Source of the DNA: a virus
Length of the DNA: 24,746 nt
Virus record (IMG/VR): IMGVR_UViG_3300042526_000153
Span: 1 to 24,746 of that record
Reading direction: 5' to 3' (one strand)
Each line of letters begins with the position of its first letter. The stretch's first letter is position 1. Positions 1 to 24,746 of this stretch are shown here, one piece after another. The notes under the pieces are model-generated. The model was not told the origin of the DNA. It did no database searches and saw only the letters and a program-made list of their open reading frames with translations. The position numbers were made by a program, and so were the translations under genes.

Positions 1-484
1 CAACATCTCTCGCTGCTAAACGGGTTGACTTCTCCCACTTATCCGATATGTAATATTCCGAGCAATCGTTGTTAGTCCTTACCTTTGCAAAGGGGATGTG
101 GGTAATGTATTTTAATCTGCCTACACGGTCAAAGATAAACTTCCAATAAAACCCACCAAATACTTCCAAGTCCATTACCGACTTATACTGCACATCCTCT
201 GCGGTTTCGTATGGATTAACCAAATCTAAATAGGCATTAACACTATCAGCGTTAACACTATCTTTTTTAGCATCTATACCTTTGCCAGTAATGTATTGTA
301 CCTTGCCTGTTATAATAGCGTTATGCTTTGCCGAACCATTAAGCAAGGCAACAAGGTAATCGGGATAGGTGTTACCCTCTCCAAACAATACCCAGGGCTT
401 TGTGCTATCGTGGTTTTTTACCTCCTTAAATACAGGGGGCGCACTATTTATCAGCTTTACTACTATTAAATTATTATCCTCCAT
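1..484 (-). CDS. Portal protein (3' end cut by window edge)
   Basis: Likely forms the dodecameric portal ring at one capsid vertex, through which DNA is packaged and to which the tail attaches. The frame opens with ATG at 484 and stays open to base 1, giving about 161 N-terminal residues; the rest lies outside the window. Seen: an N-terminal stretch reading PWVLFGEGNTYPDYL followed by LLNGSAKHNAIITGKVQYITGKG, an arrangement I associate with portal proteins of Bacteroidetes phages (inference from memory, no search run). The start overlaps the previous stop by 11 bp, so the two are probably translationally coupled. It is the most distal virion gene in the transcript, downstream of the capsid gene, whereas portal usually comes before protease and capsid. 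Confidence 0.7.
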   Translation of the reverse strand, partial: MEDNNLIVVKLINSAPPVFKEVKNHDSTKPWVLFGEGNTYPDYLVALLNGSAKHNAIITGKVQYITGKGIDAKKDSVNADSVNAYLDLVNPYETAEDVQYKSVMDLEVFGGFYWKFIFDRVGRLKYITHIPFAKVRTNNDCSEYYISDKWEKSTRLAARDV

Positions 485-866
485 AAACCGCAGTTGTTAC
501 TGTTCTTGTGTATTGTGTGTCGCTGGTTGCCGTTCCTATTACTTTTACCATTCCGCTTTCAACTATTGTCTTTCCTGTTGGGCTTAGGTTGGTAGCACTT
601 GCTTGTTCGTATACATTGTAAGTCCACTCGCCTGTTGTTGCTAATGTTACTTGCCCGGCTATCGGGTTAGGTGTTGCAGTTTCTGTTATCGTAAACTGAT
701 TAAACCTATCTAAATATTGGCTTAGGTCTACAGGCTGTATGCAATACTTCTTTTCTCCGCTTGCTTTGCTTATCCATTCCCATAAGTAGTAAGCGTTGGC
801 AATAGTTGTCTTCTCTTTTAGAGTTACCGTAACTATGTTGCTTTGCCCTTTATTTATAACTACCAT
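474..866 (-). CDS. Small virion-associated protein, function unknown
   Basis: A 130-residue beta-rich, Thr/Val-rich soluble protein with no signal peptide or membrane segment. I recognise the pattern (N-terminal INKGQSNIVTVTL, then AYYLWEW and RFNQFTITET, then a WTYNVYEQ strand) as a conserved small protein of Bacteroidetes phage structural clusters, but its role is not known to me; a neck, tail-completion or baseplate part is possible. I chose the ATG at 866. The longer frame starting at 917 would run backwards through a terminator hairpin and a promoter, so its extra 17 residues are rejected. A TGGCAC-type promoter ends exactly at this ATG. The 3' end overlaps the portal start by 11 bp. Confidence 0.7.
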   Translation of the reverse strand: MVVINKGQSNIVTVTLKEKTTIANAYYLWEWISKASGEKKYCIQPVDLSQYLDRFNQFTITETATPNPIAGQVTLATTGEWTYNVYEQASATNLSPTGKTIVESGMVKVIGTATSDTQYTRTVTTAVYGG

Positions 867-870
867 ACTT

Positions 871-899
871 ATAATACCATAAAATTTAATTTTGTGCCA
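871..899 (-). promoter_or_regulatory. Putative phage late promoter A (TGGCAC-N17-TATTAT)
   Basis: On the minus strand, TGGCAC lies at 899-894, then 15 nt, GG, and TATTAT at 876-871. The ATG at 866 follows TGGCAC after exactly 27 nt. The same arrangement occurs upstream of the scaffold, protease and tail-chaperone genes. The first T of TGGCAC is also the last T of the preceding terminator tract. A transcript starting about 7 nt after TATTAT would have almost no leader (inference). Confidence 0.6.
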
Positions 900-927
900 A
901 AAAAAAGCCCCGCACATTGGCGAGGCT
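899..927 (-). terminator. Rho-independent terminator after the tail-tube-like gene
   Basis: Read on the minus strand this is an 8-bp stem, AGCCTCGC paired with GCGGGGCT (one U-G wobble), with a 6-nt loop and a run of eight T. It starts 22 nt downstream of the 949-1452 gene stop. It is the strongest intrinsic terminator in the window and separates the capsid/tube genes from the portal operon, which restarts at the adjacent TGGCAC promoter. Confidence 0.85.
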
Positions 928-948
928 CTTCTTAACCGCTACAAACAC

Positions 949-1452
949 TTATGAAATCAAACTGCTTTCTGTACCAGTATACTCAAACCAATCGTTAGGC
1001 TCGTTACCGTCAAACACTACGGTGTAACCGTTAAGGTCTCCCATCGCTGTTCCTGTAACTGCTGTTGAGGTTGTAACCATTAAACCTTTTTGTTTGCCGC
1101 AAATCCATAGTTTACCGTTGTTATCTTTTACGATAATAACTAACCTGTTTTTAGCTAAGGCAACAATCTTGTCGCGGGTTTGGTAGGTTAACTTTTGGAA
1201 GATAGCCGACACTTGTTGTGCAAAAAAAACCGTTCCGTTAGGGCGGCTGCCTGTTAGCACACTTTGAGCCATTGAGTTTTCCTCCTCAAGTTCATATTTG
1301 TAGAACACGCCCGACTTAGTAATAGCCGATACTGTTCCACTTGCTTCTGTATAGCCTGTAACATTAGCGGTAGTGTTAATGTAGAGGGTTTGTATACCCC
1401 CTACACTATCACGACAATCTAATGCAAAGCCCTGGGTTATAGCGCAAGGCAT
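949..1452 (-). CDS. Probable major tail (tube) protein
   Basis: A 167-residue beta-rich protein. Features seen: an N-terminus with MPCAITQGFALDCRDSVGG, a central VIIVKDNNGKLWICG hairpin, and a C-terminal GDLNGYTVVFDGNEP. This NGYT-hydrophobic-GxEP ending is typical of tail-tube subunits, and the whole pattern is common next to capsid genes in Bacteroidetes phages. The tail-tube call is inference from these motifs and from being an abundant-type gene placed just before a strong terminator; another head-tail structural role is possible. It starts 3 bp after the capsid gene stop and is probably expressed with it. Confidence 0.55.
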   Translation of the reverse strand: MPCAITQGFALDCRDSVGGIQTLYINTTANVTGYTEASGTVSAITKSGVFYKYELEEENSMAQSVLTGSRPNGTVFFAQQVSAIFQKLTYQTRDKIVALAKNRLVIIVKDNNGKLWICGKQKGLMVTTSTAVTGTAMGDLNGYTVVFDGNEPNDWFEYTGTESSLIS

Positions 1453-1455
1453 AGG

Positions 1456-2373
1456 TTAAGAGTTTGTATATTCAACAATACGATTACCAAAGTAGTACTG
1501 AACACCAATTTTGGTTTCAGCTACAAAGCGAACTTTACGGGCCTCACGAGCGTAAAACAACTCAATGTTTTCTTCTTCGTTTAGCAAGTCAGTACCAAGT
1601 ACAAAGTTACCGTTTTCACCAAACTCACCTGCGATGATACGATTAGTTCCGTTTAAACCCGGTACGCCAATAAGTGTGTACATAGAGTTTTCAACTTTCA
1701 TTTCGTAACCTACTGCATCACCAAAGTAATGGTAAAGGTTATCGGCAGCAAGTTTGTTTTGGTAAATTTCAAAGGTATCATAACCGCACATAAACTTTAC
1801 ATTATCACGACCTTTTACGTCAATAGGTATTTTCGTAATCATGTCCTGTAAAATAGTACGAATGTTGGTAGTATTGATTGTTGATGGAGTTGCAGAAACA
1901 ACCGTGTTATCAGCATCAATAATTTTTAATAGTCCGTCAAACTTGTTAAGGTAAACGTTAGCCGAGTTAGTATCACCTTGCCAAATAGCAACCTCTTTAC
2001 GTTTCTCAATGTTTTGCATAGTATCATCAACGATGTACTTTTCAAAATCATCTAAGCCCATAGGAGAACCAGGCTTCAAACCTTTTTGTGTCCATTTAGC
2101 CTCAAGGTCTTTAGGACACCAATCAAGGTAAACGCCAATCTTACCTACTGTTAGGGTGCGTTGAGAGAATGTAGTATCGCCCGATGCAGTAAAACCACAC
2201 GCTTGGGTTTGCCATACGCCCTCTGTAGCAATAATGTTTAGTTTCTCGGCAGACTTGATGCCTACCTGTGAGGCTAATAAGCCTGCTGTTTTACCCGAAA
2301 ATACTAAAGCGTATTTAAGGGTATCCATTTCTTCCTTGGTATAATTACCAATGTTGTCAAATACAAATGCCAT
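1456..2373 (-). CDS. Major capsid protein (HK97-fold)
   Basis: A 305-residue protein expected to form the icosahedral shell. Support: it sits directly after a scaffold-like gene and an XkdF-type protease; the length is normal for a compact HK97-fold capsid protein; the C-terminal part reads EARKVRFVAETKIGVQYYFG, the closing strand pattern (R-V/K-R-F-x-A-x-x-K-x-G-V-Q) seen in many Bacteroidetes capsid proteins. A mid-protein segment, NVKFMCGYDTFEIYQNK, is like the P-domain helix/strand of this fold. The leader before the ATG (2374-2398) is almost pure A/T with an A-rich run, as in highly translated Bacteroidetes genes. No separate promoter was found here, so it probably depends on the sites upstream of scaffold and protease. 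Confidence 0.8.
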   Translation of the reverse strand: MAFVFDNIGNYTKEEMDTLKYALVFSGKTAGLLASQVGIKSAEKLNIIATEGVWQTQACGFTASGDTTFSQRTLTVGKIGVYLDWCPKDLEAKWTQKGLKPGSPMGLDDFEKYIVDDTMQNIEKRKEVAIWQGDTNSANVYLNKFDGLLKIIDADNTVVSATPSTINTTNIRTILQDMITKIPIDVKGRDNVKFMCGYDTFEIYQNKLAADNLYHYFGDAVGYEMKVENSMYTLIGVPGLNGTNRIIAGEFGENGNFVLGTDLLNEEENIELFYAREARKVRFVAETKIGVQYYFGNRIVEYTNS

Positions 2374-2398
2374 TTTCTTTTATTTTTAGTTTTTTAAA

Positions 2399-2968
2399 TT
2401 ACTTTTTGTTTGCTGCAAACTTTTGTGCTGCGGCTTGCATACGCTCTATGGCAGTTGCTTTCTCGCTTTGTATTTGTTTGCTAAATGATGTTTTGGTTGG
2501 TTTGTCAGCCGGTGCTGATGGGTCTTCAGCTAATTTTTCAATAACAGCAAACATATCTTTGATAAGTGCTGATTGTGCTGCTAACTCTGTTTTAAGGTCT
2601 TTAACCTCATTTTTGTTAATGCTAGCTAAGGCTGTTTGAATGGCAGCTTCTACGTCTTCCATTTTAACGGGTTGGCTTGCCTCAACCTCAACCTCAACTA
2701 CAGGCTCGCTTTCAGGTACTTTAATGTCGGTAACAAAACCACCCTCGGTAGTTACTAATGTACCGTCTTCTAATTCGTGGGTTGCATTTTCAGCAGGCTG
2801 TATTCCACCACCTGCATCAATAACATTTAGCTTAGTGCCAACGTTAAGTTCGCCCTCGTATTGCACGATTGTACCGTCTTTTAGCTTTGCCTCCATAAAC
2901 TTATGTTCAGCGTTTAGCTTTAATTTAATGCGTTCAATAACGCTTTTGATGTCTTGTGTTAAACTCAT
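2399..2968 (-). CDS. Capsid scaffolding protein (putative)
   Basis: A 189-residue acidic, low-complexity and largely helical protein placed between protease and major capsid genes, the classic position for a scaffold that is degraded during maturation. Residues about 20-90 form a beta-like, biotinyl/barrel-like segment (KLKDGTIVQYEGELNVGTKL...TTEGGFVTDI), followed by an acidic linker rich in Glu/Val/Pro, then a helical coiled-coil region (about 105-145) and a basic, Ala-rich C-terminus ending in KKFAANKK-like sequence (exactly AAAQKFAANKK), which could bind the capsid protein. The ATG at 2968 has a 36-nt A/T-rich interval from an upstream TGGCAC promoter. Function is inferred from context and composition. 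Confidence 0.65.
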   Translation of the reverse strand: MSLTQDIKSVIERIKLKLNAEHKFMEAKLKDGTIVQYEGELNVGTKLNVIDAGGGIQPAENATHELEDGTLVTTEGGFVTDIKVPESEPVVEVEVEASQPVKMEDVEAAIQTALASINKNEVKDLKTELAAQSALIKDMFAVIEKLAEDPSAPADKPTKTSFSKQIQSEKATAIERMQAAAQKFAANKK

Positions 2969-2981
2969 TGCTTTTTTATTA

Positions 2982-3010
2982 TTAAAACCATTAAAATTAA
3001 ATGTGTGCCA
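2982..3010 (-). promoter_or_regulatory. Putative phage late promoter B (TGGCAC-N17-TTTTAA)
   Basis: TGGCAC at 3010-3005, 15 nt, GG, TTTTAA at 2987-2982, all on the minus strand and internal to the end of the protease gene and the following spacer. The scaffold ATG is at 2968, 36 nt after TGGCAC. Box sequence and spacing match sites A, C and D. The TGGCAC also encodes Met-Ala-His codons of the protease, so that half alone is weak evidence; the aligned GG and -10-like box add to it. Confidence 0.5.
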
Positions 3011-3581
3011 TTAGGTATTCCAAGTCAGCTAAAGCATCGTGTATCTCTGCTAACTCCTCTTGTGGTACGTCTTCCACTTTAACGTGGTTAAATATTCCCT
3101 CAACGCTAAAGCCTTTCATCTCTCCCGATTTGATTTTCTCCCACACCATATCGTTGTTGACTTTAAAAGAGCCTACCCAACTACCCTCTGGTAAGTCTTG
3201 GAATTGTATTCCCCTGGTCTTGTCAATAATCATACTTTCGTACATAACAACACCGTCTATCAACTCGCCATTGTGTTGAAGATTTACCTTAGACTGATAG
3301 CCCATTTCAAAATAACGCTGCGCTATGGCTTCTATGGTTTGTGCATCAAACTGAACGTAGAACTCACGCCCTCCTATGTTTCGGTAAATAGGCATATCGG
3401 CAACCATTAAAGCCCCTGTTACTATTCGCCTGTCCCCATTTTCGCTAAAGGCAAACTCATAATGTTTAGAGTACGCCATAAAAGAACGTTCTATTGCGGG
3501 ATGGTCAACTATTGCCACCGCATCAACGCCAGTAGTAAAATCAAAGTCATCTATGTGAACTTTGTATAATGGTAATTCCAT
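2997..3581 (-). CDS. XkdF-like prohead serine protease
   Basis: A 194-residue protein resembling the XkdF-type phage serine protease family, which trims scaffold and capsid proteins in the prohead. Seen: the TGALMVADMPIYR entry motif (residues 55-67), REFYVQFDAQTIEAIAQRYF (72-91), then LQHNGEL with His103 and MKGFSVEG with Ser159. By analogy with S78-type prohead proteases, His103 and Ser159 would be the catalytic pair. The C-terminal tail (165-194) is acidic and may tether it to the scaffold. It begins the head module; the gene before it is the tape measure. A TGGCAC promoter sits exactly 27 nt before its ATG. Confidence 0.8.
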   Translation of the reverse strand: MELPLYKVHIDDFDFTTGVDAVAIVDHPAIERSFMAYSKHYEFAFSENGDRRIVTGALMVADMPIYRNIGGREFYVQFDAQTIEAIAQRYFEMGYQSKVNLQHNGELIDGVVMYESMIIDKTRGIQFQDLPEGSWVGSFKVNNDMVWEKIKSGEMKGFSVEGIFNHVKVEDVPQEELAEIHDALADLEYLMAHI

Positions 3582-3585
3582 AATA

Positions 3586-3614
3586 TTAAAACTGTTTTTT
3601 TGTTTATAGTGCCA
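3586..3614 (-). promoter_or_regulatory. Putative phage late promoter C (TGGCAC-N17-TTTTAA)
   Basis: TGGCAC at 3614-3609 starts right after the tape-measure stop codon. It is followed by 15 nt, AG, then TTTTAA at 3591-3586, and the protease ATG at 3581 comes 27 nt after TGGCAC. Unlike site B it is fully intergenic, so coding constraint does not explain it. It would drive the head module. Confidence 0.6.
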
Positions 3615-5384
3615 TTAGATTGTTATAAGGGCTTTCTTTTTGTTTTGCTGAACGCCCATTTGACTGTTGGTAATATCGCTTTCCACAACGTACACCTTAA
3701 AGTTTTCGCCCTCTTGTATTAAACCGCTTGTGTTAGATGGGGGTTGTATGCTTGGGGGTGTTATACCTCCCGCTGTTGGTAGGGTTAAACTTCCACCACC
3801 GCCACCTACTTGGTTTATTGCAGGTTCTTGTAATGCTTTTTTTGCCGATGCCATTGCGGCTAATACAGATGCTATGCCGCTTGTTATATAAGCCACTTGT
3901 AAAAATGGTGCTGCTGGACCACCGGCTGCTGCCGCTTGTGTTGCCCCTGCAATAGTAGATGCAATAGAACGTGCTGTATCAATAGCTATTTGCGCTATAG
4001 CTAATGTTTTTTGAAAAGCTGTATTTTTCTTTCCGTTGCCTGATAGTAATTCACCTAAAGCGGTTAGCCCATTTAGTGTGTTTTGGGCTATCATAAACTT
4101 AGCATCTTGTATATCTTTAGCATCTTGTATCTGTTGCTTTTTAGATATTTCGCTAACATCTGCCGCCTCTTGTGCTGCTAACCTTTGTTGTTCAATTAGC
4201 TTTTGATTAAATTCTTTATTTTCATCAAGTTCTTTTTTCCTTAGTTCGGCATTTTTTAGTCCTTTTTCATTCTCAATTTTATCTAACTCGTGTACTAATT
4301 TTAATCTACTTTCAATTGAAGATTTATCTTCGGCATCTTTTTCTTTAGCGTTTTTTCTTCTTTCTTCTAAGTCTTTTTTTGCTCTTTCTATTCCCTTATC
4401 AATATAGTATTGGTCTATCTCATCTTGTTTGGCTAATGATAATTTACGTTGCTCACGAACAAACTTTTCAAAATTAGATTGGTCTTCTTGATTTTTAAAC
4501 ATTTGTGTGCCAAATTTATCTGTATATTCAGTATAATCTATTGCACCTTTAAGTCGCAGGTCTATTATTTCTTTTTCTTTTTTTAGTATTTCATCTTGCG
4601 GCTTGTGTTGTAATCTCATAAGCCTTAATTGATTTTCTAATATTTTAACATTTCCTGATAGTTTTCCACCCTCTTCCGCTATTCTTCTTAAATTATTAGA
4701 ACGGTCTGTGTTAAAATCAGCCATTTCCTTATTTAGTTTTGCCTGTTTTTCGGCGGCATCATTAGCACTATTGGCATAGTCCATTAGTTTAGATATGGCT
4801 GCACCTAACCCAACTACCAATAAGCCTATGCCTGTGCTTGCTATTGCTGCTTTTAAGCCATTAAAAGACAATCCCGTAGCTGCTACCGCACTTGAAAATG
4901 TTTTTTGTATAACGGTAGCTGCGGCTGTTACAAGGTTATTAGCTTGCTGAAATATAGTAGTAGTCTTAATTGCTTGGCTAATATTTACCCATTGCTTTTG
5001 CGCTTCAACCAATGATTGTACACCCATAGCTAACGCACTTGCCGACTGAACTTTTAGCAATAGCTTTTCTACGTCTTCCGATTTCTCGCCTAACAAACCG
5101 TATAATCCCGTGATAGTTTGAAATCCACCCGCAACCGTATTAATTAAATTACCAAAGGCTGCAGCCTTTTCCCCTGGGTTTAATGTATTAATCGATTCGT
5201 TAACATCTTTCAATTGGTCTGCTAACCCTGCGGCTTTCTGTAGGGCTTGGAAATACTCCTCCGTTCCCTCTTTAGCTTGCAGGGCTGCTTCTTTGGCTTC
5301 CCTTAGTTGCTGCTTTACGGTTTTTATCTTAGCCTCGCTATCGCCAGAACCCTCAACCTTTACTTTTAAAACTACCTCTTCCAT
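3615..5384 (-). CDS. Tail tape measure protein
   Basis: 589 residues; sets tail length and is thought to pass through the tube with the DNA. Order of parts: helical N-terminus rich in Lys/Glu/Gln (1-65); a hydrophobic, Ala/Gly-rich stretch at about 150-205 (GIGLLVVGLGAAI); a long charged coiled coil at about 205-425; a second Ala-rich hydrophobic block at about 455-515; a Gly/Pro-rich linker; and a C-terminus with YVVESDITNSQ, which I know from Bacteroidetes tape measures. At about 1.5 angstrom per residue (the usual rule) the tail would be near 90 nm (inference). The first ATG overlaps the previous stop by 1 bp. Unusually, it lies downstream of the tail-tip genes and directly before the head genes. 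Confidence 0.85.
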   Translation of the reverse strand: MEEVVLKVKVEGSGDSEAKIKTVKQQLREAKEAALQAKEGTEEYFQALQKAAGLADQLKDVNESINTLNPGEKAAAFGNLINTVAGGFQTITGLYGLLGEKSEDVEKLLLKVQSASALAMGVQSLVEAQKQWVNISQAIKTTTIFQQANNLVTAAATVIQKTFSSAVAATGLSFNGLKAAIASTGIGLLVVGLGAAISKLMDYANSANDAAEKQAKLNKEMADFNTDRSNNLRRIAEEGGKLSGNVKILENQLRLMRLQHKPQDEILKKEKEIIDLRLKGAIDYTEYTDKFGTQMFKNQEDQSNFEKFVREQRKLSLAKQDEIDQYYIDKGIERAKKDLEERRKNAKEKDAEDKSSIESRLKLVHELDKIENEKGLKNAELRKKELDENKEFNQKLIEQQRLAAQEAADVSEISKKQQIQDAKDIQDAKFMIAQNTLNGLTALGELLSGNGKKNTAFQKTLAIAQIAIDTARSIASTIAGATQAAAAGGPAAPFLQVAYITSGIASVLAAMASAKKALQEPAINQVGGGGGSLTLPTAGGITPPSIQPPSNTSGLIQEGENFKVYVVESDITNSQMGVQQNKKKALITI

Positions 5385-8311
5385 TAGTATACGTTTACTT
5401 CTAATTGGTTAACAGCAGAACCTGCCTTTCTAAATATTATGTAATCTTCTTGTGTGCCATCTAACAGCGCAAATGTTGACGGGCTTGGGGTGTTGATATT
5501 TACCCCTGCACTAAATCTTAAATCGGTTATACTACCACTTTTTTTAAACCTAAAGTCTACCTCCGGTGGTGATAATATTTCTTGTATGTCGTAGCTTGTA
5601 CTTGCCCCCGCTAATAAAAACCTACTTTGCAGGGTATACTCTGCTGGTATGGTTAATGTATTAGAACTAAAAATACTTGCATCGTCTAAGTCTAATGTTA
5701 CCTCTCCCCTTAAATCTATAACGCTTGGGTTTTTAAGAAATAGCCCCGATTGTGTTATTGTTTGGTTGTATAGATTTAATGCCGTAACATCACCTACTCC
5801 AAACTGAACGGTTACGCCTGATGAGTTTAGTAGTGTTACGTTTTCATTATTACCCTCCAGTACATTGCTATCACCAAATACAACAACACCGCTACTGTTA
5901 GCATACACCGTGTTATTCTCCCCCTCTATCATTATACGCATACAGTTGGCGTGTACGCTATTGCCATCACCGTTTACTACTAACTGAACGGAACTTGCAT
6001 CTAAAAAACCGCCCTGCCCAAATCGTATAATCTTACCCGGTAACACCTCGCCTGTTAATGGCTTTCCATCAACTACAAAGCCCGGCTTAACCATTCCACC
6101 AATGCTGCTACCAATGCCACCAATAATTGTTTCTTTGGTTACTTGAAAACTTTGCCCGTCTTTAATCTTTAAAAACTCGCACTTGGTAAGTTGGTTGCTT
6201 AGTGGGTTGTAATCCTCTATCTTTTGCAGACGTAGGTAGTACCCCTTAATAACATATATTTTGCGGAATGATAAAAACTCCACGTCTTCGGGTGTTAGCC
6301 TTAGATAGCAAGTAACTAACTTACTATTGCTATCGGATAACTCCTCTATCATATCCTTGTAGAACTTATTGTATAGGCTGTTGCTTGTATACTCTAAGTT
6401 AGGAGGTGCTATGTATGCGTTATATCCGTAAAATAACTCGTTAGGGTTACCCCAATTTAACTCTACGTCAGGGCTGTATGGGTTATCTAAATGCCCTGCA
6501 TAAGGGTATTTGTTTAATATGTTGGCAACACTTGTAGGAACGTTTGAGGTAACTATGTAGCTTGGTGTACTTGTTAGCAATCCCCCCCAATACAGTATAC
6601 GTATGTTAGTTGCCTTACGTTGTATCGTGTTGTTTTGCTCATCAAACTGATAGATATGCGGAATGATACGGTTAGATTGTGTGTTGCCTACTAATGGAGT
6701 AGGGCTAAATATAACATCAATCTTAGATTGGTTTTTGCTAAAGTCGTTATCTATAAACTTTTCAAACTTACCGTATACCTCATCGTTGTTTTTTTGGTAC
6801 TTTTCATTATAGTAGTCTTTATCCTCTTTGTAAGTAAACAAAAACGACTTACTATCCAGTTCACCCATAGGGGTAATAACCATATCTTGGCTCTCATCTA
6901 ACTTATCAGTCCAGTCTAAAGTTCTGTTAGCACCTGCTTGATAATACTGATAGCGTGGCTCTACTAATATGTTCTTAGGGTTGTCGGGGTCTACTTCTAT
7001 GTAGAGGTTAAACATCCTAATAAACGAAACAAGTATATCCCTTAGCTTGGTATCAGCAGGAGGCAATGCGTTGTTCATTAGCATTGTCATACCCTCTGTA
7101 ATGGTATCGGTTGCTACACCGTTAAAATATAAAGAGGTAGCTAATACTCTTAGTTTAACCTCATCAACTGAGAGAAAACCAACCGTTGAATTAACAACTA
7201 CTACATTTGATGTAATTACTGTTATGCCATTTTTTACAAACTGCATCAAACAGGTTACTCCAATTAATGGGCTGTCTGTAGTTCCCCAAAATAACTTTAT
7301 CCTTACGTCTACATAATCGCCAACAACTAACGCTACATCATTAGCTTGCATTTGGGCTATGTATGTGTTTGAGGTGTTTAGCAATACCCCACTATTATAC
7401 CAAAGGCTTTGTAAGTTAAGTTGGCAGTTTAGTTTGTAGCTACCATTTTCAACAGGAACAAACCTACCTGATGCCGTGTTAAAGTTACCGCCGGTATCAA
7501 AGTTGGGTGCAGTAGTATCGTCATCAAACGGAACTATCTTAGTAGTTGGGTTGTTGATTAGGTTAGGAAACAAATCAGGTGTTTCATAGAACCCTGTTAA
7601 ACTTGCCCTAAATGTCCTATCCTGTACATCGGCATTGGTTAGCCTTAAACCGTTACCGCTATATGGTATGATTAAAGATTTAAAGTAAGTGTCAGTTATA
7701 AAGTCTGACTTATAAGTATACCCCGCCAACTCCATTATCCTATCCCAGTACTCCTTAGCAAAAATAGCGGGTACAAAATCGGTAAGCGTATAAAGGTTGG
7801 TTGCCGTCTGGTCGTAGTTAATCAAAGGGTAAACATAGCCAGTACCTATTGTTGGTGTCCAACTTGCCGAAACATTGGCATAAGTATAGGCATGGTCTAA
7901 GTCGCTAAAGTCTAAAGCTGATACGGTCTTATCCCCTAACTCTTGTATTAACGTTGGGGTGTTGCCTATTATCTGTACATCGTAATCTATAAAGTTGGTA
8001 TCTTTTAAGTATACCCTTAGCAACTGCAAATCTCCCCTGAATACAGAAACGTCATCAATCAGTAGTTCAACCTCGCTTTTAAGTGCTGGGTTAAACGTGC
8101 CGTCAATATCAATCTCAAATATATCGGTAAAAAGTTCGTTGTTTAACTTGGTACCTGGGATGCGTATTGTCTTAGAATAGTTACCCTCCCTTGTTTCGGG
8201 TTTGCGTATATCAGATATTGAATAGTTTAACGATACAGGAACGTCATCTAATAAGTCTAACTGCGCCCACTCGCTTAGGTGGTTTGGCTTTATAAATATC
8301 TTAGTAACCAT
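5384..8311 (-). CDS. Large tail-tip protein with beta-helix-like repeats
   Basis: 975 residues, the largest gene here. The N-terminus (LDLLDDVPVSLNYSISDI, then REGNYSKTIRIPGT) is the entry motif of a tail/baseplate protein common in Bacteroidetes phages and prophages. Residues about 1-700 probably form the hub-like part. Residues about 770-835 hold short G-D/E-x-N-x-V repeats (GDGNSV, GENNTV, GDSNVL, GNNENV, each followed by a strand), as in a right-handed beta-helix. A C-terminal beta domain of about 140 residues follows. A receptor-binding or host-contact role for the repeat and C-terminal parts is inference. It overlaps both neighbours by 1 bp, so it is co-translated with the 409-residue protein. 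Confidence 0.7.
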   Translation of the reverse strand: MVTKIFIKPNHLSEWAQLDLLDDVPVSLNYSISDIRKPETREGNYSKTIRIPGTKLNNELFTDIFEIDIDGTFNPALKSEVELLIDDVSVFRGDLQLLRVYLKDTNFIDYDVQIIGNTPTLIQELGDKTVSALDFSDLDHAYTYANVSASWTPTIGTGYVYPLINYDQTATNLYTLTDFVPAIFAKEYWDRIMELAGYTYKSDFITDTYFKSLIIPYSGNGLRLTNADVQDRTFRASLTGFYETPDLFPNLINNPTTKIVPFDDDTTAPNFDTGGNFNTASGRFVPVENGSYKLNCQLNLQSLWYNSGVLLNTSNTYIAQMQANDVALVVGDYVDVRIKLFWGTTDSPLIGVTCLMQFVKNGITVITSNVVVVNSTVGFLSVDEVKLRVLATSLYFNGVATDTITEGMTMLMNNALPPADTKLRDILVSFIRMFNLYIEVDPDNPKNILVEPRYQYYQAGANRTLDWTDKLDESQDMVITPMGELDSKSFLFTYKEDKDYYNEKYQKNNDEVYGKFEKFIDNDFSKNQSKIDVIFSPTPLVGNTQSNRIIPHIYQFDEQNNTIQRKATNIRILYWGGLLTSTPSYIVTSNVPTSVANILNKYPYAGHLDNPYSPDVELNWGNPNELFYGYNAYIAPPNLEYTSNSLYNKFYKDMIEELSDSNSKLVTCYLRLTPEDVEFLSFRKIYVIKGYYLRLQKIEDYNPLSNQLTKCEFLKIKDGQSFQVTKETIIGGIGSSIGGMVKPGFVVDGKPLTGEVLPGKIIRFGQGGFLDASSVQLVVNGDGNSVHANCMRIMIEGENNTVYANSSGVVVFGDSNVLEGNNENVTLLNSSGVTVQFGVGDVTALNLYNQTITQSGLFLKNPSVIDLRGEVTLDLDDASIFSSNTLTIPAEYTLQSRFLLAGASTSYDIQEILSPPEVDFRFKKSGSITDLRFSAGVNINTPSPSTFALLDGTQEDYIIFRKAGSAVNQLEVNVY

Positions 8312-9540
8312 TAGTAGCGTTGCATTTGGTTGGTGTAGCTTGTTTCAAAAGTAACCGTTAGGTTAAAGGTCATATCTGTTAATGCTTTCTTAGCTATGTA
8401 GCTTACATCGGTTATGTTAATGGCTATAAGGTTGCCGTCTTTCTCCCAAAAGATTATAGGGCTGCTTAGTAGTTCCCTTAGCCATTCGCTCTCATAGTCA
8501 TCAATCCAATCGCTGTTTATTTGGTAGGCTGTTTTAACTTCTGTTTGATACTGGGTTGTTAGCCTATCGGATATGGTGTAGCCAAATGATGAGCCTGTCA
8601 ACTCTCCTTTCGGCTTCTTGTAATTATACTTGCTAATTGTGTCGGTCATCTGCGAGCCTTTAATAAAACTAAAGCTATCAAACCCGCCCAACCTATTAAG
8701 AAAGTGTAGCCGGTACTTGGTATGGTCTGAACAATTAGATACTATGTTATACGTTTTAGTTACCGAACTTCCACCATTGGGTATAGCTGTATCTAAAGTG
8801 CGTATTGTATAGCGTGTTATGTTGCTATCTATTATCGGTTGGCTGCCACTATTTAGACTTCCACCAGGTATAATGTTAAGGCTTGCGGGGGCTGATGGCA
8901 TCCGTAAAAAACAATCTCCGCTACTTGCGGGTGCGCTGTACGGGTTGTTAACTAAAACGGTTTGCACTAAGGTATTGCCATTGTAGGTCTTAACCTCCGC
9001 TTGGCTAAACGTTTGCCCGTTCGGGTTTTGTATCATATACAACCACCCTTTCTCATCAATGCTTACGTTCTGTTCCGATGGGCTGTTAGTTAGAAACGTG
9101 CTACCACTTGAACCTAACAAACAAGTACCACTTGAGTAGGTTACAAACTGCTCAAAGTTTATAGCTGCGTTCCAAGTAAGTATAATATTGCTTTGGGCTA
9201 AATTAGCGTAAACGGTAGGTGTTGCACCGTATTCCTCCCCTATCCTTATAATGTACCCTTTCCAACTGTTAACGTTGGGTGTAACCTCATCAGTAGCTAA
9301 GTCAATGTCATCGGTTAAGTAGTTTTCAATTATCCTATGCACGTCAATAACCAACTTGTTAGTGCTGCCAGGATAGATGTTTCTTTTTATCCTACGGGTA
9401 TAGGTTACATCACCCAAAAACACAATGTCAACCACAAACTTAAAGTTAGCTTGCGACTGATTGGTAGTGCTTGCCACAAACCAATTCTCATTGTAAGCGG
9501 GGGTAAACTTTTGCGGTTCTTGTAATATAGTTATTGCCAT
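8311..9540 (-). CDS. Tail structural protein (distal tail/baseplate-like)
   Basis: 409 residues, rich in beta-strand-like segments, with no signal peptide. Recognisable landmarks are the opening TILQEPQKFTPAYNENWFV, the RIIENYLTDD segment after about 70 residues, HFLNRLGGFDSFSF at about 280-293, and the closing SSPIIFWEKDGNLIAINITD. This pattern occurs in Bacteroidetes phage tail-tip proteins encoded directly next to the large repeat protein. The tail-tip location is inferred from the neighbour and the motif memory; it could be the distal tail protein or part of the baseplate hub. TAATG overlaps of 1 bp at both ends show tight coupling. Confidence 0.6.
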   Translation of the reverse strand: MAITILQEPQKFTPAYNENWFVASTTNQSQANFKFVVDIVFLGDVTYTRRIKRNIYPGSTNKLVIDVHRIIENYLTDDIDLATDEVTPNVNSWKGYIIRIGEEYGATPTVYANLAQSNIILTWNAAINFEQFVTYSSGTCLLGSSGSTFLTNSPSEQNVSIDEKGWLYMIQNPNGQTFSQAEVKTYNGNTLVQTVLVNNPYSAPASSGDCFLRMPSAPASLNIIPGGSLNSGSQPIIDSNITRYTIRTLDTAIPNGGSSVTKTYNIVSNCSDHTKYRLHFLNRLGGFDSFSFIKGSQMTDTISKYNYKKPKGELTGSSFGYTISDRLTTQYQTEVKTAYQINSDWIDDYESEWLRELLSSPIIFWEKDGNLIAINITDVSYIAKKALTDMTFNLTVTFETSYTNQMQRY

Positions 9541-10115
9541 TAGTCTCTTATTTCAAAAATTACTTGTTGCCCTAAAACTTTCTCGGCTCTCCTTACTAAC
9601 TGGGTAAATGCCTTTGGGTTTACTACATCAGTATAAAAGTTGCTTGCCTCTATACCGTGTTGTTGGATAGAACGTGCCATTAAAAATGCTGCTGTATCTA
9701 AAGGGTTATTAGGTGTTTTTCTTATCCCCGCCCTTAGACTTCTTTTTTTATCAGAGTACCCTTGTATGCTTATACCCTTGTTCATTATGTACTTCTTTAG
9801 GGCTGATACTGGAGGCATCTTGTTTGTAAACTTGTACGGGCTGCCTATTCCTTTCAACCGCTTCTTACCTTTCCCGTTACCCTGCACCCCTTTGTCTACA
9901 TACTTCCAATAGTCCTCCATTGAAATGCTAACCTCGTTTTCGCCAATGGTTAGGCTGATGCTTTGCCTTAATACGCTACTTGCGTTTTTGTTTTTCTCAT
10001 CTAAGTTCTTTTGCATCTCATCAATAAGAAGTTGAGCAAAGCCCGCCAATAGTGCCTCCATTGACTGCTCTACGCTTTGTTTCTTATCAATGCCTATGTT
10101 ATTTAAGTTTAGCAT
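9540..10115 (-). CDS. HK97 gp10-like head-tail/tail-completion protein
   Basis: 191 residues. N-terminal helix (1-45) followed by a strand pair SISLTIGENEVSISMEDYWKYVDKGVQ, then a basic Gly-rich segment (GKGKKRLKG), a Pro-rich turn and a C-terminal helix after VNPKAF. The Y-x-x-Y-V-D-x-G-V core is typical of the HK97 gp10-like family, which sits at or near the tail terminator/neck. The family call is moderate since overall similarity cannot be tested here. Its ATG at 10115 overlaps by 17 bp the end of the frameshifted chaperone product, which supports that -1 frame being real coding sequence. Confidence 0.55.
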   Translation of the reverse strand: MLNLNNIGIDKKQSVEQSMEALLAGFAQLLIDEMQKNLDEKNKNASSVLRQSISLTIGENEVSISMEDYWKYVDKGVQGNGKGKKRLKGIGSPYKFTNKMPPVSALKKYIMNKGISIQGYSDKKRSLRAGIRKTPNNPLDTAAFLMARSIQQHGIEASNFYTDVVNPKAFTQLVRRAEKVLGQQVIFEIRD

Positions 10116-10883
10116 TTTTCATCATTAGGTTGCGTATTCTTTCCTTGTCCTTGTAGTATGCCAACATATTTAAAAATTCTACCACGTTTAGTTCCGTGAA
10201 AAAATCCCATTTTTCAGGGCAGTTATTGGAGAGGCTATCCAACGCATTATGCCACCCCCACCGTTCGTTGAACTGACCGACTGCTCCCGCAATAATTTTG
10301 CTGCCACTTTCATCTCCTCCACCGCCTTGTTTATAAAGTAAGTTTCTATATTGGTTGTTAAACCGTTCGTAACTTGATAAAAAAAAAGTGCCGCAGGATA
10401 TGCAACCGAAATAGGCATATACCTATAAAACTCATCGGCTCTTTCCTTGTGGGCTTTACCGTTGTACTTTGAAACCATCAACTTACCATACCAAGTTTTC
10501 TTAGCTGGTAGGTATAGGGTCGCCATTATCTTATGCAGATTGTTGATAGGGTTTTTGATGAACTCGGAAAGGTCAATGTATTGCCCGGCTGTTAGTTCGT
10601 TAATTAGTAGGTTGGCTTGGTATAACTTACCGTTTATCTTTATTTGGTTGACTGCCTTAGCTTCGGGTAGTTCGTTTAAGAACGCAATCTTACCTACCAA
10701 CGCAGCCAATTGGCTTGCTGTTAGTTCTAAGAACACATCCTCACTTTCTCCTGTAAGTAATGATAGCACCTTAATGTTGCGGTCAAGTATTCCCTCTGGG
10801 TCATCGGTATGTTCTAACTTGGCTATCTTAATAAAAGTGCCAATGGTAACATCCTCTAATTTTGTCGGTATTTGCAGTTTCAT
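10099..10883 (-). CDS. Tail assembly chaperone, -1 frameshift fusion product (G/GT-like)
   Basis: Join of the 0 frame (10883 to the T9 tract at 10387-10379) with the -1 frame to the TAA at 10099-10101, giving 261 residues. Residues 1-168 are shared with the short product. The -1 part reads LSSYERFNNQY, GGGGDESGSK, then FNERWGWHNALDSL and KWDFFTELNVVEFLNMLAYYKDK, the W-G-W plus helical ending expected for the T part of a tail chaperone. The -1 frame is open for more than 90 codons, and its first ATG comes only near its end, so it needs a frameshift. Its end meets the next gene in a 17-bp overlap, like its neighbours. Fusion proteins of this kind recruit tape measure and tube subunits during tail assembly (known for lambda). 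Confidence 0.65.
10188..10883 (-). CDS. Tail assembly chaperone, unshifted product
   Basis: 231 residues from the ATG at 10883; an upstream ATG at 10973 would add 30 residues but lies beyond the promoter and inside the opposite-strand gene, so it is rejected. The start reads MKLQIPTKLEDVTIGTFIKI, then KVLSLLTGESEDVF at about 50, NELPEAKAVNQIKINGKLY, and AGQYIDLSEFIKNPINNLHKIMATLY, an alpha-helical tail-chaperone layout I know from Bacteroidetes phages. The 63 residues after the T9 tract occupy the same DNA as the -1 frame. They end in a Gly-rich segment and may be less conserved. Expected ratio: mostly this form, with a few percent fusion (by analogy with lambda G). Confidence 0.65.
   Translation of the reverse strand: MKLQIPTKLEDVTIGTFIKIAKLEHTDDPEGILDRNIKVLSLLTGESEDVFLELTASQLAALVGKIAFLNELPEAKAVNQIKINGKLYQANLLINELTAGQYIDLSEFIKNPINNLHKIMATLYLPAKKTWYGKLMVSKYNGKAHKERADEFYRYMPISVAYPAALFFYQVTNGLTTNIETYFINKAVEEMKVAAKLLREQSVSSTNGGGGIMRWIASPITALKNGIFSRN
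10379..10387 (-). other. T9 slippery tract for -1 frameshifting
   Basis: On the minus strand nine T follow C, read in frame as CTT TTT TTT TAT. This includes T TTT TTT in the correct phase for a -1 slip, which moves ribosomes into TTA TCA AGT. Polymerase slippage on T9 could give the same products. It lies about two thirds of the way into the unshifted chaperone gene, rather than at its very end. Confidence 0.6.
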
Positions 10884-10887
10884 ACAT

Positions 10888-10916
10888 TTAATACCGCTTT
10901 TTTGGTTTTCGTGCCA
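10888..10916 (-). promoter_or_regulatory. Putative phage late promoter D (TGGCAC-N17-TATTAA)
   Basis: TGGCAC at 10916-10911, 15 nt, GG, TATTAA at 10893-10888; the chaperone ATG at 10883 is 27 nt after TGGCAC, as at sites A and C. It lies in the 45-bp divergent spacer and would start the whole tail operon. It abuts the plus-strand TATATTTG box at 10917-10924, so the two promoters probably cannot be occupied together. Confidence 0.6.
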
Positions 10917-10924
10917 TATATTTG
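10917..10924 (+). promoter_or_regulatory. Bacteroidetes-type -7 box (TATATTTG) for the plus-strand gene
   Basis: TATATTTG matches the TAnnTTTG -7 element used by the Bacteroidetes housekeeping sigma factor. The only TTTG upstream (10901-10904) is 12 nt away instead of about 19, so the -33 part is poor. The ATG at 10929 starts 4 nt after the box, which implies a leaderless or nearly leaderless transcript if the box is used. Confidence 0.4.
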
Positions 10925-10928
10925 CGTC

Positions 10929-11252
10929 ATGGCTGCACGAATAATAATAACCAAGCAAGGAGACAAATACCAAATAACCTATAAAAGCGGGTCAGGTATG
11001 GATATGCAAACCAATAAACTATATAGCAGCAAGTCATTAGCTTATCGGGCTATTTCAGGGTTTATCCTTTCAATCTATTCTTTAGGAGGTGTTGAGGTTA
11101 AGAAGTGCAAAAGGTTTAAGCAAACCAATGTTATACGTTTTGAACTCAATGGCACTAAGCACCTGATACAAGTAACTGATAAGTGCATAGAACGACAAAG
11201 CCCCGCAATGAGCAGGGCTAAGTCTAACCAATCAAACACTATGCAAGGCTAA
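10929..11252 (+). CDS. Lone plus-strand small protein, unknown
   Basis: 107 residues from the ATG at 10929 (an earlier in-frame ATG at 10872 lies inside the chaperone gene on the other strand and upstream of the promoter). Residues 1-55 look like paired beta strands and a helix (IIITKQGDKYQITYKSGSG, then SKSLAYRAISGFI), followed by a basic segment (VKKCKRFKQTN) and a strand IRFELNGTKHLIQV; the last 25 residues are polar and partly encoded by a hairpin. I do not recognise the family. It is the only convincing plus-strand gene in the window, stops 1 bp short of the large terminase stop, and has its own host-type -7 box, so it could be expressed outside the late programme as an accessory (moron-like) gene. 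Confidence 0.6.
   Translation: MAARIIITKQGDKYQITYKSGSGMDMQTNKLYSSKSLAYRAISGFILSIYSLGGVEVKKCKRFKQTNVIRFELNGTKHLIQVTDKCIERQSPAMSRAKSNQSNTMQG
11199..11219 (-). terminator. Hairpin downstream of the large terminase gene (possible terminator)
   Basis: Minus-strand stem AGCCCTGC / GCGGGGCT, 8 bp with one U-G wobble and a 5-nt loop, 35 nt after the terminase stop. The right arm GCGGGGCTTT is the same as in the terminator at 899-927. On the plus strand the wobble becomes a C-A mismatch, so the fold favours minus-strand RNA. The following TTTGTCGTTC is a poor T tract, so termination may be partial. Confidence 0.45.
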
Positions 11253-11253
11253 T

Positions 11254-12441
11254 CTACGAAATAATATAAATTCCCGTACCTCGCCTTAAAAATAATTGCC
11301 AACCTAATGCGTGGGCGTTAACCGTGTCATCGTGCATCCCCTGGGGTGCTGAATACTTTACCCCGTTTAAACTGTAAACATATTCAAAGGCTTCTAACTC
11401 TTCCTGATGTATACCTTGTAAGACTGATGTTCTACCGTTCTGTAATGCATTGGCAAGCCCTAACATTAGTTCTTGTTTACTGTTTGCGTTGTATTTAAAC
11501 CCTATCACATTGCACCCGCTATTTTGCAAGTCCTCCACTATCGGGTCGCCAACTCCCGTGCTATCTATCTGGGCTTGCACCTTACCGATTACCTCCTTTA
11601 TTCTTTTGGTAGTATTACCCCAATCCATTCTAAACCTTTCAAAGTGGCATATTAGCCCCATAGCGTTTAACCCGATTATTACCGTATAGTCAACTGACTT
11701 GGCAAGGTCAATCCCATAACAAACCGCTTGGTCTGTTTGGATAGGTGCCAAACAAAGTTTAATGTAGTTTAAACCAAAAGGGTTGCTACCGTCATCACTT
11801 GGCTCGGCTAAGTATAGTTCCCTAAAAACGTGGTCGGGTAAATCTCTTTGGGCTTGCTCTATCTCTTCTTGTTTTAATATCCCCGCTTCTACTGCATCCC
11901 ACGCAGTTATTTTATGGTACTCATAATCTTGTTCACCGGCACGGGCTTTTAGCCCTAACCTATACCCCCAGTTCTTTTTACCTTTAGCGTTACCTATCAG
12001 CTTGCACTTACCGTTGGTTGCTGTTAGTGTTGAACGCAATGCAAACCACGCTTCCTCCCTTGCCCGTGTAAACTCATCAAACACACACGCATAAACGTCA
12101 TCACCATAAAGGTTATCGGGTTTCTCTGCTGACTTGAATTGAATGATTGCACCAGTTGGTAGTGTTAGCCTTAGCTTGCTTTCATTGATGGTAAAGAAAC
12201 CACGCACCGTTACTTGCTTAATCATACGCCTAAAGGCTATCTCGGCTTGGCTGTATGTAGGTGCTACCCACCAAACAGATTGATTGGTGGTGCATTGCAG
12301 GGCTTGTTCAAACAACCAAATGATATGGCTTGCTGTTTTGCCCGACTTGGTACTTGCTTCGCAAATGGTAAACCTTGCCTTGCTATCCAGTATTGCCCGT
12401 TGGTAGTCTGTTATCTTTGGGCGTTTATAAGCTATCTTCAC
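11254..12441 (-). CDS. terL: Terminase large subunit
   Basis: 395 residues; the ATP-driven motor and nuclease that packages DNA through the portal. The N-terminal ATPase has Walker A EASTKSGKT (28-36), a VAPTYSQAEIAFRRM coupling segment at about 60, and Walker B ACVFDEF at about 118. The C-terminal nuclease has acidic residues in YGIDLAKSVDYTV, QIDSTGVGDPIVEDL and GMHDDTVNAHAL, fitting an RNase H-like fold. Length is short to normal for phage TerL and both halves are present. The start is GTG at 12441 with a 4-bp GTGA overlap with the lipoprotein gene. It ends 1 bp from the convergent plus-strand gene. Confidence 0.93.
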   Translation of the reverse strand: MKIAYKRPKITDYQRAILDSKARFTICEASTKSGKTASHIIWLFEQALQCTTNQSVWWVAPTYSQAEIAFRRMIKQVTVRGFFTINESKLRLTLPTGAIIQFKSAEKPDNLYGDDVYACVFDEFTRAREEAWFALRSTLTATNGKCKLIGNAKGKKNWGYRLGLKARAGEQDYEYHKITAWDAVEAGILKQEEIEQAQRDLPDHVFRELYLAEPSDDGSNPFGLNYIKLCLAPIQTDQAVCYGIDLAKSVDYTVIIGLNAMGLICHFERFRMDWGNTTKRIKEVIGKVQAQIDSTGVGDPIVEDLQNSGCNVIGFKYNANSKQELMLGLANALQNGRTSVLQGIHQEELEAFEYVYSLNGVKYSAPQGMHDDTVNAHALGWQLFLRRGTGIYIIS

Positions 12442-12833
12442 TCTATGTCGTAGCTACATTCACTTACCAGGTATTCAAACTGCCCTATGTCATAGGTCGG
12501 GGTTGTTATGGTGTTGCTTGCAACTAAGTTACCCTCGTACCATATTTGCGTTGTAATGTAGCCTGGCGTGTTGTTATCCCCTATGCTATCGCAGTCAATA
12601 AAGTATTTGCGGTATGCTTGAATGGATAGGTCGGGGCTACCCGTTGTTTCGCCATTGAATACAAAAGTGCTATCCCATTGCGTTGAGGTTATAACATCAT
12701 CAATAGTTCCCATAGGTTTTATTCCCGTTTGAACGTTGGTAATAACCTTGTAAACCACTTGCCCTTTGGGGATGGTCTTATCTTCTTTGCAGCCAAATAG
12801 GGCTATGATTATTAATATTAGCAAATTTCTCAT
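12438..12833 (-). CDS. Phage-encoded lipoprotein, possibly surface exposed
   Basis: 131 residues. Residues 1-14 form a short basic then hydrophobic signal, with lipobox LFGC and lipidated Cys15, followed by Lys-Glu-Asp. K-(D/E)-(D/E) right after the Cys resembles the lipoprotein export signal described in Capnocytophaga, which sends lipoproteins to the cell surface. The mature part (about 115 residues) is beta-rich, with STQWDSTFVFNGE and ITTQIWYEGNLVASN; this recalls small Ig-like lipoproteins of Bacteroidetes. A role in superinfection exclusion is inference; an outer-membrane spanin is the alternative, but no inner-membrane partner is seen. It sits between the two terminase genes and overlaps terL by 4 bp. 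The 86 bp before it show only a weak -7-like TTAATTTG. Confidence 0.75.
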   Translation of the reverse strand: MRNLLILIIIALFGCKEDKTIPKGQVVYKVITNVQTGIKPMGTIDDVITSTQWDSTFVFNGETTGSPDLSIQAYRKYFIDCDSIGDNNTPGYITTQIWYEGNLVASNTITTPTYDIGQFEYLVSECSYDIE

Positions 12834-12919
12834 ATTTCTTACATCGTGTTTTAAAAGGTTGTTTACTGTTTTACCGCCTTTTTAGTTACATTTTTGCAAA
12901 TTAAGTTATAAAACTTACA

Positions 12920-13372
12920 TCAATCCAAGTTTAAAGTTACGGTTATCTCCCCCTCATGTTGAACGGTTTGTTTGTCAACCCATCCTTCTTTTGCTTTTAA
13001 ATAAAAGATTAAACCAGTTGTTGAGCCTTGCCCGTTTACCAGTGCTTCCTCTTTAGCTTCTCTGATTTTGTTATCAGTCTTTTTTATAATGTTAGTATAT
13101 TCCTTTACTTGGCTGTATTCGTGCCACGAAACCCTATCCATATCTAAGAAGTTCATAAGCCCTCCCATCGTTGGTATGCGTGGCTTTGATACATCAACAA
13201 CATCACCTTTAGCGGTAGCTTGTTGCTCTGTATAGTCTAAGCAATGTTGGAAGTATGCCTGTATAGCTTCTTCTAACTCATCGGGCATATAGGAACGTGG
13301 TCTGCCAACTTGCAGCTTAGTTTCCTTTCCGCTTTCTACTGACTTGCGGCTGGGGTTGAGTTTCTTGCTCAT
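12920..13372 (-). CDS. terS: Terminase small subunit (putative)
   Basis: 150 residues; would recognise the packaging site and hand DNA to TerL. Seen: a basic N-terminus with VGRPRSYMPDELEEAIQAYF (about 23-42), a helix-turn-helix-like middle segment (TMGGLMNFLDMDRVSWHEY), and a C-terminal TGLIFYLKAKEGWVDKQ followed by EGEITVTLNL. The IFxLKxxxGWxDK ending is typical of gp3-like DNA-packaging small subunits. Its position two genes before terL supports the call. The N-terminus overlaps the upstream gene by 56 bp; Met28 is a possible later start, but the basic GRPR segment belongs to the family, so I kept ATG 13372. Confidence 0.8.
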   Translation of the reverse strand: MSKKLNPSRKSVESGKETKLQVGRPRSYMPDELEEAIQAYFQHCLDYTEQQATAKGDVVDVSKPRIPTMGGLMNFLDMDRVSWHEYSQVKEYTNIIKKTDNKIREAKEEALVNGQGSTTGLIFYLKAKEGWVDKQTVQHEGEITVTLNLD

Positions 13373-13586
13373 AGTTCTTTTGATTTTCTTCGTACAGGTT
13401 TCTACCTAATCTTATTACTTGTTCCTTGCAGGCGCTGCAATTCATATCGGTTGAATAGCCTATTGTTTCTTTTAAATGTGCCGCTAAACCGTTAAGGTCG
13501 TGGTCGGATGTTACATAGAAGTTTTTAAAGTAAAACTCCCATATTGGTTTAAAGGTTGCGAGTTGATTAAATTGTTCTTGTGTCAT
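13317..13586 (-). CDS. Small packaging-adjacent protein with CxxC, unknown
   Basis: 89 residues, soluble and mostly helical. It carries MNCSACKEQVIRLGRNLYEEN (Cys pair separated by two residues) at about residues 48-68 and a Gln/Glu-rich then basic tail ending in SRKRKGN. Similar short proteins with a C-x-x-C followed by a helix often precede terminase small subunits in Bacteroidetes phages, but I do not know a function. Its last 56 bp overlap the start of terS in another frame, and its ATG overlaps the previous stop by 4 bp, so the three genes form one translationally coupled chain. Confidence 0.65.
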   Translation of the reverse strand: MTQEQFNQLATFKPIWEFYFKNFYVTSDHDLNGLAAHLKETIGYSTDMNCSACKEQVIRLGRNLYEENQKNYEQETQPQPQVSRKRKGN

Positions 13587-13840
13587 AGCCGGTGGTAAAT
13601 TATGATTGATAATGTTGCTGCGGTTGCTGCGGTTAGTAATGCTTCTATTGGGTTAACGGTTGTTAGTTGGTAAGCAAGGCAACTCCAAAAGGTTAGGCAC
13701 TTGTTACACTTTAAAGGGTATGGTATTATATATCCAAAAGGTAAGTTATCGTGAAGCCATTGGTTAGCGTGAGCCATTTGCATTGAGACAACTATTCCCA
13801 GGCAAGCAAAGCCAATTATGTTAAATAGTAGTAAGTACAT
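13583..13840 (-). CDS. Small membrane protein with CxxC between two TM segments
   Basis: 85 residues. First hydrophobic segment about 2-23 (LLLFNIIGFACLGIVVSMQM), a short hydrophilic loop, then KCNKCLTFWSCLAY at about 44-57, and a second hydrophobic segment at about 66-82 (ALLTAATAATLSIII). The Cys-x-x-Cys-Leu-x-Phe-Trp motif before a helix recurs in small membrane proteins of Bacteroidetes phages; function unknown. A holin role is conceivable for a two-TM protein but nothing like an endolysin is nearby, so I do not claim it. It overlaps the FkbM-type gene by 20 bp upstream and the next gene by 4 bp. Confidence 0.65.
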   Translation of the reverse strand: MYLLLFNIIGFACLGIVVSMQMAHANQWLHDNLPFGYIIPYPLKCNKCLTFWSCLAYQLTTVNPIEALLTAATAATLSIIIYHRL

Positions 13841-14390
13841 AGTTAAACGCTGTTGTTAATTGTAGCCAATATCCTTTTTTAATTAGCATTGTTACTAATC
13901 GGTGGTCTTGTTTACCAAAGGTACAGTATTCTGCAATAATAGTTTTAGGCTTTGGTAGGTCGGTTTTAAAGTATGGCTTTAATACATCGTACTCACTCCC
14001 CTCTAAGTCAATGCTTAACAAGTCTATTTGAGTAACGTTGTTTTCTTTTACAAGTGTTTCCAATGATATACCTGAAACTACTTTAACCCTTTCGTGGTCT
14101 TTGGTAGTTATCTTTCCCGCTTCTCCATTGTAGTCAAAGTAAACCGAACCATCAATTTTGTTTACTGCCTTTTGTATTAGCTTGCACGTTCGGTCTTTGT
14201 AGCTATCCAAGTAAACAGGGTTAGGCTCTACACAAATACCACTCCAACCCATATTGTCTAATATTTTGGTGTTAGAGTTTATAGTTCCATCGGCACTGCC
14301 TAAGTCTATGTAAAAACCATTGTCAGGCAATAACCCCTCAAGGTATAGCCATTCATCTTCTTTGCATTGTGAATTAAAATTGTGTTCCAT
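13821..14390 (-). CDS. FkbM-family methyltransferase
   Basis: 189 residues. SAM-binding motif I is NGFYIDLGSADGTINSNT (about 25-42), followed by GICVEPNP, a typical FkbM motif, and LLSIDLEGSEYDVLKPYF at about 124-141 with the family's I-D-x-E-G motif. FkbM-type enzymes usually O-methylate sugars or polysaccharides. It lies at the end of a cassette with a second methyltransferase and two glycosyltransferases, so the likely substrate is a glycan made by those enzymes (inference). The upstream A/T-rich leader AATTTTAC precedes ATG 14390; its 3' end overlaps the membrane-protein gene. Confidence 0.85.
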   Translation of the reverse strand: MEHNFNSQCKEDEWLYLEGLLPDNGFYIDLGSADGTINSNTKILDNMGWSGICVEPNPVYLDSYKDRTCKLIQKAVNKIDGSVYFDYNGEAGKITTKDHERVKVVSGISLETLVKENNVTQIDLLSIDLEGSEYDVLKPYFKTDLPKPKTIIAEYCTFGKQDHRLVTMLIKKGYWLQLTTAFNYVLTTI

Positions 14391-14400
14391 TGTAAAATTC

Positions 14401-14955
14401 TTATTTTATTTTTAGTATTACCGTAAATCCGTTGCCTACTTTATCATCAGGGTCTTGTGTTTCTATTACCTCAACATAGTATGTCATTCTGTTTATAAAA
14501 TCTAAAAATGAATTAAGTGTCCAAATGTTATGATGTTTATCTGGGTACTCTTTTAGGTTATCCCTTTCAAATATATTATCCGCTATTGTTTCTACGTTAT
14601 CTTTATCAAACGTTCTTTCTTTATGCGGTACTATTAGAAAAATGTATTTAGTTGCCACCCTACACCATTCTATTATTGCAAGGTCGGGTCGGTAAATATG
14701 TTCTATAACGTGCGAATTAATTACAAAATCAAATGACTTATCTTTAAATGGTAATTTTATTGCATCTTCACAAATAATATCTACCGTAGCAAAACTATTA
14801 CAACATTCTTTTTGTTCGTTAATATAAAACTCATATCCATCTTTATCTACGTTTAGAGTATTAAGGTTAAAAGGGTTATGTGCCGCACCCCCTATCTCAA
14901 TGCCTGAAAGCCCATCAAGGTACTTGTGTGCTAATTCGCTATCTTTAAATACCAT
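14401..14955 (-). CDS. Class I SAM-dependent methyltransferase
   Basis: 184 residues. Motif I is LSGIEIGGAAHNPFNL (about 15-30); DAIKLPFKDKSFDFVINSHVIEHI (about 64-87) is the standard motif II to III region of a Methyltransf_11-like fold, with the conserved H-x-x-E-H. The C-terminus (WTLNSFLDFINRM, then a beta strand pair) is short. Substrate unknown; the neighbours suggest a sugar or a glycan-linked compound. It is 10 bp from the FkbM-type gene and 3 bp from the glycosyltransferase. The middle of this gene appears more A/T-rich than its neighbours by eye, which may hint at separate origin, though I could not measure it. Confidence 0.85.
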   Translation of the reverse strand: MVFKDSELAHKYLDGLSGIEIGGAAHNPFNLNTLNVDKDGYEFYINEQKECCNSFATVDIICEDAIKLPFKDKSFDFVINSHVIEHIYRPDLAIIEWCRVATKYIFLIVPHKERTFDKDNVETIADNIFERDNLKEYPDKHHNIWTLNSFLDFINRMTYYVEVIETQDPDDKVGNGFTVILKIK

Positions 14956-14958
14956 AAT

Positions 14959-15660
14959 CTAGTCTCTCCATTCTAATATTGTTTCATCTAAGTGTTTTGC
15001 CTCAACCGACTTATCAACTAAAAGCCTACCAAATCCCATTAGAAAGGCATCGCTGCAATAGTTTGGGTCATCGGGTTGGTTTAAGCCTGTAACCCTATGC
15101 CACCCCCGGCGAAACTTTAGCACCCCAAATACCTCACGCTTAATTAGTACAAACTCAGTGTTTGCACTATCGCATAATATTAAGTCATTTCCAATTTCTT
15201 CTATATCCCCAAATACATAGCTAACGTGCTTGTGTCCGTTCCTACCTTTAACAAATCCACCTACCATTGGCTTATTGTGGCTCATTAGCTTTTTAATGGT
15301 GTTTTGAGGAATAACCATATCGCTATCCACAAACAGGATATACTCAGCACCTACATCTAAGGCACACTCTATTGCATCGTTGCGACCTCTAACAATAGGA
15401 ACTAACCGGGCTTGGTCTTGGTCGTATTCTGGTTTCTTCCACCAGTTGCTCTCATAGTTCCAAAAGTCATAATACAACTTTGGTAAGCGTGGGTAGCTTG
15501 CAGCTATTAAGTCTTTCCAATTATCTTTGTCTTTAGTTTCTATGTTGTAGTAAACTTCATAGTTAGGGTAGTCTAATAGGGCAATACTTTCTAATGGTAT
15601 CATACGGTTATGATACTTCCTATCGCAATGCAGTACGCATACTAATACTTTTGGGTTCAT
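14959..15660 (-). CDS. Glycosyltransferase, GT2/GT-A-like
   Basis: 233 residues. It opens PKVLVCVLHCDRKYHNRM, the first strand of a GT-A fold, and has RGRNDAIECALDVGAEYILFVDSDMVIP (about 90-117), where the D-x-D of VDSDM is the metal/nucleotide-sugar site. A later segment, NTEFVLIKREVF followed by RGWHR, may be the acceptor-side region. Typical length for a soluble single-domain enzyme; no membrane anchor. It transfers a sugar from an activated donor, but neither donor nor acceptor can be read from the sequence. It overlaps the other glycosyltransferase by 4 bp. Confidence 0.85.
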   Translation of the reverse strand: MNPKVLVCVLHCDRKYHNRMIPLESIALLDYPNYEVYYNIETKDKDNWKDLIAASYPRLPKLYYDFWNYESNWWKKPEYDQDQARLVPIVRGRNDAIECALDVGAEYILFVDSDMVIPQNTIKKLMSHNKPMVGGFVKGRNGHKHVSYVFGDIEEIGNDLILCDSANTEFVLIKREVFGVLKFRRGWHRVTGLNQPDDPNYCSDAFLMGFGRLLVDKSVEAKHLDETILEWRD

Positions 15661-16715
15661 AATGATTTTAGCAGTTTATAACGTTTCTCATTAACTTTTG
15701 ATATGTGATACTTTTCTTTTACTTCTTTGCTTAGGTTGTCAGCTATATACTTACCGTAGTCAGGTTCGTTAATCAGCGTACGCATTGCCCTATACCAGTC
15801 TTTGTGGTTGCGATTCTTATCAATAGCAATGCAATTTACACCATTTTTAATTACATCGGTATAGGGTTTAATATCAGATACTATACAAGCCTTACCCATA
15901 AACCCCGCCTCAATCATTTTTAACTCACTCTTGCAATTGTTAAAGGTGTTATCATTAAGCGGAACAATACAGGCTTCTAAATGGTTATACCCTAAAGCAT
16001 AGTTGTAAACATCGGTAGTGTAAACCCTCTCATAATCTTTTCCCCTACCCCTATCGGTAAACACTTGCTCAAATCTTCCGTACTCCGGGCTTTCATCATT
16101 ATATCCAAATAGCTTAACCGTAAACCTACCTTGTAGTTCCCTATCAGCGTGTAGTTGTTTAAACCCATCTTGCATCAGTACAACGTCTTCCCAATGGCAT
16201 ACGCCACCCATATAGCCTATGCGATACTTATCCCCTGGCACATAGTTAGGTTGGAATTGTGGGTATATTTCGGGGTAAATAGCATTTGGCAAAACCTCAA
16301 CATTATGGTTCAGCTTGCTTATCTTTTCGGCTAACTGAACATTGGTAGTCGTAACAAGGTCGGCATACTTGATGCTTTCTATTATCTTTTCGGGTGCTTT
16401 AAATATTCGGTACTGTTCTTTGAGAACGTGGAACGCTGATAAGTTCCAGTAGTCATCAATGTCAATTATTATCTTTACTCCTAATGTTCTTAATTGGTCT
16501 GCTATCAGCTTTATGTTTTTAACATCGTTGTGGTGTTCAAACTCCCTTGAAAAGATTACCGCATTAAATTGCTGCAAAACCTCATTAGGCATCCCGTTAA
16601 TAGTGTTGCACCGGGCATACTCTATGTCGGTTGTTTGGGTTAAATGCTGAAAAGGCATTTCCAACCGATAATAGTTGCTCCCTGATTTGTTTTGCTCTAC
16701 TCCTAAAATTTTCAT
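15657..16715 (-). CDS. Glycosyltransferase, GT4/GT-B-like
   Basis: 352 residues with a two-domain GT-B layout. N-terminal domain: KILGVEQNKSGSNYYRLEMP at the start, IIIDIDDYW at about 88-96, and VEVLPNAIYPEIY at about 140, the usual pre-linker Pro-Asn-Ala motif. C-terminal domain: YRIGYMGGVCHWED at about 165-178, and a donor-binding segment with SELKMIEAGFMGKACIVSDI (about 264-283), equivalent to the E-x(7)-E/G region of GT4 enzymes. Retaining-type sugar transfer is likely; acceptor unknown. Its start overlaps the small TM gene by 4 bp, so the cassette is transcribed together with the sigma-like gene. Confidence 0.85.
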   Translation of the reverse strand: MKILGVEQNKSGSNYYRLEMPFQHLTQTTDIEYARCNTINGMPNEVLQQFNAVIFSREFEHHNDVKNIKLIADQLRTLGVKIIIDIDDYWNLSAFHVLKEQYRIFKAPEKIIESIKYADLVTTTNVQLAEKISKLNHNVEVLPNAIYPEIYPQFQPNYVPGDKYRIGYMGGVCHWEDVVLMQDGFKQLHADRELQGRFTVKLFGYNDESPEYGRFEQVFTDRGRGKDYERVYTTDVYNYALGYNHLEACIVPLNDNTFNNCKSELKMIEAGFMGKACIVSDIKPYTDVIKNGVNCIAIDKNRNHKDWYRAMRTLINEPDYGKYIADNLSKEVKEKYHISKVNEKRYKLLKSL

Positions 16716-16828
16716 TTGAACGGGTTGTTTCTTTTATCAAACAAATACCACTTGTAAAACAATACTATAGCCGCAGCATATAATAAAACCGTTGCAGCTA
16801 TGTATGTATAAATTAAAATTTCTTTCAT
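16712..16828 (-). CDS. 38-residue single-TM membrane protein
   Basis: Short gene with ATG at 16828 and TGA at 16712-16714. The product has one hydrophobic segment at about 4-28 (ILIYTYIAATVLLYAAAIVL) and a positively charged end (YLFDKRNNPFK), predicting N-out or hairpin-free single-span topology with the C-terminus inside. ATGA overlaps of 4 bp join it to the gene on each side, which is strong evidence that it is translated. I do not recognise it; small inner-membrane phage proteins of this size can be lysis or host-takeover factors, but nothing specific supports either. Confidence 0.7.
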   Translation of the reverse strand: MKEILIYTYIAATVLLYAAAIVLFYKWYLFDKRNNPFK

Positions 16829-17289
16829 TTCAGCTTGTCCTTAATGCGTTTAACGTGGTTTCCGATGGTGCGGTATGGTATTCCACTCTCATCAGATAGT
16901 TTGCGGTAACTGCCCGACTTAATATACTCCAGTAACATTCTCTTTTCAAAACTTGGTAGGTTGTTAATGTTCTCCTCTACCTTGCTAACTTCAATATCTA
17001 ACTCGTAGTTGTAAGTCTCATCAATTGTATCGTGGCACTCCGATAGATACTCAACTCGTTTTTTAACCGTCAGCCATTCGCTTCCCTCATTCATTATAAT
17101 TTTAATAATATACCATCTTAAATGATTGTTAGAGTAAATCTCCAATAACCTAACCTCTGGTATTTCGCAAATCTTATAAATAATGTGTTGGTAAAACTCC
17201 CTTGCATCAATCCCCCTGCAAATATTATAGCACGCTGCTTTAACGTCTTTGTCTTTGGCAATGTGTTCTAATAACGTTTGGCGATTCAT
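16825..17289 (-). CDS. Sigma-70-like transcription factor (putative late regulator)
   Basis: 154 residues. The C-terminal part, about 107-154 (NINNLPSFEKRMLLEYIKSGSYRKLSDESGIPYRTIGNHVKRIKDKLK in short pieces), is a clear sigma region 4-type helix-turn-helix. The N-terminal helices (residues 20-75, with FYQHIIYKICEIPEVRLLEI and LRWYIIKIIMNEG) occupy the place of region 2 but are divergent. Proteins of this type are common in Bacteroidetes phages as sigma-factor-like genes. Its place at the border between early and late blocks, and the shared TGGCAC motif at virion genes, suggest it directs late transcription (inference). It ends 2 bp from the HNH gene and overlaps the TM gene by 4 bp. Confidence 0.7.
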   Translation of the reverse strand: MNRQTLLEHIAKDKDVKAACYNICRGIDAREFYQHIIYKICEIPEVRLLEIYSNNHLRWYIIKIIMNEGSEWLTVKKRVEYLSECHDTIDETYNYELDIEVSKVEENINNLPSFEKRMLLEYIKSGSYRKLSDESGIPYRTIGNHVKRIKDKLK

Positions 17290-17291
17290 TA

Positions 17292-17552
17292 TTACAAAGA
17301 TATACGTTTACTTACAATAATTTGCAGTTGTTTTTTGGTAATTACATTATCGTGCGCTAAGTTATGACATACCCGGCAAAGTGCAACCAGGTTGTTGGCG
17401 TGGTCTTGTTCTGCCTTTTTTTTGCTGCCAAACTTAGAACGGGGTATTATGTGGTGTATGTCTACCGATGTAGCGTTACATACCTCGCAAGCTATCCAAG
17501 TGCCTAAGTCTACTCCTAATGCTTTATGGTAGTTTACTATGTGCGCTTGCAT
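17292..17552 (-). CDS. HNH endonuclease
   Basis: 86 residues, a compact ββα-metal nuclease. Seen: CEVCN (first zinc-binding C-x-x-C, about 22-26), DIHHIIPRSKFG (about 31-42) with the His pair, and NNLVALCRVCHNLAHDN (about 53-69), holding the second C-x-x-C and the catalytic-helix Asn and His. All core residues are present, so it should be active. Short HNH proteins near terminase genes often assist cos-type packaging; a free-standing or homing-type nuclease is the alternative. Here terL is about 5 kb away, so the packaging link is weak. Leader is A-rich without Shine-Dalgarno. Confidence 0.88.
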   Translation of the reverse strand: MQAHIVNYHKALGVDLGTWIACEVCNATSVDIHHIIPRSKFGSKKKAEQDHANNLVALCRVCHNLAHDNVITKKQLQIIVSKRISL

Positions 17553-17570
17553 TGTTAAACTTTGTTGGTG

Positions 17571-18209
17571 TTAAAGTTGGTTAAGTTCGTTTTTTACTTC
17601 TTGCCAATATTTAGATGGAACGCTATCTGCATACCATATTTGGTTAGCATTTAATATCTCATCAACCGCTATTAGGGATGCTTCTTTAGCTGCGGGTATG
17701 CTATCACCTGTTCCACCGGATATTTTGCATAGCGGTCTGTATTTCTTTACTAACTCCGCTGCTTTGTCTTTTGCTGTTTCTATGTTAGTTCCTGTGATTG
17801 AGTGGTATATATTTTGAATAGTATGCACAAATAGCTCCCCATCATAATCTTGGTTAAATACACATACTAAGTCTGTTATTTCTTTTGGGTCTGTCGGGTT
17901 TACCTCGCATAACCAAGCGCAGGTATTGCCTACTTGAACACTTACCGATAGTATTCTATTTCTGCCTAAGTCAATAATATGATAGTTTAATATCTTTTTA
18001 TGAGACAAGGTCTTTGCGCCCAACTCAATCAAACGTTCTTCTGTGAGAGGGATAGCATAAAGCCCATAATCATTATCCATTTTAGGTTGACTAAAATTCT
18101 TATGCATTAGCCAGTCGTATGCTATCACTTCACCGTGTCGATTGTAAACAAGGTTACCGTCCATTAAACCTTTTACCGATGTTAATTTATGTGTGTTGTA
18201 TGCTGTCAT
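17571..18209 (-). CDS. Bacteroidetes-phage accessory protein, unknown
   Basis: 212 residues, soluble. Part one (1-50) has NLVYNRHGEVIAYDW; part two (50-120) has YAIPLTEERLIELGAK and a beta run; around 124-138 it reads GELFVHTIQNIYHSITGTNIE, a motif (VHxxQNxYxxxTG) I recognise from many short Bacteroidetes phage and prophage proteins that face host metabolism. The C-terminal 70 residues add a helical domain (DKAAELVKKYRPL, IAVDEILNANQIWYAD) that looks like a separate module. No enzyme motif is obvious. It follows the small Cys-rich gene by 11 bp. Confidence 0.65.
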   Translation of the reverse strand: MTAYNTHKLTSVKGLMDGNLVYNRHGEVIAYDWLMHKNFSQPKMDNDYGLYAIPLTEERLIELGAKTLSHKKILNYHIIDLGRNRILSVSVQVGNTCAWLCEVNPTDPKEITDLVCVFNQDYDGELFVHTIQNIYHSITGTNIETAKDKAAELVKKYRPLCKISGGTGDSIPAAKEASLIAVDEILNANQIWYADSVPSKYWQEVKNELNQL

Positions 18210-18220
18210 TTCTTCTATCT

Positions 18221-18367
18221 TTATTGGTTTATTTGATTAAACATACAGCAATCTTCACCGTATTTAGCGCAACATTCATTAGCCTTATAAATTGGCTTTT
18301 TGCATATAGCAGTAGGCTCATTTGCCTTATTTTTAAATAATGATAGTATCCATCTTATTAGTGCCAT
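18221..18367 (-). CDS. 48-residue Cys-rich small protein
   Basis: ATG at 18367, TAA at 18221-18223. The N-terminus has a hydrophobic/amphipathic helix (residues 2-12, ALIRWILSLFK) followed by a Lys-rich spacer, then Cys at 22, 32, 33, 40 and 41 in a short C-terminal region (ECCAKYGEDCC). The paired cysteines could bind metal or form disulfides. It fills a 174-bp gap exactly between two genes in the same direction. Family unknown; coding call rests on gap fit, codon appearance and the non-random Cys spacing. Confidence 0.55.
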   Translation of the reverse strand: MALIRWILSLFKNKANEPTAICKKPIYKANECCAKYGEDCCMFNQINQ

Positions 18368-18383
18368 GTTGTTTATGCTTTGT

Positions 18384-19139
18384 TTAAAACTGGTTAATAC
18401 TTAGGTATTGCTTGATGGCTTCTTTTTTCCCGTTTACTATTAATAAAAAAACATAGTGCTTAATAGCTTTTTCTTCTGTTTTAAATAACATACCAGCTTC
18501 ATACATGACTAAGTGCCACGCTTGGTTAGTAAATATAAATTTTAGTGGGTTATTATTGGCTGCGTAAACTTCTTCACCGTGTTCTGGCATCCACCTCTGC
18601 TCTGTTTCAATTGGTGCTATAATTTCGGGTATTATTTCAGCCCACCCATCTTTAGGATTCCATAATTCATAAGCCCCCATTCCATCAATACAAAGCCTTT
18701 GAAATTTGTCCGCATACTCAAATTCAAACCAATCGGCTATTGTGAATGTTATAAGGTCATTTGTTTGGTAGTGGCTTTTCACCTTAGCCCCAACAGGATA
18801 TTTCTTATCTGCTATGGATACTAAGTGGGCTTGGATTTCTTCGGTGGTGGGTTTGGTTGGCATGTAGCTTATTGGGTAGGTACAATTGTGCGCAACCACA
18901 TTATTGCTTTGGTCATTTAATTCATAAAATTGCAAATCAATATTTACTACCAAGTAAATGTATTTACCAAACTTACCCCACTCGCCAACCTCTGGTTTCC
19001 ACTCTTTGCCCTGTTCTTGCTCACCCTCTGTTGTATCAATAGGCTGATAAATAAATTTGTCTACTTTGTTTAATAGCGGCTTTAGCTGTTTAAGCAAATC
19101 GCTTGTTTCCTTAATTAAGGCTTTATCTTCGTTAGTCAT
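18384..19139 (-). CDS. 251-residue accessory protein, unknown
   Basis: Residues 1-30 are a helical N-terminus (LIKETSDLLKQLKPLLNKV); residues 45-90 read GEWGKFGKYIYLVVNIDLQFYEL, a strand-rich segment. The stretch TTEEIQAHLVSIADKKYPVGAKVKS (about 98-122) is a motif I know from Bacteroidetes phage early-region proteins. The second half has repeated Trp and aromatic positions (NPKDGWAEII, TNQAWHLVMYEAG). No catalytic motif found. It overlaps the 90-residue gene by 8 bp. Probably one of the variable early accessory proteins. Confidence 0.6.
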   Translation of the reverse strand: MTNEDKALIKETSDLLKQLKPLLNKVDKFIYQPIDTTEGEQEQGKEWKPEVGEWGKFGKYIYLVVNIDLQFYELNDQSNNVVAHNCTYPISYMPTKPTTEEIQAHLVSIADKKYPVGAKVKSHYQTNDLITFTIADWFEFEYADKFQRLCIDGMGAYELWNPKDGWAEIIPEIIAPIETEQRWMPEHGEEVYAANNNPLKFIFTNQAWHLVMYEAGMLFKTEEKAIKHYVFLLIVNGKKEAIKQYLSINQF

Positions 19140-19404
19140 TTGATGTGGGTTTAAGTGTTTGTAGTTCGGTTAAAATTTGTTTTAATTCATCTATTCTATC
19201 GGGTATGTTAAGGCTTTTAAACTCTTTTATTTCTCTTAAGCCAACTATTGTTTTATTAATCGCTTTTTCTACTGCTTGCTTATAGGCTGTTGCGCCTTGT
19301 AAATAGCCAATGCTTGTTGCCTCGTTTATGTGCTGAATACTTGTTATATCAGATGGCTCGTTTATTCTTTCAGCTTCTTGCTGCCATTCTTTAGGTAGTG
19401 TCAT
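19132..19404 (-). CDS. 90-residue helical protein, unknown
   Basis: Mostly helical, with TLPKEWQQEAERI at the start, then EATSIGYLQGATAYKQAVEKAINKTI (about 28-53), and a helical C-terminal half with ELKQILTELQTL. The sequence has the look of small phage proteins that occur in this early accessory region, but I do not know a function. Both ends are coupled: the ATG overlaps the stop of the 41-residue membrane gene by 4 bp (ATGA) and its own stop lies 8 bp inside the next gene. Confidence 0.6.
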   Translation of the reverse strand: MTLPKEWQQEAERINEPSDITSIQHINEATSIGYLQGATAYKQAVEKAINKTIVGLREIKEFKSLNIPDRIDELKQILTELQTLKPTSND

Positions 19405-19526
19405 GGTGTTTGTTTTTTAAGTTTTTGGTTTTCCTTTTCGAGTTGCTTATTATCATATTCTAATTGCCTAAACTCTATCGTTAGGCATACAGAATAAAGT
19501 ACAATGGCTAATATTATCCATTCCAT
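19401..19526 (-). CDS. 41-residue membrane protein with coiled-coil tail
   Basis: ATG at 19526, TGA at 19401-19403 overlapping the next ATG by 4 bp. Residues 2-17 are hydrophobic (WIILAIVLYSVCLTI), then a highly charged Gln/Glu/Lys helix (QLEYDNKQLEKENQKLKK) suited to a coiled coil. This N-in single-span with cytoplasmic or periplasmic coiled coil recalls i-spanins in shape, but it is short and not near a lysis gene, so I only note it. Coding support: stop/start coupling and gap fit. Confidence 0.6.
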   Translation of the reverse strand: MEWIILAIVLYSVCLTIEFRQLEYDNKQLEKENQKLKKQTP

Positions 19527-19580
19527 CTTTTAAAGGGTTATTCCGCAATCTTGCAGGGTTATTCTATTTGCTGTGTTTGG

Positions 19581-19919
19581 TTAAAGATTTTTTTCTATTG
19601 CTTTATCAATAATATCATTAAGTGTTTTTATCTGCTCTTTCAACTCCTCATTCTCCTTTTGATACTTTTCAATAGTAAATACCTGGGCTTCGTTTACTTC
19701 TTTTAACAAGGTGTTCTCGGCTTTAAGGGCTTGGTAGTTATTACAGGCGGTTACTATAAATTCAGCGTTGGCTATTTCGTTAGCCTTATCAGGGCTATCG
19801 TCCCTTAGCATACAGCAAATAGTATCACCATTATTAGCCTGAATTTTTACAGAAACTAAAGATTTGTGAATATCTAATGATTTTACACTATAAGGCGTTG
19901 GTGTGTGTTTATTCTCCAT
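19581..19919 (-). CDS. Ea22-like early phage protein with C-terminal coiled coil
   Basis: 112 residues. Residues 1-45 are beta-like (HTPTPYSVKSLDIHK, SVKIQANNGDTICCML); DKANEIANAEFIVTACNNYQALKAEN (about 44-69) is the conserved A-N-A-x-F-I-V-x-A-x-N motif of small phage early proteins; the remainder is a Glu/Lys-rich coiled coil. Such proteins occur widely in early regions of tailed phages, with no agreed function. The ATG at 19919 has an A/C-rich leader (ACAACACTAACA) like its neighbours. The 54 bp after its stop hold a short direct repeat (AATAACCCT twice) and nothing else I can name. Confidence 0.6.
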   Translation of the reverse strand: MENKHTPTPYSVKSLDIHKSLVSVKIQANNGDTICCMLRDDSPDKANEIANAEFIVTACNNYQALKAENTLLKEVNEAQVFTIEKYQKENEELKEQIKTLNDIIDKAIEKNL

Positions 19920-19969
19920 TGTTAGTGTTGTTTATTGGTGGTTAATTAGGGGGTTAGCGTTTATATTTG

Positions 19970-20134
19970 TTACTTGGTTTTAAATAGTTTGTGTTTCTCG
20001 GTTAAGTCCCTTACAGCAACAGCTAATACGTTACTGGCTGTTCCGTGTAGCCCTATTTCTTTAAACTTGGCTTGCAGTAGCTTTATCTGCTTTAAGGTTA
20101 TTTCTTCAAATCGGTGTGTCTTTGGTCGTGCCAT
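19970..20134 (-). CDS. 54-residue possible ribbon-helix-helix protein
   Basis: ATG at 20134 shares a base with the previous stop (TAATG), TAA at 19970-19972. The product starts with a basic strand-like segment (ARPKTHRFEEITL), then two helices around KQIKLLQAKFKEIG and ASNVLAVAVRDLTEKH. That strand-helix-helix order is what an RHH/CopG-like DNA-binding protein would show, so a small transcriptional regulator is possible (inference; weak). It is the second gene after the host-type promoter at 20393-20423. Confidence 0.6.
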   Translation of the reverse strand: MARPKTHRFEEITLKQIKLLQAKFKEIGLHGTASNVLAVAVRDLTEKHKLFKTK

Positions 20135-20373
20135 TATTGTTTTTTTATGTTACCATTACTTAATGCTACTTGACACAAATGTTCAACGGCTTCTATTATT
20201 CCAATTCCTGTACACCAATCCGATATTTCGCCTCTCATATTATCTACTATCCACCATTGTAACCTTGATGCGCCCTCTCCGTCTTGGTCGTTCATATATC
20301 CGTTAAAAATATCGTCAGGTATCTGCCCGTTGACAAATAACCCAAAAGCCTCTCTAAATATTTTATCTTTCAT
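20134..20373 (-). CDS. 79-residue early protein, unknown
   Basis: Soluble, acidic and Trp-rich, with FGLFVNGQIPDDIFNGYMND (about 10-29), SRLQWWIVDNMRGEISDW (about 36-53) and IIEAVEHLCQVAL. I do not recognise it. It is the first gene after the best host-type promoter of the window, with a leader of about 20 nt, so it should be among the earliest transcribed genes of this block, together with the possible RHH protein it is fused to by TAATG. Confidence 0.6.
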   Translation of the reverse strand: MKDKIFREAFGLFVNGQIPDDIFNGYMNDQDGEGASRLQWWIVDNMRGEISDWCTGIGIIEAVEHLCQVALSNGNIKKQ

Positions 20374-20392
20374 GTTGGTTATGTTTATACCA

Positions 20393-20423
20393 CAAATGTA
20401 CTCCGAAATATTACACCTCCAAA
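20393..20423 (-). promoter_or_regulatory. Bacteroidetes housekeeping-type promoter (TTTG-N19-TACATTTG)
   Basis: TTTG at 20423-20420, 19 nt, then TACATTTG at 20400-20393, on the minus strand. This matches the TTTG-N19-TAnnTTTG consensus of Bacteroidetes sigma-ABfr promoters without mismatch. Transcription would start about 20387, 14 nt before the ATG at 20373. It probably drives the 16.7-20.4 kb accessory block before phage factors are made. Confidence 0.75.
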
Positions 20424-20425
20424 CA

Positions 20426-20512
20426 TTATTTTTGCTTTTGGCTTAATCGCTTGGCGGTGAGAGGGTTAAAATAAAGTTGTTTGTTTCCAGTTGGCAATGC
20501 CAGTTTCAACAT
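20426..20512 (-). CDS. 28-residue small ORF, possible gene
   Basis: ATG at 20512 and TAA at 20426-20428, ending 3 bp before the host-type promoter. The peptide has LPTGNKQLYFNP followed by a basic TAKRLSQKQK end, which reads like real protein sequence rather than a shadow. It overlaps the last third of the 54-residue ORF at 20466-20630 in another frame; only one of the two is likely to be real. It starts right after the stop of an alternative transmembrane frame (20516-20626). Confidence 0.35.
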   Translation of the reverse strand: MLKLALPTGNKQLYFNPLTAKRLSQKQK

Positions 20513-20630
20513 TTATCAGGTCGGCAAAAACACTATCAGTACACCAATGACCACAAGCAAAGCGATAAATAAAACCGCTAACCTGTACCAACCTATATTT
20601 CTTTTTACAATTTGGGTATCGGTATATCAT
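20466..20630 (-). CDS. 54-residue ORF with Cys/His cluster, uncertain
   Basis: ATG at 20630, stop at 20466-20468, just after the stop of the 96-residue gene. The product has Cys8 and a CGHWC cluster (Cys26, His28, Cys30) that could bind zinc, and ends in NWKQTTLF. Another frame over the same DNA (20516-20626) encodes a near-ideal membrane helix (LAVLFIALLVVIGVLIVF) but lacks an ATG, GTG or TTG start near its beginning. I cannot decide which frame is used; this one has the proper start. Confidence 0.35.
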   Translation of the reverse strand: MIYRYPNCKKKYRLVQVSGFIYRFACGHWCTDSVFADLINVETGIANWKQTTLF

Positions 20631-20633
20631 ATC

Positions 20634-20924
20634 TTACCTTGTTTTATTAATCTCTAAAATAATGTAAAACAGCCTTTGTTCTACTGATGGTTTGGACTTA
20701 TTGCAAATCATCAAATATCTAACCGTAGCTTCGTGCTTAGTCAAAAATGCAATCCAACCTTGCTCATTAGTCTTAATTGACTTAGCGTAGTTAAACGCCT
20801 TTGTAAGGGCTTCGTGTTTAATTAGTACAGGTGTGGACGTGTTGCCTATATTGGCGGCTAATAGCTTCTTTCTGCTATTTACAAGCCCTTGAATAAACGA
20901 TTTTATTTCTTTTGATAGTTCCAT
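20634..20924 (-). CDS. 96-residue protein downstream of dnaB, unknown
   Basis: All-helical and basic: ELSKEIKSFIQGLVNSRKKLL (1-22), then VLIKHEALTKAFNYAKSI (about 33-50), and TKHEATVRYLMICNK (about 62-76). TAATG coupling to dnaB (1 bp) means it is made together with the helicase, so a helicase loader or accessory factor would be reasonable, but no motif proves it. Length and basic helical nature would suit a small DNA- or protein-binding partner. Confidence 0.6.
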   Translation of the reverse strand: MELSKEIKSFIQGLVNSRKKLLAANIGNTSTPVLIKHEALTKAFNYAKSIKTNEQGWIAFLTKHEATVRYLMICNKSKPSVEQRLFYIILEINKTR

Positions 20925-22384
20925 TAGAATGGTGCGTTACGTTGTTTGGTTGGTTCTGTAAAATCAACATTTGGTTTTAATGGTTGTTCTTTGATTTGTA
21001 GATGGGTTTCTTGGAATGATGTAAAGCGTTGGCGGTTGCCGGTAAAGGTCAACCTCACATCCCCCAGGCTACCGTTCCTATGCTTTGCAAATATCAATTC
21101 AGCATAACCATCAGGGTAAAGGTTACCATTGGCATCGTGCGTTATATCGTAGTATGCAGGTCGCCACGGGAATACTACTACATCAGCATCTTGTTCTATG
21201 CTACCGCTATCTCTTAAGTCGGATAGTATCGGGCGTTTTTGCCCTCCACGTTTTTCAACCTCACGACTTAACTGACTTAGGGCTATTACGGGGACGTTTA
21301 ACTCCTTAGCCATTAACTTTAAATTACGGGTTATATGGCTTACCCTTGAATTGGCATCGGCATAGTTCCCCATTTCGGGTGCTGATATTAACTGAATATA
21401 ATCAACAACTATCATTCCAAGCCCGTATTCGCTTTTAATCTTTGTAGCCTTATTCCATATCCCTAACACGGTAGTTTGTGCGGTATCATCAATGTAAAGG
21501 GGCAAATTTTCAATTTTACCAAGTGCGGTGTTTATCTTTGCCCTATCTGCATCGTTAGTTTTACCTCTCCTTACCAAGTCAAAATCTACATCAGCCTCAT
21601 CACTTGCTAACCTCTGCATCAGTTCTACGCTACTCATCTCCAAACTAAAGAAAGCAACAGGCACTTTATTCTTTGCAGCTTCTTTGGCGTTGTTTAATGC
21701 CAGTACCGACTTAGCCATTGCAGGTCGGGCTGCTATCACAATCAGGTTTCCGTTCTGCCAACCGTTGGTGTATACGTCTAAATTGTAGATATTAACATTT
21801 ACTCCCCTGGTCTTACCGCTTGCCATTGCATCGTAAGCATCTGCCTCCATCTGCATTAAATCTCTAAAGGTCTTTAGGTTGTTTTGGCTTGTAATTAATG
21901 ATACGGATATTGACTTAACACTCGCCTCTGCCTCATCAATAGCATCAAAGCAATCTTTGTTATCATCGTAGCCAACCTTAACCATATCGTACCCGGTGGC
22001 TATTAGTTTACGTTGCAGGGCTTTTTGTTTTAATATAGCACAATGCGCTAAAAGGTTTCCCGTTCCACCTACCCTGTTTGTTAATGTTGATATGTAAACC
22101 ACTCCACCAATAAAAGATAATTGCTTGTCGGCTCTTAGCTTGTTGGTTACAGTCATAATATCGTATGGCTGTTGGCTGTTGTATAGCGAAACAATCGCTT
22201 TGTAAATTTCAGCGTGCGGTGGATGGTAAAAGCAATCGGCATCTAAAAACTGTTCTGCCTTTTGCATCGTGCCTGTTTCAATAAGCAAGCTACCCAAAAC
22301 CACTTTCTCCAGTTCAACATCAGCCGGGGGTAAGTTATTATCAAACTCCGCAAGGTCTATGTACTTTGTATCTTTTCTTTTCAT
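20924..22384 (-). CDS. dnaB: DnaB-type replicative helicase
   Basis: 486 residues, close to full-length DnaB. N-terminal domain: LPPADVELEKVVLGSLLIE (about 14-32) with FYHPPHAEIYKAI, the primase-interaction region. Linker helix around 160-180. RecA-like domain: Walker A region IAARPAMAKSVLALN (about 217-231), SLEMSSVELMQRL (about 246-258), Walker B GMIVVDYIQLIS (about 320-331), IALSQLSREVEKR and LRDSGSIEQDADVV (about 385-398). The second Walker A Gly is Ala224, before Lys225-Ser226, which is unusual. Other catalytic motifs look intact. It unwinds the fork and overlaps the initiator-like gene by 1 bp, giving a replication operon. Confidence 0.92.
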   Translation of the reverse strand: MKRKDTKYIDLAEFDNNLPPADVELEKVVLGSLLIETGTMQKAEQFLDADCFYHPPHAEIYKAIVSLYNSQQPYDIMTVTNKLRADKQLSFIGGVVYISTLTNRVGGTGNLLAHCAILKQKALQRKLIATGYDMVKVGYDDNKDCFDAIDEAEASVKSISVSLITSQNNLKTFRDLMQMEADAYDAMASGKTRGVNVNIYNLDVYTNGWQNGNLIVIAARPAMAKSVLALNNAKEAAKNKVPVAFFSLEMSSVELMQRLASDEADVDFDLVRRGKTNDADRAKINTALGKIENLPLYIDDTAQTTVLGIWNKATKIKSEYGLGMIVVDYIQLISAPEMGNYADANSRVSHITRNLKLMAKELNVPVIALSQLSREVEKRGGQKRPILSDLRDSGSIEQDADVVVFPWRPAYYDITHDANGNLYPDGYAELIFAKHRNGSLGDVRLTFTGNRQRFTSFQETHLQIKEQPLKPNVDFTEPTKQRNAPF

Positions 22385-23091
22385 TAATCTTCGCCTAAAA
22401 ATTTACGTTGTTGAACAACCTCTGCCTTTACGTCTTTATCAATTACCCATCTACGAGCTGCGGCTTGCCAGTTACGCATCGGGCTTTTACCTACTAACCA
22501 CCCTTTACTTTCGTAGTAGTCAACAAAGCTATTGGCTTCAGCTTGTACTTTTAGTTTGTCTGGGTTAATATCTTTTTCTAATAGATGTTTAAAAATAAAG
22601 TTACCAACCTCGTTCCAAGTAGGCTTTGTAAAAGCCGCCACTTTTTCTTTATTACTTTCTTTATTCTCTTTACTTATCTTCTCTTTACTTATATGCATAC
22701 CATTCGCATTGCGTTCGCTATGCGTTCGCATTGCGTTCGCATCGGTTTTGTTCCACCTCTTATCTGCGCTTTCCCTTGCTGTTATTGACTTTCTTAATCT
22801 TTTCTCTCTTACTATTTCTAACCTTTCATTTTGCAGCGCACCATTGGAATTTTCAAAAAACTTTTCACTCAACATATCGGTGTGCCAACATTGGTTAAAT
22901 TTTCTTTCAGAAACTAAAGAAATACGAGCCAATTTTTTAAGGTTGTTAGGCAATCCCTCTGGCATATTCCAAAGTTTTGCAAGCAACCTAATGTATATTC
23001 CAACTGTTTCAGGTAGCATATCAGCAGTACCCGAATAAAACTTATCAGCGTAAAAAAGAAACGCCTGACTATCATCCATCTCTTTAGCCAT
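22384..23091 (-). CDS. DUF1376/YdaU-like replication initiation protein
   Basis: 235 residues. The N-terminal 90 residues read AFLFYADKFYSGTADMLPETVGIYIRLL (about 10-37) and ARISLVSERKFNQCW, a winged-helix initiator pattern of the DUF1376 type that is paired with DnaB in many phages. A low-complexity linker (about 100-140) is built by an 11-bp tandem repeat and contains NANAMRTHSERNANG. The C-terminal part, FVDYYESKGWLVGKSPMRNWQAAARRWV (about 190-217), is the W-x-x-A-x-x-x-W helicase-loader-like tail. It would bind the origin and bring in DnaB. TAATG overlap with dnaB. Confidence 0.8.
   Translation of the reverse strand: MAKEMDDSQAFLFYADKFYSGTADMLPETVGIYIRLLAKLWNMPEGLPNNLKKLARISLVSERKFNQCWHTDMLSEKFFENSNGALQNERLEIVREKRLRKSITARESADKRWNKTDANAMRTHSERNANGMHISKEKISKENKESNKEKVAAFTKPTWNEVGNFIFKHLLEKDINPDKLKVQAEANSFVDYYESKGWLVGKSPMRNWQAAARRWVIDKDVKAEVVQQRKFLGED
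22703..22746. repeat. 11-bp tandem repeat in the initiator-like gene
   Basis: Plus-strand units TTCGCATTGCG (22703), TTCGCTATGCG (22714), TTCGCATTGCG (22725) and a partial TTCGCATCGG (22736). The unit is not a multiple of three, so loss or gain of one copy shifts the frame while three copies add 11 codons. It encodes the linker between the DNA-binding and helicase-contact parts. Confidence 0.85.
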
Positions 23092-23118
23092 ATCTAAAAG
23101 TTAAGCCCCTGAGCAAAG

Positions 23119-23229
23119 TTACCGTTCGGGTGCGATAGGACTACGACATCCCTCCGAAAGTAACCCGTCAAGGGCGTATTGTAAAAATGATATTGCTTTG
23201 TCATTGTCGTAGTTAAGAATTAATCGCAT
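23119..23229 (-). CDS. 36-residue small ORF, possible gene
   Basis: ATG at 23229, TAA at 23119-23121, in a 169-bp gap between two same-strand genes. Sequence pieces are MRLILNYDNDKAISFL and LLSEGCRSPIAPER. It reads like short protein (helix, then Pro-containing end) with codon use similar to neighbours, and it leaves 27 bp before the initiator-like gene. No family recognised, no stop/start coupling, so it could be chance. Confidence 0.4.
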   Translation of the reverse strand: MRLILNYDNDKAISFLQYALDGLLSEGCRSPIAPER

Positions 23230-23260
23230 TGCAATATAGTAATTATTTTTTAATTATAGA

Positions 23261-23635
23261 CTATTTTTTGTCATTAAACTTTTTTTTATAGTGCGCCAAC
23301 ATACCAGTTGATACAAACTCTTTATACGTTTTAGCTTTATCCCATTTGCCAAAAATTACATACATATCAGCTTGGTAAGAACTATAATGAAACCATTTGG
23401 GAAGTCTTGGCTGAAACGTATCATCGTAATAATCATTAAAAAGTTTTTGCAAGCCTTTAAAGTATTCTGCCCTTATATCATCTGTAAAGATTGGCTGCCC
23501 TTTTATTTTTCTATCAAATGAATTTAATAGCTTATCTATAATAATCGGAGTGCCTTTGCTTGTCTTCTTATACCGATTTATATTTTTACGTTTAAGAAAA
23601 TTTTGCCGATATGTCCGTACATTAAAGTCCAACAT
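23261..23635 (-). CDS. 124-residue basic protein, unknown
   Basis: Rich in Lys, Tyr and Phe. Segments: YRQNFLKRKNINRYKKTSKG (about 9-28), IIIDKLLNSFDRKIKGQP, LFNDYYDDTF, WFHYSSYQADMYVIFGKWDKAK (about 81-102). The strongly basic N-terminus suggests nucleic-acid contact; I recognise no domain. It overlaps the 68-residue gene by 14 bp, in the recombination/replication block, so a replication accessory role is a reasonable but unproven idea. A/T-rich codon use and a T-rich 3' flank stand out slightly from neighbours. Confidence 0.6.
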   Translation of the reverse strand: MLDFNVRTYRQNFLKRKNINRYKKTSKGTPIIIDKLLNSFDRKIKGQPIFTDDIRAEYFKGLQKLFNDYYDDTFQPRLPKWFHYSSYQADMYVIFGKWDKAKTYKEFVSTGMLAHYKKKFNDKK

Positions 23636-23828
23636 TTTCTAAGTGTGTTTGAGCATCTTTAATATTAGCCATAAACTTACCGGCATCTAATTGAGTTGTA
23701 AGCACGTTGTTTGCTTGCTTTGCTAATGATGCCATTGCCTTAGCTTGTTCTACATTAATTTGTTTCTTGTCTAATTTCTCCATATTAGACTTAACAGTTT
23801 GATAAATAAATTCAAATTTCTCTTTCAT
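23622..23828 (-). CDS. 68-residue helical protein, unknown
   Basis: ATG at 23828 is preferred to an in-frame TTG 9 bp upstream, because the ATG lies in the usual overlap with the resolvase gene (17 bp). The product is a helical protein with KFEFIYQTVKSNMEKLDKKQ and VEQAKAMASLAKQANNVLTT (about 26-45), a pattern common in short phage early proteins located next to recombination genes. No known role. Co-translated with both neighbours by overlap. Confidence 0.6.
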   Translation of the reverse strand: MKEKFEFIYQTVKSNMEKLDKKQINVEQAKAMASLAKQANNVLTTQLDAGKFMANIKDAQTHLENVGL

Positions 23829-24147
23829 AGTTTTCAATTTTAAAGTTAATAAACTCTTTACCTTTTTTAGTGTGGTGCTTGGTGGCTACTATCTTAAATA
23901 TTTCCTTGTCGTTAAACCCGTACTTCTTTTGGAGTATATCCTCAAAAAGTTTTATCGGGTTGCTAAGGTCTGCCAGGGGACTACTAAAACCAAATTCTAA
24001 GGTGAGAATGAAAGGCGGCTCTGGTAACTTCAACTTTGGCAACATCAACATCACCGCCCGTTCATAACTCAAATAGTCTTTAGTCTTAAAACGTTTTCCT
24101 TGCCACGCCTGGTTGACGCTTAGTGGCTTAATTGGTAGTGAGTACAT
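23812..24147 (-). CDS. RusA-family Holliday junction resolvase
   Basis: 111 residues from ATG 24147 (the TTG one codon earlier is rejected). It cuts four-way DNA junctions during phage recombination or before packaging. Seen: the N-terminal strand SLPIKPLSVNQAW, then FILTLEFGF, then PLADLSNPIKLFEDILQ with Asp60, Lys66 and Asp70, and GFNDKEI with Asp80. These match the RusA layout of three acidic residues and a lysine; dimeric, metal-dependent by family. It overlaps the YqaJ gene by 20 bp, as expected for a recombination operon. Confidence 0.85.
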   Translation of the reverse strand: MYSLPIKPLSVNQAWQGKRFKTKDYLSYERAVMLMLPKLKLPEPPFILTLEFGFSSPLADLSNPIKLFEDILQKKYGFNDKEIFKIVATKHHTKKGKEFINFKIENYEREI

Positions 24148-24746
24148 CAATTAGTTTTGCTGTTAACTCTAATTTCAACTCTACTGCCTTATTAATAGCT
24201 TCTTGGCACTCTATTATGTCCTCTTCTATTCGTGGCACGTCAATAGTCCGTAGCCCCTTTTTAGGATGGTAAACCAATACCTTAGCCGCTTGGCAATCCA
24301 ACACAAGCATATTCATTACACATTGCCAGTACACATCAGGGCGTTCTTTCTTTAGCTTTTCTACCGTGTTACACAATATCAATTCAACATACTTGTTAGG
24401 GGTAAAAGGGCATTTAACTTCAAGGTATATCTTTTGAAAGTCTATCAGTTCTACCCCATCAGGACTTACCCCTGCATTCTCCCCAAGTGGTACAAATACT
24501 TTAGAGCCATAGATAACGGCACCAGTGGTTGGGTAGCTAATATATTCTTGCATCGCTGCAAACTCATTAACGCTACCCGCTATCATTGCCGGGCTTTGAT
24601 AATTGTCCTCATCATAAATACCTATGCTCTCCCCCGCTAAAGTCTTAATGTACGTCTTAGCGGTTTCGTTGTTAAAGCCTTTCATTAGTTTATGCACAAG
24701 GCTTGCAGTTACTTTACCTCTTCGCTGCTCTGCCCATACATCAAAA
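24128..24746 (-). CDS. YqaJ-type exonuclease (5' end cut by window edge)
   Basis: The frame is open to the right edge with no stop, giving 206 visible C-terminal residues. The GTG at 24697 is not the start: upstream residues WAEQRRGKVTASLVHKLM form the conserved R-x-G-x-x-T-A-S motif of YqaJ-like recombinases. Further: GSVNEFAAMQEYIS (the E-x-x-A-x-x-x-Y motif), GVSPDGVE with the metal-binding Asp, and LEVKCP with Glu and Lys of the nuclease core. It would digest one strand of double-stranded ends to feed a single-strand annealing protein, probably encoded further right, outside the window. Confidence 0.85.
   Translation of the reverse strand, partial: FDVWAEQRRGKVTASLVHKLMKGFNNETAKTYIKTLAGESIGIYDEDNYQSPAMIAGSVNEFAAMQEYISYPTTGAVIYGSKVFVPLGENAGVSPDGVELIDFQKIYLEVKCPFTPNKYVELILCNTVEKLKKERPDVYWQCVMNMLVLDCQAAKVLVYHPKKGLRTIDVPRIEEDIIECQEAINKAVELKLELTAKLIDVLTTN

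Follow-up and report, generated by a model that had tools for sequence, protein, structure and literature searches.

The window, i.e., the whole stretch of 24,746 nucleotides that was analyzed, is about 94% coding and carries on its minus strand four sites that match TGGCAC-N15-RGTWTTAW with zero mismatches (Table 1). All four had been reported at these positions by a first-pass annotation, with the ATG beginning 27 nt after TGGCAC at sites 1, 3, and 4 and 36 nt after it at site 2, and positions as well as distances were recovered exactly; the second box is better read as an element of 8 nt, RGTWTTAW. The start codons of the four downstream genes are credible because distant homologs begin at the same residue. 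Of the gene labels in that annotation, the protease (Pfam) and the portal (PHROG 11226) were borne out, while the "tail chaperone" name for the gene behind site 4 is unproven and "scaffold" was read from gene order alone. The terminase genes are without the motif. The first bases of site 2 encode the C-terminal Met-Ala-His-Ile and the stop codon of the protease, and this overlap places promoter and protein under joint constraint. The hairpin that precedes site 1 was not listed by a consensus scan.

Table 1 Coordinates of the sites, genes, and other features in the window
Feature	Coordinates	Strand	Remarks
Putative late promoter, site 1	871..899	-	TGGCAC-N15-GGTATTAT; ATG at 866, gap 4 nt; kept in relatives
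Putative late promoter, site 2	2982..3010	-	TGGCAC-N15-GGTTTTAA; ATG at 2968, gap 13 nt; overlaps 3' end of protease gene; kept in relatives
Putative late promoter, site 3	3586..3614	-	TGGCAC-N15-AGTTTTAA; protease ATG at 3581, gap 4 nt; kept in relatives
Putative late promoter, site 4	10888..10916	-	TGGCAC-N15-GGTATTAA; ATG at 10883, gap 4 nt; kept in relatives
Predicted transcription starts, A of ATG	866 (site 1), 3581, 10883	-	from geometry only
Intrinsic terminator hairpin	900..933	-	T-run abuts TGGCAC of site 1; fold -19.2 kcal/mol, z -3.28
Small gene ahead of portal gene, putatively driven by site 1	474..866	-	order conserved in relatives
Major capsid gene	1456-2373		after scaffold gene; PHROG, weak Pfam
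Probable scaffold protein, putatively driven by site 2	2399..2968	-	placed between protease and capsid
Head maturation protease, putatively driven by site 3	2997..3581	-	Pfam Peptidase_S78_2, 2.4e-14
Gene putatively driven by site 4	10188..10883	-	after large terminase; PHROG 32199 (unknown function); homologs begin at same residue
Probable phage ECF-like sigma factor, 154 aa	16825..17289	-	region 2, residues 1-80; region 4, residues 96-154; variable segment 67-92

Specificity of the two-box pattern

In the window, TGGCAC-N17-TWTTAW was observed four times against 0.05 expected, with a maximum of one match in any of 1,000 first-order Markov sequences. At box spacings from 10 to 21 other than 17 the window held no match, and spacings of 8, 9, 22, and 23 gave one match each. 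The signal resides in the full two-box pattern: TGGCAC alone is mildly enriched in the window (20 vs. 11.5), and the pattern relaxed to three mismatches is at best weakly enriched there (28 vs. 20 ± 4.3, a count reached by 4 of 100 shuffles). One further site-like match, at 5431-5459, was rejected, as it falls within the coding sequence of the upstream gene, whose Asp-Gly-Thr codons give rise to TGGCAC; at the equivalent position, distant relatives keep GATGGCAC without a second box.

The first-pass annotation had proposed a scan of related genomes in which matches inside genes would be weighed against those at gene starts. Relatives' contigs were collected with the sigma-like, terminase, protease, and capsid proteins as queries (one scan matched 534 terminase relatives), and the motif was searched on both strands of all fetched DNA (2.96 Mb, partly redundant). 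All 25 distinct matches of TGGCAC-N17-TWTTAW were located at the four orthologous late-gene starts, 4 nt from the ATG in 20 cases and 13 nt in five, and equally good matches inside genes did not occur. One relative (L075) has AGGCAC in place of TGGCAC. A permutation of upstream similarity gave P values from 0 to 0.02 for eight genomes and was not significant for G028; the one on the cultured phage P12024L took in only two recognized homologs. Megablast of the window against phage records returned no match.

Promoters of the sigma-54 type have TGGCAC, 5 nt, and then TTGCW. No TTGC follows after N4-N6 of TGGCAC at any of the four sites, which agrees with the first-pass annotation, and neither do the four 8-mers (GGTATTAA, AGTTTTAA, GGTTTTAA, GGTATTAT) fit the Bacteroidetes host consensus TAnnTTTG, the second class that it had set aside. 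Counted from the A of the ATG as +1, the four sites have the same layout as the sigmaA promoter of Bacteroidetes (TAnnTTTG / TTTG; PMC7366714, PMC9723704), with one box spanning -12 to -5 and a second element farther upstream around -33, but its letters are not matched by RGTWTTAW and TGGCAC. Site 1 also agrees with the sigma-70 consensus at 10 of 12 positions when written as TTGGCA-18-TATTAT, an assignment that was rejected since Bacteroidetes promoters are without the classical sigma-70 boxes (PMC7366714).

Divergence among relatives and a candidate phage sigma factor

Relative to the window, the G013 contig is 92–97% identical over the 250 bases that flank the sites in each direction, its two boxes keep 11–12 of 12 positions, and its 15-nt spacer keeps 7–12 of 15, while the dinucleotide before TWTTAW is altered at all four sites, from GG/AG to CA/TA (RG to YA). 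In G009, by contrast, the flanks are just 64–88% identical, yet this dinucleotide is unchanged at every site. The YA type was also found in L155 and L162. A concerted change at four places within near-identical flanks is not easily ascribed to drift on the basis of these alignments. The first and last 869 bases of the G013 contig (L059/L060) overlap at 95% identity and include a second copy of site 2, one copy being of the RG type and the other of the YA type; the contig ends thus seem to come from different strains with two versions of site 2, and the overlap is probably a mixture of strains.

A candidate reader of the sites is encoded upstream of the terminase genes (Table 1). Its protein scored 13.7 bits against Pfam Sigma70_r4_2 (cut-off 25.7), had no region 2 match in Pfam, and matched a PHROG sigma factor family at 6e-5. 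Its AlphaFold model is moderately confident (pLDDT 72.5) and consists of two helical domains with a disordered linker. The first 23 Foldseek matches of this model in the PDB were sigma factors, nearly all of the ECF type; residues 1-80 align to region 2 of E. coli sigmaE bound to the -10 strand (4lup; 76 residues, 3.2 Å), and region 4 was aligned to 2h27 and 2o8x. VIA-align gave Z values of up to 8.0, a range that is also reached by common helical arrangements. In a PDB sequence search with the sigma profile, artefactual TAL effector repeats swamped the output and sigma entries appeared at E values of 0.09 and 0.4. ECF sigma factors are composed of sigma2 and sigma4 joined by a linker, with no sigma3, and the modeled protein is predicted to have this two-domain layout; as its scores lie below the Pfam cut-offs, we label it "ECF-like" and not a proven ECF member. 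The predicted fold is shared with bacterial ECF sigma factors (sigmaE, SigW, SigH, AlgU), from which the window protein differs by very low sequence similarity and by having no anti-sigma partner identified for it; the -10 letters found here also depart from the CGT box that ECF promoters are reported to have in Flavobacterium (PMC9723704).

In about 40 distant relatives, an HMM built from near homologs placed the sigma gene approximately 4–6 kb ahead of terL. A model of the family detected it in all nine contigs that a later search returned at a length of about 30 kb or above and, in a Bacteroidetes metagenome-assembled genome, on a contig that also has terL. Overall, the gene lies upstream of the large terminase in almost every long contig of the family. 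In one clade (L245, L247-L249, L251; G043-G047) the sigma frame is longer, with 234–273 aa and a C-terminal extension of about 60 residues.

The sigma proteins of the window, G006, and G009, all with RG promoters, have the segment NEGSEWL in common within residues 67-92. At the same residues, the G013 protein, with YA promoters, has IEWKLRHR and is identical to the window at 7 of 26 positions, and residues 93-154 are identical at 62 of 62. The -35 box, predicted to be read by domain 4, is unchanged along with that domain, and the -10 box, predicted to be read by this part of domain 2, is altered along with the replaced segment. In metagenomes 3300010885 and 3300009159, contigs with the IEWK segment are accompanied by YA-type late contigs (L155, L165), which is co-occurrence only; the contigs with an L018-type sigma factor carried no late genes. 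As read from these sequences, the matched change of sigma factor and -10 box amounts to about one evolutionary transition, and one contig (G013) carries both.

In far relatives, no TGGCAC-N17-TATTAW was found, which led to a search for clade-specific motifs at the same genes (protease, scaffold, pre-portal). These clades keep the geometry of a hexamer, N15, an octamer, and usually 4–5 nt before the ATG, with other letters. For instance, G027 and L207 have TGGCAM-N15-NTATYTAY (6 of 6 distinct matches at starts), L211 and others have TGACAC-N15-ATATTTAT (20/20), G029 has NGCCAA-N15-AWTTAWRW (7/9), and L229 and L233 have TGGTAA-N15-CTATTTAW, in register at the pre-portal gene only (9/9). Since the sites had been inspected before these patterns were drawn up, their informative part is the absence of off-target matches. 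Two groups designated far-1 have CTACTTTTA or TACTATTC near the ATG and no clear -35; for them, the pattern TACYTTTWNNNNATG was not useful. The G027 sigma factor is 24% identical to that of the window. In the alignment, the TGGCAM clade has SIHN as its recognition helix, against SIYN or SVYN for the TGACAC clade, a difference that is suggestive only.

The cultured Nonlabens phages P12024S and P12024L (NC_018271, NC_018272) resemble the window phage in their homologous protease, capsid, portal, and tail genes, in a sigma gene shortly upstream of terL, and in a late motif 4 nt before the ATG. They differ in the letters of the motif (AAAACA/CGTTAWTA) and in a sigma factor too diverged for the family HMM. 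In P12024L, gp35, just upstream of terL, is annotated as Sigma-70 region 2 and lies above the Pfam cut-off for it; profile comparison with the window sigma family returned a probability of only 45%. In six P12024L genes, including the protease, pre-portal, and tail genes, the ATG is preceded at a distance of exactly 4 nt by CGTTAATA or CGTTATTA (CGTTAWTA), and no promoter is annotated in the P12024 record. Like the distant clades, P12024L thus retains the promoter geometry with letters of its own.

Readings of the sites and relation to known systems

The sequence evidence makes it very likely that the four sites are late promoters of a Bacteroidetes tailed phage. The first-pass annotation had already read them as a phage late promoter, and the lack of equally good in-gene matches, together with boxes that are kept while the spacers diverge, supports it. 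Judging from sequence and model, the phage sigma factor likely reads these sites. Expressed earlier, a phage ECF-type sigma factor would bind the host core RNA polymerase, with TGGCAC (about -33 to -28) being read by its domain 4 and RGTWTTAW (about -12 to -5) by its domain 2. Transcription would begin at or beside the A of the ATG, which would leave the late mRNAs almost without a leader (approximately 9 nt for the scaffold mRNA), and sigma factor and promoters would diverge together, so that exchange of the -10-reading segment would go with a change at all four promoters. Binding, late timing, and start site are what we infer for this system. As a whole, the combination of late promoters, a phage ECF-type reader, a start at the ATG, and co-divergence is in our judgment a probable explanation.

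The position of the start was derived from Flavobacterium psychrophilum, whose sigmaA box occupies positions -12 to -5 (PMC9723704). With RGTWTTAW set at these positions, +1 coincides with the A of the ATG at three of the four sites, which predicts leaderless mRNAs, and is 9 nt upstream of the ATG at the scaffold gene. By this analogy, leaderless late mRNAs are likely; leaderless messages make up approximately 5.5% in F. psychrophilum (PMC9723704), and 5' UTRs shorter than 10 nt approximately 3.7% in B. thetaiotaomicron (PMC7366714).

The sites could also be promoters that are read by a host alternative (ECF) sigma factor, or by sigmaA with an activator, the phage protein doing something else. 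Bacteroidetes have many ECF sigma factors (PMC7366714, PMC9723704), and the geometry of the sites is that of host promoters. However, the box letters differ among phage clades of the same geometry, change along with the phage sigma segment, and are not TAnnTTTG, a box that relatives do have on other genes, and we regard a host reader as unlikely. Even less probable, in our estimate, is an RNA-level or other DNA-binding element that is no promoter (translation control, mRNA processing, a repressor site): it would suit the placement of every site just before a start codon and of two sites that abut or overlap the 3' end of the preceding gene, but not the fixed, promoter-type spacing of the two boxes, the scaffold site that keeps both boxes with its ATG 9 nt further away, or the location of site 1 directly after a terminator hairpin, where a new promoter would be expected. 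Four coincidental matches in AT-rich intergenic DNA can be dismissed almost entirely, for although the motif was picked after reading the sequence and its relaxed form is only weakly enriched, the excess over the Markov expectation, the out-of-sample conservation with no off-target match, and the independent clades speak against chance.

Assuming a phage sigma factor that reads late promoters, the system is of a known kind. Phages phiEco32 and 7-11 encode a sigma factor that goes with middle and late promoters specific to the phage (PMC4331800), and they likewise have a motif that recurs ahead of structural genes and is not accounted for by the host consensus, with host-type promoters on other genes. 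A phage-specific motif ahead of structural genes and near-absent elsewhere, the mark of a phiEco32-type system, is what the scan revealed (25/25). Those phages infect Enterobacteriaceae and use a 9-nt tAATGTAtA element (PMC4331800), whereas here the hosts are Bacteroidetes, the element consists of two boxes at a constant distance, the promoters end 4 nt ahead of the ATG, and sigma factor and promoter have diverged in a matched way over many relatives. What is new is the phylum of the hosts, the position of the promoters at the AUG, and modular co-divergence among related phages. In the open-access literature searched, there was no relevant report on late promoters of Bacteroidetes phages or on a phage ECF sigma factor, which does not prove absence.

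More tentatively, and with less than even confidence, we propose a large family of Bacteroidetes phages with a modular, fast-evolving pair of sigma factor and late promoter, in which recombination would swap the -10-reading segment, all late promoters would follow in concert, and late mRNAs would start at the AUG. If true, this would provide natural, mutually specific sigma-promoter pairs and may insulate late expression between co-infecting relatives. Apart from this proposal, the system would define by sequence a late transcription program for abundant uncultured Bacteroidetes phages and would offer a natural set of sigma-promoter pairs in which -10 reader and -10 box have changed to match. 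It also predicts leaderless virion-gene messages, an unusual choice in Bacteroidetes, a phylum without Shine-Dalgarno initiation. The cultured phages P12024S and P12024L allow a direct test of the system.

Relatives of the window phage carry TAnnTTTG on other genes, often also 4 nt before the ATG. In L124 (G028; upstream of 11259) and in the minus-strand genes of G022, a host-type box, TAAATTTG, takes the place of the phage motif at the post-terminase gene, 4 nt ahead of the ATG, so that control of this gene seems to have been switched in that clade. Between the sigma gene and the small terminase, the window holds two methyltransferase-like and two glycosyltransferase-like genes by eye (13821-16715, minus strand), which vary between relatives such as G004 and look like exchangeable cargo. 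A host-type sigmaA box with TTTGG upstream, TACATTTG, lies at 20393-20400 on the minus strand ahead of the gene at 20134-20373 and is, by its sequence, a candidate early promoter.
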